From the NCBI GenBank assembly GCA_018716805.1, contig DVJL01000027.1:1-64000 (forward strand): a stretch of 64,000 bases of DNA. The letters run 5' to 3'. This DNA comes from Candidatus Faecivicinus avistercoris. Lineage in GTDB: Bacteria > Bacillota > Clostridia > Christensenellales > Aristaeellaceae. Below are positions 1 through 64,000 of this stretch, one piece after another. The notes beneath the pieces were generated by a model. That model saw nothing but the letters and a program-made list of their open reading frames with translations. It made no database searches and was not told where the DNA came from. The position numbers and the translations under genes were made by a program. The number at the start of each line of letters is the position of its first letter. Within the stretch, counting starts at the first letter, position 1.

Positions 1-607
1 CGGCGACGTCCTGGAAGGTGACCTTGTTCGCGTTCGGGTCGCTCAGCCGGGCGCGCGATTTGCCGAAGTTCATCGCGCCCTTCGCGCCGCCGGACTGCTG
101 GCGGAACATGAAGTACATCAGCACGCCGAACAGCGCGACCGTCACCAGAATCGGCAGCCATTCCACCCACCACGACGGCGAAGCCGGGAGACGCGTCGTA
201 ATCTCAAAGCGGTATTCCGTCGGGCTGACGCTGCGGCCGAGCACCTCGGTGTAGATGGCGTTGACGTCCGTGTAGAACTGCTCCTCGCTGGGGAGGATGC
301 AGCGGATGTCGTAGTAGGTGCCGAAGTCCGGTTCGGAGACGAGGCTGCCCTCGATGCGGCCGATCAGCACGTTTTGCTGGATGATGACCTGATCGAGCGT
401 CATGCCCTGCTGCGCTTCGGACACGGTTTCGCCCAGGTCGCTGCGCAGATCCGCCTCGACCCATTCCAGCAATTCCGTATAGCTGAGCGTCCTCGATTCC
501 ACCGGCGAGCCGGAGCCGAGCATATTCACCGTCAGGATGATGATCGCAATGAGCAACAGGTAGACCAGCGGCCCCTGGAAAATCCTGCGCAATGGCTTTT
601 TCTCCAA
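1..607 (-). CDS. ftsH: ATP-dependent zinc metalloprotease FtsH, N-terminal part (runs off the window)
   Basis: Reverse strand from TTG at 607 reads MEKKPLRRIFQGPLVYLLLIAIIILTVNMLG...; ends at the window edge with GAMNFGKSRARLSDPNANKVTFQDVA, typical of FtsH; tilS-hpt-ftsH order. Confidence 0.9.
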   Translation of the reverse strand, partial: MEKKPLRRIFQGPLVYLLLIAIIILTVNMLGSGSPVESRTLSYTELLEWVEADLRSDLGETVSEAQQGMTLDQVIIQQNVLIGRIEGSLVSEPDFGTYYDIRCILPSEEQFYTDVNAIYTEVLGRSVSPTEYRFEITTRLPASPSWWVEWLPILVTVALFGVLMYFMFRQQSGGAKGAMNFGKSRARLSDPNANKVTFQDVA

Positions 608-653
608 TTTTGGAAATCCTCTCTTTCAAAATTCAGCCCGGCCGCCTCGGCGG

Positions 654-1205
654 TCAGCAGTTTTCATAGACCTCGGGCTTCAGCACGCCGATATAGGGCA
701 GGTTGCGGTAGCGCTCGGCATAGTCCAGCCCATAGCCGACCACGAATTCGTTTCCGACCTCGAAGCCGGAGTAATCCGCCTTGAGCTCGATGCCCGGCGC
801 GCGGCGGGACGGCTTGTCCAGCAGCGTGCACAGCCGGATCGATTTCGCGCCGCGCGTGGCCAGCAGCCGCGTCAGGTACGACAGCGTGAACCCGGAGTCC
901 ACGATGTCCTCGACGATGACGACGTGCTTGCCCTCGATGGAGGTGGACAGATCCTTGCGGATTTCGACCTCGCCGCTCGACTTTGTGCGGTTGCCATAGC
1001 TGGAGACGGCCATGAAGTCCATCGTCAGGTGAACCGGCATGGCGCGCACCAGATCCGTGTAGAATACGATTGCGCCCTTGAGGATGCAGACCATCGTCGG
1101 ATTCTTGTCGCGGTAATCCTCCGCGAGCTGCGCGCCGAGCGCGCGCACGCGTTCGCGAATCTGTTCTTCCGAGAGCAATACCTTCGCAATGTCCTTTTCC
1201 ATCAT
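654..1205 (-). CDS. hpt: hypoxanthine phosphoribosyltransferase
   Basis: [20 protein letters not shown]...[18 protein letters not shown] motif; GGAGGGG RBS; tilS-hpt-ftsH synteny. Confidence 0.95.
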
Positions 1206-1231
1206 GTGCTTCCCCTCCATCGTAATTCCAG

Positions 1232-2572
1232 TCATTCGCCGAGCGCCTTCTGCGCCCACGGCTCAAGATGCCATTCCAGTTCGAGCGCCGCGTCCGATTC
1301 GGAGCGCAGCGCGGCCTCTTCGGCGATGCAGATGCCCGCGGCCCAGAGCACGCGGCCGCCCTTTGCAATCAGCGGAACGAAGTCCCTGAGCGGCCGGTCG
1401 ACGCGGCGGTCGGTCAGCACGTCCGACAGCAGCCGGTCGCCCGTGCCGAGCGGCCGGATGCGGTCGCCGTCGCGCCGCGTGCGCACGACCGCGCCCGCGA
1501 GCGCGTCCCTCCGAAGGACCTGGCGAAACGGCGCGTCGCGCACGGGCGCGGCTACGCACGGCCGGACGCGGAGCGAGCCGATTTCGCCAAATCGAATTTC
1601 GCCCGCCTCGGCGAGCGGAACCGGCGCGGGTAATCCGGCGCCTGCCGGGAGAAAATAGATTGCGCGCGGCGTCCGCTCGGCCATCGCGCCGCCGGTCAAA
1701 GCGATTCGCCCGCGCGCCTTTGCGCACAGCGCCACGAGCTCGACGAGCCGGTCGTGCGCAAGCGGCTGCGGGCAGGCGGCGCGAATCGCGCGCCGCAGGA
1801 TCGCCTCGTCCGCCTCCTCGGGGCGGCGGATGCGCCGTCCATACGGGCCTTCGTCCAGATGGTCGCGCAGAAACGCATCGGTCAGCCGCTGCATGAACCG
1901 GTTTTCGCAGCGGGCCGCCTCGGCGTACCGCGAAAGCGCGCGCGCCGCTGCGGGATAGGATTCCTCGAGAGCAGGCAGGCCATGCAACCGCAGCGCGTTG
2001 CGCGGCGTGTCTGGTGAAAGATTTGTCCGGTCCGTGCGCCATGCGACGCCGCGTTCGCGCAGAAACTGCTCGAGCGCGCGTCGGGGCGTCGAGAGCAGCG
2101 GGCGGTAGAGGTCGCCGGAGCGCTCGTCCATGCCGCCGGCGCCGTCTGGACCCGAGCCGCGCAACAGGTGCATCAGCACCGTCTCCGCCTGATCGTCCAT
2201 GTGGTGCGCCAGCGCGATCCATTCTGCGCCGGTCTCGCGGCGGATCCTCCGAAGCGCGTCGTAGCGGGCGCGCCGGGCGGCGGTTTCGATGCCCTCGCCG
2301 GTTTCGCGGGCCAGCGCGGGAACGTCCACATGCGCGATGCGAAGCGGCACGCCCAGCCGGCGGCACAGCGCGCGGCAGTATTCCGCATCGGCGAGCGATT
2401 CCGCGCCGCGGATGCCGTGCTCGACGTGCGCCGCGGTCAGCGTGAGCGCGAGCGCGTCCCGCCTCTCCGCGAGCAGACAGAGCAGCGCCACCGAGTCCGC
2501 ACCGCCCGAGACGGCCACGAGCAGGTGGCACCCGCGCGCCGCGGAAAAGTCGGGCAGGTCGAAGCGGCTCAT
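1232..2572 (-). CDS. tilS: tRNA(Ile)-lysidine synthase
   Basis: [20 protein letters not shown]-loop, TilS C-terminal region; start chosen at MSRFDLPDF. Confidence 0.93.
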
Positions 2573-2597
2573 GAAACACCCCTCCACAATATCCTCT

Positions 2598-2626
2598 ATT
2601 ATATCGGAAAAACGACGCAAAGGCAA
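2598..2626 (-). promoter_or_regulatory. sigma-A-type promoter for tilS
   Basis: Reverse strand TTGCCT-17 nt-TATAAT upstream of tilS. Confidence 0.6.
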
Positions 2627-2889
2627 CGGGGTTTTCAGAGAATTCGGTGTAAAACGTGGGATATTCCGCGATGTTTCGCGATATATACGATTGTGTCCGC
2701 TCGATTTGCGGTCATATCCAGAAAGAGGCGGCGCTTCCGGAAACCGCCAGATCCCGCGCCCGCGCGCCGCGCGCGTTTCGCGGCCCATGCATTCCCACCG
2801 CGCGGCCGATTTGCCAGCATACGGCCGGCGGCCTTCGGAGAAGTTAGTCAGAGGAACCGCGCGGGGCCTGAGTGAAGGAGGAATGGCGT

Positions 2890-4137
2890 ATGAACGAAGT
2901 GAAACTGCGGCGGCGCGTCGGATGGCTGTTGGCAGCGGCCATTGTGGCGACGCTTTCGCCGCAGGTGGGGGCGATTTCGGGTTTGCCGGATGCGCTGGTC
3001 ATGCCGACGGGCGGCATGGCGAGCGTGGAGGTCGCGCTTCCACTGAGCGCGGAGGTGCGCGACGACGAGGCGGTGCTGGCCGCGGTCGACCATGGCGCGG
3101 GCGAAGCGCTCAACCTGACCGCGGGGGATTCGTCCGGAACGGCTGAAGTGGTGTTCCGGCTGCTCGGCCTGCCGGTCAAGACGATGACGGTGACGGTCGA
3201 ACCTCCGCGCGTGCTGGTGCCGGGCGGGCAGTCGCTGGGCGTCGCGGTGCAGACGCAGGGGCTGGTGGTCGTCGGCGCTTCCGATCTGGGCGATGCGCCC
3301 AGCCCGGCGCATGAGGCTGGGATTCGCGCGGGCGACGTGATCCAGTGCGTCAACGGCGCCTATGTCGGCACGGCCGGAGAGCTCTCGGAGCTGATCGCCG
3401 CGTCGGAGGCGGAGACCGTGCACGTCGAGGTGCTGCGCGATGGGGAAATGCTCGCGTTTGACGTCGCGCCGCAGACCGATCCGCGCGATCAGGTGCGCAG
3501 GCTCGGCGTTTGGGTGCGGGAAAGCACGGCGGGCATCGGCACTTTGACCTATTACGATCCCGAGACCGGCGGCTATGGCGCGTTGGGCCACGCGATTACC
3601 GACGTGGACACCGGCGTCGCCTTTCCTGTGGCCGACGGCGCGGTCTATGAAAATGAAGTCGTCGGCGTGACGCGCGGCGAGGAGGGCGAACCCGGCGAGC
3701 TGACGGGGGCGTTCTTCGAGGCGGAGAATGCGCTGGGCAGCATCGAGCGCAACACGGAGTTTGGCGTGTTCGGCGCGGCGGAGGGGGCGCTCGAGGCGGG
3801 ATCGCTGTATCCCGACGGCCTGCCCGTCGGAACGCGCTCGGACATCCACACAGGGGAGGCGCAGATTCTGGCGACGATCGGCGCGGAGGGCGTGCGCGCC
3901 TATGACTGCGAGATCGAGAAGCTCTACGATCAGTCCGAGCCGCAGACGCGCTCGATGGTCGTGCACATCACGGATCCAGAACTGCTCGAGCGGACGGGCG
4001 GCATCGTGCAGGGCATGTCCGGCTCGCCGATCGTTCAGGACGGGAAGATCGTGGGCGCGGTGACGCACGTGCTCGTCAGCGATCCGACGCGCGGTTACGG
4101 CGTGTACATCGAGTGGATGCTCGACGCCGCGGCGTGA
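2890..4137 (+). CDS. spoIVB: SpoIVB peptidase (PDZ + S55 protease)
   Basis: PDZ region (HEAGIRAGDVIQCVNG), YGALGHAITDVDTG and GGIVQGMSGSPIVQDGKIVGAVTHV catalytic motifs; followed by a spo0A homologue. Confidence 0.92.
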   Translation: MNEVKLRRRVGWLLAAAIVATLSPQVGAISGLPDALVMPTGGMASVEVALPLSAEVRDDEAVLAAVDHGAGEALNLTAGDSSGTAEVVFRLLGLPVKTMTVTVEPPRVLVPGGQSLGVAVQTQGLVVVGASDLGDAPSPAHEAGIRAGDVIQCVNGAYVGTAGELSELIAASEAETVHVEVLRDGEMLAFDVAPQTDPRDQVRRLGVWVRESTAGIGTLTYYDPETGGYGALGHAITDVDTGVAFPVADGAVYENEVVGVTRGEEGEPGELTGAFFEAENALGSIERNTEFGVFGAAEGALEAGSLYPDGLPVGTRSDIHTGEAQILATIGAEGVRAYDCEIEKLYDQSEPQTRSMVVHITDPELLERTGGIVQGMSGSPIVQDGKIVGAVTHVLVSDPTRGYGVYIEWMLDAAA

Positions 4138-4275
4138 CGGCTCTGCGTTAACTTCACAAAAAGTACGGCGCCGTGCAGGAATTCGCGGAACAGGCGTAGA
4201 ATTGAATGAACCGCTGGGAGTTTCCCGGTGAAGCTCCCGGCTTTGTGAGGGCTTTGCCCGGACGGGGAGGTCGCC

Positions 4276-4983
4276 ATGGCTCTGTGTGCGGTGATTGCAT
4301 CGATCGACGGCGGGGAGTTGGCGGCCTGCGCGTCCGCGGCCGGTTTTGCGGAAGTTATTTCCGTTCGGGACGGGCTTTCGGCGCTGCGCCGGCTGCGCGA
4401 GCGGACGGCCGACGCGCTGATTGCGGATGCCGTGCTGCCCGGTCTGGATGGACTCGGGCTGTTCCGCCGGGTGCTGGAGTCGCCGCTGCGGGTGCATCCC
4501 GCAATGGTGCTCGCGCTGCCGGAGGGCATGTCCGCGCCGCCGCACGAAGAATTTGCGGCGGTCGAGCGTCCGCTGTCGGTGGAGCGCGTCAGGGCTGCGC
4601 TGGAATCGCAGCGCCCGGAAAACCGCGCGATTCCGGAGGAAAAGCGGCGCAGGGCGCGCGAAGCGCTTTCGTCGCTGGGCGTGCCGGACCACCGGGGAAC
4701 GGACTGCCTTGCGCGGGCGGTCGAACTCGCATGGCTCGATGGGCGCTACCTCAGCGCGCTGACGTCGCGGCTGTATCCGGCGGTGGGCCGCAGCTTTGGC
4801 ATGGACGGCCGCGCGGTCGAGCGCGCAATCCGCTATGTCATCGACGCGGCGTGGCGCATGGGCGAGATTGAGGCCCAATATCAAATTTTTGGCAATACCG
4901 TCGACGCGAGGCGCGGCAGCCCGACCTGCGGTGAAATGATCGCGCGCATCGCGGATATACTACGTTGGGAGGGAAGAGCATGA
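4276..4983 (+). CDS. Spo0A-like response regulator with degenerate receiver domain
   Basis: C-terminus matches the Spo0A DNA-binding domain (LSSLGVPDHRGTDCLARAVELAW...LYPAVGRSFGMDGRAVERAIRYVIDAAWRMG...FGNTVDARRGSPTCGEMIARIADILR); adjacent to spoIVB. Confidence 0.85.
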   Translation: MALCAVIASIDGGELAACASAAGFAEVISVRDGLSALRRLRERTADALIADAVLPGLDGLGLFRRVLESPLRVHPAMVLALPEGMSAPPHEEFAAVERPLSVERVRAALESQRPENRAIPEEKRRRAREALSSLGVPDHRGTDCLARAVELAWLDGRYLSALTSRLYPAVGRSFGMDGRAVERAIRYVIDAAWRMGEIEAQYQIFGNTVDARRGSPTCGEMIARIADILRWEGRA

Positions 4984-6164
4984 AAAGGATGAAGCATGTG
5001 GTTCTGGTGGTGCTGGACGGCGCCGGCGCCGGCTATCAGCCGGACGCGGACAAATATGGCGATGTGGGCGCGAACACGCTGGGCCACGTCATCGAACAGG
5101 AGCATCCTGAGATTCCAAATCTGACGGAGATGGGCCTGCTGAAGACCATTGGCATGCACCCCGAGGATGAGGACGATCCCATCGGCTGCTACGGCACGAT
5201 GCTGGAGCGCGCCGCGGGCAAGGACACCACGACCGGCCACTGGGAGCTGGCGGGCCTGACGCTTGAGAAGCCCTTTCCGACCTATCCAAACGGCTTTCCC
5301 CAGGAAGTGATCGACGAGTTTGAGCGCGAGACGGGCATGGGCACGATCGGCAACTGCGTCGCTTCCGGCACGGAGATCATCGAGCGGCTGGGGCCGGAGC
5401 ACATCCGCACCGGCAAGCTGATCGTCTACACCTCGGCCGACAGCGTCTTTCAGATCGCTGCGCACGAGGCCATCGTGCCGCCGACGGAGCTGTGGCACAT
5501 CTGCCGCATCGCGCGCCGCATCCTGAAGGGCGAACACAGCGTCGGCCGCGTCATCGCGCGCCCGTTTATCGGCAATCCCGGCGCGTTTGTGCGCACCGGC
5601 AACCGCCGCGATTTCTCGGTCGATCCCGTCGGAAAGACGATGCTCGACGTCATCAAGGGCGACGGCATGGACGTGCTGGGGGTCGGCAAGATCGAGGACA
5701 TCTTCAACCACCGCGGGCTGACGCAGTCCAACCACGCCGCCGGCAACGAGGCGTGTACCGACGCGATCATCGAATATATGAAGAAGGAACACTGGCGCGG
5801 TCTGCTGTTTGCGAACCTCGTGGACACGGACATGCTCTATGGCCATCGCAACGACGTGCCCGGCTTTGCCCGCGCGCTCGAGGCGTTTGACCGCCGCCTT
5901 CCGGAGATTCTCAAGCTGCTGGGCGACGACGGCATGCTCATCATCACCGCCGACCACGGCTGCGATCCCGCCTATCCCACCACGGATCACACGCGCGAGC
6001 GCGTGCCGCTGCTGGTATGGGGACTGGGGCTCGAGGAGGGCGTCGATCTGGGCGAGCGCGCCACGTTTGCCGACGTCTCCGCCACCGTGCTCGAAGCGCT
6101 CGGCTGCCGCCAGCGCCTGGATGGCACGTCATTTTATAAGACGATTGCGCTGGATGCAAACTGA
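4980..6164 (+). CDS. deoB: phosphopentomutase
   Basis: MKRMKHVVLVVLDGAGAGYQPDADKYGDVGANTLGH... and ITADHGCDPAYPTTDHTRERVPLLVWG; 4-nt ATGA overlap with the preceding gene. Confidence 0.95.
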   Translation: MKRMKHVVLVVLDGAGAGYQPDADKYGDVGANTLGHVIEQEHPEIPNLTEMGLLKTIGMHPEDEDDPIGCYGTMLERAAGKDTTTGHWELAGLTLEKPFPTYPNGFPQEVIDEFERETGMGTIGNCVASGTEIIERLGPEHIRTGKLIVYTSADSVFQIAAHEAIVPPTELWHICRIARRILKGEHSVGRVIARPFIGNPGAFVRTGNRRDFSVDPVGKTMLDVIKGDGMDVLGVGKIEDIFNHRGLTQSNHAAGNEACTDAIIEYMKKEHWRGLLFANLVDTDMLYGHRNDVPGFARALEAFDRRLPEILKLLGDDGMLIITADHGCDPAYPTTDHTRERVPLLVWGLGLEEGVDLGERATFADVSATVLEALGCRQRLDGTSFYKTIALDAN

Positions 6165-6253
6165 GGCGCCGCATCGGTTTCGACCATGAAATCCTCTGAA
6201 CCCGCCTTTTGCAAAGGGCGGGTTATCAAACCGCAGGGAACCCCTGCAAAAGC

Positions 6254-6292
6254 AAAATCCCTTTGGCCGAAAAGCGCCAAGGGGATTTTTGT
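6254..6292 (+). terminator. rho-independent terminator after deoB
   Basis: AAATCCCTTTGGC / GCCAAGGGGATTTTT hairpin; a second hairpin AACCCGCC...GGCGGGTT lies at 6199-6224. Confidence 0.7.
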
Positions 6293-6388
6293 TTGCTGCA
6301 GGGGAAGGCGGCGCACCATTTGGAAATGCGCTGCCCGCCGCGCAGGCAGCTGCGCGGCGGGCGGATTTGCACCGTCAACGGCTGAGAA

Positions 6389-7243
6389 TCAATAGCCGTG
6401 CTCCTGCAGGAAGTCGATCAGCAGATTGCCCATGATTTCGCTGCCCTGGATGTAGGAGGAGTGATCTTCGCCATCGACGATGACCAGCTCGGAATTCGGC
6501 AAGCTGTCGGCGATGAGCTGGGTGTGCTCGGCCAGAATGACGTCTTCGCTGCCGGCCGTGACCAGCACGGGGATGTCGATGCTCGCCAGATCGGCGGGAT
6601 CGATGTCCGGCTCCGTCAGCATCAGCGTGACCAGCGGATCTGGATTCGCTTCGTTTTCAGCGGCGAAGTATTCCATCAGCTCAGGATCCGCGCCGTCGGG
6701 ATAGAGGTTGGTGCCGCTGATCGCCATCAGGCTCAGCGTGCCGGGGTGAGCCAGCTCGAGCGTCAGGCCGATGATGCCGCCGTCGCTCCAGCCGTAGTAG
6801 GCGGGCTGTTCGAGGCCGAGTGCGGTGATGAACTGATAGACGTCTTCGGCCATGTCGGCATAGTGGTATTCGTCGAGCGGCTCATTGGCGCCCTGGCCGC
6901 GCGAGTCCAGCGCGTAGACCTGATAGCCCGCGTCGACCAGCTGCTGCATTTCGACGGTAAACGCGGTGTGTGAGCCGCCGTTGCCGTGCACGAGCACGAC
7001 CGGCTTGCCCTCGCCGGCGACGGCATAGTACAGCGATACGCCATTGACCTCGATGGTCGCATGTTCGCCGATGCAGTCCGCTTCGGGATCGGCGGTTTCC
7101 TCGGCCGCAGCTTCCTCAGTTTCGGCCGTTTCAGCCGTTTCCTCGGCTGCAGCCGTCTCGGCAGTTTCCTCTGCGGCCTCCGCGAAGGCGGGGCAGACAA
7201 CGATAAACAGCATTGCCAGCATCCATGCGAGCATTTTCTTCAT
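6389..7243 (-). CDS. secreted alpha/beta hydrolase with Glu/Thr/Ala-rich linker
   Basis: Signal peptide, low-complexity AEETAETAAAEETAETAETEEAAAEETA, then VVLVHGNGGSHTAF, YYGWSDGGIIGL nucleophile elbow. Confidence 0.85.
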   Translation of the reverse strand: MKKMLAWMLAMLFIVVCPAFAEAAEETAETAAAEETAETAETEEAAAEETADPEADCIGEHATIEVNGVSLYYAVAGEGKPVVLVHGNGGSHTAFTVEMQQLVDAGYQVYALDSRGQGANEPLDEYHYADMAEDVYQFITALGLEQPAYYGWSDGGIIGLTLELAHPGTLSLMAISGTNLYPDGADPELMEYFAAENEANPDPLVTLMLTEPDIDPADLASIDIPVLVTAGSEDVILAEHTQLIADSLPNSELVIVDGEDHSSYIQGSEIMGNLLIDFLQEHGY

Positions 7244-7264
7244 ATTTCTCTCTTCCTTTCGGAT

Positions 7265-7305
7265 AAAAATGCAAGGGAGCTATCCCTTTCGGTTCGCTCC
7301 CTTGC
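7265..7305 (-). terminator. terminator after the 7397-8146 gene
   Basis: Reverse strand GCAAGGGAGC-(15 nt)-GCTCCCTTGCATTTTT. Confidence 0.75.
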
Positions 7306-7396
7306 TGGGTTTGATTATAGCACGATCCCCGATGCCTTCCAGCGCAAATCTGTTAAGTTTCACATGCCGAAGGCGGGAATGGGGGCACCTGAGGCG

Positions 7397-8146
7397 TCAT
7401 TCCGCGGTGATGTACTTGTCGATGATCGACTGCACGGTGCCGTCGGCGATGAGTTCCTCGAGCGCGGCGTTGAATTCATCGTAGATTTCGCTTTCCTTCG
7501 CGAAGCAGACGGCGTATTCCTCGAGCGCATAGGCGGTGTCGAGCAGCTCGAGTCCCTCGTTGGCCTCCACGAAGCTGGCGGCCACCTGATCATCGATGAT
7601 GACGCAGTCGACCTTGCCGGAGCTCAGCGCGACGATGGCGTCCGGCGCCTTGTTGTAGCGCTCGATGGAATGGCTCAGGCCGTTGGCTTCGACGTCGTCG
7701 GTGATGTAGAGGTCGCCGGTCGTGCCGATTTGCACGCCGATGTTAAAGGTGTTTTCAGGGTTGAACAAATCGTCCACGGAGGTGATGGCGCTGCCCTCGG
7801 GCACGATGACGGACTGCTTGGCCGTGGTGTAGGGAGTGGAGAAATCGACGCTCTGCATGCGCTCCTCGGTGATCGTGAAGCCGGACATGCCGAAGTCGAC
7901 CTTGCCGCTGACGACGGCGGCGATGATCGAATCGAACTGCATGTCCTCGATCGAAAGGTCGTAGCCCAGCTTCTCGCAGACCGCCTGCGCGATCTCGACG
8001 TCGATGCCGACGATCTCGCCGGTTTCGTCGTCGTAGTACTCATAGGGGGCGAAGTCGATGCTGGAACCCATCGTGAGCGTTTCGGCGAAGGCGGCGGTCG
8101 AGACCATCAGGGCGAGGGAGAGCAGAATGGCAAAGATCTTTTTCAT
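7397..8146 (-). CDS. amino-acid ABC transporter substrate-binding protein (orphan)
   Basis: Signal peptide plus SBP family 3 pattern (GSSIDFAPYEYYDDETGEIVGIDVEIAQAVCEKLG). Confidence 0.9.
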   Translation of the reverse strand: MKKIFAILLSLALMVSTAAFAETLTMGSSIDFAPYEYYDDETGEIVGIDVEIAQAVCEKLGYDLSIEDMQFDSIIAAVVSGKVDFGMSGFTITEERMQSVDFSTPYTTAKQSVIVPEGSAITSVDDLFNPENTFNIGVQIGTTGDLYITDDVEANGLSHSIERYNKAPDAIVALSSGKVDCVIIDDQVAASFVEANEGLELLDTAYALEEYAVCFAKESEIYDEFNAALEELIADGTVQSIIDKYITAE

Positions 8147-8375
8147 TGTTGAACTTCCCTTCTCGGTTGGATTTTCCGACGGCGTCCTGCGCCGGAATTA
8201 TGTGCATAAGAATACCACGATGTGGAGTGACTGTCAATGCATTTTTATGTAAAATTTTCGGACTATATGTATATTTAAGCATGTTATGCCGGGAAATACA
8301 GGCATATGCTGGAATAAAATGCGGAATGCGTCGGGAGAATACGAACGTGAGCCGCGCATTTTTACGCGGAAACTA

Positions 8376-8404
8376 TTGCATATTTTTGCGAAATGGAGTA
8401 TAAT
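8376..8404 (+). promoter_or_regulatory. sigma-A promoter for argF-carA-carB
   Basis: TTGCAT-17 nt-TATAAT. Confidence 0.7.
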
Positions 8405-8438
8405 GGGCGTACAATGAAACGCAACGGAGGTTGAAACG

Positions 8439-9443
8439 ATGAACTTCAAGGGACGCAGTTTCCTCAAATTGCTGGACTTTACGCCCGCTGAGATCGGTGC
8501 GCTGATCGACCTGGCGGCCGAGCTGAAGGCGAAGAAGAAGGCCGGCGTTGCGCACGACGCGCTGCGCGGTAAGAACATCGCGCTGATCTTTGAAAAGACG
8601 TCCACCCGCACGCGGTGCAGCTTCGAGGTCGCCGCGTATGACCTCGGCATGGGCGTGACCTACCTCGATCCCGCCGGATCCCAGATCGGCAAGAAGGAGT
8701 CCATCGCCGACACGGCGCGCGTGCTCGGCCGCATCTACGACGGCATCGAGTACCGCGGCTTCGGACAGGAAATCGTCGAAACGCTGGCGAAGTACGCCGG
8801 CGTGCCGGTCTGGAACGGCCTGACGAACGAATTCCACCCCACACAGGTGCTGGCCGACCTGCTGACCCTGCGCGAGCGCTTCGGCCGGCTGAAGGGGCTG
8901 AAGCTGGTCTACATGGGCGACGCGCGCTACAACATGGGCAATTCGCTGATGGTCGGCTGCGCAAAGATGGGGCTGAGCTTCGTGGCGTGCGCGCCGGAGA
9001 AGTACCTTCCGGGCGCGGGGCTGGTCGCCGAATGCCGGAAGATCGCCCAGGAGACCGGCGCGTCGATCGAGCTTTCTTCCGCGCCGATGGAGGCCGTCCG
9101 GGGCGCGAACGCCGTCTATACCGACGTCTGGGTCTCCATGGGCGAGCCGGACGAGGTCTGGGAGGAGCGCATCCACGAGCTTTCGCCCTATCAGGTCGAT
9201 GCCGAAAAGATGGCCGCAGCCGCGCCGGACTGCGTGTTCATGCACTGCCTGCCGGCGTTTCACGACCTGAACACCGGCATCGGCCGCGAGATCGCCAACA
9301 AATTCGGCGTTCAGGAGATGGAGGTCACCGACGAAGTGTTTGAAGGCCCGCAGTCGATCGTGTTCGACGAGGCGGAGAACCGGATGCACACCATCAAGGC
9401 CGTGCTCGCCGCGACGCTCGCGGGTATGGAGCCGTCAAAATAG
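8439..9443 (+). CDS. argF: ornithine carbamoyltransferase
   Basis: [15 protein letters not shown] carbamoyl-phosphate motif, [10 protein letters not shown]; followed by carA/carB. Confidence 0.96.
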
Positions 9444-9460
9444 AAGTGGATGGGATTTTC

Positions 9461-10534
9461 ATGAGCAAGGCTTATCTGGTGCTGTCCGATGGGACGGTCT
9501 ATGAAGGCGAGGGCTTCGGCGCCGAGGCCGACGGCCTTGGCGAGCTGGTGTTCACCACCGGCATGACCGGATACATCGAAACGCTGACCGACCCGAGCTA
9601 TGCCGGCCAGATCATCATGCAGACGTTTCCGCTGATCGGCAACTACGGCATCATCGACGCGGACTTTGAGGGGAACTGCCTCGCACGCGGCTACGTCGTG
9701 CGCGAGTGGTGCGATGCGCCGTCCAACTTCCGCTGTCAGGGAACGGTCGACGCATTTCTCAAAGCGCGCGGGATTCCCGGCATCTGCGGCGTGGACACGC
9801 GCGCGATCACGCGCCGCATCCGCGAACAGGGCGTCATGAACGCCCTGATCTGCCGCCGCGTGCCGGACGACCTCTCGGCTCTCCGCGCCTATGCGGTGAC
9901 CGGCGCGGTCGATCTGGCAACCTGCGCAGAGCCTTCGGTGCATCCGGCCGCGGGGGAGGCGCACTATCGCGTGGCGCTCGTCGACTACGGCGCAAAGCGC
10001 AACATCGTCCGCGAGCTGTGCCGCCGTGGCTGCGAGGTCGCCGTCGTGCCCGCGCGGACGGCGGCGGAGGCGATCCTCGACCTCGATCCGGACGGGATCA
10101 TGCTCTCCAACGGGCCGGGCGACCCCGGCGAGAACGCCTTCTGCATCGCGCAGATCGCGAAGCTGCTGGGCAAAAAGCCGCTGTTCGGCATCTGCCTGGG
10201 CCATCAGCTGACGGCGCTCGCGACCGGCGCGCGGACGGAAAAGATGAAGTACGGCCACCGCGGCGCAAACCAGCCGGTGCGCGACCTCGCCGGCGCGCGG
10301 ACCTACATCACCAGCCAGAACCACGGCTACGCGGTCGTATCCGACTCGGTGAAGGCCGGAAAGGTGCGCTACGTCAACGCCAACGACGGAACCTGCGAGG
10401 GCATCGACTATCCGGAATGGCGCGCGTTCACCGTGCAGTTCCACCCCGAGGCCAGCGCCGGGCCGCGCGACACGTCGTTTCTGTTCGACCGCTTTCTCGA
10501 CCTGATGGGAGGTGCGCCGCATGCCGCTGAATAG
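9461..10534 (+). CDS. carA: carbamoyl-phosphate synthase small subunit
   Basis: MSKAYLVLSDGTVYEGEGFGA, FGICLGHQLTALATGA glutaminase motif. Confidence 0.96.
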   Translation: MSKAYLVLSDGTVYEGEGFGAEADGLGELVFTTGMTGYIETLTDPSYAGQIIMQTFPLIGNYGIIDADFEGNCLARGYVVREWCDAPSNFRCQGTVDAFLKARGIPGICGVDTRAITRRIREQGVMNALICRRVPDDLSALRAYAVTGAVDLATCAEPSVHPAAGEAHYRVALVDYGAKRNIVRELCRRGCEVAVVPARTAAEAILDLDPDGIMLSNGPGDPGENAFCIAQIAKLLGKKPLFGICLGHQLTALATGARTEKMKYGHRGANQPVRDLAGARTYITSQNHGYAVVSDSVKAGKVRYVNANDGTCEGIDYPEWRAFTVQFHPEASAGPRDTSFLFDRFLDLMGGAPHAAE

Positions 10535-13500
10535 GGATATCCGCAAGGTGCTGATGATCGGCTCCGGCCCAATCGTCATCGGACAGGCGGCGGAGTTCGA
10601 CTATGCCGGCGCGCAGGCCTGCCGCGTGCTGAAGGCCGCGGGCGTGAACGTCGTGCTCGTGAATTCCAATCCCGCCACGATCATGACCGACAGCGCGCTG
10701 GCGGACGAGATCTATCTGGAGCCGCTGACGGCGCGGACGGTCAAGCGCATCATCGAGCGCGAAAAGCCGGACAGCATGCTCGCCGGGCTGGGCGGCCAGA
10801 CGGGCCTGACGCTTGCCATGCAGCTGGACAAGGAGGGCTTTCTCGCGCAGCACGGCGTGCGGCTGATCGGCGTCAACGCCGAGGCGATCGACAAAGCCGA
10901 GGACCGGCAGCGGTTCAAGGAGACCATGCAGGCCATCGGCGAGCCGACCATCCCCTCCGAAATCGCCAACGACGTGCCCCGCGCGCTCGAAATCGCCGAG
11001 GCCGTCGGCTATCCAGTGATCGTGCGTCCGGCGTTTACGCTGGGCGGCGCGGGCGGCGGCGTGGCCTACGCGCCGGAGGAGCTTCGCGAGACCGCGCGGA
11101 CGGGGCTGGAGATGTCGCCGATCCATCAGGTGCTGATCGAGCGCTACATCGCCGGCTGGAAGGAGATCGAGTTTGAGGTCATGCGCGACGCCGTGGGCAA
11201 CGCCATCGCGGTCTGTTCGATGGAAAACTTCGATCCCGTCGGCATCCACACCGGCGATTCCATCGTCGTCGCGCCGGCGCTGACGCTGGCGGACAGGGAA
11301 AATCAGATGCTGCGCAGCGCGGCGCTGAACATCATCTCGGCACTGGGCGTGGTCGGCGGATGCAACTGCCAGTTTGCGCTCAACCCGGACAGCTTTGAAT
11401 ATGCCGTCATCGAGGTCAACCCGCGCGTGTCGCGCTCGTCCGCGCTGGCGAGCAAGGCCACCGGCTATCCCATCGCAAAGGTCACCACGCAGATCGCGCT
11501 GGGCTATACGCTCGACGAGATCCGAAACGAGATTACCGGCAAGACCTGCGCCTGCTTCGAGCCCGCGCTGGACTACGTCGTGGTCAAGCTGCCGAAGTGG
11601 CCGTTTGACAAGTTCGCCGGTGCCAGCCGCGCGCTCGGCACGCAGATGAAGGCCACCGGCGAGGTCATGGCCATCGCGCCGTCGTTTGAAATGGCGCTGA
11701 TGAAGGCCGTGCGCGGCGCGGAGATCGGGCTGGACACGCTCAACCGAGCGGACGCGAGCGGCCTGCCGGTCGAGGAGCGGCTGAAAAACGCCGACGACCT
11801 GCGTCTGTTTACGATCTTCGAGGCGCTCAAGTCCGGCGTCTCCATCGACCGCATCCACGAGATCACGAAGATCGACCGCTGGTTCCTCGCGAAACTCGCG
11901 CATCTCGCCGAATACGAGCGCTCGATCGCCGGGGGGCTGACGGAGGAGAGCTACCTGCGCGGCAAGAAGCTCGGCTATCCGGACGGCGCGCTGCGCCGGC
12001 TGAGCGGGGCGAAGGCGCTGCCGGAGGCGCGGTCGTCGTTTAAGATGGTCGACACCTGCGGCGCGGAGTTCGACGCCGAGACGCCGTACTTCTACTCCAC
12101 CTTCGACGCCGAATGCGAGTCGCGCGCGTTCCCGCGCTCGGGCAAGCCGGTGATCGTCGTGCTCGGCTCCGGGCCGATCCGCATCGGGCAGGGCATTGAG
12201 TTCGACTATTCTTCGGTGCACTGCGTGTGGACGCTCAAGGAGATGGGCTACGACGTCGTCATCGTCAACAACAACCCCGAGACCGTCTCCACCGACTACG
12301 ACACCGCCGACCGGCTCTACTTTGAGCCGCTGACCGAGGAGGACGTGCTGCGCATCCTCGAAGTCGAAAAGCCGGTGGGCGTCGTGGTGGCGTTCGGCGG
12401 CCAGACGGCGATCCGGCTGACGCAGGCGCTCGACCGCGCGGGGACCAACATCCTCGGCACCTCCGCCGAGGGCATCGACATCGCCGAGGACCGCGCGCGG
12501 TTCGACGCGCTGCTGGAGCGGTTCTCCATCCGGCGGCCGAAGGGCATGGGCGTGCGCACGCTCGACGAGGCATTCGCGGCGGCGCAGTCGCTCGGCTATC
12601 CGGTGCTGCTGCGGCCGAGCTACGTCATCGGCGGCCAGAACATGACCATCGCCCACCGCCCGGAGGACGTCGAGCGCTACATGGCGCGCATCCTCGCCGG
12701 CGGCATCGACAACCCGGTGCTCGTGGACAAGTACATGGCCGGCATCGAGCTGGAGGTCGACGTCATCTCCGACGGCGCCGACGTGCTCATTCCCGGCGTG
12801 ATGGAGCACATTGAGCGCGCCGGCGTCCACTCGGGCGATTCCATCGCCGTCTATCCGCCGTACAACCTGACCGACCGGATGCTCGGCCGCATCGTCGAGA
12901 ACTCCACGAAGCTCGCGCTGGCGCTGGGCACGAAGGGGCTGGTGAACATCCAGTACCTGATCTACCACGGCGAGCTGTACGTCATCGAGGTCAATCCGCG
13001 CGCGTCGCGCACGATCCCGTACATCAGCAAGGTCACCGGCGTGCCGATGGTCGATCTGGCCAGCCGCGTGATGGTCGGGCAGAAGCTCAAATCGCTCGGC
13101 TACGGCACGGGGCTGTACCGCACGCCGCCGTACTTCGCCGTCAAGGTGCCCGTGTTCTCGTTTGAGAAGCTCGCCGACGCGAACAGCTATCTCGGCCCGG
13201 AGATGAAATCGACCGGCGAGGTGCTCGGCATCGGCAAGGACATGGGCGAGGCGCTGTTCAAGGGGCTGGTCAGCGCGGGATTCCATCTGCCCGCGCCCGG
13301 CACGGAGATCGGCGCGCTTTTGAGCGTGGACGAATACGACTACTACGAGGTGCTCGGCCTTGCGCGCAAACTGGACGGGCTCGGCTGCCGCCTCTACGCG
13401 ACCGGCGGCACCGCCGCGGCGATCGCCACGCTGGGCATCCCGGTCGAGAAGGTCGCCGACATCCACGACATCGAGGCGACGAAATTGCTGCTCGAGAGCG

Positions 13501-14546
13501 GCGCGATCCAGCTGATCGTCTACACCGGCGCGCTGCTGGACGCTACGATTGAGGATTACATCGCCCTGCACCGCCAGGCGCTTCGGCTGAACCTCGCGTG
13601 CCTGACCTCGCTCGACACGGCCAACGCGCTGGCCGACAGCATCGCCAGCCGCTATACGCAGGACAACACCGAGCTGGTGGACATCAACCACATGCGAACC
13701 TGCCGCCGCCGTCTTCGCTTCATGAAGATGCAGGGCACGGGCAACGACTATCTGTTCTTCGACAACTTCGACGGCGCGATTACCGATCCCGAGTCGCTGT
13801 GCGTGCGCCTGTGCCGGAGCCACTACGGCGTCGGCGCGGACGGGATCGTGCTGATCGGTGCGTCGGAGGTGGCCGATGCGCGGATGCGCATCTACAACCG
13901 CGACGGCACAGAGGGGCGCATGGCGGGCAACTGCATCCGCTGCGTGGCGAAATTTTTGTACGATTCCGGCCGCGTGACGGCCGAGGAGATGACCATCGAG
14001 ACGGCCAGCGGCGTCAAGCGCCTGCGCGTCTACACGCGCGACGGCCGCGTGACCTCCGCCGACGTCGATATGGGGCGCGCCGTGCTGGACGCCGCCGCCG
14101 TGCCGTGCACGCTGCCCTATGCGCGCGCGATCGGCGTGTCGGCCGTCATCGGCGGCAGGGAGTATGCCGTCACCTGCGTGTCCATGGGCAACCCGCACTG
14201 CGTGGTGTTCACCGATTCGGTCGATGCCCTCGACCTCGACACCCTCGGCCCGCAGTTTGAAAACGCGCCGGTCTTCCCGGAGCGGGTCAACGCGGAATTT
14301 GTCCGCGTGGTCAACCGCACGACGCTGCGGATGCGCTGCTACGAGCGCGGAAACGGCGAGACGATGGCCTGCGGCACGGGCGCCTGCGCCGCGGTCGTCG
14401 CCGCGGTGGAAAACGGCCTGTGCGAAAAGGACACCGACGTCAACGTCTACGTCAAGGGCGGCCTGCTGGTCGTTCGCTATGCCGACGAGGGCGTGACGCT
14501 GGCCGGCAATGCGGAGCTGGTGTTCGAGGGCGTGGTCGAGGTGTGA
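10521..14546 (+). CDS. carB-dapF: carbamoyl-phosphate synthase large subunit fused to diaminopimelate epimerase
   Basis: 1341-aa ORF from ATG 10521 overlapping carA; about 1067 aa of CarB, then from 13722 a complete DapF ([16 protein letters not shown]...[14 protein letters not shown]...[14 protein letters not shown]) with no intervening stop. Confidence 0.93.
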
Positions 14547-14593
14547 AATCTGTCCTTTGAGCCCGATGCGCTTGAGAGCGCGGAGGCGGGAGC

Positions 14594-14637
14594 GGGGCGG
14601 CCGCCTGCTTTGTTGGAATTGCGGCGGCCGCCCCGCC
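14594..14637 (+). terminator. probable terminator after carB-dapF
   Basis: Perfect 11-bp stem GGGGCGGCCGC/GCGGCCGCCCC followed by gccttt (weak T-run). Confidence 0.5.
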
Positions 14638-14653
14638 TTTGCATGCATTGGAA

Positions 14654-14682
14654 TTGACAAGCCTGCACATCAATGTTAAAAT
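14654..14682 (+). promoter_or_regulatory. sigma-A promoter for the Eis-like gene
   Basis: TTGACA-17 nt-TAAAAT. Confidence 0.7.
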
Positions 14683-14732
14683 AAGGCATAAACTGCCGCG
14701 AAAGCGCGCAGCAGAGAACAGGAGGATGCCCT

Positions 14733-15923
14733 TTGCCGGTGCGGCTGATTGGACGGGAAGACGTCATAGCGTGCGAGAAAATTCAGAGCATCGCATTTGC
14801 CTATTCGCTGGATCTGAGGGAGCTCGAAGGCATTCTGTCCAGGGAGCCGGAGCCGCCCGACCCCTACATTGGCCACTTCGACGGGGAGGGTAACTTGACC
14901 GCGTGCATGGAACTGCCGGAGTACAAAATCCGATATGAGGGCGGATGGGCTCGGATGACCGGCATTGCCGGGGTCGCTTCGCTGCCGGAATGCCGGTTTG
15001 GCGGCGCGGTGCGCCAGCTTGTGCAGTTTGCCTTCCAGCGCATGCGCCAGAGCGGCGCGCTGTTTTCGGCGCTGTATCCATTTTCCCATGCCTTCTACCG
15101 CCAGTTCGGCTTTGAGCTGTGCCAGTTCTCGCCGGAATACGAGATCCCGGCGGAAGCGCTGGCGCCGTTTCGCTGCACGGCAGGCGTGCGCATGGTTCAG
15201 CCCGGCGCTCCGCTGGATGCGCTGAAGGCCGTCTTTTCCGCCCGCTTTTCGGAGTTCAATCTGGCCATCGAACGCGAGGACCGCCGCTGGCGGGGGATCC
15301 TCGGCAGGGATCCCTACAAGGAGCGCATTTACGCATACCTACTCGAAGAGTGCGGCGCGCCCATCGCCTATGTAGTCCTTTCTCCCGAGGACGATGGCCC
15401 GGGAAAGATCGGGAACGTTCGCGAGATCGCGTTTGCGCAGCCGCGCGCACTCGCGCAGGCGTTCGGCTTTCTGTACCGCCTGTCCGCCCAGTATGGAAAG
15501 TTTCGGATGTACCTGCCCGGCGTGCCGCTCGCCTCGCTGCTGGGCGAGAGCTATGCGCTGCGCGGAAACCTTCACAGCCCGCATGGCCAGCCGATGGCGC
15601 GCGCAATCGACGTTCGCGGGGCGCTCGAACGGAAGCGCCACTTCGACGGCGCACGCTATTCGCTGCGCGTTCGCGACGAAATGATTCCCGAGAACGACGG
15701 CCTTTTCAGCGTGGAATGCGAGGCTGGGAGAGTGCGCGTCGCGCAGGCCGGGGGAATCGAACCGGATTTGACCGCGGATGTCCGAACGATGACTCAGCTG
15801 CTGCTGGGGTTTTCTTCCATCGATGATGCGCTGTATCGGGAAGACGTTTGCGTTTCGGGCAATCTGGAAACGCTGCGCAGGGTTTTTGTGCGGCGGCCTG
15901 TGTATCTGACGGAGCACTTCTAA
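14733..15923 (+). CDS. Eis-like GNAT N-acetyltransferase with C-terminal SCP2-like domain
   Basis: Eis architecture: GIAGVASLPECRFGGAVRQLVQFAFQRM, SALYPFSHAFYRQFGFE; TTG start after ggagg. Confidence 0.85.
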   Translation: MPVRLIGREDVIACEKIQSIAFAYSLDLRELEGILSREPEPPDPYIGHFDGEGNLTACMELPEYKIRYEGGWARMTGIAGVASLPECRFGGAVRQLVQFAFQRMRQSGALFSALYPFSHAFYRQFGFELCQFSPEYEIPAEALAPFRCTAGVRMVQPGAPLDALKAVFSARFSEFNLAIEREDRRWRGILGRDPYKERIYAYLLEECGAPIAYVVLSPEDDGPGKIGNVREIAFAQPRALAQAFGFLYRLSAQYGKFRMYLPGVPLASLLGESYALRGNLHSPHGQPMARAIDVRGALERKRHFDGARYSLRVRDEMIPENDGLFSVECEAGRVRVAQAGGIEPDLTADVRTMTQLLLGFSSIDDALYREDVCVSGNLETLRRVFVRRPVYLTEHF

Positions 15924-15959
15924 GCGCCTGCGCGGCTGTAAAATTGGAGGAAACGGGAC

Positions 15960-16376
15960 ATGAAGCGGATTGAACCTGCGGTTGAACGCGTTCTGCTTGA
16001 GCGCTTTGGCGGGGACAGCGTCGTCGCGCTGGCAACCGTCGAGGATGGAATGCCCTACTGCCGGAGCGTCAATGCGCACTACGAGGGCGGCTGCTTCTAC
16101 GTCGTCACGCATGCGCGATCGAACAAAATGCGGCAGATTGCAAAGGAACCGATGGTCGCGCTGAGCGGTGAATGGTTTTCCGGACACGGACGGGCCGAGG
16201 ATATGGGAGCGTTTGCGGCCGCCGCAAATGAAGCGGTCGCCGCCCGGCTTCGGCGCGCCTTTTCTGCGTGGCTTGGCAACGGCCATACCGATCCGAACGA
16301 TCCCGATACGCACATCCTGCGCATTGCGCTGACGGATGGCGTGCTGCTCAGGCACGGCGTCCGCTACGAAATCTGA
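15960..16376 (+). CDS. pyridoxamine 5'-phosphate oxidase-like flavin-binding protein
   Basis: VVALATVEDGMPYCRSVNAHYEGGCFYVVTHARSNKMRQIAKEPMVAL. Confidence 0.8.
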   Translation: MKRIEPAVERVLLERFGGDSVVALATVEDGMPYCRSVNAHYEGGCFYVVTHARSNKMRQIAKEPMVALSGEWFSGHGRAEDMGAFAAAANEAVAARLRRAFSAWLGNGHTDPNDPDTHILRIALTDGVLLRHGVRYEI

Positions 16377-16504
16377 AAGCCTACCGGGCGTGAAGACCGC
16401 ATTTTCTGCAAATGTCCGCCGCAGAGGGCTGCGGCTGCTGGCCGTGCGGAGTTTGTGCAGACGCTGCGCGCCTGTGCCGGCCTTTCGAGACGAGCTTTTT
16501 TATG

Positions 16505-16542
16505 AAAAAGCGCTGCGAAAGCGGATTTGCTTTCGCAGCGCT
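16505..16542 (-). terminator. terminator for the ppa-like/ybaK transcript
   Basis: Perfect 14-bp stem AGCGCTGCGAAAGC/GCTTTCGCAGCGCT; reverse strand followed by TTTTTC. Confidence 0.7.
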
Positions 16543-16708
16543 AAGATGTTCTTCCTGGCGAGAGGTGGTAAAAGAGTTTTTTCGTTCTTTTATAGCCATT
16601 TCGAGTCCCGCCGGCATGAATTGCCGGCGGGGCTGTCTTTTGCCGAAAGGGCTGTTTCAGGGTTTTTGCGCAGGAAGGGCGGAAAATTGCGCGGTTCCCA
16701 TGCAGACT

Positions 16709-17185
16709 TCAGCGATCCTTGGTCACCGGGGCAAATTTTGCGCCGGTATAATTTCCCAAGGCGATGGGATCGACGCACATCTGCAGGCCGCGCTGTCCGG
16801 CGCTGACGTAGATCCGGTCGAATTGCCGGGCGGTTTCGTCGATCACGGTCGGGTACTTCTTCTTCATGCCCACCGGCGAACAGCCGCCGCGGATGTATCC
16901 GGTCAGCGGCTGGAGCTCGCGGACGTGGATCATCTCGATCTTCTTTTCTCCCGCCGCAGCGGCGCACTTCTTCAGGTCGAGCTCGCAAGCCACGGGAATG
17001 CAGAATACGCAGACGCCGTGCTTTTCGCCGCGCGCCACCAGCGTCTTGAACACGCGCGCGGGATCGAGCCCCATCGCGGCCGCCGCGTGGACGCCGCTGA
17101 GGTCGCTCTCGTCGACCTCGTAGGAGGCGGTTTCAAATTCGATGCCGGCCTGCTTGAGCAGACGCATTGCGTTGGTCGTGGTCAT
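16709..17185 (-). CDS. ybaK: YbaK/EbsC-type Cys-tRNA(Pro) deacylase
   Basis: NAMRLLKQAGIEFETASYEV, GLDPARVFKTLVARG, GYIRGGCSPVGMKKKYPTVIDE. Confidence 0.9.
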   Translation of the reverse strand: MTTTNAMRLLKQAGIEFETASYEVDESDLSGVHAAAAMGLDPARVFKTLVARGEKHGVCVFCIPVACELDLKKCAAAAGEKKIEMIHVRELQPLTGYIRGGCSPVGMKKKYPTVIDETARQFDRIYVSAGQRGLQMCVDPIALGNYTGAKFAPVTKDR

Positions 17186-17553
17186 GGTTCTTCCTCCCTG
17201 CGGATGAGCAGCCCTTTCATGAAATCGCTTTCGTTGTGAAATGCGAGGACGGTTTCGATTTCCTCCGCGGTCAGGCCGAGGAGCAGCTTGATCTCTGAAT
17301 CGCGCTTGAACCGGTCGACGGTGACGATCATCCCCACGAGCGGCAGGCCGGGCAGCGAGCCCGTCCAGAGGTCGATGCCGCCGCCGTCCATGGACGAGGT
17401 TCCCCTCAGATAGCCGTAGTCCGCCGGATAGACATGGCCGTACTTTGGATGCCGGGAGCCCTTCGGCCGGTCGATGACGATTTCACACTGGGCGATCAGC
17501 GCGTCGAGCGCGCGCCAGAAGTCGCGGTTCGCGGCCGGGAGCATGGCGGTCAC
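17182..17553 (-). CDS. inorganic pyrophosphatase-family protein
   Basis: IVIDRPKGSRHPKYGHVYPADYGYLRGTSSMDGGGIDLWTGS. Confidence 0.75.
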   Translation of the reverse strand: MTAMLPAANRDFWRALDALIAQCEIVIDRPKGSRHPKYGHVYPADYGYLRGTSSMDGGGIDLWTGSLPGLPLVGMIVTVDRFKRDSEIKLLLGLTAEEIETVLAFHNESDFMKGLLIRREEEP

Positions 17554-17649
17554 CTCCGGTTGATTCGATGTCCGTGAAGTGGGGGGAGAGGGCGGCCTGC
17601 GGCATTGCGGTGAAGGGCGCCGGTTCGGATGGATTCTTCCAATGGACGA

Positions 17650-18405
17650 CTACCGGCCGCGGTCGGCGGCGTCGTAGAACACCTCCATCAGCGTAAGTCC
17701 GTGCGGCGGCGCGGTCACGCCCAGGTCGAGCCGGTTCCCGCTCGCGATGGCGCGCGCGAACGCCCCGGGTTCGAGCTTGCCGCTGCCGACGCCCACCAGC
17801 GTGCCGGCGATGATGCGCACCATGTTGTACAAAAAGCCGTTGCCCTCGACCGTCAGGCGGATCTCCGTCCCATCGCGGGCGATTTCGGCGCGGTGAATGG
17901 TTCGCACCGTGTCGCGCACGACCGAGCCGCTCGCCGCGAAGGCCGCGAAGTCGTGCGTGCCGACGAGCGATTCGGCCTCCCGAGCCATGAGCGCTTCGTC
18001 GAGCGGGTAGATGATGTGCGCGTGCGTCAGGCGGTTCAGCGCGCCGGCATGGGGGCTGACGTGGAACAGGTAGCGGTAGCGCTTTCCCTTTGAGGAAAAC
18101 CGCGCGTGAAACGACGGCGGCACTTCCTCCGAGGCGCGAACCCGGATGTCCGGCGGCAGCAGGGTGTTCAGTGCGAAGCTGAACTTTTCCCCCGGGATGG
18201 CGCTGCCGGTGTCGAAGTGCGCCGACTGGCCGAGCGCGTGGACGCCGGCGTCGGTGCGGCTCGCGCCGTGGAGCGTGACGGGCTGGCGCGTCAGCTTTGC
18301 GAGCTTTTCCTCGACGACCTGCTGGACGGCCAGCGCGTTGGCCTGCCGCTGCCAGCCAGCGTAGCGCGTGCCGTCGTATTCGATGGTGAGGTGGATGCGT
18401 CGCAT
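17650..18405 (-). CDS. truA: tRNA pseudouridine(38-40) synthase
   Basis: IEYDGTRYAGWQRQ, GASRTDAGVHALGQ; adjacent to the ECF module. Confidence 0.95.
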   Translation of the reverse strand: MRRIHLTIEYDGTRYAGWQRQANALAVQQVVEEKLAKLTRQPVTLHGASRTDAGVHALGQSAHFDTGSAIPGEKFSFALNTLLPPDIRVRASEEVPPSFHARFSSKGKRYRYLFHVSPHAGALNRLTHAHIIYPLDEALMAREAESLVGTHDFAAFAASGSVVRDTVRTIHRAEIARDGTEIRLTVEGNGFLYNMVRIIAGTLVGVGSGKLEPGAFARAIASGNRLDLGVTAPPHGLTLMEVFYDAADRGR

Positions 18406-18421
18406 GGTGTCCTCCGTTGGG

Positions 18422-19231
18422 TCAGACGACCTGGAAGTGGTTGAGCACGAGGATCACGGCCAGCAGCGCGGCCATCGCGCCCGCGGCGATTGCGTCGCGC
18501 GCGCCGTAGTGCAGCTGGCGCATTCGCGTGCGGCCCTCGCCGCCGCGGTAACAGCGCGCCTCCATCGCCAGCGCCAGATCCTGCGCGCGGCGGAACGCGC
18601 CGACAAACAGCGGCACCAGCAGCGGTATCATCGCCTTCGCGCGCTTGATGAAATTGCCGCTTTCAAAATCAGCGCCGCGCGCCATCTGCGCGCGCATGAT
18701 CTTGTTCGCCTCGTCCATCAGCGTAGGGATAAAGCGCAGCGCGATGGACATCATCATCGCGATCTCGTGCACGGGGAAATGGATGCGCTTCAGCGGCCGC
18801 ATCAGCGTCTCCAGACCATCGGTCAGCGAGTTGGGCGAGGTCGTCAAGGTCAGCATCTGCGAGCAGACGACCAGCAGAATCAGCCTCGCGGCGATGAAGA
18901 ACGCCGTGCGCAGGCCCTCATCCGTCACCCGCAGAAAGCCCAGCCGGAAGATTTCGTTTCCGCCCGACTGAAAGAAGGCGTTCAACACAAACGTAAACAG
19001 CAGGATGAACAGAATCGGCCGGATGCCGCGAATCAGAAACTTGAGGGAGATCTTCGAGCTGAGCGCCGTGAACACCACGAACGCGAGGATCACGCCGAAG
19101 CCCGTAAAGCCGTGCGAGATGAATACGATCACGATCAGCGCAAACGTCAGAATCAGCTTCGTGCGCGGATCCAGACGATGCAGAAACGAATCGCCGGGAA
19201 AGAACTGGCCAAACGTGACGTTCTTCAGCAT
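18422..19231 (-). CDS. ecfT: ECF transporter transmembrane subunit
   Basis: HRLDPRTKLILTFALIV, EARCYRGGEGRTRM; ecfA1-A2-T-truA order. Confidence 0.93.
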   Translation of the reverse strand: MLKNVTFGQFFPGDSFLHRLDPRTKLILTFALIVIVFISHGFTGFGVILAFVVFTALSSKISLKFLIRGIRPILFILLFTFVLNAFFQSGGNEIFRLGFLRVTDEGLRTAFFIAARLILLVVCSQMLTLTTSPNSLTDGLETLMRPLKRIHFPVHEIAMMMSIALRFIPTLMDEANKIMRAQMARGADFESGNFIKRAKAMIPLLVPLFVGAFRRAQDLALAMEARCYRGGEGRTRMRQLHYGARDAIAAGAMAALLAVILVLNHFQVV

Positions 19232-20082
19232 TTGCGGCCTCCTTCCAGCGTGCGGAGAATGGCGTCGCGGACGTCGTTCAGCGCATAGACGCCCTCGGGG
19301 ATGTCAAAGCCGCGCGCGCGCAGCGCATCGGCCAGCCGCGCGCATTCCGGCACGTCCAGCCCGATGGCGCGCAGCTCGCTGCCATGGCGGAACACCTCGG
19401 CCGGCGTGCCGGAAAACGCGATCCGGCCGTGGTCGAGCACGAACAGCCGGTCGCACAGGCGGCCGACGTCGTCCATGGAGTGCGAGACCATGATGACCGT
19501 CGTGCCCGAGGCGTGAATGGACGCGATCAGGTCGAGCATGTCGCGCCGCCCGGCGGGGTCGAGCCCTGCGGCCGGCTCGTCGAGGATCAGCGTCGACGGC
19601 TGCATCGCCAGCACGCCGGCGATGGCCACGCGGCGCTTCTGACCGCCGGAGAGCTCAAAGGGCGAGCGCTGGGCATATTCGCCGCTCAAGCCCACCTGCG
19701 CAAGTGCCTTTTCGACGCGCGCGCGGATCTCATCCTCGCCAAGCCCCAGGTTTCGAGGCCCGAATGCGACGTCCTTTTCGACCGTCTCCTCGAAGAGCTG
19801 GTATTCGGGGTATTGAAAGACCAGTCCGACCGTCCGCCGCACGGCGCGCAGGTCGGTCTCCTTGTCGCCCAAGTCCATGCCGTCGACGAACACCGTGCCC
19901 GGCTCGGAGCGCTCCAGCGCGTTCAGGTGGGAGATCAGCGTGCTCTTCCCGCTGCCGGTGTGGCCGATGATGCCGATGAATTCGCCGTCGGCGATCGACA
20001 GGCTCACGCCGTAGAGCGCGTGCGCTTCAAACGGCGTGCCGGACATGTAGACATGGCTTAAATCTTTGACTTCAATCGGCAT
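19225..20082 (-). CDS. ecfA2: ECF transporter ATPase A2
   Basis: Walker A GHTGSGKS, SGGQKRRVAIAG signature, LDEPAAGLDP. Confidence 0.93.
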   Translation of the reverse strand: MPIEVKDLSHVYMSGTPFEAHALYGVSLSIADGEFIGIIGHTGSGKSTLISHLNALERSEPGTVFVDGMDLGDKETDLRAVRRTVGLVFQYPEYQLFEETVEKDVAFGPRNLGLGEDEIRARVEKALAQVGLSGEYAQRSPFELSGGQKRRVAIAGVLAMQPSTLILDEPAAGLDPAGRRDMLDLIASIHASGTTVIMVSHSMDDVGRLCDRLFVLDHGRIAFSGTPAEVFRHGSELRAIGLDVPECARLADALRARGFDIPEGVYALNDVRDAILRTLEGGRKC

Positions 20083-20900
20083 AGTTCCTCAACCATTTCC
20101 TCCACTGTCATCGTTACGGCGCCCAGCTTCAGCCCCTTGCGCCTGAGCTCGGCGGCCAGCCGCATCATCTCCGGTACGTCCAGCCCCAGCGCGCGGATCT
20201 CGTCCACATGGGCAAAGACTTCGCGCGGCGCGCCGAGCATCGCGATCTTTCCATCGTCCATGACCGCCACGCGGTCGGCGAGAACGGCCTCGTCCATGAA
20301 GTGGGTGATCCAGACGACGGTGATGCCCTCCTCGCGGTTGAGCTTGCGCGCGAGCGAGAACACGTCGCGCCGGCCGACCGGGTCGAGCATCGCGGTGGAT
20401 TCGTCGAACACGATGATCTTCGGCCGCATGACCAGCACGCCGGCCACGGCCACGCGCTGCTTCTGCCCGCCCGAGAGCATTGAAGGCGAGCTCTGCGCGA
20501 ACTGCGCCATGCCGACCGCGGCGAGGGTTTCGTCCACGCGGCGGCGGATCTCCTCGGGCGCGACGCCCAGGTTCTCCGGGCCGAACGCGCAGTCCTCCTC
20601 GACCGTCGTGGCGACGATCTGGTTGTCCGGGTTCTGGAATACCATGCCGCAGACCTCGCGCACGGGGTAGCAGTCGTCCTCGCTGGTCGCGCGGCGGCCG
20701 TCAACCGTCACCGTGCCCGACGTCGGAATCAGCAGCGCGTTGAGCAGCTTCGCAAACGTCGACTTGCCGCTGCCGTTGCGCCCGAGCACGGCCAGAAATT
20801 CGCCCGCGGGCACGTCCAGCGTCACGCCGTTGACGGCGGGATTTTCCGAATCCTCGTACTGATAGCGCACGTCTTGCGCGCAGATGATCGCATCCGACAA
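20058..20900 (-). CDS. ecfA1: ECF transporter ATPase A1
   Basis: GRNGSGKST, LSGGQKQRVAVAG, FDESTAMLDP; TTG start after GGAGG. Confidence 0.93.
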   Translation of the reverse strand: MSDAIICAQDVRYQYEDSENPAVNGVTLDVPAGEFLAVLGRNGSGKSTFAKLLNALLIPTSGTVTVDGRRATSEDDCYPVREVCGMVFQNPDNQIVATTVEEDCAFGPENLGVAPEEIRRRVDETLAAVGMAQFAQSSPSMLSGGQKQRVAVAGVLVMRPKIIVFDESTAMLDPVGRRDVFSLARKLNREEGITVVWITHFMDEAVLADRVAVMDDGKIAMLGAPREVFAHVDEIRALGLDVPEMMRLAAELRRKGLKLGAVTMTVEEMVEELCRLKSKI

Positions 20901-21090
20901 TGTCCTCGACCTCCTAGTCGCCCATTATACCATACGCACGTTAACGCGGTTTGAATTTCACAGGGGACATTTGAGAAGATTCGCGCTGAAGCGGAGCGAA
21001 AAAAGCTCCGATGTCGCACAAAATTTGCTTTCATTTCCAGATAAAGTGTGCTAAAATAGAGACATAAACTAAATGGAGGAGTGAACACCC

Positions 21091-23034
21091 ATGAACCTCA
21101 ACAAAATGACCATCGAAGATGTTCAGGTTTCCGGCAAGAAGGTTCTCGTGCGCTGCGACTTTAACGTGCCGCTCGACGCCGAAGGCAACATCACCGATGA
21201 AACCCGTATCAACGCGGCGCTGCCGACCATCCGCTACCTGCTGGACAACGGCGCGGCGGTCATCCTCTGCTCGCACCTCGGCCGTCCGAAGGGAGAGTAC
21301 AACATGAAGTACTCCCTCGCTCCGGTCGCCAAGCGCCTGAGCGAGAAGCTCGGCTTCGAGGTCAAGCTGGCCAAGGACGTCGTCGGCCCCGATGCGAAGA
21401 AGCTCGCGGCAGAGGTCGAGCCCGGCAAGGCCGTGCTGCTCGAGAACGTCCGCTTTGAGCCGGGCGAGGAGAAGAACGATCCCGAGCTGGCCAAGGAGCT
21501 CGCCTCGATGGCCGAGCTGTATGTGTCCGACGCGTTCGGCACCGTCCATCGCGCGCATGCCTCGACCGCGGGCGTCGCGAACTACCTGCCCGCCGTCGCC
21601 GGCTTCCTGATTGGCAAGGAGCTTCAGTTCCTGGGCAACGCCGTCGAGCATCCGGAGCGCCCGTTCCTCGCCATTCTGGGCGGCGCGAAGGTCAAGGACA
21701 AGATCGGCGTCATCAAGGCGCTGCTTGAGAAGGTCGACGTGCTGCTGATCGGCGGCGGCATGTCCTACACCTTCCAGGTCGCCATGGGCGGCAGGGTCGG
21801 CCGTTCGCTGCTCGACGAGGAGCGCATCGATCTGGCCAAGGAGCTCATCGAGACCGCGAAGCAGAAGGGCGTGAAGATGCTCCTGCCCGTGGACAACGTC
21901 TGCGGCGACAGCTTCTCCAACGACTGCGAGCGCATCACCGCGCATTCCCGCAACATCCCCGACAACTTCGAGGGCATGGACATCGGCCCGGAGACGGTCA
22001 AGCTGTTCTCCGAGGAGATCAAGAAGGCCCGCACGATCGTCTGGAACGGCCCGATGGGCTGCTTCGAGATGCCCAACTTCGCGCATGGCACGCTTGCGAT
22101 CGCGCAGGCGATGGCCAATTCGCACGCCATCACCATCATTGGCGGCGGCGACAGCGCGGCGGCGGTCACGCAGATGGGCCTGGCCGACCGCATGACCCAC
22201 ATCTCCACCGGCGGCGGCGCGTCGCTCGAGTTCCTCGAGGGCAAGGAGCTGCCCGGCGTCGTCTGCCTGCAGGACCGCGTGATTCCGGAGCGCCGCCCGA
22301 TCATCGCCGGCAACTGGAAGATGAACAAGACCCCCGAGGAGGCCGCGCAGCTCGTGACCGACCTGATTCCGCTGGTGAAGAACGCCAAGTGCGACGTCGT
22401 TGTCTGCACGCCGGCCGTCTGCTTTGCCGCCGTCAAGCCGATCATCGAGGGCACGAACATCAAGCTGGGCGCGCAGAACGTCCACTTCAAGGAGTCCGGC
22501 GCCTATACCGGCGAGCTGAGCGCCGACATGCTCAAGGCCGCGGGCTGCGAGTACGTCATCATCGGCCACTCTGAGCGCCGCCAGTACTTCGGCGAGACCG
22601 ACAAGACCGTCAACCTCCGCACCGTCGCGGCTGTCCGCGCCGGCTTGAAGGCCATCGTCTGCGTCGGCGAGCTGAAGGACGAGCGCGAAGCCGGCTACAC
22701 CGACATGATCGTCACCTACCAGACCCAGATGGCGCTGCATGGACTGTACGCCAACGAGCTGGAGAACGTCGTCGTCGCCTACGAGCCCGTCTGGGCAATT
22801 GGCACCGGCCTGACCGCCACGGACGAGCAGGCGAACGAGACCATCGGCGTCATCCGCAAGGCCATCGCCGCCAAGTTCGGCCGCCACGCCGCGGAGCGCA
22901 TCCGCATCCAGTACGGCGGAAGCATGAAGGGCTCCAACGTCAAGGGCCTGATGGCGCAGCCGGAGATCGACGGCGGCCTCATCGGCGGCGCGAGCCTGAA
23001 GGCTGCGGACTTCGCGCAGGTGGTGAACTTCTGA
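21091..23034 (+). CDS. pgk-tpiA: phosphoglycerate kinase-triosephosphate isomerase fusion
   Basis: 647-aa ORF: PGK ([20 protein letters not shown]...[19 protein letters not shown]) continuing at about 22285 into TIM ([14 protein letters not shown]...[10 protein letters not shown]...[10 protein letters not shown]). Confidence 0.96.
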
Positions 23035-24593
23035 TGGCAACGACCGCACTTTTGATTCTGGACGGCTTTGGGATCGGGCAACCCGATCCCAAGTCCAACG
23101 CCATCTACGCCCAGGGCACGCCGAACATCGACCGCCTGAAGGCGCAGTATTCCCACACGGCGATCGGCGCTTCCGGTCTGGACGTCGGCCTTCCCGACGG
23201 CCAGATGGGCAACAGCGAGGTCGGCCACACGAACATCGGCGCGGGCCGCGTCGTCTACCAGATGCTGGTGAAGATCACCAAGGACATCGAGGACGGCGTG
23301 TTCTTTGAGAACAAGGCGCTCAATGCGGCGATGGACAACTGCAAGCAGCACGATTCCGCGCTGCACCTGATCGGCCTGGTCTCGCCCGGCGGCGTCCATT
23401 CCCACACCGAGCACCTCTACGGCCTGCTCGAAATGGCGAAGCGCCATGGGCTTGAGAAGGTCTACGTCCACTGCCTGCTCGACGGGCGCGACGTCCCGCC
23501 GGATTCCGGCTGGGAGTACGTCCAACAGCTGGAGGACAAGATGCGTGAGCTGGGCGTCGGCAAGATCGCGACGGTCATGGGCCGTCTCTACGCCATGGAC
23601 CGCGACTTCGCCTGGGAGCGCGTCGAGAAGGCGTACAACGCCATGGTCTGCGCCGAGGGCGAGCGAGCGAGCGATCCCGTTCAGGCGATCAAGGATTCTT
23701 ACAACGTCGTCGACGAGACCGGCAAGCACCTGACCGACGAATTCGTGCTGCCGACCGTGATCGACGAAAACGGCGTCGTCCGCGCGAACGATTCCGTCGT
23801 GTTCTTCAACTTCCGCCCCGACCGCGCCCGCGAGATCACCCGCGCGTTCGTCGATCCGGAGTTCAAGGGCTTTGAGCGCAAGCACGGCTTCTTCCCGCTG
23901 ACCTACGTCTGCATGACGCAGTACGATGCGACGATGCCGAACGTGCTGATCGCCTACCCGCCGGAGTCGCTGTCGATGACGATGGGCGAGTACCTCTCCA
24001 AGTGCGGCAAGACGCAGCTGCGCATCGCCGAGACGCAGAAGTACGCGCACGTCACGTTCTTCTTCAACGGCGGCGAGGAGCGCCAGTTCCCCGGTGAGGA
24101 CCGCATTCTGATCCCGTCGCCGCCGTCGGAGGAAGTCCCGACGTTCGACCTGAAGCCCGAGATGAGCGCCTACGAGGTGACCGACGCCGTGCTGCCCTGC
24201 ATCAACGAGGACAAGTACGATGTCATCATCCTCAATTTCGCCAACTGCGACATGGTCGGCCACACCGGCGTCATGGCCGCGGCGATGAAGGCGGTCAAGA
24301 CGGTGGACGAGTGCGTCGGCAAGATCGTCTCGGCGATCGTCGCCAAGGGCGGCAAGTGCATCATCACCGCCGACCACGGCAATGCCGACCAGATGATCGA
24401 CCCCGTTCACGGCGGGCCGTTCACGGCGCACACGACGAATCCCGTGCCGGTGATCGTCGTCGATCCGGAGCATCCGCAGCAGAAGCTGCGCGAGACCGGC
24501 CGCCTGTGCGACCTGTGCCCGACGATGCTCGACATGATGGGACTTGCGCAGCCTGCCGAAATGACGGGCGTGTCGCTGATCGTCCACGAATAA
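23034..24593 (+). CDS. gpmI: 2,3-bisphosphoglycerate-independent phosphoglycerate mutase
   Basis: TTALLILDGFGIG, DGQMGNSEVGHTNIGAGR; TGATG overlap with the upstream gene. Confidence 0.96.
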   Translation: MATTALLILDGFGIGQPDPKSNAIYAQGTPNIDRLKAQYSHTAIGASGLDVGLPDGQMGNSEVGHTNIGAGRVVYQMLVKITKDIEDGVFFENKALNAAMDNCKQHDSALHLIGLVSPGGVHSHTEHLYGLLEMAKRHGLEKVYVHCLLDGRDVPPDSGWEYVQQLEDKMRELGVGKIATVMGRLYAMDRDFAWERVEKAYNAMVCAEGERASDPVQAIKDSYNVVDETGKHLTDEFVLPTVIDENGVVRANDSVVFFNFRPDRAREITRAFVDPEFKGFERKHGFFPLTYVCMTQYDATMPNVLIAYPPESLSMTMGEYLSKCGKTQLRIAETQKYAHVTFFFNGGEERQFPGEDRILIPSPPSEEVPTFDLKPEMSAYEVTDAVLPCINEDKYDVIILNFANCDMVGHTGVMAAAMKAVKTVDECVGKIVSAIVAKGGKCIITADHGNADQMIDPVHGGPFTAHTTNPVPVIVVDPEHPQQKLRETGRLCDLCPTMLDMMGLAQPAEMTGVSLIVHE

Positions 24594-24620
24594 TCGATCG
24601 AGTTTCCGAGACATTTGCAA

Positions 24621-24660
24621 CAACCCTGCTTCCGCACATGGGAAGCAGGGTTGAATTTTT
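24621..24660 (+). terminator. terminator after gpmI
   Basis: Perfect 13-bp stem CAACCCTGCTTCC/GGAAGCAGGGTTG followed by AATTTTT. Confidence 0.9.
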
Positions 24661-24688
24661 GGTGCGGTTCAGGTCGGGATTGCGTCCG

Positions 24689-26902
24689 TCACTTCTTCGT
24701 GCGGGCGGATTCGCGGTATTTTCCGGGCGTCATTCCCTCTCTGGCCTTGAAGGCGCGGATGAACGAGGACTGGTCCGCGTACCCGCATTGCAGGCAGATG
24801 TCGCTCAATTCCAGACCCGTGGTGGCTAGGAGATCCTTGGCCTTGCCGATGCGCAGCGAGGTCAGGTAGTCGCTCATGGTCTTTCCGGTCGCGTTTTTGA
24901 AGCGGCGGCGCAGGGTCTGCGGGGAGATGGAGAACTGGTCGTAGAGGGATTCGAGCGAGAACTGGCAGTCGTCAAAGCGGTCGTCGAGCAGGGCGAGGCA
25001 GCGGTGGATGTCGCTGTCCTGGCAGAGCGTCTCGCTGGACTCCAGATACTGCTTGATGGAGGCGGACAGCTCGGAGATGTGCTGCACGAGTTCGTCGATG
25101 GAATCGTATTCGCAGATGTGGAAGATGTCGAAGCGCTCCGTCCTGAAGGGGTGGGAATTGTTGAGGTTGTGCACCTCGCGCATGAACGATGTGCTCAGCT
25201 CCATGCAGACGCATTTGACCTGCTGCAGGGAGAGCTTGCCGCTTCGGATGGTGCGCACGAGGCCCGCGAGCTGCGCCTGGATCTCGTCCACGTCCCAGTT
25301 GAGGAGCCCCTGCGCGAAGGCGTTCAGCTGGCGGCGTGGGTATTCGGAGGATTCAGACTGGCACAATTCCGTCTGATCGTACAGGATGACGGTGTGCAGG
25401 CCGAACACCAGCCGGTAGTCCATGGCGGTGCGCGCCTCGATATAGGAGACGGGAACATGCTGCAACGCTTCGCAGGAATGGCCGATCGCCAGAGTGGCAT
25501 GGGAAGGAGCGGCGCCTTTGTCCAACTGGCGCAGAATTGCCTCGCCAATTTCCGCCAGACGCTGGGGATCGGCGCAGTTGACGATGCCCAGTGCGGATGC
25601 GCGGTTCTCCGTCTGGCAGAAATAGGCGGTGAAGTCGCTGGCGACGATGCCGTTGAGCTGTCTTTCGACTTCGGAAGGCTCGCCGTCGAACAGCAGTACG
25701 CAGGCGCAATAGTGCGGAAAGGGAAAGGAGATGTTCAGGTGCCGGCAGATATTGGCGCTTTCCTCGTTGGAGCTGTACCTGCCGTTGAGGATTCGCAGGA
25801 TGAACATGTTCTTCATCTGCTCCGTGGTGAATATCTGCAGGCTCCGATCGTACTCCTGAGAGAGCTGGCCATATTGCAAAAACACCTGGCGAAGAGCGTC
25901 GATGTCGCCGTCCGGCTGACAGGACTCGGAAGCGCCGATCAGGCGCTTTGCGCTTTGCGCCAGTTTGGCGATGGGCATGTAGCTGCGCATGAAGCTGACC
26001 GCAAGAACGGCCAGACCCAGCAGGACGATCAGGCTGCAGCAGATGAAGTTTGTATTTGTGACGCGGTTCAGCTCGTCAAATTGATTGAGAACCTGATTGA
26101 GCGTAAACATGCGGATGCCATAGGGCAGGCTGTCGCCCATGAGCAGATAGGAGGCGCCGCGCAGCTCAAAGGTCTGAATTCCGGCGTCGGGCAGGGAGAC
26201 GCCGGCGATGGACTGCAGTTCTTCTGCCTCCAGCGCGCAGTCGGAAAACAGGAGGGTGCCGCTGCCGTCCAGGATGACGTGCTGGCTGCCGGCCTGGACG
26301 TCCGGGTTCAACATGCTTTGGATGGTGTTGTGGTTGAGCAGGAACAGCACATAGCTGCTGCGGTTGTTGGGATAGACAAACACCAGATCGGATTGCTCCA
26401 TGCTGGCGCCATAGCGCGTCGTGCTGAACACGGAAGGCAGGGTTATTTCCTGCAGCGCTTGCAGCAGTGCATCCGGGTCTGCTACATGCGGAAATGCGAC
26501 CTCCGCTTTGCAGGTGCCGTCGGCGGTCAGCAGGTATTCCTCGCCGGGGTAGTAAATGATCAGGCCGTCGTATTTATAGAAGGAGAGATCATAGCCGCCC
26601 AATGCGTTGCGCGCGGAGACGTGATCCCGGGAAAAGGCGGTGTGGGAGATCTGGCCGTCGCTGACGATCTTGGCGGAGAGGTTTGTGAATTCGTTCAGCA
26701 GCGAGGACAGGTTTTCCGATTGATACGCCGCCTGACTGCGGGTCATGGTGTAGACGTCGTTTTCCAGGGAGAGATAAAAGGAGCGGAACATCTGCGTGTT
26801 GAAGAGCAGCAGCACGGCGATGATGAAGAATACAATCGCGAGTAGTGTTGGAAGATAGAAGGAATGCCGAAGCTGTTTGAGCGCCGCTTTGATCTTTCCC
26901 AT
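24689..26902 (-). CDS. membrane-bound AraC-family regulator (YesN-type, extracytoplasmic sensor)
   Basis: Two TM segments flanking a sensor region; C-terminal AraC HTH (SPQTLRRRFKNATGKTMSDYLTSLRIGKAKDLL...GYADQSSFIRAFKAREGMTPGKYR). Confidence 0.9.
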   Translation of the reverse strand: MGKIKAALKQLRHSFYLPTLLAIVFFIIAVLLLFNTQMFRSFYLSLENDVYTMTRSQAAYQSENLSSLLNEFTNLSAKIVSDGQISHTAFSRDHVSARNALGGYDLSFYKYDGLIIYYPGEEYLLTADGTCKAEVAFPHVADPDALLQALQEITLPSVFSTTRYGASMEQSDLVFVYPNNRSSYVLFLLNHNTIQSMLNPDVQAGSQHVILDGSGTLLFSDCALEAEELQSIAGVSLPDAGIQTFELRGASYLLMGDSLPYGIRMFTLNQVLNQFDELNRVTNTNFICCSLIVLLGLAVLAVSFMRSYMPIAKLAQSAKRLIGASESCQPDGDIDALRQVFLQYGQLSQEYDRSLQIFTTEQMKNMFILRILNGRYSSNEESANICRHLNISFPFPHYCACVLLFDGEPSEVERQLNGIVASDFTAYFCQTENRASALGIVNCADPQRLAEIGEAILRQLDKGAAPSHATLAIGHSCEALQHVPVSYIEARTAMDYRLVFGLHTVILYDQTELCQSESSEYPRRQLNAFAQGLLNWDVDEIQAQLAGLVRTIRSGKLSLQQVKCVCMELSTSFMREVHNLNNSHPFRTERFDIFHICEYDSIDELVQHISELSASIKQYLESSETLCQDSDIHRCLALLDDRFDDCQFSLESLYDQFSISPQTLRRRFKNATGKTMSDYLTSLRIGKAKDLLATTGLELSDICLQCGYADQSSFIRAFKAREGMTPGKYRESARTKK

Positions 26903-27232
26903 CGATTTCCGATTCCCTTCTGTTGTGGAGTTGCTCCCGGAGAAACCGGCCGCCGGCGGAGCTTGCAAAAACGCGCGAAGCGGCGAAATTCGGGTTTCGG
27001 AATTGCAAATCGGCCCCAGCGGAGAGTTGCCAATTCCGAAGGCCCCGAGTAGGCGGTTCCTTGAAAGCAAATACCATTATAACACAGAATGTTAACCTTT
27101 TTCAATTGACATTTTCGAACGAAACTCTGAAAAACCAACCACTCCAAGGAAGGGAGATGCTCGAATTTGCCGATTGTAATTCGCTGAAACTTAATGATAT
27201 AATCATAAAAAACAATAGTGAGGGGGATTCAC

Positions 27233-28171
27233 TTGGAGCAGGTGAGAATTTCAAAAAAAGATCGTTGGCGCAGGACGTGGAGGCTGGCGGTTGAAAACAA
27301 GGCGCTGTATCTGATGATTTTGCCGGCGTTCCTTTACATTCTGATCTTCCATTACCTGCCCATGTATGGCGTGCAGATTGCCTTTCGCAATTTCAATTTT
27401 GCCGATGGCATCACCGGAAGCAAATGGGTAGGAATGAAGTGGTTTGACTATTTCTTCAATTCCAACAACTTTGTCAACGTCGTCAGCAACACGCTCATCC
27501 TGAATTTCTACAATCTGCTGGCGGGCTTTCCGGTGCCGATTCTGCTGGCGCTGATGATGAACGCGGTTCCGGGAAGGCGCTTCAAGCGCGTGGCCCAGAC
27601 GGTTACCTATCTGCCGCACTTCATCTCCGTGGTCGTGCTGGTGGGCATGATGAGCTGTATGTTCTCGGTCAACAGCGGATGGGTGAACACGCTCGTCAAG
27701 TTCTTTGGCGGAGAGCCGGCGTACATCATGGGCGAGGCCAAGTATTTCCGCCATGTCTACGTCTGGTCGGGCGTTTGGCAGGAGATGGGCTGGAATTCCA
27801 TCATCTATCTCGCAGCGCTGACCAGCATTGATCCCGGATTGCACGAGGCGGCCATGATCGACGGCGCGGGCAAGCTCCGGCGCATATGGCACATCGACCT
27901 GCCGGGGATTCTGCCCACGATCGCCATTCTGCTGATCATGCGCTTTGGACAGATGATGTCGCTGGGCTTCGATAAGGTGTACGTCATGCAGAATTCGCTG
28001 AACTATTCCGTATCCGAAGTGCTCTCCACTTACATCTACGAGCAGGGCATCAAGAGCACCAAGTATTCCTATTCCGCGGCGATCGGACTGTTCAACAATT
28101 TGGTCAACCTGATCATGCTGGTGACGGTGAACAAGATTTCCGATAAGCTGTCCGGAAGCAGTCTGTTCTGA
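27233..28171 (+). CDS. sugar ABC transporter permease (LplB-like)
   Basis: YLMILPAFLYILIFHYLPMYGVQIAFRNFNF; EAAMIDGAGKLRRIWHIDLPGI EAA loop. Confidence 0.9.
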   Translation: MEQVRISKKDRWRRTWRLAVENKALYLMILPAFLYILIFHYLPMYGVQIAFRNFNFADGITGSKWVGMKWFDYFFNSNNFVNVVSNTLILNFYNLLAGFPVPILLALMMNAVPGRRFKRVAQTVTYLPHFISVVVLVGMMSCMFSVNSGWVNTLVKFFGGEPAYIMGEAKYFRHVYVWSGVWQEMGWNSIIYLAALTSIDPGLHEAAMIDGAGKLRRIWHIDLPGILPTIAILLIMRFGQMMSLGFDKVYVMQNSLNYSVSEVLSTYIYEQGIKSTKYSYSAAIGLFNNLVNLIMLVTVNKISDKLSGSSLF

Positions 28172-28186
28172 GAGGAGGCATTCGGG

Positions 28187-29068
28187 ATGAAACGATTGAG
28201 CTTTGGCGACAAGATGGTAAATATCGTATTCTATGTAATCCTGACCCTCTTGGTCATCATCTGCTTCTATCCGGTGTGGTATGCCTTTCTCGCCTCGTTT
28301 TCCGACGCCACCTACATCAATTCCGGCGCGCTGATCCTGGTGCCCAGAGGCATTCAGTTTTCCGCCTACGAATATGCGTTTGCGCAGCCGCGGCTGTGGT
28401 CGGGCTATGCCAACACGATCCTGTATACGGTGTGCGGCACCTTTTTCGGCCTGGCGGTCAGCCTGCCCTGCGGCTATGCGCTGTCGCGGAAGGATCTGCC
28501 GTTTCGCCGGGCCATCATGGCGGTCTTTGCCTTTACGATGTACTTTGGCGGCGGCCTGATTCCCACCTACATCGTCTGCTCCAAGCTGCACCTCGTCAAT
28601 ACGCGGTGGATTCTGATTATACTCGGCAGCGTGTCGGTGTACAACATCATCCTGATTCGCACGTTCTGCGGTTCGACGATCCCGAATGAATTGCGGGAAG
28701 CCGCCGTGGTGGACGGCTGTTCCAATTCCCGGTTTTTCTTTGCCTTTGTGCTGCCGCTGTCCAAGGCCATCATCGCGGTGGTGGCGCTGTACATCGCCGT
28801 TTCCCACTGGAACAACTACTACAACGCATTGGTCTACACCACCGATACCTCGCTGCATCCGCTGCAGCTCTACCTGCGCCAGCTGCTGCTGATCACGATG
28901 GGCACGGATTCCGTGTCCGATCCGGATGCGCTCAAGGAAATTCAGGACATGATCCTCACCATCCGCTATGCGGTGATCGTGATCTCCACGCTGCCGATCA
29001 TGTGCCTGTATCCGTTCTTGCAGAAGTACTTTGTGCAGGGCGTGATGATCGGCTCCCTCAAGGGCTGA
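28187..29068 (+). CDS. sugar ABC transporter permease (YtcP/LplC-like)
   Basis: EAA motif ELREAAVVDGCSNSRFFFAFVLPLSK; paired permease arrangement. Confidence 0.9.
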   Translation: MKRLSFGDKMVNIVFYVILTLLVIICFYPVWYAFLASFSDATYINSGALILVPRGIQFSAYEYAFAQPRLWSGYANTILYTVCGTFFGLAVSLPCGYALSRKDLPFRRAIMAVFAFTMYFGGGLIPTYIVCSKLHLVNTRWILIILGSVSVYNIILIRTFCGSTIPNELREAAVVDGCSNSRFFFAFVLPLSKAIIAVVALYIAVSHWNNYYNALVYTTDTSLHPLQLYLRQLLLITMGTDSVSDPDALKEIQDMILTIRYAVIVISTLPIMCLYPFLQKYFVQGVMIGSLKG

Positions 29069-29083
29069 TTCAGAAGGCATAAG

Positions 29084-29103
29084 AACAGGGATTTCCTGTT
29101 TTT
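29084..29103 (+). terminator. small attenuator-like hairpin between permease and SBP genes
   Basis: AACAGG-GATTT-CCTGTT followed by TTT. Confidence 0.4.
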
Positions 29104-29128
29104 ATAAGAGAAAAAGGAGGAGACTGAT

Positions 29129-30796
29129 ATGACCCGACGCTTTCTTTCGTTGCTGCTGAGCCTGGTGCTTCTCTGCGGAGCCTGCGGAGCCGCCGCTTTC
29201 GCGGAGGAAGAACCGGTGGAACTGAGCATCGTCACGGTGCGCAGGACCACGGACATCACGGAATCCTATTCCCAGAAGGTCTGGGTGCAGGAGATGGAAG
29301 AGGCCCTGAACGTCAAGATCAACTGGATTGAGCTGACGGAAGGCCAGCTCGACGAACCTCTGACCGCGCTGCTCGCCAGCCAGGATCTCCCAGACATCTT
29401 CTGGGCGGGTTCCTGCATGAGCGACGCCATCGTCTCGCAGAACGCGAGCCTGTGGCATGTGATGACCATGGAGGAGATCACCACCTACATGCCCAACCTC
29501 TATAACTTCCTGGAGACCTACTGGGGCGACGGCTGGGTGGAAAACCAGACCTATCCGGACGGCAACATCTACAGCATGCCGGGCGGAAAGATGCATTCCC
29601 GCATGCACGTCACCCAGGGCATCCAGTATATCAATACCAAGTGGCTGGACAATCTGGGGCTGGAGATGCCCACCACCATGGAGGAGTTTTACGAGGTGCT
29701 CTGCGCGTTCCGCGATGAAGATGCGAACGGCAACGGCGATCCGAACGATGAAATCCCGTTCGACTTTGTGGATTCCTTCTACTCCTCGTGGCTGATGAAT
29801 GTCGCCGTTTCGTGGGGCCTGCCGATGTATCCGTCCGGAGGCGTGTACTACGATTGGGACGAGGAAGGGAATGTCATCGGCGCCGTCAACACCGAAGCGT
29901 TCCGCGAGTGCATCGAATACTGCTACAAATTGGGGCAGGAGGGCCTGATTAACCTGGAAGGCTTCGCGCAGACGCTGGATCAGTTCAATGCGAATCTGAA
30001 TGCCGATAAGGTTGGCGTGTTCTGGGCGTGGGGGCCGTGCAACCACATCGAGGACAGCGAGCTGTTCCTCCAGTTTGAGCCGCTGGTTCCGCTGCCGGCG
30101 GAGGGCTATGAAACCGAAATGTACACCGGGAATCTCGACTTCGCCAACGCCTATCGCAACAATTTCATCATCACCAAGAACTGCGAGAACATCGAAAAGG
30201 CCTATGAGCTGTGGGAGTATGCCTCCGATCCCATCCGTGCCCTGGAGATCTGCAACGGCTCTCATCGCGGCGTCATGTGGGACTTCGTGGACGAGAACAA
30301 CGAGTACCTCCCCGCGGACGCGACCCTCGAGGAGATCGCCGCGAACGGCTTCAAGTACCTGCCCTATGTGTTTGAGACCGAGGAAGAGGAAAATGCTGCG
30401 CTGACCGCGGCTGGATACGATTGGCTGATCGGCAAGACCTACACCGGCTCCAACACCACCGGCCTGGTCAACATCGCGCCGCTGATGCTCGAATCTGAAA
30501 ACTACCGCACCGATGATCTCACGGTCTGGGGCGCGCAGCGCTACGCCTCGCTGGATCAGTACGACGAATACCTTTGCCCCTACTACATGAATGCCAGCGT
30601 TGTTTCGGCGGAAGCGCAGGAAGAGCTTGACTTTATGACGGACGGGCTGGACAAAATCATCAAGGGTTTCTTCGCGGAGAGCGTCATGAACGGGATTACG
30701 GATGAATCCTGGAACGCTTACCTGAACGATCTGGAAACCTATGGCTACGACTACTACATCGACTTCTACAACAGAAAGGCACATAACGAACTGTAA
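29129..30796 (+). CDS. extracellular solute-binding protein (LplA/family 1-like)
   Basis: Signal peptide; solute-binding architecture; downstream of paired permeases. Confidence 0.88.
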   Translation: MTRRFLSLLLSLVLLCGACGAAAFAEEEPVELSIVTVRRTTDITESYSQKVWVQEMEEALNVKINWIELTEGQLDEPLTALLASQDLPDIFWAGSCMSDAIVSQNASLWHVMTMEEITTYMPNLYNFLETYWGDGWVENQTYPDGNIYSMPGGKMHSRMHVTQGIQYINTKWLDNLGLEMPTTMEEFYEVLCAFRDEDANGNGDPNDEIPFDFVDSFYSSWLMNVAVSWGLPMYPSGGVYYDWDEEGNVIGAVNTEAFRECIEYCYKLGQEGLINLEGFAQTLDQFNANLNADKVGVFWAWGPCNHIEDSELFLQFEPLVPLPAEGYETEMYTGNLDFANAYRNNFIITKNCENIEKAYELWEYASDPIRALEICNGSHRGVMWDFVDENNEYLPADATLEEIAANGFKYLPYVFETEEEENAALTAAGYDWLIGKTYTGSNTTGLVNIAPLMLESENYRTDDLTVWGAQRYASLDQYDEYLCPYYMNASVVSAEAQEELDFMTDGLDKIIKGFFAESVMNGITDESWNAYLNDLETYGYDYYIDFYNRKAHNEL

Positions 30797-30812
30797 GCCG
30801 GATCCGGCGGCG

Positions 30813-30840
30813 AGGGGCAGGCGTTTGAAGGCCTGCCCCT
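30813..30840 (+). promoter_or_regulatory. perfect 10-bp hairpin downstream of SBP gene (possible mRNA stabiliser)
   Basis: AGGGGCAGGC-GTTTGAAG-GCCTGCCCCT, no T-run. Confidence 0.5.
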
Positions 30841-30870
30841 TCAGATTCAGAGAGAAAGGATGAACGATCC

Positions 30871-31722
30871 ATGATTCTCATGTCCAGCAATCAATGGAAG
30901 TGCGACTTGAACGTCCCGGCGTGGGAGGCGCGGGGAGAGGACTGTTCCGCGGAAGCCCGCGTGGATGGGCTGGCCCGAGCCTACCGGCAGATCGCGCCCG
31001 ACGTGCTGGGAATTCAGGAGGCTTCCGTCCGCATGAACGAATTGCTCATGCAGCGAATGACCGCCTTTGCGCACGGCGGGGAGACCGCTCGCTATGCGCT
31101 GATCACCGGCGGCGATACGCCCATTCTCTATCGCAGCGACCGGCTTTTGCTGATTGAGTCGGGCTTCTTCCGGTATTCGGAGGACGTTCCGGGCTTTGAT
31201 GGATCCTTCAACAACAGCGGCACAAAATCCTATGCCTATGGTGTGTTCGAGGAGGAAGGCGGCCGACGCTTCGCCGTGATGACGACGCACCTGTGGTGGA
31301 AGTCCTCCAATCCCGCGTCCGCCGACTATCAGGCGCATTCCGACGAGGCGCGAGCATTTCAAATCCGCCAGGCGCTCGGACGCTTGGAGGAGGTCTCGCG
31401 CGAGCACGCCTGTCCGGGCTTCCTCATGGGCGATTTGAACGCGGTGATGGACAGCCCCTGCCTGCGTTCGGCTGCGGAAATGGGCTGGGTGGACGCCCAC
31501 GACCTCGCGACGGGTCGGCGCGACGAGACGCGAGGCCATCATCCCTGCGGCCCGGCCGGTTACCGGCGCGTGGAAAAGGGCGCGTTTTCCGAGGCGATCG
31601 ACCACATCCTGGTCAAAACCGGCAGCCCCGTCGTCATCGGCGACTACCTGCGCATCGACGAGCCGTGGTTCGATTGCATTTCCGATCACTATCCGCTGTA
31701 TCTGACCTTTGAATTTGCCTGA
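30871..31722 (+). CDS. endonuclease/exonuclease/phosphatase-family protein
   Basis: MILMSSNQWKCD...APDVLGIQEA...GDLNAVMDSP...DHILVKTG...SDHYPLYLTFEF. Confidence 0.85.
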   Translation: MILMSSNQWKCDLNVPAWEARGEDCSAEARVDGLARAYRQIAPDVLGIQEASVRMNELLMQRMTAFAHGGETARYALITGGDTPILYRSDRLLLIESGFFRYSEDVPGFDGSFNNSGTKSYAYGVFEEEGGRRFAVMTTHLWWKSSNPASADYQAHSDEARAFQIRQALGRLEEVSREHACPGFLMGDLNAVMDSPCLRSAAEMGWVDAHDLATGRRDETRGHHPCGPAGYRRVEKGAFSEAIDHILVKTGSPVVIGDYLRIDEPWFDCISDHYPLYLTFEFA

Positions 31723-31750
31723 TTGCATCCGTTGGGGAGGAAACGCATTG

Positions 31751-32440
31751 ATGTGGAATGGAAAAATGAAGGCCGTGACCTTCAGCTACGACGACGGCGT
31801 GGAGCAGGACATCCGCTTTATCGAATTGCTCGACCGCTATGGACTTCGCGGAACCTTTAACCTGAACCTCGGCCTGCAAAGCCGGAGCAACACGTTTCGC
31901 AAGTCGGAAATCATCGTCCGGCACATCGATCGGGCGGACATTCCCGCCGTTTATGCAAACCACGAGGTCGCGGGACATACGATGACGCATCCTCATCTGG
32001 AGGCGTTGGATGACGAAACCGTGCGCGAGGAGATCTGGGCGTGTCAGGACGGCCTGCGTCAGCTGACCGGCCGGGCGGTGACCGGAATGGCCTATCCCTA
32101 TGGCACATACGACGGCCGCGTCGTCGAAATCGCGCGGGAGGCCGGCGTGCGATATGCGCGGACGACCGAGCAGACCGAGCGATTCGACGTGCCCTGCGAC
32201 CTGCTCCGGCTTGCGGCGACCTGCCGCCACGCAAATCCGCGGACGCTCGACCTCGCCCGCGCGTTTGTGGAAATGGAGCCTGCGTCGCCGCAGCTCTTTT
32301 ACCTTTGGGGACATACCTACGAATTTGACGAATTCGACAGTTGGGAGATGATCGAGGAGGTCTGCAAAACGCTCGCCGGCCGGCCGGACATCTTCTATGG
32401 AACCAACGCGGAGGTTCTGCTGGGTCAGGGCGAGGGCTGA
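31751..32440 (+). CDS. polysaccharide deacetylase-family protein
   Basis: KAVTFSYDDGVEQDIRFIELLDRYGLRGTFNLNLG, HEVAGHTMTHPHLE. Confidence 0.88.
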   Translation: MWNGKMKAVTFSYDDGVEQDIRFIELLDRYGLRGTFNLNLGLQSRSNTFRKSEIIVRHIDRADIPAVYANHEVAGHTMTHPHLEALDDETVREEIWACQDGLRQLTGRAVTGMAYPYGTYDGRVVEIAREAGVRYARTTEQTERFDVPCDLLRLAATCRHANPRTLDLARAFVEMEPASPQLFYLWGHTYEFDEFDSWEMIEEVCKTLAGRPDIFYGTNAEVLLGQGEG

Positions 32441-32474
32441 TGAGACCAGCTTATCCAAAAAGGTTTTAGACAAG

Positions 32475-32516
32475 TTGAGCGCGAAGGGGCCAAAGCCCTT
32501 TCGCGCTCAATCAGGG
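32475..32516 (+). terminator. terminator in the convergent intergenic region
   Basis: TTGAGCGCGAAGGGG...CCCTTTCGCGCTCAA stem. Confidence 0.65.
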
Positions 32517-32570
32517 TTTTGGACAGCCTGAACGGGCAGGCAAACGGAGGGTGCTCCGCCGGGCCTGTCG

Positions 32571-33788
32571 CTATTTGACCTTCTCCTGGAAGCGGCTGGC
32601 GTCGCTCTCGCGCACCTCATGCGCGCTGTAGCGCGCCCGCTCGTAGATCTCCGCCGCGTCGGCGGGCAGGTGCTCCCGCGCCGTCTGCTCCGGCACCCAG
32701 CCGGGGTGCTTCAGACGCGCGCGCAGATAATAGAAGCGAACCCGTTCCCTCGGCGGCAGCTTCGCCGCGTCAATGCCCTTCAGCGGATCCGGTTTCCGGA
32801 CGAATTTCCGAAACAGGCGCTTTCGCTCGCCGCCCTCGCGGGTATCGGAGATCTCATCCTGATAGTCTTCGGACGCCGCCTGCACAAACTGGCGGAGACG
32901 CCTGAGCAGCGCGGCGAACATCCGGCGCGATTTTCGCCAGAGCAGACGGACGGCGATGACGGCCAGCGCCGCGGCGGTCGCAATGCCAATGACCAGCACG
33001 ATCTTCTCGAGGATCTCCCAGAAAGGGCTCGGTTCGGCGCTCGCCGCGCCCATCATGTCCATGGCGCCGCCTCCGCCGCCGGTGTCGGGCGACATTTCGA
33101 CGGCGAACAGATTGCCAATCCACGCCAACAAGCGGCCGATTGCGGCGATCAGGGCCCTCCAGAGCCGTTCAAAGAGCTGCAGAATTGCGGGCAGGCAGGC
33201 GATCAGCAGCGTGACCAGCCCCAGTGCTACGGCCAGCAGCCGGTTTTTGCGCCTTACGGACAGCGGCGCCGGGCTTCCCTTGGCCGCCGCGTCGCGCAGG
33301 CTGGCCCGGTTCATCGACAGAAGCGCCAGGAAGGCATAGACCACGAACGCGCCGCGCAGGACGTAAACCGCAGCGTTGGCGGCCTCCGCGTCGAACAGCT
33401 GGGCAAACTGCGCTGCGACGTGCAGGCCCAGTCCGACGCAGGGGTAGGCGAGGGGCAACTCGCTGCCATGCGCCAGTCCCGCCGCCAGCAGGACGGCGAA
33501 CGCGAGCGGGATGGCCAGCAGCACCGGCGCCGTGCGCCACGGCAGAAGGAGCATTCCCAGCGCGGCGATCGCTACGGTTCCCAGTCCCCCGGCGATCAGC
33601 CGCCGCCTGCCGGGCACGGCGGCGCAGATCCACGCCGCGCAGACGTACAGAAGCGCGACGGGCAGGCCCCGAAGCGGCGCTTCCGGGAGGTTCCACGCAC
33701 ACAGCAACACCGGCACCGGGAGAAAGCCCGCCGCCATCATCAGCGGCTGGGTCCAGCGCCGCTTCAGCGATCCGATGTCCGGCTTCAT
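32571..33788 (-). CDS. multi-TM protein with C-terminal DUF4129-like region
   Basis: MKPDIGSLKRRWTQPLMMAAG..., C-terminal RVRFYYLRARLKHPGWVPEQTAREHL; third gene of a MoxR/DUF58 operon. Confidence 0.7.
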   Translation of the reverse strand: MKPDIGSLKRRWTQPLMMAAGFLPVPVLLCAWNLPEAPLRGLPVALLYVCAAWICAAVPGRRRLIAGGLGTVAIAALGMLLLPWRTAPVLLAIPLAFAVLLAAGLAHGSELPLAYPCVGLGLHVAAQFAQLFDAEAANAAVYVLRGAFVVYAFLALLSMNRASLRDAAAKGSPAPLSVRRKNRLLAVALGLVTLLIACLPAILQLFERLWRALIAAIGRLLAWIGNLFAVEMSPDTGGGGGAMDMMGAASAEPSPFWEILEKIVLVIGIATAAALAVIAVRLLWRKSRRMFAALLRRLRQFVQAASEDYQDEISDTREGGERKRLFRKFVRKPDPLKGIDAAKLPPRERVRFYYLRARLKHPGWVPEQTAREHLPADAAEIYERARYSAHEVRESDASRFQEKVK

Positions 33789-34858
33789 GCGGCGCCCCCT
33801 TCCATCACATACAGGCGAACCGTATTGCCGCGCGACCGCAGGGCCTCCAGCCGAAGCTGCAGCTCGCTGCTGTCGTACGGGGAGAGTACGACCATGTCCA
33901 GCCCGGACAGGCCGCTCAGTTCCTCCAGAAACGTGTTGAAGCTGCGCGTGCGGAGGATCCGGAGGCGGGCGAAGGCCGTCAGCAGCTCCTCTTCGCGAGC
34001 CTCGCCGCCGGAGGGCAGCAGCACTGTGCTCTCTTCGGACGCTCCGATTGGCATGTTGGCGGCGAATCCCGCCGTCAGCCCTGCGCGCAATGCCCGCACG
34101 CACAGCGTGGCCGCCATGGAGATCTCGCGCTCGATCAGATCCTGCTCGTATTCCATCAGGTTGTCCCACTGATTCTCCTTCAGCTGGGCGTTGAACACCA
34201 CCATCAGCCGCGTCTGCGCGGAGAAATCGTGCACCCGCACATGGAGCTCGCCCATGCGCGCGGTGGCCGGCCAGTGGATGTCCCGCACGGGATCCCCGGG
34301 GCGGTAGGGGCGGATGCCGTTGATCAGAAACGGATCGCGCTGCAGCTGGCGCTCGAGCATCATTTCGCCGATGAGCCGGGAAAATGGCATGGGCAGGTCG
34401 CGGTCGTCCAGCAGCCGCGGATAGACCGTGACGGGGGCGTCCAGCCTCTGCTCGCGGCTGCACTGGAAGAAGCCCGTGACGTCGCCGGCGGTCAGGGACG
34501 CGCTGCCGATGTTGTATTCGCCCCGATGCAGGAACTTCACCCGGTGCCGCCGCGTGATGCGCTGATAGGGCATCAGCGTGAACAGGCTCTTGTGATACAT
34601 GCTGCCGCTGACGTCGAGGTTCTCCTGACGGCCGAACTGCAGGTGACGGGAGATCCGGCTCTCCACGCGCAGCCACGGCACGATCAGCGGGCGGTCGTTG
34701 CTGATGACCTCCACCAGCTCGCCCTCGTCGCCCTCGAACACCTCGCGGCGGGAAAACGCGCGGGTACAGGTCAGTCCCCGCAGGGCGACGTGCTCCAGCA
34801 GACGGCCGTAGGCGATGCACAGCGCGGCGAATACCGCGAGCACGACCAGCACGTTCAT
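33785..34858 (-). CDS. DUF58-domain protein
   Basis: RRHRVKFLHRGEYNIGSASLTAGDVTGFF, GIRPYRPGDPVRDIHWPATARMGELHVR. Confidence 0.9.
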   Translation of the reverse strand: MNVLVVLAVFAALCIAYGRLLEHVALRGLTCTRAFSRREVFEGDEGELVEVISNDRPLIVPWLRVESRISRHLQFGRQENLDVSGSMYHKSLFTLMPYQRITRRHRVKFLHRGEYNIGSASLTAGDVTGFFQCSREQRLDAPVTVYPRLLDDRDLPMPFSRLIGEMMLERQLQRDPFLINGIRPYRPGDPVRDIHWPATARMGELHVRVHDFSAQTRLMVVFNAQLKENQWDNLMEYEQDLIEREISMAATLCVRALRAGLTAGFAANMPIGASEESTVLLPSGGEAREEELLTAFARLRILRTRSFNTFLEELSGLSGLDMVVLSPYDSSELQLRLEALRSRGNTVRLYVMEGGAA

Positions 34859-35805
34859 GCGCTCGCCTCGGTGGGCACGGGCACCCGGCCCAGCAGATCC
34901 CGGATGAATTCCTCCGCCAGCGCGCGATTGCCCAGCCCCCGCAGGACGATGCGGTGGGCCAGCACCGGCACGGCCAGCTCCTTGACGTCGTCGGGGATGG
35001 CGTAATCCCGGCCGCGGATCGCGGCCAGCGCCTGCGCCATGCGCGTCAGCGCCAGCATCGCGCGGGGCGACGGGCCGAGCCGCACCTTCTCGGGATCGCG
35101 CGCGGCCTCGCACAGATCGGCGACATAGGTCATGACCGCGTCGGAGACGTGGCACTGCGCGCAGAGCTTCGACGCCTCGGCCAGACCGGCTTTGCCCGCC
35201 ACCGGCTCGAGCCGCGCGAGCGGGCTGTCGGCGATGAAGCGCTTCATCAGGGCGACCGCCTCGTCCCGATCCTTCGGATACCCGAGCGAGATGCGAATCA
35301 GGAAGCGGTCCAGCTGCGCTTCCGGCAGCGGAAAGGTGCCCTGCGTCTCCACGGGATTCTGCGTCGCGATGACCAGGAAGGGCGCGTCGAGCGCGTAGGT
35401 CGCTCCGCCCTCGGTGACCTGGCGCTCCTCCATGCATTCGAGCAGTGCCGACTGGGTGCGCGGCGTGGCGCGGTTGATTTCGTCGGCCAGCAGGATGTTT
35501 GTAAACACGGGACCCTTGACGAACGTGAATTTCCCGGTCTGCTGCGCGTAGACCTGCATGCCGGTGATGTCCGCCGGAAGCAGATCCGGCGTGAACTGCA
35601 CGCGGGCGAAATCGCAGCTGAGCGACCGGGCCAGCGATTTGGCCAGCGTCGTCTTGCCCGTGCCGGGGACGTCTTCCAGCAGCACATGCCCGCCGGCAAA
35701 CAGCGCGGCGAGGATCAGCTCCACCTCGCGCGATTTGCCGACGATCACTCGGCCGATGTTCTGGCTCAGCGCGGCCGCGAGCGGCTTCAGGTCGGTATAC
35801 TTCAT
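34855..35805 (-). CDS. MoxR-family AAA+ ATPase
   Basis: LLEDVPGTGKTTLAKSLAR Walker A, ADEINRATPRTQSALLECMEERQVT. Confidence 0.94.
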   Translation of the reverse strand: MKYTDLKPLAAALSQNIGRVIVGKSREVELILAALFAGGHVLLEDVPGTGKTTLAKSLARSLSCDFARVQFTPDLLPADITGMQVYAQQTGKFTFVKGPVFTNILLADEINRATPRTQSALLECMEERQVTEGGATYALDAPFLVIATQNPVETQGTFPLPEAQLDRFLIRISLGYPKDRDEAVALMKRFIADSPLARLEPVAGKAGLAEASKLCAQCHVSDAVMTYVADLCEAARDPEKVRLGPSPRAMLALTRMAQALAAIRGRDYAIPDDVKELAVPVLAHRIVLRGLGNRALAEEFIRDLLGRVPVPTEASA

Positions 35806-35983
35806 GGCGCACACTCCATTCGTTGGACGTTTGTTAACATTATACATGTGGTGGAGAGAAAATTCAATCCCACTTCGGCGAAAATGCGGAGGAAACCGGG
35901 GGAATTGCCCGAAAAGGGGAAGGAATGGGGACTCGACAGCGCGGCGGATTTGAAGGAAAATCGATATTTTACCAAAAAAACAC

Positions 35984-36012
35984 TTGTCAAGCCCGCACCG
36001 TTGGGGTAAAAT
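35984..36012 (+). promoter_or_regulatory. sigma-A promoter for gap
   Basis: TTGTCA-17 nt-TAAAAT. Confidence 0.65.
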
Positions 36013-36062
36013 AGAAAGCGTGAACAGAGGTACTTGTACCGTATGATTTAGGAGGGTTTCAC

Positions 36063-37076
36063 ATGGCTGTTAAGGTTGCTATTAACGGTTTCGGCCGCAT
36101 TGGCCGTCTCGCTTTCCGCCAGATGTTCGGCGCTGAGGGCTATGAGGTCGTTGCCATCAACGATCTGACTTCCCCGAAGATGCTCGCTCACCTGCTGAAG
36201 TACGACTCCACGCAGGGCTGCTATGCGCGCACCCACGAGGTCGAGGCCGGCGAGGACTACATCACGGTCGACGGCAAGAAGATCACCATCTATGCCAAGG
36301 CGAACGCCGCTGAGCTGCCGTGGGGCGAGCTGGGCGTGGACGTCGTGCTCGAGTGCACCGGCTTCTACACCAGCAAGGCCAAGGCTCAGGCGCACATCGA
36401 CGCTGGCGCCCGCAAGGTCGTCATCTCCGCTCCGGCTGGCAACGACCTGCCGACCATCGTCTATAACGTCAACCACAAGACGCTCAAGCCCGAGGATACC
36501 ATCATCTCCGCTGCGTCCTGCACCACCAACTGCCTGGCGCCGATGGCGAAGGCCCTGAACGACCTCTGCCCGATCGAGTCCGGCATCATGTGCACGATTC
36601 ACGCCTACACCGGCGACCAGATGATCCTAGACGGCCCGCAGCGCAAGGGCGACCTGCGCCGCTCCCGCGCTGGCGCGTGCAACATCGTCCCGAACAGCAC
36701 CGGCGCCGCGAAGGCGATCGGCTTGGTCATTCCGGAGCTGAACGGCAAGCTGATCGGCGCCGCGCAGCGCGTGCCGACCCCGACCGGCTCCACCACCATC
36801 CTGACCGCGGTCGTCAAGGGCACGCCCACCAAGGACGAGATCAACGCCCAGATGAAGTCGCAGTCCACCGAGTCCTTCGGCTACAACACCGATGAGATCG
36901 TCTCCTCCGACGTCATCGGCATGCGCTACGGCTCTCTGTTCGATGCCACCCAGACGATGGTTCAGAATCTGGACAATGGCACCTCTCAGGTGCAGGTCGT
37001 CTCCTGGTACGACAACGAGAACTCCTACGTGAGCCAGATGGTTCGCACCATCAAGTACTTCTCCGAGCTGGCCTAA
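36063..37076 (+). CDS. gap: glyceraldehyde-3-phosphate dehydrogenase
   Basis: [49 protein letters not shown]. Confidence 0.97.
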
Positions 37077-37092
37077 TTCAGCTTGGCAGATG

Positions 37093-37124
37093 CCGCCGTC
37101 CGCATTGGACGGCGGTTCTTTTTT
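37093..37124 (+). terminator. terminator after gap
   Basis: CCGCCGTCC-GCATT-GGACGGCGG followed by TTCTTTTTT. Confidence 0.9.
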
Positions 37125-37201
37125 GTAAGCTGGCGCTTGTCCGCTGGAGGAGAGGCGTCAGCCGGTTTTGCGTCTTTTTGGCGTTTTTTCCGAATGGACG
37201 C

Positions 37202-37230
37202 TTGCGTTTGCTGCTTTCGTGCGCTATAAT
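37202..37230 (+). promoter_or_regulatory. sigma-A promoter for lepA
   Basis: TTGCGT-17 nt-TATAAT. Confidence 0.65.
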
Positions 37231-37313
37231 AAGGAAGATAAAATGAGAAGTCTGTCCCTCGGCGGCCGTGCGATGGATTCGGCTGCCTGGATTGGAATGA
37301 TGGAGGGAACCGC

Positions 37314-39122
37314 GTGTCCAATTACGATCAGAGCAGGATCCGCAACTTTTGCATCATTGCCCACATTGACCACGGCAAGTCCACGCTGGCCGACCGCATT
37401 CTCGAGCGCACCGGGGTCATGCAGCTGCGCGACATGACCGATCAGGTGCTCGATTCGATGGAGCTGGAGCGCGAGCGCGGCATCACGATCAAGTCCAAGG
37501 CCGTGCGCATGACGTACACGGCGCGAGACGGGCAGGAGTATGAGCTCAACCTCATCGACACGCCCGGCCACGTCGACTTTACATACGAAGTCTCCCGCGC
37601 GCTGGCGGCGTGCGAGGGCGCGGTGCTGGTGGTCGATGCCAGCCAGGGCATTGAGGCGCAGACGCTGGCGAACGTCTACATGGCCCTCGAGCACGACCTG
37701 GAGATCCTTCCGGTCATCAACAAGATCGACCTGCCCAGCGCGAACCCCGAGGGCGTGCGCCAGCAGATCGAGGACGAAATCGGCCTGGTGGCGGAGGACT
37801 GCCCGCTGATCTCGGCCAAGCAGGGCGTCGGCATCGACGACGTGCTCGAAGAGGTCGTGGCCAAGGTGCCCGCGCCAAGGGACGATCCGGACGCGCCGCT
37901 TCAGGCGCTGATCTTCGATTCGTACTACGACAACTATCGCGGCGCGATCTCATCGGTGCGCCTGAAGGCAGGCGCGGTGAAGGTCGGCAACCGCATCCGC
38001 ATGATGTCCAGCGGGCGCGAGTTCGAGGTCACGGAGGTCGGCGCCTATCTGCCGCTGGGCTATTCGCCGAAGGAGGCGCTGCGTGCCGGAGAGGTCGGCT
38101 ACATCGCCGCGTCGATCAAGGACATCGCGGACATCCACGTCGGCGACACGATCACGCTCGCGGACAATCCCGCCGCCGCGCCGCTGCCGGGCTACAAGCC
38201 GGTGCTGCCGATGGTCTACTGCGGCATCTATCCGGCCGACGGCGGCGACTACGAGGGCCTGCGCGATGCGCTGGAGAAGCTCCGCCTGAACGACGCGGCG
38301 CTGTCGTTCGAGCCGGAGACGTCCGTTGCGCTCGGCTATGGCTTCCGCTGCGGCTTTCTTGGGCTTCTGCACATGGAGATCATTCAGGAGCGGCTGGAGC
38401 GCGAGTTCGACCTCGACCTGGTCACGACGGCGCCGAGCGTCGTCTACCGCGTGGTCAAGACGGATGGCTCGGTCGTGATGATCGACAATCCGACCAACCT
38501 CCCGCCGGCGCAGGAGATCTCGTGGATGGAGGAACCCTACGTCGACGCGCAGGTCATCACGCCGCAGGACTACGTCGGTGCGATCATGGAGCTGTGCCAG
38601 GACAAGCGCGGCACGTTCCGCGACATGAAGTACATCGATGGCGGTCGCGTGGTGCTCAGCTACGATCTGCCGCTCAACGAGGTCATCTACGACTTTTTCG
38701 ACCAGCTCAAGAGCCGCACGCGCGGGTACGCGTCGTTCGACTACGAGCTGAAGGGGTATGTGCGCAGCGATCTGGTCAAGCTCGACATGCTGCTCAACGG
38801 CGAGCAGTGCGACGCGCTGTCGATCATCGTCCACAAGGATCGCGCCTACGCGCGCGGCCGTTCGATCGCCGAAAAGCTCAAGGAGGCCATTCCGCGGCAG
38901 CTGTTTGAAATTCCGATTCAGGCGGCCATCGGCGGCAAGGTCATCGCGCGCGAGACGGTCAAGGCGCTTCGCAAGGACGTGCTGGCCAAGTGCTATGGCG
39001 GCGACATCACGCGCAAGAAGAAGCTGCTGGAGAAGCAGAAGGAGGGCAAGAAGCGTATGCGCCAGGTGGGCAGCGTTCAGGTGCCCAGCGAGGCGTTCAT
39101 GGCGGTTCTGAAGATGGACTGA
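37314..39122 (+). CDS. lepA: elongation factor 4
   Basis: [33 protein letters not shown] start. Confidence 0.97.
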
Positions 39123-39156
39123 TCCGGCGCGACCGGATCGTCCCGGGAGGAGTTGC

Positions 39157-39660
39157 ATGAAAAAGCCTTTGTTCAAGGCGACGTTTCGCGTGACGCGCGA
39201 GAGCTGTCTGGCGCTCGCGCGGGCGCGCTCCAATCAGTATTTTCGCACGGTATGGGCGTGCAATGCGATGATCGCGCTGTGCGTCGGGCTGCTGTGGGCG
39301 GTGCGTTCGTCGAACGCGCTGTGGCTGACGGTCGTGCTGGCCCTGCTGGTGATGCATTCGCTGCTGGGCGTGCGCCTGACGGCGGCGCGCATGTACGCGT
39401 CGCGCCACGCCTCCGTGGACGAAACGCAGCTGGACTTCTGCGAGGAGGGCATTCGCGTGCGGTCCGCGGTGGAGGAGAGCCTGATTCGCTATCCGCTGAT
39501 CACCGGCCTGCGCGAAGACCGAAAGCATCTCGTGCTCTACATGCGCCATCACACGCCGCTGGTCGTCGTCAAGGACGAGATCAATGGCGGCGGAGCGGCG
39601 GCACTGGCCGCCTTTCTGCGCGAGCGGACGGGGTTGGAGATCCGTCCGCTGCACCGATGA
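39157..39660 (+). CDS. YcxB-like membrane protein
   Basis: Two TM segments then soluble C-terminus ending with PLVVVKDEINGG...; between lepA and hemW. Confidence 0.5.
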   Translation: MKKPLFKATFRVTRESCLALARARSNQYFRTVWACNAMIALCVGLLWAVRSSNALWLTVVLALLVMHSLLGVRLTAARMYASRHASVDETQLDFCEEGIRVRSAVEESLIRYPLITGLREDRKHLVLYMRHHTPLVVVKDEINGGGAAALAAFLRERTGLEIRPLHR

Positions 39661-40781
39661 GCGCCCTTTCGCTGTATGTGCACATCCCGTTTTGCCGGGC
39701 AAAGTGCGCGTACTGCGATTTCGCTTCCTATCCGCACCGCGAGGCGGACGGGGAGCGGTATTTTTGCGCGCTCGGCGACGAGCTGGCATCGTGGCAGCCG
39801 GAGCTTGCAAATCGCGAAATCGAGACGGTGTTCCTCGGCGGCGGCACGCCCTCGCTGATGCCGGAGGCGGCCATTGCGCGCCTGATGGCGCAGATCCGCG
39901 CGTGCGGGCGCGTCTCGCCCGATGCGGAGATCACGATGGAGGCCAATCCCGGCACGCTGACCCCGCGAAAGCTCCGGGCTTGCCGCGAGGCGGGAATCAA
40001 CCGGCTGTCGCTCGGCGCGCAGGCGATGGACGACCGGCTGCTGCGCGCCCTCGGACGCATCCACACGGCAGGCGACGTTCGCGCATCGGTCGCGATGGCG
40101 CGCGCGGCGGGCTTTGACGACGTCAGCCTCGACCTGATGTACGCCCTTCCCGGACAGAGCCGCGCCGACTGGCTGCGCACGCTCGATGCGGCCGTCGCGC
40201 TCGAACCGGAGCACATTTCGGCGTACAGCCTGATCGTCGAGGAAGGCACGCCGATGGCGGACTGGGTTTTGGCGGGAAGGGTTTCGCTGCCGGACGAGGA
40301 CGAGGCCGTCGGGATGCAGCGCGATGCCATCGAGCGGCTCGCCCGCGCCGGTTATGCGCGCTATGAGATCTCGAATTTTGCGCGCCCGGGTCGCGAGTGC
40401 CGGCACAATTTGGTCTACTGGCTGCGCGGCGACTATCTGGGCATCGGCTGCGCCGCGCATTCGCTGATGGACGGCGTGCGCTTTGAAAACCCGCGCGGTC
40501 TGGACGAATACCTCGCCGGCGAGCGCCGCGTCCACGCGCACCGGCTTTCGCGCGTAGAGGAGATGGAAGAGACGCTGATGCTCTCCACGCGGCTGACCCG
40601 GGGCATGGATCTGGCCGCCTACGGCGCGGAATTCGGCGTGGATTTTGTCAAGGCCCACCGTGTGGCGCTCGGCCGTCTGGCGGCACTCGGGCTGGTGTGC
40701 GTCGAGGACGGCTTTCTGCGGCTGACGCTGGAGGGCATGGAAGTGCAGAATGCGGTCGTCGTAGAGTTGCTCGACGAGTAA
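39657..40781 (+). CDS. hemW: radical SAM HemW (coproporphyrinogen III oxidase-like)
   Basis: SLYVHIPFCRAKCAYCDFASYP CxxxCxxC; lepA-hemW synteny; 4-nt ATGA overlap with the upstream gene. Confidence 0.93.
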   Translation: MSALSLYVHIPFCRAKCAYCDFASYPHREADGERYFCALGDELASWQPELANREIETVFLGGGTPSLMPEAAIARLMAQIRACGRVSPDAEITMEANPGTLTPRKLRACREAGINRLSLGAQAMDDRLLRALGRIHTAGDVRASVAMARAAGFDDVSLDLMYALPGQSRADWLRTLDAAVALEPEHISAYSLIVEEGTPMADWVLAGRVSLPDEDEAVGMQRDAIERLARAGYARYEISNFARPGRECRHNLVYWLRGDYLGIGCAAHSLMDGVRFENPRGLDEYLAGERRVHAHRLSRVEEMEETLMLSTRLTRGMDLAAYGAEFGVDFVKAHRVALGRLAALGLVCVEDGFLRLTLEGMEVQNAVVVELLDE

Positions 40782-40871
40782 GAGATTGCATCCAAATGTG
40801 TAATTGTGTGCAAAATCGGACGAAATCTTGAAGATTTAACCGGTTTTGCGCCCCTGTCTGTGTGGATTTGC

Positions 40872-40900
40872 TTGCGAAAGACTGAATTTTCCCTTATAAT
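40872..40900 (+). promoter_or_regulatory. sigma-A promoter for murC
   Basis: TTGCGA-17 nt-TATAAT. Confidence 0.65.
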
Positions 40901-40964
40901 ATGAAATGTGAAGAATGAAGTTCTGGGCGCGCGGCGTGGGCCGGTGCGTGGGGGAGGACTGTGT

Positions 40965-42359
40965 ATGCCGGAAAATGTATTGGCGCACCGCGGAGGCCGC
41001 GTGCACTTTGTCGGGATTGGCGGAAGTTCCATGTCGGGGCTGGCGTCGCTGCTGGCGAGCGAGGGCTTTGCCGTCAGCGGTTCGGACCGCACGCGGTCGC
41101 ACAAGACCGATGCGCTCGCCGCGAAGGGCATCGAAATCCATATCGGCCAGCGCGCGGAGAACGTGCGCGGCGCGGACGTGATCGTCTACTCCGCCGCCAT
41201 CGCCGAGGACAACCCCGAGCGCGCGGAGGCCGCGCGGCTGGGCATTCCGCAGGTCGAGCGCTGTGACCTGATCGGCCAGCTGATGGAGGGCGTGCCGTTC
41301 GCCATTGGCGTCTCCGGCACGCACGGCAAGACGACCACGACGTCGATGCTCGCGCAGGCGTTTCTCTCGGCGGGAGCCGATCCGACGATTCACATCGGCG
41401 GCGAGCTGGACTTCATCGGCGGCTCGACCCGCCGCGGCGGCCGGCATGACTTCATCGTCGAGGCGTGCGAATTCCACGCGAGCTTCCTGCACTTCCACCC
41501 GACGGTCGCCATCGTGCTGAACATCGACGAGGATCACCTCGACTTCTTTCGCGACATCGACCACATCGAGCAGACGTTTGCCGAGTATGTCGCGCTGCTG
41601 CCCGAGGACGGCTGGTGCATCGCATGGGGCGACGATCCGCGCGCGCGCCGCGTGTGCGAGGGCGCGAAGTGCAATCATTTAACCTATGGGCTGGGCGAGG
41701 ACTGCGATCTGCGCGCGGTGGACGTCGTGACCGACGAGCGGGGCTGCGCCACCTACACCGCCGTGCTCCGCGGCGAGCGGCTCGGCCGGTTCCACGTGGG
41801 CGTTTCGAGCCAGGCCAACATGCTCGACAGCATGGCCGTCGTCGCCGCCGCACACATCCGCGGGCTGGACATGGAGAAGGTCGCGCAGGCGCTTTCGTCG
41901 TTCGTCGGGGCGCACCGGCGCTTTGAACTGACCAGCGTCACCGACGGCGTGCGCTGCTACACGGACTACGGCCACAATCCCGCCGAGATCAAAAATGCCA
42001 TTCAGATTGCAAAGCTGCAGCCGCACGGAACGCTCTGGTCGGTCTGGCAGCCGCACACCTATTCGCGCACCAAGACGCTGTTCAACGCCTTTCTGGAGAC
42101 GTTCGACGGCGTCGACCGGCTGCTGATCACCGACATCTGCGCGGCGCGCGAGGCGGATCCGGGCGATATTTCCTCCGAAATGCTGATTGAGCCGCTGCGC
42201 GCGCGGGGCGTCGACGCGGTGCTGACGCCGACGTTCGACGATGCCGAAGCCTATCTGCGCGCCCATTGGCAGCCGGGCGATCTGATGATCAGCCATGGCT
42301 GCGGCGACATCGATCTGCTCAACGAACAGATTGCCAACCACGGGGACACCGTGCGATGA
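40965..42359 (+). CDS. murC: UDP-N-acetylmuramate-L-alanine ligase
   Basis: VHFVGIGGSSMSGLASLL, GVSGTHGKTTTTSML, YTDYGHNPAEIKNAI. Confidence 0.95.
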   Translation: MPENVLAHRGGRVHFVGIGGSSMSGLASLLASEGFAVSGSDRTRSHKTDALAAKGIEIHIGQRAENVRGADVIVYSAAIAEDNPERAEAARLGIPQVERCDLIGQLMEGVPFAIGVSGTHGKTTTTSMLAQAFLSAGADPTIHIGGELDFIGGSTRRGGRHDFIVEACEFHASFLHFHPTVAIVLNIDEDHLDFFRDIDHIEQTFAEYVALLPEDGWCIAWGDDPRARRVCEGAKCNHLTYGLGEDCDLRAVDVVTDERGCATYTAVLRGERLGRFHVGVSSQANMLDSMAVVAAAHIRGLDMEKVAQALSSFVGAHRRFELTSVTDGVRCYTDYGHNPAEIKNAIQIAKLQPHGTLWSVWQPHTYSRTKTLFNAFLETFDGVDRLLITDICAAREADPGDISSEMLIEPLRARGVDAVLTPTFDDAEAYLRAHWQPGDLMISHGCGDIDLLNEQIANHGDTVR

Positions 42360-42394
42360 CGGAGGCGATGGGCAAGCGACGGGGAGGGATTCTT

Positions 42395-43129
42395 GTGAAA
42401 AAACTCATTGGCCTGCTGACGGCCTGTGCGCTGGCGCTTTGCGCGCTCACGGGCTGTTCGGGCGGAGGGCAGGACGCTGCGGAGCCGGCCGAAACCGCGG
42501 CCATCGCGACGGAGGAACCGACGCAGATGCCGCAGGAGGAGCTTCCGGTGGTCGAGGACGTGCTGCTCGAACAGCCGACGGTCGCGCCGGCGGAGGCGCT
42601 GATCGTCTCCAACGCGACGGCGCAGCCGGCGCAAACCCCTCAGCCGGCCAACGACTTTTCCACCTATACCTTTGCGCGGCTGTCGGATACGTCGTTTGGA
42701 TTCACGTTTGAATATCCCGCGCAGTGGACAAACCTGCCTGGGCGCTATACCGTCTGCTATCGCGAGCCGGTGGAGGAGGGCGATTTTCCCGCGCGCGTTG
42801 CGGTGACGCGCAAGGCGACGGCGCATACGCCGAATTCGCGCACGCTGCTTCAACAGTTTTACAATTACGCTGAGCAGATTCGCGTGCAGTATGATTCGAG
42901 CACGTTTGAATACGGCGAACTGAACAGCGAGGCCTCGTTCATGGGGGAAACGGGGTACTCGATCACCTATCTGGCCTATTCCGGCGACATCGAGGTCGAA
43001 GGTTACATGGTGTGCTGTGCCATCGGGCGGGCGATCTATGTGTTCCACTTCTGCGCTTCCTACGACGACTATCAGGCCATGTCTTCCATCATGACCCGGA
43101 TGCGGGATTCGGTTGCAGTGGTCGAGTGA
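42395..43129 (+). CDS. predicted lipoprotein
   Basis: LTGC lipobox, Pro/Glu/Ala-rich linker, then a globular domain; GTG start after ggggagg. Confidence 0.7.
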   Translation: MKKLIGLLTACALALCALTGCSGGGQDAAEPAETAAIATEEPTQMPQEELPVVEDVLLEQPTVAPAEALIVSNATAQPAQTPQPANDFSTYTFARLSDTSFGFTFEYPAQWTNLPGRYTVCYREPVEEGDFPARVAVTRKATAHTPNSRTLLQQFYNYAEQIRVQYDSSTFEYGELNSEASFMGETGYSITYLAYSGDIEVEGYMVCCAIGRAIYVFHFCASYDDYQAMSSIMTRMRDSVAVVE

Positions 43130-43137
43130 GGTGGCCC

Positions 43138-43935
43138 ATGCAGAGCTACTATGAGTCCGTTCGCGACAACATGCGCATGCCGCTGACATGGTACGACCGC
43201 CGCAACTGTTGCCCGCCGCACTTTCACGCGGGGATTGAGCTGGTCTATGTGCTCGAAGGCAGCTTCGAGGCCGCGATCAACGGCCGAGGGATGACCGTGC
43301 GCGCGGGCGAGCTGCTGGTCACGAACTGTTACTCGGTGCACGCTTACTCAGCGGAGTCCTGCCTGTCGATCACTTCGGTCATTCCGCTGGGCGTCGTGCC
43401 GTCGGTGCGCAAGGTGCTGACGGCGAACCGGTTCCGGGAGAACATCATCACTGACGACGAGCGCCGCTCGATTGAATTCCTGATGCGGTTGCTTGCGGAC
43501 AACCCGGGCAATGAGATCATGCAGAAGGGGCTGTGCTATTCGCTCATCGGCCTGCTGATCGAGCGCATTCCGCTCGATCCGATCGGTGCTTCCGATCAGG
43601 CGAGCGTGATCTGCGCGATCCTCAACTATCTGAATGAAAATTTCGAGCGGCGGCTGACGGTCGAACAGGTCGCGGCGCAGTTCGGCTACAGCCGGAGCCG
43701 CTTTTCCCACCTGTTCAAGAACACGGTCGGCTACAGCCTGCCGCAGTATCTGAACATGCTGCGCTGCCGCAGCGTGTGCGAGGCGATGCTGTCGTCGGAC
43801 GCGTCGGTGGCAGATCTGGCGGCGAATGCGGGATTCAACAGCACCCAGTCGTTTTACGCCGCGTTCAAGGCGGTCTATGGCATGACGCCGCGCGAGTACA
43901 TCCGCAAGCATTGCGCGGGCGGAGAGAAAAAGTGA
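43138..43935 (+). CDS. AraC-family regulator with N-terminal cupin-like domain
   Basis: PPHFHAGIELVYVLEGSFEAAI cupin; C-terminal HTH SRSRFSHLFKNTVGYSLPQYLNMLR...GMTPREYIRKH. Confidence 0.9.
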   Translation: MQSYYESVRDNMRMPLTWYDRRNCCPPHFHAGIELVYVLEGSFEAAINGRGMTVRAGELLVTNCYSVHAYSAESCLSITSVIPLGVVPSVRKVLTANRFRENIITDDERRSIEFLMRLLADNPGNEIMQKGLCYSLIGLLIERIPLDPIGASDQASVICAILNYLNENFERRLTVEQVAAQFGYSRSRFSHLFKNTVGYSLPQYLNMLRCRSVCEAMLSSDASVADLAANAGFNSTQSFYAAFKAVYGMTPREYIRKHCAGGEKK

Positions 43936-43945
43936 ACATACGGCG

Positions 43946-43990
43946 CGCCGCACGGTTTGGCAATGCCCCCAGTGCGGCGTGTTTTTCGTT
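43946..43990 (+). terminator. terminator after the AraC-family gene
   Basis: CGCCGCAC...GTGCGGCG followed by TGTTTTTCGTT. Confidence 0.75.
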
Positions 43991-44151
43991 GTTTTGAAGC
44001 ATCCTGTCAAATTGTTCTCAACTCTTTTTAGACATGCTTCGCGGCCGTAAGCGTGATGCTGTAACCGGACAGGAGTTCCATCAGGCTGTGCTGAAAAGGC
44101 GGCGATGCGGTTGCGCGGCACAAGTGCCAAGACTGGTAAACTCACAGTGCA

Positions 44152-44188
44152 AAAAAATAGCCGGGCGGGATCCATTGGATCCCGCCCG
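44152..44188 (-). terminator. terminator for the Cys-rich protein gene
   Basis: Perfect 12-bp stem CGGGCGGGATCC/GGATCCCGCCCG; reverse strand followed by GCTATTTTTTT. Confidence 0.9.
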
Positions 44189-44275
44189 AGCCCGCCGTAA
44201 AGCCGATTTTTGCAATGAGCTTTTGACGGGATGAAGGAACGTCTTTTGGTTCTTATTGTCCGTGTGTCTTGAATG

Positions 44276-44773
44276 TCAGGTGTTTGCGGCGGTGGAGGAC
44301 TGGTCGGAGCATTCGCAGGTGTAGTCGCTGTCTACATAGTGCGCGAAGGTGCGGGCAATGAAGCGTCTCGCGTTGCAGGCGACGCCACAGTTGTTGGCCG
44401 TGTTTGCGGCGGCGGCGGAAGAGGCAAGGCTGAGGTCCTCGGGCAGCACGAAGCGCACCTTGCTGAGCGTGATGTCGCGGCAGCCGTTCTCTTGGTGCGC
44501 GGGCAGCGTGAATGCCTTCATGCCGCGCGACTGTTCCTGATCGTTCTCATCCAGTTCGTGCAGCGAGATCATCACTGCGGTGCGCCGTCCGGGGCAGACG
44601 TTTTTGACCTTGGCGTTCAGCTGCAGGACGCGTCCCTGCGATTCTACGGGCAGATCGTCGAGATCGTAGGTCATCACAGAGTTGCATCCTGAAAACGAGA
44701 TGGTATCCGAACAGTTGCAGTTTTCCGTCTGATACTGGAGGGTGTACGGGGTGGCGTTGTTGGTTTCGGCCAT
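44276..44773 (-). CDS. conserved-looking Cys-containing protein of unknown function
   Basis: MAETNNATPYTLQYQTENCNCSDTISFSGC...VCPGRRTAVMISLHELDENDQEQSRGMKAFTLPAH...; GGAGGAATTTCC-ATG; own terminator. Confidence 0.75.
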   Translation of the reverse strand: MAETNNATPYTLQYQTENCNCSDTISFSGCNSVMTYDLDDLPVESQGRVLQLNAKVKNVCPGRRTAVMISLHELDENDQEQSRGMKAFTLPAHQENGCRDITLSKVRFVLPEDLSLASSAAAANTANNCGVACNARRFIARTFAHYVDSDYTCECSDQSSTAANT

Positions 44774-44884
44774 TGGAAATTCCTCCTGCAATTCATTGCG
44801 GCGGCATCTGGCGCGAGGGCCGTTCAGCGGCGCCGCTTTACATATGGCGAACCATATGTAACCGGGAATTTCCGCGTCCCATCT

Positions 44885-44912
44885 CATACTATGCCCGGGG
44901 CGGGACCGCGTG
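44885..44912 (-). promoter_or_regulatory. candidate sigma-K-type promoter
   Basis: Reverse strand CAC-16 nt-CATAGTATG versus the B. subtilis sigma-K consensus mAC-N16-CATAnnnTA (one mismatch). Confidence 0.35.
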
Positions 44913-44924
44913 CACCAAGGCGCA

Positions 44925-44956
44925 AAATATCCCGCCGCATCTGTTCGCGGCGGGAT
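44925..44956 (-). terminator. terminator of the lipid operon
   Basis: ATCCCGCCGC/GCGGCGGGAT 10-bp stem; reverse strand followed by ATTTTGC. Confidence 0.75.
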
Positions 44957-45022
44957 GTTTTCTGGCGGACGATTTGATGCTTCTGCGCAGCACCTGTACT
45001 GAAGCGGGAGCTTTCAGGACAT

Positions 45023-46144
45023 TCAGCTCTCTGAGTCCAGCGAGTGGATAAAATCGCTGAGCAACTTGGCGGTATCAGCGGCGGCATCGCCGGGCGCATA
45101 GGCGCGCTGGCAGGCGCGCATCCGCTCGATGGCCTCGCCGCCATTGGCCGTGAGGCGGGCGACGCAGTCCGGCAGGCATTCCGGATCCGGGCAGTATTCC
45201 GCCAGACCGTGGGAGACGAGCATCTGCGGGTTGTGCAGCTCCTGTCCCGCGAGCTGGCCGAACAGTATGACCGGCTTGTTCAGCGCGACGGCCTCCATGA
45301 CGCTGTTTGGGCTGGCGCGCATGATGAGCAGATCGGAATCGAGCATGACGTTCTGAATATCGTTGACGAAGCCCATCGCGTTCAGCCGGCCGTGGTAGCG
45401 CCGGCCGAGGACGCTGCGCAATTTCTTGCGAAGCGCCTTGTTGCGCCCGCAGATCACGTTGACGTGCGCATTCGTGCCGGAAAGCAGCTCGCGGGCGACG
45501 GCGCGAATGGTGCCGGAGCCTTCCGAGCCGCTCATCACGGTGATGACCGGCTGGGCATGGGCCATCGGCCGCTCCTCCGGCCGGGCCAGCCCCATGAACC
45601 GGCGGCGCACCGGAAATCCCACTTTGCGCACCCGGGCGGGATCGACGCCGTGGGAGATCGTGCAGTCGTATGCCTCCTGCGACGGCGCGAGCACCAGCGC
45701 GATGCGCGGGTCGAACCAGTAGTCGGCGATGTCGATCAGGTCGGCTTCGTGGGCGACGAGCGGTATGGAGAGGTTCATCTCCTCGAGCAGATCAATGACG
45801 CTGCCCAGGAATATCGGATGCACGGAGAGGATGCAGTCCGGGCGGAACTCATGGATCAGCTCTTCAAACCGGTGGCGGATCATGACCGCGATGGCGCGCT
45901 GCACCGGCTGGCGAAGCGCCATGCCGGCGGCATAGTTGAGCGCCCACGCCTGCTTCGGCAGCCGGGTGATCGGGCCGTAGGTCTTTTCGGCGCAGACCTT
46001 CTGCACTTTGGACATCAGGTCGAAGCCGTCGATCGTGCGCACCTCGATGTCCGGGTAGGCTTCGAGGCGCTCCATCAGGGAATCCGAGATGCTCTTGTGT
46101 CCGTGGCCGGTGTACACGGCCGTGATAATCAGGAGTCGGCGCAT
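45023..46144 (-). CDS. MGDG synthase/UgtP-like diacylglycerol glycosyltransferase
   Basis: LLIITAVYTGHGHKSISDSLMERL, SVHPIFLG, MSGSEGSGTIRAVARELL, SPNSVMEAVALNKPVILFG. Confidence 0.85.
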   Translation of the reverse strand: MRRLLIITAVYTGHGHKSISDSLMERLEAYPDIEVRTIDGFDLMSKVQKVCAEKTYGPITRLPKQAWALNYAAGMALRQPVQRAIAVMIRHRFEELIHEFRPDCILSVHPIFLGSVIDLLEEMNLSIPLVAHEADLIDIADYWFDPRIALVLAPSQEAYDCTISHGVDPARVRKVGFPVRRRFMGLARPEERPMAHAQPVITVMSGSEGSGTIRAVARELLSGTNAHVNVICGRNKALRKKLRSVLGRRYHGRLNAMGFVNDIQNVMLDSDLLIMRASPNSVMEAVALNKPVILFGQLAGQELHNPQMLVSHGLAEYCPDPECLPDCVARLTANGGEAIERMRACQRAYAPGDAAADTAKLLSDFIHSLDSES

Positions 46145-47289
46145 TTTCTCTTCTCAATCCTCTGAATGATTTTCATGATCCTCGGTCGGTTGTAGCGCTG
46201 GATGACCAGCGAGACCAGGTTGCCAATGATGTACAGAATCATCGCCAGTACGCCGAGCTCATCCATCAATATGGCGAACAGCGGGCTGAGCAGGATCAGA
46301 ACCCAGTGGACGAATTCTGCCGAGCACGTCTCGACCACGAGCTTGCGCAGGTGGTCCGGGTCGCGCAGCAGGTTGCCCTGCTTCGGGAATGCGCGGCGGA
46401 TGTACTTGCTCATGTCCGGCGTGCGGTTTTTCCACCATTGGATGCCGATCTTTTCATAGATTTTGCCGTCCTTTTCCCATGCAAAGCTGCGGAAGGGGAA
46501 GCGGTCGGGATGAAACCACTTCCGCGGCAGCTTTTCGCCCAGAAAGAACGCCGGCACGCCGAGCGTTCCCACGATCGAGGCGAAGCGCAGGAACAGATAG
46601 ATCGGCTTGGGCAGCACGTCGCGCAAAAACGATTCGCCCGACGTGAACATCAGCAGAAAGAACGACAGCATCAGCAGCAGGTACATCACCATGACCTGCC
46701 AGTCGATCGGCCGCATGGCCGCGCCGGGGACGTGCGCGGGGTTGCGCAGCGCGCGGATGTAGAACACCGCGTAGAGCAGAAGCGACACCGCGTGCGTGCC
46801 CGCGAGCAGCGCGATCAGCACGTTTGCGGAATAGGCGGTGATGTCCGGGCTGAGCATCAGCGCGACCATCGTGGCGTACAGCACCACGGAGCTGGCCTTG
46901 CCGTACCAGCGCGCGTCGGCGATGACGCCCGTGCGCTTCATGTAGGCATAGCCGAGCGCCGCGAGGATGACCTCCTTGACGGCCAGAAAGATCAGCACCC
47001 AAAGCATCACCGGATAGCGGAACATCATCACGATACACAGCGCGGCCTGCGCCAGCTTGTCCGCCAGCGGGTCGAGCACGCGGCCGACGTTGCTCTCCAT
47101 GTGCAGTTTCCGCGCGAGGATGCCATCGAGCACGTCGGTCAGCCCCGTGGCGACCACGACGGCGGCCGACCAGTGGTACGCCTTTTTCGCGCAGTAGAGC
47201 CAGACGAACACCGGGATCATCAGGATCCGCAGGAGGCTCAGCGCGTTGGGGAGAGTTACGATGCGGTTTTCATACCTGTTCGCCTGCAT
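46129..47289 (-). CDS. CDP-alcohol phosphatidyltransferase (PgsA-like) fused to CrtO-like acyltransferase domain
   Basis: N-terminal DVLDGILARKLHMESNVGRVLDPLADK signature; last ~140 aa (about 46132-46560) EKLPRKWFHPDRFPFRSFAWEKDGKIYEK...VETCSAEFVHWV...GNLVSLVIQRYNRPRIMKIIQRIEKRK resembles S. aureus CrtO. Confidence 0.85.
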   Translation of the reverse strand: MQANRYENRIVTLPNALSLLRILMIPVFVWLYCAKKAYHWSAAVVVATGLTDVLDGILARKLHMESNVGRVLDPLADKLAQAALCIVMMFRYPVMLWVLIFLAVKEVILAALGYAYMKRTGVIADARWYGKASSVVLYATMVALMLSPDITAYSANVLIALLAGTHAVSLLLYAVFYIRALRNPAHVPGAAMRPIDWQVMVMYLLLMLSFFLLMFTSGESFLRDVLPKPIYLFLRFASIVGTLGVPAFFLGEKLPRKWFHPDRFPFRSFAWEKDGKIYEKIGIQWWKNRTPDMSKYIRRAFPKQGNLLRDPDHLRKLVVETCSAEFVHWVLILLSPLFAILMDELGVLAMILYIIGNLVSLVIQRYNRPRIMKIIQRIEKRKCADS

Positions 47290-47295
47290 AATCGC

Positions 47296-48153
47296 CTATC
47301 CTTTATCCTTTTTGTAAAACAGCAAACCCAGACAGTTGGGGCCGCAGTGGTTGGAGATGGTGCAGCCAGCGCGGGTGTGCAGCACCTCGCGAAACGCCAT
47401 ATGCCGGTCCACTTCGGCGCGCACCGCCTGATACAGCCCGTCCGAAACGCCGGAATCCGTGATGAACAGGCGGGAATCGTCGATCTCGTCGGGATTCGCA
47501 AGCCGGTCGGCGACGTATTTGCTCAGGCAATGCTCCAGCCGTCCGCGGTATTTTTTGCCCACGCCCATCACGCCCTCGCGCACTTCGATGCAGGGCTTGA
47601 GGCTGAGCAGGTTCGCGCCCAGCGCCGCCAGCGCACTGCAGCGGCCGCCCAGGCGAAGGTAATCCAGCGTGTCGACGACGAAGCTGACGTCCAGCCGCGC
47701 CTTCTTCGCCTCCATTGCGCGGAAGATCTCCTCCGCGCCGCAGCCGCGCCCGGCCATCCCCGCCGCGTCGAGCACGAGGTGCCCGATGCCGGTGGAGAGA
47801 TTCCGGCTGTCGACGACGAATACGTTTTCCATTTCCGACGCCGCGAGGCATGCGTTCTGGTAGCAGGCCGACATTTCGCTGCTGATCGTGAAGTGCACGA
47901 TGCCTTCGCACTGTGCGCGCATGGCTCCGAACAGCTGGCGGTAGTCCTCCACGTTGACCGCGGAGGTCGATGCGGTTTTTCCGCCGCGCGCGACATTTTC
48001 AAACAGGTCGTCCGGCGTGATATCCACGCCGTCGCGGTAAGACCGTCCGTTCATCGAGATGTACAGCGGCGCGATGGCGATGTTGTGCGCCGCAATCAGT
48101 TCCCGCGAGAGATCACAGGTGCTGTCGGCAGAGATCCTGACCTTGCCTTCCAA
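47296..48153 (-). CDS. DegV/FakB-family fatty-acid-binding protein
   Basis: RISADSTCDLSRELIAAHNIAIAPLYISMNGRSYRDGVDITPDDLFE; TTG start 48153 after GGGAGGG. Confidence 0.9.
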   Translation of the reverse strand: MEGKVRISADSTCDLSRELIAAHNIAIAPLYISMNGRSYRDGVDITPDDLFENVARGGKTASTSAVNVEDYRQLFGAMRAQCEGIVHFTISSEMSACYQNACLAASEMENVFVVDSRNLSTGIGHLVLDAAGMAGRGCGAEEIFRAMEAKKARLDVSFVVDTLDYLRLGGRCSALAALGANLLSLKPCIEVREGVMGVGKKYRGRLEHCLSKYVADRLANPDEIDDSRLFITDSGVSDGLYQAVRAEVDRHMAFREVLHTRAGCTISNHCGPNCLGLLFYKKDKG

Positions 48154-48262
48154 GCGCTTACCCTCCCATGTGCAAAACCCTGTCCCGGTCATGAAAATGA
48201 TAGGACAGAAACTTCAAGAAAGATTCTACAAGCCGCAGGCATTGCGGCAGGGCACTACTGCT

Positions 48263-48291
48263 ATTGTACACCAAAGCGACCGAAAAATCAA
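48263..48291 (-). promoter_or_regulatory. sigma-A promoter of the lipid operon
   Basis: Reverse strand TTGATT-17 nt-TACAAT. Confidence 0.6.
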
Positions 48292-48328
48292 ACCTTTCAA
48301 CAAACTTTTGACAAACTTTCGCGCCCCA

Positions 48329-48357
48329 TTGACGCCGGCCGGCGCGCGCCCTATAAT
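48329..48357 (+). promoter_or_regulatory. sigma-A promoter for NUDIX gene
   Basis: TTGACG-17 nt-TATAAT. Confidence 0.65.
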
Positions 48358-48377
48358 GGAGCTGGAGGTGCTGTGCT

Positions 48378-48941
48378 ATGAAGATCGAAGCGATTCTGGA
48401 TGCCTGCCGGCCCGATTGCGAACAGGAGCGGCAGGATCTGCGCCTGATGCGCCTTTACCTGAGCAAATTCGACGATCTGCTCCTGCGAACGAATGAGATG
48501 GCCCACTTCACGGCGTCTTCATGGATCGTCAGTCCCGACCGCGAGCGCGTGCTTATGGCCTATCACAACATCTATCAGAGCTGGTCGTGGACGGGCGGAC
48601 ATGCGGACGGCGACGGCGATCTGCTCGCCGTCGCCCTTCGCGAGGCGCGGGAGGAGACGGCGGTTCAGCGGGTCAGCCCCGTGCTGGAAAGGCCGCTCTC
48701 CGCGGAGATTCTGACCGTGCCGGCGCACTGGAAGCGGGGCGCGTATGTCGCTGCGCACCTGCATCTGAACGTCACCTACCTGCTCGAAGCCGACGACCGT
48801 CAGCCGCTGGCCGTCAAGCCGGACGAGAACAGCGACGTCCGGTGGTTTTCGCTCGACGAAGCCGTCGCCGCGAGCACAGAGCCGGAGATGCGCATCGTCT
48901 ATCAAAAGCTCAACGGCAAACTCCGGGCGCTGAGATCGTGA
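48378..48941 (+). CDS. NUDIX hydrolase
   Basis: GGHADGDGDLLAVALREAREETAVQ Nudix box. Confidence 0.9.
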   Translation: MKIEAILDACRPDCEQERQDLRLMRLYLSKFDDLLLRTNEMAHFTASSWIVSPDRERVLMAYHNIYQSWSWTGGHADGDGDLLAVALREAREETAVQRVSPVLERPLSAEILTVPAHWKRGAYVAAHLHLNVTYLLEADDRQPLAVKPDENSDVRWFSLDEAVAASTEPEMRIVYQKLNGKLRALRS

Positions 48942-48971
48942 GCCGGGCAGGCGGCGCGCCTTGCGCGAATG

Positions 48972-49179
48972 TGCGGACGGGGATGCCGCATGGCCCTGCA
49001 AAGGCGGCGATCCGCCATCAGCATGGCGACGATCTCGGTCAGCTCGCACGCCGCTGCCGCGGAGATGCGCGAATGGGATGCCGCGCCCTTGCGGACGGGG
49101 ATGCCGCATGGCCCTGCAAAGGCGGCAACCTACCGTCAGCATGGCGACGATCTCGGTCAGTTCGCACGCCGCTGCCGCG
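48972..49179. repeat. two 90-bp direct repeats, period 118 bp
   Basis: Copies 48972-49061 and 49090-49179: tgcggacggggatgccgcatggccctgcaaaggcggc...tcagcatggcgacgatctcggtcag.tcgcacgccgctgccgcg. Confidence 0.9.
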
Positions 49180-49301
49180 AGCGGGCAGCTGTTTGAGACA
49201 AAGGCGGGCTTCCTCCGCACCCTGTTGCCCGCGCGGAAATACCGCCCGTGCTCGGGCGAAGCTGTGCAGGCGGCGCGCCAAGATTTCGCCGTTTCCGCTT
49301 C

Positions 49302-49525
49302 ACCTGCGGAAGCGGCGCTTATTTCAGAAATGTGCAAGCCCCAGAGGGTGCTCCCGCGGCTCCGCTTTCCCTGCGGAAGCGGTGTTTGCTGCGCAGCGCG
49401 ACGGACAGCGGGTCGCGGCTCTTCGTCCGCCCTCCCTGCGGAAGCGGTGTTTGCTGCGCAGCGCGACGGACAGCGGGTTATGGCTCCTCGTCCGTGCTCC
49501 CCGCGAAAGCAGCGTTTACTGCGCG
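49302..49525. repeat. about 65-bp tandem repeats with hairpin-forming core
   Basis: 45-bp identical units at 49369 and 49434 (ccctgcggaagcggtgtttgctgcgcagcgcgacggacagcgggt), diverged copies at about 49302 and 49499; CCGCTT...AAGCGG inverted repeats. Confidence 0.85.
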
Positions 49526-50106
49526 ACCCGCGCCAGCTCCGCGGCGACGTCCGCCTCGCTGGCGCGCATGGCCTGAAGGGTCTTGTCCATCAGCTCATCC
49601 AGCGTCCAGCCGAGCATCTCCGCGCCCTTCGCGATGACCTCGCGCGAACATCCGGCGGCGAACTTCTTGTCCTTGTACTTCTTCTTCAGACTCTTGAGCT
49701 CCATGTCCTGAACGCTCCTGGACGGGCGCATCAGCGCCGCCGCGCCGATCAGGCCGGTCAGCTCGTCCGACGCAAACAGCACCTTCTCCATCAGGTGCTC
49801 CGGCGCGACGTCGGACACCAGGCCGTAGCCGTGGCTGCACACGGCGTGCACCAGCGCGTCGCTCGCGCCGATTTCCGCCAGCAGTTCGGGCGCCTTGGCG
49901 CAGTGCTGGTCGGGGAACTGTTCAAAGTCCACGTCGTGCAGAAGGCCGGCCGTCGCCCAGAAATCGGCGTCCGAGCCGAAGCCGAGCTCGTTTGCAAACC
50001 AGCGCATCACAGCTTCTACCGTCAGCGCGTGTTGGATGTGAAAGTGTTCCTTGTTGTATTTTTTGAGAAGCGACAGCGCCGCCTCCCGGGAAACGCAGTT
50101 TTCCAT
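49516..50106 (-). CDS. HD-domain protein (predicted phosphohydrolase)
   Basis: HIQHALTVEAVMRWFANELG...WATAGLLHDVDFEQFP...HAVCSHGYG. Confidence 0.85.
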   Translation of the reverse strand: MENCVSREAALSLLKKYNKEHFHIQHALTVEAVMRWFANELGFGSDADFWATAGLLHDVDFEQFPDQHCAKAPELLAEIGASDALVHAVCSHGYGLVSDVAPEHLMEKVLFASDELTGLIGAAALMRPSRSVQDMELKSLKKKYKDKKFAAGCSREVIAKGAEMLGWTLDELMDKTLQAMRASEADVAAELARVAQ

Positions 50107-50126
50107 GGCTCTCTCCTCCGTAGAAT

Positions 50127-50780
50127 TCAGTGGGCCTCGCCTTCCGGAATCACAGCGCAGCCGCCGAGGATGTCCGGCTTGTGCATCATGCTGTCCGCTT
50201 CGGTGATCTCTCGGATGGGGTGGCAGGGGACGCCGGCGGCGAAGTGGTTGGCGGGGATGTCGCGCGTGACGACGCTGCCCGCGCCGATGACGCAGTTGTC
50301 GCCGATGGTGACGCCGGGGCAGACCGTGACGTTCGCGCCAAACCAGCAGTTGCTACCGATTTTAACGGGCCGCGCGTAGCACAGGTGCTTTGCCTCGCCG
50401 TTTTCATCGAGCATGGCCAGGCGTTCGCTCGCGCACATCGGGTGCACCGGCGTGACGATGGTGACGCCGGGGCCGAAATCGCAGTGGTCGCCGATCTCGA
50501 CCGGCGCGTCGTCCTGAACGGTGAAGTTGAAGTTGATGAACACATGCGCGCCGATCTTCGTGTGCGTACCGTAGTGGAAGTAAACCGGCCCCTGCAGGAA
50601 GGTGCCCTCGCCGATCTGGCCGAGCATTTCCTTCAGGATCTGCGACCGCTTTTCGGTTTCGTGCTGGTAGGTCTGGTTGTAGTCGACGTTGAGGTTGTGG
50701 GTGCGCAGCTTGATGGCCTGCAGTTCCGGGGTTGCGGGGCAGAACAGCTTGCCTGCGAAAATCTTTTCTTCCTCGCGCAT
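50127..50780 (-). CDS. maltose/galactoside O-acetyltransferase-like hexapeptide transferase
   Basis: Hexapeptide repeats GSNCWFGANVTVCPGVTIGDNCVIGAGSVVTRDIPANHFAAGVPCHPIREI. Confidence 0.93.
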   Translation of the reverse strand: MREEEKIFAGKLFCPATPELQAIKLRTHNLNVDYNQTYQHETEKRSQILKEMLGQIGEGTFLQGPVYFHYGTHTKIGAHVFINFNFTVQDDAPVEIGDHCDFGPGVTIVTPVHPMCASERLAMLDENGEAKHLCYARPVKIGSNCWFGANVTVCPGVTIGDNCVIGAGSVVTRDIPANHFAAGVPCHPIREITEADSMMHKPDILGGCAVIPEGEAH

Positions 50781-50913
50781 GTTTTCGCTCTCCTTCCAAT
50801 CGGCGGCTTGACCGCCTTCGCGCAGTATACGTCCCATTTTAGCACAACTTGCGCGCCGCTTCAAGCGGATTTCGTGGCTTTTTGCCTGTATGGCGAAGTT
50901 TGAGGAAGAGCCC

Positions 50914-50942
50914 TTGAACTGCGGCGGCGGCTGTGTTATAAT
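50914..50942 (+). promoter_or_regulatory. sigma-A promoter for yybS-rplI-dnaB
   Basis: TTGAAC-17 nt-TATAAT, followed by a ~200-nt leader. Confidence 0.6.
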
Positions 50943-51146
50943 GAGGACGATCCTGGAAATTCCCGCCGCGCGCGGATTCTTTCCTGCGCGCCGGTTCAGC
51001 GCTCCTCGGCATGGACTTCCAACCGTATTTTTGAGCGCGCCGGGGATTTTCATTTCCGCCGTATGAACGCTCGTCCCACAGGAAGCGGTGCGGTCTCGCC
51101 AGCGGGCAAACCGCGCGTAGACATCTTTGATTTGGAGGAACAAGCC

Positions 51147-52205
51147 TTGAGCCAGAACAACAGTTTGCGCCCGTCGACTGGCAAGATCGTGGTGGGGTCG
51201 GTTCTCGCGCTGATCCTTGCCTTTTTGCTGCCGCAGGTCCTCATGTTCCAGCTGATGACGTTTAACTTAGGCGTGGTGGCGATGGCCGGCGTCGCGCTGA
51301 CCATCTGGGCCGGGCCGATCCCGGGGATCCTGCTGGCGGTCGCGGGCACGGCCAACATGATGTACTTCTACGGCCTCCAGGTGGGCGCGGTGCTGCTGCC
51401 GATGGCGGTGGTTCCGCCGGTGGCCGTCGCGCTGGGCGTGCGCGCGCGGAAGCCGTTCTTCCAGCAGATGCAGGTGGGGCTGATCGCGTTCCTGGCCGGA
51501 ACGGTGGTGACGGCGCTGCTTGCGGCGATTGCGTTTGGCGGCGACATCGTCGCGCGCGTGGTCGCGATGATCGGCGAGGTGTTCAACGAGGTCGGGTCAG
51601 AGGTCTGGACGATCGTTCAGCCGTCGATGGAGGCGCTCGATCCGAGCATTACGTTTGAACAGTTTTCCGAGGCGTTTGGCGAGGTGCTCGCGCTCATTCA
51701 GGCGTACTACGAGCTGTACCTGCTGGCCAATCTGCTCGCGGGCGCGGCCGTCACGGCCATCGTGTCGGTGTTCTGGGGCAATTGGCTGGCCGCGCGCCGG
51801 GGCGAGGCGACGGTGGAGAGCTTTGTCGGCCTGCACGGCTGGTATCTGCCCGCCAATTTGACGTGGGGCATCCTGATGACGCTGGCGGCGGCGTGGATCC
51901 TCGCAAATACGGCCGCTTCCGGCGGGACGACGACGTGGTTCGTCGTGCTGGAGCTGGCGGAGGTGGCGTTTGTTGTGCAGGCGCTGGCCGCGATTGACCG
52001 GCGTCTCAAGGCGCGCGGCTCCACCCGGGGCCGGCGCACGGCGGTGGTCGTGCTGATTTTGCTGGCCGGCGTGCTGCTCAGCGGGCTGGGCGTGTTTGAG
52101 CTTTTGATGTTGGTCGGCGGCGCTTCGGCGCTGTTCGGCAGCCATGGCGCGGCGCGCCCCATTGTGGAAAAGATCAAAAAGACGTTCGGCGGCGACGACC
52201 GCTGA
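51147..52205 (+). CDS. YybS-like DUF2232 membrane protein
   Basis: Multi-TM protein directly upstream of rplI-dnaB; TTG start after ggagga (an upstream ATG at 51063 is possible). Confidence 0.75.
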   Translation: MSQNNSLRPSTGKIVVGSVLALILAFLLPQVLMFQLMTFNLGVVAMAGVALTIWAGPIPGILLAVAGTANMMYFYGLQVGAVLLPMAVVPPVAVALGVRARKPFFQQMQVGLIAFLAGTVVTALLAAIAFGGDIVARVVAMIGEVFNEVGSEVWTIVQPSMEALDPSITFEQFSEAFGEVLALIQAYYELYLLANLLAGAAVTAIVSVFWGNWLAARRGEATVESFVGLHGWYLPANLTWGILMTLAAAWILANTAASGGTTTWFVVLELAEVAFVVQALAAIDRRLKARGSTRGRRTAVVVLILLAGVLLSGLGVFELLMLVGGASALFGSHGAARPIVEKIKKTFGGDDR

Positions 52206-52223
52206 ACATGGGAGGAATGCATT

Positions 52224-52676
52224 GTGAAGGTCATTCTGTTGATGGACGTCAAGGGCACGGGCAAGAAGGATCAGATCGTCGAGGCATCCGATGGGTTCGC
52301 CCGCAACTACCTGATTCCCCGAAAGATGGCGAAAGAGGCCACGGCAGAGGCGCTCAACGCGATTTCGCGCGCCAAGAGCGCGGACAAGCATCGCGAAGAC
52401 GTCCGCCGCGCGGAGGCCGAGCAGCGCGCGCGGGAGCTGAAGGGCAAGGTCGTTCAGCTGACGGTGCGCGGCGGCGAAAACGGCAAGCTCTACGGCGCGG
52501 TGACGAACGATCAGATCGCTGCGGCGCTCAAGGAGCAGTTTGGCATTGAAATCGACAAGCGCAAGATCGAGCAGGAGGAGCCGGTCAGGAGTGCGGGCCA
52601 GACGGCGGTGACGCTGAAGCTGATGGCGGGCGTCAGCGCGCGCGTGCTGCTCAACGTCAAGGTCGTCACGAAGTAA
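52224..52676 (+). CDS. rplI: 50S ribosomal protein L9
   Basis: MKVILLMDVKGTGKKDQIVEASDGFARNYLIPRKMAKEAT. Confidence 0.96.
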   Translation: MKVILLMDVKGTGKKDQIVEASDGFARNYLIPRKMAKEATAEALNAISRAKSADKHREDVRRAEAEQRARELKGKVVQLTVRGGENGKLYGAVTNDQIAAALKEQFGIEIDKRKIEQEEPVRSAGQTAVTLKLMAGVSARVLLNVKVVTK

Positions 52677-54038
52677 ATGGAGGCGCAGTTTCCCATCGGA
52701 GCGGATGGTGCGCGCGTGCCGCCGAACCATCCGGAGTCGGAGCGCGGCGTTCTCGGCGCGATGCTGCGGTCGCGGGAGGCGGCGCTGCTCGCCATTGAAA
52801 CCCTTCAGCCGGAGGATTTTTACGATCCCGCAAACCGCGAGATCTATTCCGCCATGCTCTCCATGGCGATGGCTTCGCGTGCGATCGACCTGGTGACGCT
52901 CGACGAGGAGCTGACCCGGCGCGGCAAACTCGAGTCCGTCGGCGGCGCGGCCTACCTGATTGAGCTGAGCCGCTCGGTGCCCTCGGCGGCGAACGCGCGC
53001 GCGTACATCCGCATCGTCGACGAAAAGGCCACGCTGCGCAAGCTGATCTCCGCGTCGGAGAAGATCATTGCGGCGTGCTATGGCGAGCAGGAGGAGACGC
53101 AGGCCATCCTCGAACAGGCGGAAAAGGCGATTTACGACATCACTATGCGCCGCGGCGGCGAGGAATTGCAGCCGATCCAGCCGGTGATGCTCTCGACCTT
53201 TGAAAAAATCGAGCAGCTGGTGAAGAACAAGGGCCGCATCGAGGGCGTGCCGACCGGCTATACGGAACTGGACGACATGCTCACCGGCCTGCACCCCGGC
53301 GAACTGGTGCTGGTCGCCGGCCGCCCGTCGATGGGCAAGACGAGTATCGGCATGAACTTTATCGAAAACGCGGCCATTCGCGCCGGCAAGAAGGCGGCGG
53401 TGTTCTCGCTCGAGATGCCGGCAGAGCAGCTGGCGATGCGCATGCTCTGCACGGAGGCGCGCGTTGACATGCAGCGCGTGCGCCGCGGTCAGATTGAGGA
53501 CGAGGAGTGGGAGAAGCTCTGCGAGGCGATGATCAGCATCGGCCCGGCGTCGATCCACGTCGACGCCACTCCGGGCATCACCGTTTCGGGCGTGCGCTCC
53601 AAGGCGCGCAGGCTCCAGCTCGAGCACGGGCTGGACGTCATCATGATCGACTACCTCTCGCTGATGAGCGGCGTCGGCCGCTTCGGCAGCCGGCAGGAGG
53701 AGGTCTCGTCGATCTCGCGCTCGCTGAAGGCGCTGGCCATCGAGCTGGGCGTTCCGGTCATCGCGCTGCAGCAGCTGTCGCGCGCGCCGACCGGCCGCGC
53801 AAATCACCGGCCAATGCTGTCGGACATCCGCGAGTCGGGCGCGATCGAGCAGGACGCCGACGTCGTGATGTTCATCCATCGCGAGGATTACTACGACCCG
53901 GAGACCGAAGAGAAGAACATCGCCGAGATCATCATCGCAAAGCAGCGCAATGGCTCGCTCGGCACGGTAAAGCTCGGCTGGAAGGGCGAGTATACTTGGT
54001 TTATGGATCTTTCGCCGCGGCCGAAGGAGGCGGGATGA
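52677..54038 (+). CDS. dnaB: replicative DNA helicase
   Basis: PPNHPESERGVLGAML, VAGRPSMGKTSIGMNF, VIMIDYLSLMSG; follows rplI; no intein seen. Confidence 0.96.
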   Translation: MEAQFPIGADGARVPPNHPESERGVLGAMLRSREAALLAIETLQPEDFYDPANREIYSAMLSMAMASRAIDLVTLDEELTRRGKLESVGGAAYLIELSRSVPSAANARAYIRIVDEKATLRKLISASEKIIAACYGEQEETQAILEQAEKAIYDITMRRGGEELQPIQPVMLSTFEKIEQLVKNKGRIEGVPTGYTELDDMLTGLHPGELVLVAGRPSMGKTSIGMNFIENAAIRAGKKAAVFSLEMPAEQLAMRMLCTEARVDMQRVRRGQIEDEEWEKLCEAMISIGPASIHVDATPGITVSGVRSKARRLQLEHGLDVIMIDYLSLMSGVGRFGSRQEEVSSISRSLKALAIELGVPVIALQQLSRAPTGRANHRPMLSDIRESGAIEQDADVVMFIHREDYYDPETEEKNIAEIIIAKQRNGSLGTVKLGWKGEYTWFMDLSPRPKEAG

Positions 54039-54111
54039 CCAACTCCGGTTCGGCGTGGCGGCGGAAGCGCCCTTTTCTTGGCTTGGAACGGGAATTTGCA
54101 GGAGGACAGCG

Positions 54112-54327
54112 ATGGGATGGGTCGTTTTCGCGGGAATCGTCTTGATCGGGATCGGCGCGTTTCTCTTTCTCAAGCCAGATTTGATGTGGAAGCTGACGGA
54201 ACAGTGGAAATCCTACCGCGCGGACGGGCCGTCTGACTTCTACCTGAAGAGCACGAAGTTTGGCGGCGTCCTGTTCATGCTCTGCGGAATCGTGGCGATC
54301 GTCCTTCTGCTGGTTTCGGGTTCGTAA
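54112..54327 (+). CDS. small DUF6199-like membrane protein
   Basis: MGWVVFAGIVLIGIGAFLFLKPDLMWKLTEQWKSYRADGPSDFYLKSTKFGGVLFMLCGIVAIVLLL; RBS ggagga. Confidence 0.65.
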   Translation: MGWVVFAGIVLIGIGAFLFLKPDLMWKLTEQWKSYRADGPSDFYLKSTKFGGVLFMLCGIVAIVLLLVSGS

Positions 54328-54383
54328 ATTCTGTTTTGAGGGACGACTGGCCGTGAAAAAGATCGCGGGTTCGTTCGCCCGAT

Positions 54384-54486
54384 GCGCCGTCTGCGAAAGT
54401 GAAGGCTGTGAAACCGCGGAAACAGTCTGCCGCGAACGCCGGCGCCATGCGGCTGGGGAGAAAGCCGCTCGCAATTTGGACGGTGC
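54384..54486 (+). other. possible structured RNA leader upstream of the LCP gene
   Basis: GCGCCGTC-TGCGA pairs with TCGCA-(5 nt)-GACGGTGC, enclosing GGCTGT/ACAGTC and GCGGCT-GGGGAGAA-AGCCGC. Confidence 0.25.
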
Positions 54487-54572
54487 CTGCCCGGCGCACG
54501 GCGGCGGGATTTCAATCGTGCAAACCGTCGCCGGCGATGGGACGGCTGACGGCAGCCGCGGGCGGGTTGAAT

Positions 54573-55568
54573 ATGGAGAATGCCATGTACTATGAATCCT
54601 ACGAGAGAAAAAAACCGCGCAGGCGAAAGCGCAGGCGCGGCGGCTGTCTGGGCGCGCTGCTTCGGTTTTTCGGAAAGCTGATCGCGCTGGCGCTCGTGCT
54701 GGCCGTGTTGGCGGCGGTCGGTCTTTATTTTTTGCCGGTTTCCCTGTTCATGGTGGAGCCGGATTACGATCTCGCGCTGTCGGCCGAGCTGCCCTCCAGC
54801 CCGATCAACGTGCTTGTGCTCGGCGTGGACGTGCTCAACGACGGCAGCCAGCGCAGCGACACGATGATGATCGCGTCGATCGACCGCGGCGTGTTCCGGC
54901 TGACGTCCATTCAGCGCGACACCTATGTCGAAATTGACGGGCACGGCCGCAACAAGATCAACGCGGCCTATGCGTTCGGCGGGCCGGAACTGGCGATGCG
55001 CACCGTCAACCAGGCGTTTGGCCTGAACATCATGCACTATATCGTCGTGGATTTTACGGCGCTGGTCGATATGGTCGATGCGCTCGGCGGCATCGAGCTG
55101 GACATCACGGAGGCGGAGCGCGAGCAGATCAACATCAACGTCGTCGATTCGGCAAAAGTGTTCTATCGGCTCGGCTATTCGGCGTCTGAGCTGCTCCAGA
55201 GCGGCGAAAACACGCACCTCGACGGCCTGCAGGCGCTTGGCTACGCGCGCATCCGCAGTTTGGACAGCGATTTCGTCCGCACCAGCCGCCAGCGCGCGGT
55301 GGTCGAGGCGATGCTCCAGAAGCTGCGCGAGCGGCTGTGGAATCCCGTGGTGGTCGGCCGCTTCATCGCCGAGGGACTTGAGGGCATTCGGACGAACCTG
55401 AACCTCGCCGAGCTCGCCGCGCTGGGCGAGAAGGCGCTGTTTGCCGGGGGGATGGAGCAGCTGCGCGTGCCTGTGAACGGAACCTTTGACGACGATGGTT
55501 CCAAGCTGACGATCACCGACGCCGGCGCGAACCGGCAGGCGCTGTATCGGTTCATCTACGCCGAGTGA
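54573..55568 (+). CDS. LytR-CpsA-Psr (LCP) family phosphotransferase
   Basis: NVLVLGVDVLNDGSQRSDTMMIASID, SIQRDTYVEIDGHGRNKINAAYAFGG. Confidence 0.93.
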   Translation: MENAMYYESYERKKPRRRKRRRGGCLGALLRFFGKLIALALVLAVLAAVGLYFLPVSLFMVEPDYDLALSAELPSSPINVLVLGVDVLNDGSQRSDTMMIASIDRGVFRLTSIQRDTYVEIDGHGRNKINAAYAFGGPELAMRTVNQAFGLNIMHYIVVDFTALVDMVDALGGIELDITEAEREQININVVDSAKVFYRLGYSASELLQSGENTHLDGLQALGYARIRSLDSDFVRTSRQRAVVEAMLQKLRERLWNPVVVGRFIAEGLEGIRTNLNLAELAALGEKALFAGGMEQLRVPVNGTFDDDGSKLTITDAGANRQALYRFIYAE

Positions 55569-55632
55569 GCGGTTTTCCGGCAATTGCGCCGGGCGCTGAT
55601 GGTCCTGCTTCATACTTTGATGAGACATAGAC

Positions 55633-55670
55633 ATGGACGGCATTCCAATGCGGAACGCCGTCCATTTTTG
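55633..55670 (+). terminator. terminator after LCP gene
   Basis: ATGGACGGC...GCCGTCCAT followed by TTTTG. Confidence 0.85.
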
Positions 55671-55675
55671 AACGA

Positions 55676-58600
55676 TCAGAGCTGCCAGACTTCGTCGGCG
55701 TACTCCTGGATCGTGCGGTCGGAGGAGAACTTGCCCGCGCCGGCGATGTTGTGCAGGCACTTCTTGGCAAATTCAATCTCGTCTTGCGTGTCGCGAATGG
55801 CGCGCAGCTTGGCTTCGCGGTAGGATGGGAAGTCCTTGAGCAGGTAGTAGTGGTCGGGCTTGTGCCAGCTCGCGCCCTCGAGCAGCGAGGTGTACAACTC
55901 GGCCAGCGCGCCGTCTTCGTCGGCAAAGGTGCCGTCGTGGAGCGCGTCCACGGCGCGGCGCGTGCGTGGGTCGGACTCGTACAGCGCCTTCGGGTCGTAG
56001 CTGTCGCGAATGGACTCGATTTCGTCCACGGTCGCCCCGAAGATGAAGTTGTTCTCCTCGCCGGCCTGCTCGACGATTTCGATGTTCGCGCCGTCGTAGG
56101 TGCCCAGCGTGCACGCGCCGTTGAGCATCAGCTTCATGTTGCCGGTGCCGCTGGCCTCCGTGCCGGCGGGCGAGATCTGCTCGGACAGGTCGGCGGCGGG
56201 GATGATGTGCTCGGCGTAAGAACAGTTGTAGTTGTGCACGAACACCACGCGCATCCGGTCGCTGACCTCCGGATCATTGTTGACCATCGCGGCGATCTGG
56301 TTGATGAAGCGGATGATCGCCTTCGCCCGGTCGTAGCCCGGCGCGGACTTCGCGCCGAAGATGAACGCCGTGGGCGGGAAGTTGTCGATGGAACCTTCCT
56401 TCAGGCCGTAGTAGAGGTCGAGGATCGAGAACGCGTTGAGCAGCTGGCGCTTGTACTCGTGCAGCCGCTTGATCTGCACGTCGAACACGAAGTGCACCGG
56501 GATGTCGACGCCCTCGCGCTCGCGGATCAGCGCGGCCAGCTGGCGCTTCTTTTCGCGCTTGACGGCGATGAACCGGCTGGCGAGCGCATCGTCGATCTTT
56601 TCGTCGAGCGCGCGAAGCCTGAACAGGTCGGTCAGGTAGCCGGGGCCGATCACGTCGTCGAGCAGCGCGCACAGCTCGGGGTTACATAGGCCGAGCCAGC
56701 GGCGCTGGGTGATGCCGTTGGTCTTGTTGTTGAACCGCTCCGGAACCAGCGCGTACCACTCGCGGAAGACCTCGCGCTTGAGGATCTCGGTGTGGATTGC
56801 GGCGACGCCGTTGGTGTACGAGGAGCCGTAGACGGCGAGGTTCGCCATGTGCACGCGCCCGTCGCGGACGATGTCCAGCGCGGCCGTGTCCTCGACGCCC
56901 TTCTTGCGAAGCTCCGCCGCGAGCCGCGTCTGGATGCGCTTGACGATGCGGACGAGGGCGGGGGAGACGTCGTTGAGCAGCGACACGTCCCAGACCTCGA
57001 GCGCTTCGCGCATGACGGTGTGGTTCGTGTAGCGGAACGTGCGCTGCGCGATGCGGAACGCGCGGTTGAACGTCACGCCGTCGGCCATCAGCAGGCGGAT
57101 CAGCTCGGGGATCGCCATCGTCGGATGGGTGTCGTTGAGCTGGACGGCGTGCAGGTCGGCAAAGCGGTCGTAATCCGCACCAAAGCGCGCGTGGAACGAG
57201 CGCAGCATATCTTGCAGCGACGCCGAGCAGAGCACGTACTGCTGGCGCGCGCGCAGCAGCTTGCCGGCGCGCAGCGTGTCGTTCGGGTACAGCAGCTTGG
57301 TGATGTCCTCGGCGACGTTCTTCTCCTTCGACGCCTTCGCATAGTCCTGCCGGTTGAACAGGTCGAAGTCAAACTCGTGCGTGCTCTCGCACTGCCACAG
57401 GCGCAGTGTGCCGATGCTGCTGTTCTCGCCGTAGCCGATCACCGGCATGTCGTAGGGCACGGCGCGCACTTCGCAGTTCTTCATCGGCACGATGACGCTC
57501 AGTTCGTCGCGGCGGATGCTCCACGGGTCGCCGAACCGCGTCCAGTCGTCCGGCAGCTCCTTCTGACGGAAGTTCTCGAACTCCTGCTTGAACAGGCCGT
57601 AGCGATACCGCAGGCCGTAGCCGTCCAGCGGGACGTTGTGCGTGGCGGCGCTGTCGAGGAAGCACGCGGCCAGCCGCCCGAGGCCGCCGTTTCCGAGCGC
57701 CGCGTCCTCGATGTCCTCCAGCGCGGCGAGGTCGACGCCCCGCTGGGCGAGCAGCGCGCGGACGTCCTCGAGCATGCCCAGCGCGTAGAGGTTGTTGTAC
57801 ACGAGCCGGCCGACCAGGTATTCCGCGGAGAGGTACAGCGCATGGCGGCGGTCGAGGCGGTCGGCGGCGTCGTCCGCCCAGCGGGGCGCGACGCGCAGCA
57901 TGACCGCGTCGGACAGCGCCTCGTGCAGCTGCACGGCGGAGGCGTCCTCCAGCGCGACGTGATAGCGGGAGACGACCAGCTCGTCCGCGCGGGCGACCAG
58001 ATCCTTCGCGTCGAACGTCGGAAGCTGGCCGCGGTGGTGGCGGCGGTTGAGGATGCGGACGCGGCGCGCGACGGCGTCCAGGTTCTGCGGCAACATCCGC
58101 CAAAGCCAGTTGCCGCCGACCGTGCCGGGATAGTTCATGCGCGATTCCTCGCCGAGGCCGAGCAGGTCCTGCATCGGCACGATGGCCGTGCCGGCGACCG
58201 AGGCGAACGCCGCGTCGAGCAGCGCGGGCAGGACGTCGTCGCTGCCGGGCTTCATGCCGAGCTTTTCGCGCGCGAACGCCTTGACTGGCTCGCTGGCGTG
58301 CGCCCACCAGCCGAGGGTGGTGTTGTTGTCGTGCGTGCCGGTGTAGACGATGCAGTTTTCGGTGTGGTTCTGCGGAAGGTCGACGTTTGTGTCGTCGCTG
58401 TCGAAGGCGAATTGCAGCACCTTCATGCCCGGATAGCCGCAGAACTTGAGCAGGCGCTTGACGCGCGGGCTGACGACGCCCAAGTCCTCGGCGACGATCT
58501 TCAAATTCGGCAGCTCGCGCCGGATGCGGCGGAACAGCTTGCGGTCCGGCCCGAGCTCGTACTTGCCGTTGCGCGCGGTCGGCTCGCTGGCCGGGATGGC

Positions 58601-59491
58601 GTAGTAGTTCGCAAAGCCGATGAAATGGTCGATGCGCAGCAGGTCGAACAGCTCGCCCGCGGCGCGCAGGCGGCCGATCCACCAGGCGAAGTTCGTCGCC
58701 TCGTGGCGGTCCCAGCGGTAGAGCGGGTTGCCCCAGCGCTGGCCGTCGGCCTGAAAGTAGTCCGGCGGCACGCCGGCGATGCGGATCGGGCGGCAGTCCT
58801 CGTCCAGCTCGAACAGCTCCGGGTTGAGCCAGACGTCGGCGGAGTCCTCCGCGACGTAGATCGGCATGTCGCCCATCAGCTCGACGCCGTTCGCGCGCGC
58901 ATAGTCGTGCAGCGCGCTCCACTGGCGGAAGAACAGCACCTGCTCGAACAGGTAGTAGCCGACGCGGTCCTTCAGTTCTTCCGAATAGCGGGCGACGGCC
59001 TCGGGCTTGCGCAGGCGGATGTCCTCGTCCGGCCATTCCATCCACGAGACGAGGTCGAAGTGCTCCTTGATCGCGCGGAACAGCGCGTAATCGCGCGCCC
59101 ACGGATGCGAATCGGCGAAGGCGTCGATCTCATCGGCCATGCGCTCCCGCGCGTGCGCGTAGGCCGCGCCGAGCAGCTCGGCGTGCTGCGCCTTGACGGC
59201 CTCGAAGTCGATCTGGCCGGCGTTGGGCAGCGGATGATACGTCCCCTCGGGCAGGATGCCGTCGCGCTCAAGGAAGGGAATGTCGATCATCAGCGGGTTG
59301 CCCGCGTAGGTCGACGTGCTCTGGTACGGTGATTCGGCGTAGCCGGTCGGGCCGACGGGCAGCACCTGCCAGATGTTCATGCCCGCCGAGCGGACAAAGT
59401 CGATGAAATCGTAGGCCGCCTGTCCCAGCGTGCCGATCCCACCGGGGGAGGGCAGCGAGGTGATGTGCAGCAGTACGCCACTCTTTCTCAT
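55676..59491 (-). CDS. malQ-glgP: 4-alpha-glucanotransferase-glycogen phosphorylase fusion
   Basis: 1271-aa ORF from ATG 59491 (AGGAG RBS): MalQ (MRKSGVLLHITSLPSPGGIGTLGQAAYDFIDF...ENCIVYTGTHDNNTTLGW) then GlgP from about 58025 (YLSAEYLVGRLVYNN...GTEASGTGNMKLMLNGACTLGTYDGANIEI). Confidence 0.96.
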   Translation of the reverse strand: MRKSGVLLHITSLPSPGGIGTLGQAAYDFIDFVRSAGMNIWQVLPVGPTGYAESPYQSTSTYAGNPLMIDIPFLERDGILPEGTYHPLPNAGQIDFEAVKAQHAELLGAAYAHARERMADEIDAFADSHPWARDYALFRAIKEHFDLVSWMEWPDEDIRLRKPEAVARYSEELKDRVGYYLFEQVLFFRQWSALHDYARANGVELMGDMPIYVAEDSADVWLNPELFELDEDCRPIRIAGVPPDYFQADGQRWGNPLYRWDRHEATNFAWWIGRLRAAGELFDLLRIDHFIGFANYYAIPASEPTARNGKYELGPDRKLFRRIRRELPNLKIVAEDLGVVSPRVKRLLKFCGYPGMKVLQFAFDSDDTNVDLPQNHTENCIVYTGTHDNNTTLGWWAHASEPVKAFAREKLGMKPGSDDVLPALLDAAFASVAGTAIVPMQDLLGLGEESRMNYPGTVGGNWLWRMLPQNLDAVARRVRILNRRHHRGQLPTFDAKDLVARADELVVSRYHVALEDASAVQLHEALSDAVMLRVAPRWADDAADRLDRRHALYLSAEYLVGRLVYNNLYALGMLEDVRALLAQRGVDLAALEDIEDAALGNGGLGRLAACFLDSAATHNVPLDGYGLRYRYGLFKQEFENFRQKELPDDWTRFGDPWSIRRDELSVIVPMKNCEVRAVPYDMPVIGYGENSSIGTLRLWQCESTHEFDFDLFNRQDYAKASKEKNVAEDITKLLYPNDTLRAGKLLRARQQYVLCSASLQDMLRSFHARFGADYDRFADLHAVQLNDTHPTMAIPELIRLLMADGVTFNRAFRIAQRTFRYTNHTVMREALEVWDVSLLNDVSPALVRIVKRIQTRLAAELRKKGVEDTAALDIVRDGRVHMANLAVYGSSYTNGVAAIHTEILKREVFREWYALVPERFNNKTNGITQRRWLGLCNPELCALLDDVIGPGYLTDLFRLRALDEKIDDALASRFIAVKREKKRQLAALIREREGVDIPVHFVFDVQIKRLHEYKRQLLNAFSILDLYYGLKEGSIDNFPPTAFIFGAKSAPGYDRAKAIIRFINQIAAMVNNDPEVSDRMRVVFVHNYNCSYAEHIIPAADLSEQISPAGTEASGTGNMKLMLNGACTLGTYDGANIEIVEQAGEENNFIFGATVDEIESIRDSYDPKALYESDPRTRRAVDALHDGTFADEDGALAELYTSLLEGASWHKPDHYYLLKDFPSYREAKLRAIRDTQDEIEFAKKCLHNIAGAGKFSSDRTIQEYADEVWQL

Positions 59492-59537
59492 AAAATCGCT
59501 CCTCTGAATGATTGGCCGTTTCTCAGCCGGTATTCTC

Positions 59538-59566
59538 ATTATACCTGAATGGCAAAAAAAGCACAA
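59538..59566 (-). promoter_or_regulatory. promoter for malQ-glgP
   Basis: Reverse strand TTGTGC-17 nt-TATAAT. Confidence 0.6.
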
Positions 59567-59598
59567 GTATTTTTTGACAAGTCTGTAAAATCGGGGGG

Positions 59599-59626
59599 TT
59601 GACACTTTTTGGTCGGCTGGTATAAT
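59599..59626 (+). promoter_or_regulatory. promoter of secreted paralogue 1
   Basis: TTGACA-16 nt-TATAAT. Confidence 0.75.
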
Positions 59627-59657
59627 AAAAGTACACCTTGGAAGTGGAGGAACGAAG

Positions 59658-60317
59658 ATGAAGAAACTGCTTGCGCTGCTCATGGCCGCGCTGATGCTCA
59701 CGGGCGCGGCGCTCGCGGAAGAGGACGACTGGTATCTGGACACGGCGGAGGAGCTGGCGGCGTGCGTCGGCGAGCTCGTGGGGGACGAAGCCTACCTGAA
59801 TGCGATGGGTTACCCCGTGGAGCTTGTTGGAATGGCTCACGATTACGTATACGTAGATTTCACCGTCCTGCTGGCTGCATGGCGGATTGAGTGGTCGGAG
59901 ACCGACGACTTGTTGCAAGCGTTGTTTGCTGTCGAAACTGGTGAGCTGTCGGATGCAGGGAGAGATTATCTCGTCCAGAACACAGCGCGGTGGCCACTTC
60001 TGCGGACGAATAGCGAGGAGGGAACTGCAGAATGGTTCGCGACATCACAAATGCTGACGTACAGCCGGACATACATCATGCCTGAAGATTTCCAGACGTG
60101 TACCTATTTGCTGTTATTTAATGGTAAGATGAATGCCGAGATGATCGGTGTGGCCTTCAGCCAGACGGGCGAGGAGACGATTACTGCGACTGCCCTGCCG
60201 GTTTTGCCGACTGTGGGAGAATGGTTAAGACTACAACCGCTTGATTCATTCTTGTTCTCCTGCGAACAGGTGATGAGCGCGCCGGAAAACGTATGGCGAT
60301 CAGTATTGGGTGAATGA
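59658..60317 (+). CDS. small secreted protein, paralogue 1
   Basis: MKKLLALLMAALMLTGAALAEEDDWYLDTAEELAACVGELVGDEAYL...; RBS ggagg. Confidence 0.85.
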   Translation: MKKLLALLMAALMLTGAALAEEDDWYLDTAEELAACVGELVGDEAYLNAMGYPVELVGMAHDYVYVDFTVLLAAWRIEWSETDDLLQALFAVETGELSDAGRDYLVQNTARWPLLRTNSEEGTAEWFATSQMLTYSRTYIMPEDFQTCTYLLLFNGKMNAEMIGVAFSQTGEETITATALPVLPTVGEWLRLQPLDSFLFSCEQVMSAPENVWRSVLGE

Positions 60318-60406
60318 CACAAGCTTTATGTGTATCATTCAAAAACTTCACGGTTTTTTATAGGGCTCTCTACTGCTTTCCTGACAAGTCTGTAAAATCG
60401 GGGGAG

Positions 60407-60435
60407 TTGACACTTTTGGGGCCGGCTGATAGAAT
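60407..60435 (+). promoter_or_regulatory. promoter of secreted paralogue 2
   Basis: TTGACA-17 nt-TAGAAT within a sequence copied from the paralogue 1 upstream region. Confidence 0.7.
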
Positions 60436-60463
60436 AGAGATACACTTAGGAATTGGAGGGAAA

Positions 60464-61111
60464 ATGATGAAGAAACTGCTTGCGCTGCTCATGGCCGCGC
60501 TGATGCTCACGGGCGCGGCGTTCGCGGAAGAGGACGACTGGTATCTGGACACGGCGGAGGAACTGGCGGCGTGCGTCGGCGAGCTCGTGGGGGACGAAGC
60601 CTACCAGCAGCTGATGTCGGGCTTGGAGTTTGAAGAACTGGACGCGCTCAAGGGCGTGGATTACACCGCGCCGGTTGCCGCGTGGCGGATCGAATGGTCG
60701 GCGGCTGGCGATTTGCTGCTTGCGTTGTATTCGACCGTCGAGGCGGGCGACCTGTCGGACGCGGGGCGGGATCGCTTTGCCCAGCTGGTAGCGCAGTCGC
60801 TGCTTCAGCAGGCGAACAGCGCCGAAGGCGCCAGCTGGCTCGCGGTCTCGACGATGCTGACGTACAGCCGGACGTACGTCATGCCTGAGGATTTCCAGAC
60901 GTGTTCCTATCTGCTGGAATTCGACGGCGCGCTGGTCGGCGTGGCCTTCAGCCAGACGGGCGACGAGACGATTACCGTGACCGCCCAGTTGGTTTCGCTG
61001 GGAGATCAGAGCGTGGAGGAGTGGTTGCAATCGCTGATGCCACTGCTGTTCTCCTGCGAACAGGTGATAGGCGCGCAGGAAAACACATTGTGGCCGGCGC
61101 AGGGTGAATGA
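60464..61111 (+). CDS. small secreted protein, paralogue 2
   Basis: MMKKLLALLMAALMLTGAAFAEEDDWYLDTAEELAACVGELVGDEAYQ..., shared PEDFQTCxYLLxF and VAFSQTGxETIT segments. Confidence 0.85.
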   Translation: MMKKLLALLMAALMLTGAAFAEEDDWYLDTAEELAACVGELVGDEAYQQLMSGLEFEELDALKGVDYTAPVAAWRIEWSAAGDLLLALYSTVEAGDLSDAGRDRFAQLVAQSLLQQANSAEGASWLAVSTMLTYSRTYVMPEDFQTCSYLLEFDGALVGVAFSQTGDETITVTAQLVSLGDQSVEEWLQSLMPLLFSCEQVIGAQENTLWPAQGE

Positions 61112-61200
61112 CACAAAATTTATGTGTACCATTCAAAAACTTCACAGCTTCGACATGCATCTTTGCTGGTTTTGCCGAGAACATGCGGTATAATAAACAT

Positions 61201-61279
61201 AGCGACGGAATCCCCTCTTCTCATTCCCCTATCCCATCCGTCGCTGCGGAACGGCTCTCGCGAGCGGTTCCGCTTTTTC
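61201..61279 (+). ncRNA. candidate small RNA with C/U-rich loop and intrinsic terminator
   Basis: TATAAT at 61189-61194; 9-bp stem AGCGACGGA/TCCGTCGCT enclosing atcccctcttctcattcccctatccca; terminator GCGGAACGGCTC-TCGC-GAGCGGTTCCGC-TTTTT. Confidence 0.6.
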
Positions 61280-61380
61280 TATAGAGAGGTCTCCGCGGGC
61301 GTCGCATTGCCTGAGGAAAACGGGATGAAAAAGCCAGCCATGGCGAATGCCGTCCGCGGCTGGCTTTAGCGCTCGATGCG

Positions 61381-62097
61381 CTATGCGATCTCGAGGGCGA
61401 TTTCCATCATCTGGGTGAACGTGTTCTGGCGATCCTCGGCGGGCAGGGCTTCGCCCGTGACGGCGCTGTCGGAGATGGTCAGCAGCGAGAGCGCGTTCTT
61501 CCCGGCGGCAGCCGCGTTCAGATAGAGCGCATAGGTCTCCATTTCGACGCAGAGCACACCGAGCTTCATCAGCTTGGCGGAGGACGCCTCGTAGCCGCCC
61601 TGCTCATAGAAACAGTCGCTGGAGAACACCGGCCCGGGCACGACGTTCATGCCGAGCGCCTTGCCAGCCGTAATGGCCTTGGCGAGCAGTTCATAGGAGC
61701 AGCAGGGCGCGAGCGTGCCCGAGAAGCCGAATGAATCGCCGTAGCGCGAGTTCGTGTAGGCGCTCATGGCGGCGACGACGTCGCGCAGCTGGAGCTTGCC
61801 GGTCATCGCGCCGGCGGAGCCGACGCGGATGATGTTTTCGACGCCATAGTAGTTGTACAGCTCGTAGGAATAGATGCCGATGGACGGCATGCCCATGCCC
61901 GACGCCATGACCGACACGCGCTTGCCCTTGTACATTCCGGTGTAGCCGTGCACGCCGCGGACGTTGTTGACCAGCACGGGATCTTCGAGGTAGTGTTCGG
62001 CGATGAACTTCGAGCGCAGCGGATCGCCGGGCATCAGCACGGTGCGGGCAAAATCGCCTTCCTTGGCGTTGATGTGCGGGGTTGGAATATTGCTCAT
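61381..62097 (-). CDS. deoD: purine-nucleoside phosphorylase
   Basis: TPHINAKEGDFARTVLMPGDPLRSKFIAEHYLED, GSAGAMTGKLQLRDVVAAMSA. Confidence 0.96.
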   Translation of the reverse strand: MSNIPTPHINAKEGDFARTVLMPGDPLRSKFIAEHYLEDPVLVNNVRGVHGYTGMYKGKRVSVMASGMGMPSIGIYSYELYNYYGVENIIRVGSAGAMTGKLQLRDVVAAMSAYTNSRYGDSFGFSGTLAPCCSYELLAKAITAGKALGMNVVPGPVFSSDCFYEQGGYEASSAKLMKLGVLCVEMETYALYLNAAAAGKNALSLLTISDSAVTGEALPAEDRQNTFTQMMEIALEIA

Positions 62098-62186
62098 GTC
62101 GAATTCCTCCTGTCACTTTTTCGCGGGTGCTTCCCGGCGCGCCGCCGGGATGGATGGCTTCATTATAGCGGATTTGCCGCGCGGCG

Positions 62187-63518
62187 TCAACCGGCGGATG
62201 GCTGCGCGAGCTTCTCCCAGCGGCTGCCGCGATAGCGCGCGACATAGGAGATCACGCGGCAGATCCAGTCGACCACCATGGCGATCCAGACGCCCACCGC
62301 GCCCATGCCGAGCCCCAGGCCGATGACGTAGCTCAGCGCGATGCGGAACACCGCCATGGAGGCGAGCGCGACGATCATCGTATAGCGCACGTCGCTCGCG
62401 GCGCGAAGCGCGTTGGGCAGCGTGAACGCCGCCGGCCAGAGGATCATCGCGGCGCCGTTGTGGATCATAATCAGCGTGGAGGCCAGCGCCAGCGCCTCGG
62501 CGCTCGCGTCAAAGATCGGCAGCACCCACGGCAGCAACAGCAGCAGCGGGATGTTGACCAGCGCCGTGGCCGCATACGTCCACGCCAGCAGCTTGCGCGT
62601 GTAGTAGCGCGCCTGCTTGAAGTCGCGCGCGCCGACGCACTGGCCGACGACGGTGATGATCGCCAGATTCATCGTCTGTCCCGGCAGGCAGCCGATGGTG
62701 TCCATCGTGTTGGCGACGGCGTTCGCGGCGGTCTGAATCGTGCCGAACTGTGCGATGACCTGCACGACCAGCACGCGGCCGAGCTGAAACAGGCTGTTTT
62801 CCAGCCCGCTCGGCACGCCGATGCGCAGGATCTGGCGCATCATGGCGAAGTCGGGCTTCCATGCGCCGTGCAGCAGGTGGATTTGCAAGTGCGTTTTGCG
62901 CAGCATGCCGAGGATGCAGATTGCGCCGACCGCGCGCGATACGAGCGTCGGAATGGCCACGCCCTCGACGCCCATGCCTACGCCGTAGATCAGCGTGGCG
63001 TTGCCGGCGATGTTGATGGCGTTGATGAGCAGCGAGACCATCATCGTCGTGCCCGCGCGGTTCATCGACCGGTACAGCGCCGCGCCGGCGTTGTACAGCG
63101 CGATGAAGGGATAGGAGAGCGCGGTGATCCACAGGTAGGTCATCGCATTGTCCCAAACCGCCTGCTCTACGCCGCCGAACACCAGCCCGAACAGCTGCGC
63201 GCGGAACAGGATCATCGGGATGGTGATGAGCAGCGACACGCCCAGCACGACCAGCACCAGCTGGTTGGACACGCGGCAGGCGTCGCTTCGCCGGTTTGCG
63301 CCGATGAACTGCGAGGCGACGACCGCACCGCCGGTTGCCAGCGCGGAGAACAGCGCGATCAGTACGTTGCAGAACATGTCCACCAGCGAGACGCCGGAGA
63401 TCGCCGCGTCGCCCAGCGCCGAGACCATCACCGTGTCCGCCATGCCGACGAAGATGCTCAGCGTCTGCTCGATCAGAAGCGGCAAGAGCAGTTTGCCCAG
63501 TTGACGATTGGTAAACAT
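62187..63518 (-). CDS. MATE-family efflux transporter
   Basis: 12-TM pattern; LLPLLIEQTLSIFVGMADTVMVSALGDAAISGVSLVD. Confidence 0.92.
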   Translation of the reverse strand: MFTNRQLGKLLLPLLIEQTLSIFVGMADTVMVSALGDAAISGVSLVDMFCNVLIALFSALATGGAVVASQFIGANRRSDACRVSNQLVLVVLGVSLLITIPMILFRAQLFGLVFGGVEQAVWDNAMTYLWITALSYPFIALYNAGAALYRSMNRAGTTMMVSLLINAINIAGNATLIYGVGMGVEGVAIPTLVSRAVGAICILGMLRKTHLQIHLLHGAWKPDFAMMRQILRIGVPSGLENSLFQLGRVLVVQVIAQFGTIQTAANAVANTMDTIGCLPGQTMNLAIITVVGQCVGARDFKQARYYTRKLLAWTYAATALVNIPLLLLLPWVLPIFDASAEALALASTLIMIHNGAAMILWPAAFTLPNALRAASDVRYTMIVALASMAVFRIALSYVIGLGLGMGAVGVWIAMVVDWICRVISYVARYRGSRWEKLAQPSAG

Positions 63519-63539
63519 CCATCCATTCCCCCGTAGATT

Positions 63540-63606
63540 CCATCGAAAAATCCCCAAATTTCCAAACTGTATCGCGCCTGCCGGGCCTTTGCCGGAATGG
63601 GGATTT
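63540..63606 (-). terminator. terminator for the GNAT gene
   Basis: Reverse strand AAAATCCCCATTCC...GGAAATTTGGGGATTTTT. Confidence 0.55.
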
Positions 63607-63616
63607 TCGCTTGCGA

Positions 63617-64000
63617 TTAGTCGGAAAAGCGAGCCATGATCTCGGCGTCGGCGTCCGTGCAGCCGGCCAGCACCGGCGGCTTCCCGGGGTCCTCCGCCGG
63701 CCGCAGCCGCTTGCCGAGCCAGACGACGTCGTGCCACCGCCCGAGCTTGTAGCCGGTCTGCACCAGCGTGCCCATGCGCACATAGCCCATCCGCTCGTGG
63801 AAGTGGATGCTGGGCAGGTTTTCGCCGGTGACGACGCCGTAGAGGTTGTGGAAGCCGCGCCGCGCGAGCATCTCCTCGAGGCAGCGGTACAACTTCGCGC
63901 CGATACCGCGCCCGCGCGCATCGCGGTCGAGGTAGATGGAGAGGTCGGCGTCCCACGCGTAGGCCGCGCGCGAAAAGGCCGCGCCGCCGTAGGCGTAGCC
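63617..64000 (-). CDS. GNAT N-acetyltransferase (PAT-like), 5' end outside the window
   Basis: DRDARGRGIGAKLYRCLEEMLARRGFHNLYGVVTGENLPSIHFHERMGYVRMGTLVQTGYKLGRWHDVVWLGK. Confidence 0.88.
   Translation of the reverse strand, partial: GYAYGGAAFSRAAYAWDADLSIYLDRDARGRGIGAKLYRCLEEMLARRGFHNLYGVVTGENLPSIHFHERMGYVRMGTLVQTGYKLGRWHDVVWLGKRLRPAEDPGKPPVLAGCTDADAEIMARFSD

Follow-up and report, generated by a model that had tools for sequence, protein, structure and literature searches.

A phosphatidyltransferase–CrtO fusion in a candidate glycosyl lipid operon of an uncultured gut Clostridia bacterium

Introduction

In the synthesis of staphyloxanthin, a yellow carotenoid pigment, CrtO esterifies a fatty acid to the sugar of glycosyl-diaponeurosporenoate. 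To our knowledge, this action on a sugar hydroxyl is the sole established activity of the CrtO family, and we know of no CrtO activity outside staphyloxanthin-type pathways. The open literature that we searched describes no role for CrtO outside carotenoids. For the GT28 glycosyltransferases, Clostridioides difficile UgtA and UgtB, likened here by description, provide a clostridial functional precedent (PMC11898633). In plants, head-group-acylated galactolipids are formed by AGAP1, which esterifies a fatty acid to the galactolipid head group (PMC7956594). Listeria has a phosphatidyl-glycolipid and, according to a 2011 review, the responsible enzyme was then unknown (PMC3089915, citing Uchikawa 1986).

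Here we describe a three-gene operon from Candidatus Faecivicinus avistercoris, found in a stretch of 64,000 nucleotides that was analysed as a whole (the window). It encodes a DegV-family protein, a CDP-alcohol phosphatidyltransferase fused to a CrtO domain, and a GT28 glycosyltransferase. We propose that the operon is a membrane-lipid cassette whose product is an acylated glycosyl lipid with no relation to carotenoids, and we judge this full mechanism, including the supply of acyl groups by the DegV protein, to be evenly balanced between right and wrong.

Results

The three genes form a tightly coupled unit on the minus strand (Table 1), with a gap of 6 nt between DegV and the fusion. A check of the open reading frame coordinates placed the frames, the gap and the 16-nt overlap of fusion and glycosyltransferase genes where a preliminary description of this DNA had them. 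The promoter that it proposed was recovered by our consensus scan, which returned 2 sites for the region where shuffled sequence would be expected to give 0.8. The proposed terminator held in part: the hairpin folds, but it has a weak T tract and is absent from the list produced by a terminator scan. The longest DegV frame (47296-48192) starts at ATG 48192; however, the true start is probably TTG 48153, since a Shine-Dalgarno-like GGGAGGG sits just upstream of it.

Table 1 Features of the operon, listed in the direction of transcription.
Feature	Position	Strand	Evidence
Promoter-like site TTGATT-17-TACAAT, upstream of operon	48263..48291	(-)	consensus scan, 9/12 matches
DegV-family (FakB-like) protein, 285 aa from probable TTG	47296..48153	(-)	PF02645, TIGR00762
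Fusion protein, 386 aa: CDP-alcohol phosphatidyltransferase + TM linker + CrtO domain	46129..47289	(-)	ORF, Pfam, structure models
CDP-alcohol phosphatidyltransferase domain, residues 12-159	46813..47256	(-)	PF01066, E 3.9e-33
Catalytic motif DVLDGILARKLHMESNVGRVLDPLAD, residues 52-77	47059..47136	(-)	regular-expression match
CrtO domain, residues 255-377	46159..46527	(-)	PF18927, E 3.1e-29; conservation; AF2 model
Fusion/GT gene overlap, 16 nt	46129..46144	(-)	identical overlap in unfused CrtO-GT pairs of sister genus
GT28 glycosyltransferase, MGDG synthase/UgtP type, 373 aa	45023..46144	(-)	PF06925, PF04101
Terminator-like hairpin, weak T tract	44929..44956	(-)	RNA fold -22.9 kcal/mol, z -4.0

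The N-terminal domain of the fusion carries the complete CDP-alcohol phosphatidyltransferase motif, D(x)2DG(x)2AR(x)8G(x)3D(x)3D. The earlier label of PgsA proved imprecise, as the domain scores 76.5 bits against the PgsA model TIGR00560, under the cut-off of 109.1, and groups in a tree with its own cardiolipin-synthase (ClsA)-like paralogue clade, apart from canonical PgsA. A canonical PgsA, with 171.9 bits to TIGR00560, is encoded on another contig of the source genome, which excluded the fused domain as the PG synthase of this genome.

The best NCBIfam match of the domain is the ClsA model NF053678, at 90.6 bits, and its relatives in the order are often solitary in genomes that lack a PLD-type cardiolipin synthase, so this paralogue may simply make cardiolipin. 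The phosphatidyltransferase half would then be a CDP-alcohol-type cardiolipin synthase, the operon would co-express phospholipid and glycolipid genes without any product in common, with the CrtO half acylating something else or nothing. However, the ClsA match lies far under its cut-off of 240, and the source genome also encodes a two-domain PLD-type candidate cardiolipin synthase, a protein of about 500 aa present in all 4 sampled genomes of the genus. With a separate PgsA and this candidate at hand, neither PG nor cardiolipin formation requires the fused enzyme. Furthermore, the attachment to CrtO and the unfused trio of other lineages indicate that its role is a coupled one. We therefore regard the cardiolipin explanation as unlikely, if not strikingly so, and favour the acylated glycosyl lipid.

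The glycosyltransferase matches PF06925 (E 3e-11, 44 bits) and PF04101 (E 7e-10, 39.7 bits), both over cut-off, and does not reach the UgtP model NF010135 (105.5 bits against 500). Its nearest solved structures are plant MGD1 (4wyi, E 9e-25) and a processive diacylglycerol glucosyltransferase (9wde, E 6e-15).

The CrtO family assignment made from motifs in the preliminary description was borne out by a profile search of the C-terminal region, in which PF18927 matched significantly over its full length (102 bits against a cut-off of 27.3, profile positions 1-123 of 123). Residues E272, E320, E325, H328, Q364, R365 and R368 are invariant among 78 aligned sequences. The AF2 model of the domain is confident (pLDDT 91.6, pTM 0.84) and predicts a helical fold, for which sequence and fold searches against solved structures returned no significant match. 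Since there is no structural match and, as far as we know, no activity beyond staphyloxanthin synthesis, the term acyltransferase is here a family name only.

In named genomes, we compared the neighbours profiled at 80 CrtO loci. At 45 of these a same-strand glycosyltransferase gene (37 GT28 and 8 GT2) adjoins CrtO directly, within 300 nt. No locus has one on the opposite strand, and one locus has it beyond 1.5 kb. None of the profiled neighbours occurs at 25 loci. In a separate sample of the order and phylum, genes for GT2, GT28, GT4 or PF01553 PlsC-type acyltransferases are found directly beside CrtO. The glycosyltransferase adjacency at the 80 loci lends indirect support to CrtO acting on a glycosylated substrate.

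The sister genus has an unfused CrtO followed by an orthologous glycosyltransferase (64% identity) with the identical 16-nt overlap, and four Oscillospirales-type genomes carry an unfused trio of phosphatidyltransferase, CrtO and GT28. In one of the four, GT28 is itself fused to diacylglycerol kinase. A culturable isolate, Oscillibacter sp. ER4, also carries CrtO with GT28. Thus the gene order expected to recur in relatives does so, fused within the genus and unfused elsewhere. A sister cassette has PlsY (PF02660) in the place of CrtO, between phosphatidyltransferase and GT28. In two genomes, a protein of 250-257 aa at this location looked PlsC-like and has an NH motif; it has no Pfam match, and we therefore do not claim PlsC there.

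The PlsY replacement, together with the PlsC-type genes that adjoin CrtO at many loci within the order, could indicate that CrtO is a glycerolipid acyltransferase that does the job of PlsY or PlsC, its acceptor being the hydroxyl of a lyso-lipid or of glycerol phosphate and not a sugar. Yet PlsC and CrtO coexist in the same loci and are thus not simply interchangeable, the glycosyltransferases beside CrtO belong to three unrelated families, as would fit a glycosylated acceptor, and the established activity of the family is directed at sugar. We consider a glycerolipid acceptor quite improbable.

The family name and the significant PF18927 match might also suggest a part in the synthesis of carotenoid or other terpenoid glycosides, as for staphyloxanthin. 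The lack of carotenoid genes noted earlier for the window extends to the genome: PF00494 phytoene/squalene synthase is absent from the source genome (97% completeness) and from 79 of the 80 CrtO-bearing genomes, this one included, in a search whose control was positive in 7 of 14. It follows that the CrtO branch here is not linked to carotenoids, at least by the PF00494 route, and the partner glycosyltransferase is of MGDG type. The carotenoid version of this explanation is largely refuted and the whole of it very unlikely. The earlier proposal of another substrate gains good backing from the neighbourhood statistics, which favour a glycolipid-linked role.

The first protein of the operon belongs to the DegV family (PF02645, E 1e-60; TIGR00762, 215.7 bits, over cut-off) and does not reach the FakB1 equivalog NF038249 (99.8 bits against 350). 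It is one of six DegV paralogues in the genome, which also encodes one FakA kinase partner on another contig (PF13684, E 2.6e-86, 549-aa frame). DegV adjoins CrtO in 5 of the 80 loci, and in a congener we did not find it upstream of the fusion gene. Neither CrtO nor GT28 lies near any of the 29 proteins most closely related to it elsewhere in our sample of the phylum. A dedicated acyl supplier, as first envisaged, is thus not well supported, and a CrtO-dedicated DegV clade, hinted at by a small tree, was dropped in view of these 29 relatives. The protein is probably a fatty-acid carrier of FakB type with a general role. Its link to CrtO is occasional, and the supply step is the weak part of the proposed pathway.

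The fusion described earlier is real, with PF01066 and PF18927 in one frame, and in our samples it is confined to the genus, where we found two more full copies and one truncated at a contig end. A linker of roughly 35 residues precedes the CrtO domain; we assign it to the CrtO module because residues 194-384 of the fusion align with the unfused CrtO found in the sister genus. The model of the full-length fusion has a pLDDT of 75, and its N-terminal half is too weak for claims on domain packing. Of other candidate fusions, a second one in another genome is merely an over-long frame, and those in a different genus join CrtO to CDGSH iron-sulphur domains, with no phosphatidyltransferase. Although the source genome is a draft in 149 contigs, an assembly or annotation artefact is refuted, its probability being virtually nil, because independent assemblies of two other genomes of the genus carry the full-length fusion (92% and 64% identity), likewise overlapping the glycosyltransferase gene.

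Discussion

We propose that GT28 would put a sugar on diacylglycerol, as its family suggests, and that the CrtO domain would then esterify a fatty acid to this sugar, by analogy with staphyloxanthin CrtO. The fused phosphatidyltransferase would use CDP-diacylglycerol as donor and transfer its phosphatidyl group to a hydroxyl, either of the same lipid or of a partner lipid, which is the least certain step; the acceptor may be the glycolipid. Acyl groups carried by DegV may feed the acylation. We infer these substrates, the product and the order of steps from the families involved, and we likewise infer that the fusion couples the phosphatidyltransferase and CrtO steps in this genus.

In a more specific form of this proposal, the fusion would be a bifunctional tailoring enzyme, one half adding phosphatidyl and the CrtO half a fatty acid to the same sugar of glycosyl-diacylglycerol, to give an acylated cardiolipin-like phosphatidyl-glycolipid. 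This is unlikely, but if true it would provide the founding phosphatidyl-glycolipid synthase and the first CrtO shown outside carotenoids. We know of no phosphatidyl-glycolipid from the source organism.

The occurrence of the same parts, unfused, in many gut bacteria suggests that the CrtO family mostly decorates ordinary membrane sugar-lipids. Gut Clostridia CrtO genes carry the name of a carotenoid enzyme, a likely misannotation that is corrected here: nearly all sampled CrtO genomes are unable to make C30/C40 carotenoids via PF00494 synthases, and many have CrtO in glycolipid or phospholipid cassettes. We nominate the family as glycolipid acyltransferases, with a predicted helical fold that has no solved counterpart, and the fused phosphatidyltransferase as a concrete candidate for an enzyme of glycolipid phosphatidylation. 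Lipids of this kind would influence the cell envelopes of common gut bacteria, most of them uncultured.

Comparison with known systems indicates that the operon is built from known families in a variant combination. The CrtO domain is homologous over its full length to staphyloxanthin CrtO, shares the motifs ETC.AE..H and IQRYNRPR, and likewise represents a membrane acyltransferase family encoded beside a glycosyltransferase, whereas here there is no carotenoid synthase, the partner is GT28 instead of CrtQ, and the domain is fused to a phosphatidyltransferase. The glycosyltransferase shares the PF06925 and PF04101 architecture and nearest solved structures of UgtP/MGDG synthase, but lies below the UgtP equivalog and is co-transcribed with the fusion. 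Like PgsA and ClsA, the fusion has PF01066 and an intact catalytic motif; it differs in falling under both equivalog cut-offs, in its clade apart from canonical PgsA, and in the attached CrtO. The DegV protein resembles FakB in family and in the presence of FakA in the genome, but is far below the FakB1 cut-off and one of several paralogues. The proposed fatty acid on a glycolipid head group recalls AGAP1, which belongs to a phospholipase family, acts by transacylation and is unrelated to CrtO. Finally, the Listeria lipid bears phosphatidyl on a glycolipid sugar, a product that such a phosphatidyltransferase could make, and thus offers a candidate reaction for the fused enzyme.

Operon layout and domain content

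The three-gene minus-strand operon claimed in the preliminary description was borne out in its ORF positions, gap and overlap. A promoter-like TTGATT-17-TACAAT lies upstream, and the operon is followed by a strong hairpin whose T tract is weak. Judged from the sequence, TTG 48153, seven bases past GGGAGGG, is the more likely DegV start. The divergent NUDIX hydrolase gene has a near-consensus promoter (TTGACG-17-TATAAT) pointing away from the operon.

Coordinates of the operon genes and of related loci (L-numbers) in sampled genomes (G-numbers)
Feature	Position	Strand	Remark
DegV ORF	47296-48192	-	longest frame
Fusion gene	46129-47289	-	6-nt gap from DegV
GT gene	45023-46144	-	16-nt overlap with fusion gene
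NUDIX hydrolase gene	48329-48941	+	window
CrtO-CDGSH fusion	L072:5981-7153		genus g144
GT28-diacylglycerol kinase fusion	L279:6444-8495		PF06925+PF04101+PF00781
Phosphatidyltransferase-PlsY-GT28	L207:5145-7500		G930
Phosphatidyltransferase-VTT fusion	L033:5266-6522		G039; PF09335
Canonical PgsA, then DegV	L050:4496-6157		G000 (window's genome), contig C28

Pfam searches placed the first protein in the DegV family (E 1e-60) and confirmed both proposed halves of the fusion, CDP-OH_P_transf at residues 12–159 (E 3.9e-33), with a complete catalytic motif, and CrtO at residues 255–377 (E 3.1e-29, far above the cut-off). The GT, a GT28 glycosyltransferase, comprises MGDG_synth and Glyco_tran_28_C domains; its closest solved structure is plant MGD1, followed by a processive diacylglycerol glucosyltransferase. 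AlphaFold2, using 78 sequences, produced a confident helical CrtO model (pLDDT 91.6, pTM 0.84), for which a fold comparison with solved structures gave nothing significant (best E 4); a sequence search with the domain likewise found no significant match. Seven CrtO residues are invariant (E272, E320, E325, H328, Q364, R365 and R368).

Origin of the fusion

The phosphatidyltransferase-CrtO fusion is real and recent. Among 250 genomes of the window's family, it is full-length in G875 (92% identity) and G806 (64%) and interrupted by a contig end in G857, while a congener that is 80% complete (G838) gave no match. The sister genus g384 encodes an unfused CrtO protein of ~200 aa, aligning to fusion residues 194–384, followed by the orthologous GT (64% identity) with an identical 16-nt overlap. 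Thus, a phosphatidyltransferase gene was added to the front of a pre-existing CrtO-GT pair. No other such fusion was found among 248 genomes of the order. The proposed DegV-fusion-GT order held in part: the genes are fused in congeners and DegV is retained in G875, but no DegV was found upstream in G806, and the upstream gene in G857, rather than being DegV, is trmB-like by eye. In g384, the gene upstream of CrtO resembles aspartate kinase.

Three loci of genus g144 (L072, L073, L074) encode another CrtO fusion, to a pair of CDGSH iron-sulphur zinc-finger domains; in sister genome G346 (L076), the CrtO and CDGSH parts are separate adjacent genes.

CrtO neighbourhoods

A scan of named genomes found 389 relatives with the shared motif IQRYNRPR; the analysis used the 80 best loci, mostly from uncultured Clostridia, Christensenella-like and Oscillospiraceae genomes included. 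Same-strand GT28 and GT2 genes lie within 300 nt of CrtO in 37/80 and 8/80 loci, respectively, with none of either type beside it on the opposite strand (0/80) and one GT28 more than 1.5 kb away. PAP2-like genes, exclusively same-strand, lie 3′ of CrtO in most of 19 loci, the tested example scoring below the Pfam cut-off. In a second sample, drawn separately from the order and the phylum, the neighbours of CrtO are GT2, GT28, GT4 or PF01553 acyltransferase genes.

In four loci (L279, L281, L284, L296), phosphatidyltransferase, CrtO and GT28 are encoded by individual genes that overlap and are ordered as in the window, and these trios form two lineages in the phosphatidyltransferase tree. In G930, from the window's family, PlsY occupies the position of CrtO, which indicates that this slot has been an acyltransferase slot at least once; G221 and G950, of the same family, have a ~250-aa unclassified protein there.

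Directly 3′ of phosphatidyltransferase and CrtO in L279, an MGDG/UgtP-type GT28 is fused to diacylglycerol kinase, with 683-aa homologues in L281 and L284. A HAMP/HisKA sensor kinase gene recurs upstream of CrtO in Oscillospiraceae-type loci (L266, L273, L276, L285, L289, L299, L302), several with a response-regulator-like gene farther upstream, which suggests regulated lipid cassettes.

The phosphatidyltransferase half

The initial PgsA label was not upheld. The fused domain scores 76.5 bits against PgsA, second to ClsA-type cardiolipin synthase (90.6 bits), both below the NCBIfam cut-offs, and a canonical PgsA (171.9 bits, above cut-off) is encoded on another contig. In the tree, the four fusion N-domains form one branch (99/97) and group, separately from canonical PgsA (97/96), with the phosphatidyltransferases of the trios and those linked to PlsY. 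Genes of this clade frequently occur on their own, in genomes seemingly lacking a PLD-type synthase, so they may usually serve to make cardiolipin. The window's genome also encodes a PLD protein of 530 aa with two domains, a probable cardiolipin synthase, and the coexistence of both types in the genus leaves room for another acceptor. In another family of the order, G039 fuses this clade to a VTT (DedA-like) membrane domain.

Carotenoids and the role of DegV

The CrtO genes of this group are not carotenoid genes, in line with the original suggestion of another substrate. It occurs in 70/396 order and 15/399 phylum genomes, and PF00494 (phytoene/squalene synthase family) was not found in 79 of 80 CrtO-bearing genomes, the window's included, by a search that was positive in 7/14 control genomes. 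In the sole exception, G516, CrtO and the PF00494 gene share a contig, ~590 kb apart.

DegV had been proposed to supply the acyl group. The protein is one of six DegVs in the genome, in the family yet far below the FakB1 cut-off, and FakA is encoded on another contig. Treating loci as unrelated, DegV adjoins CrtO in 5/80 named loci against ~0.36 expected if six copies were spread over 2700 genes, an assumed gene count (P 3.5e-5), or 4/79 with the congener left out (P 5e-4). It also adjoins CrtO in two genomes of another family. A 15-row tree, clustering the window's DegV with three of those adjoining CrtO, hinted at a CrtO-dedicated subfamily; a wider control rejected this, the subfamily being common and normally elsewhere. 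Dedicated supply was thus not borne out, and a supply role is possible but not established. The canonical PgsA of the window's genome is also followed by a same-strand DegV gene, ~210 nt downstream.

Proposed function

The best-supported reading is a lipid cassette in which CrtO would acylate a glycosylated membrane lipid and the fused phosphatidyltransferase would act on that lipid or on a partner of it; all substrate assignments are ones that we infer. Both chemistries have precedent: Listeria places a phosphatidyl group on a glycolipid sugar, by an enzyme reported as unknown (review PMC3089915), and plants acylate galactolipid head groups using an unrelated enzyme (PMC7956594).
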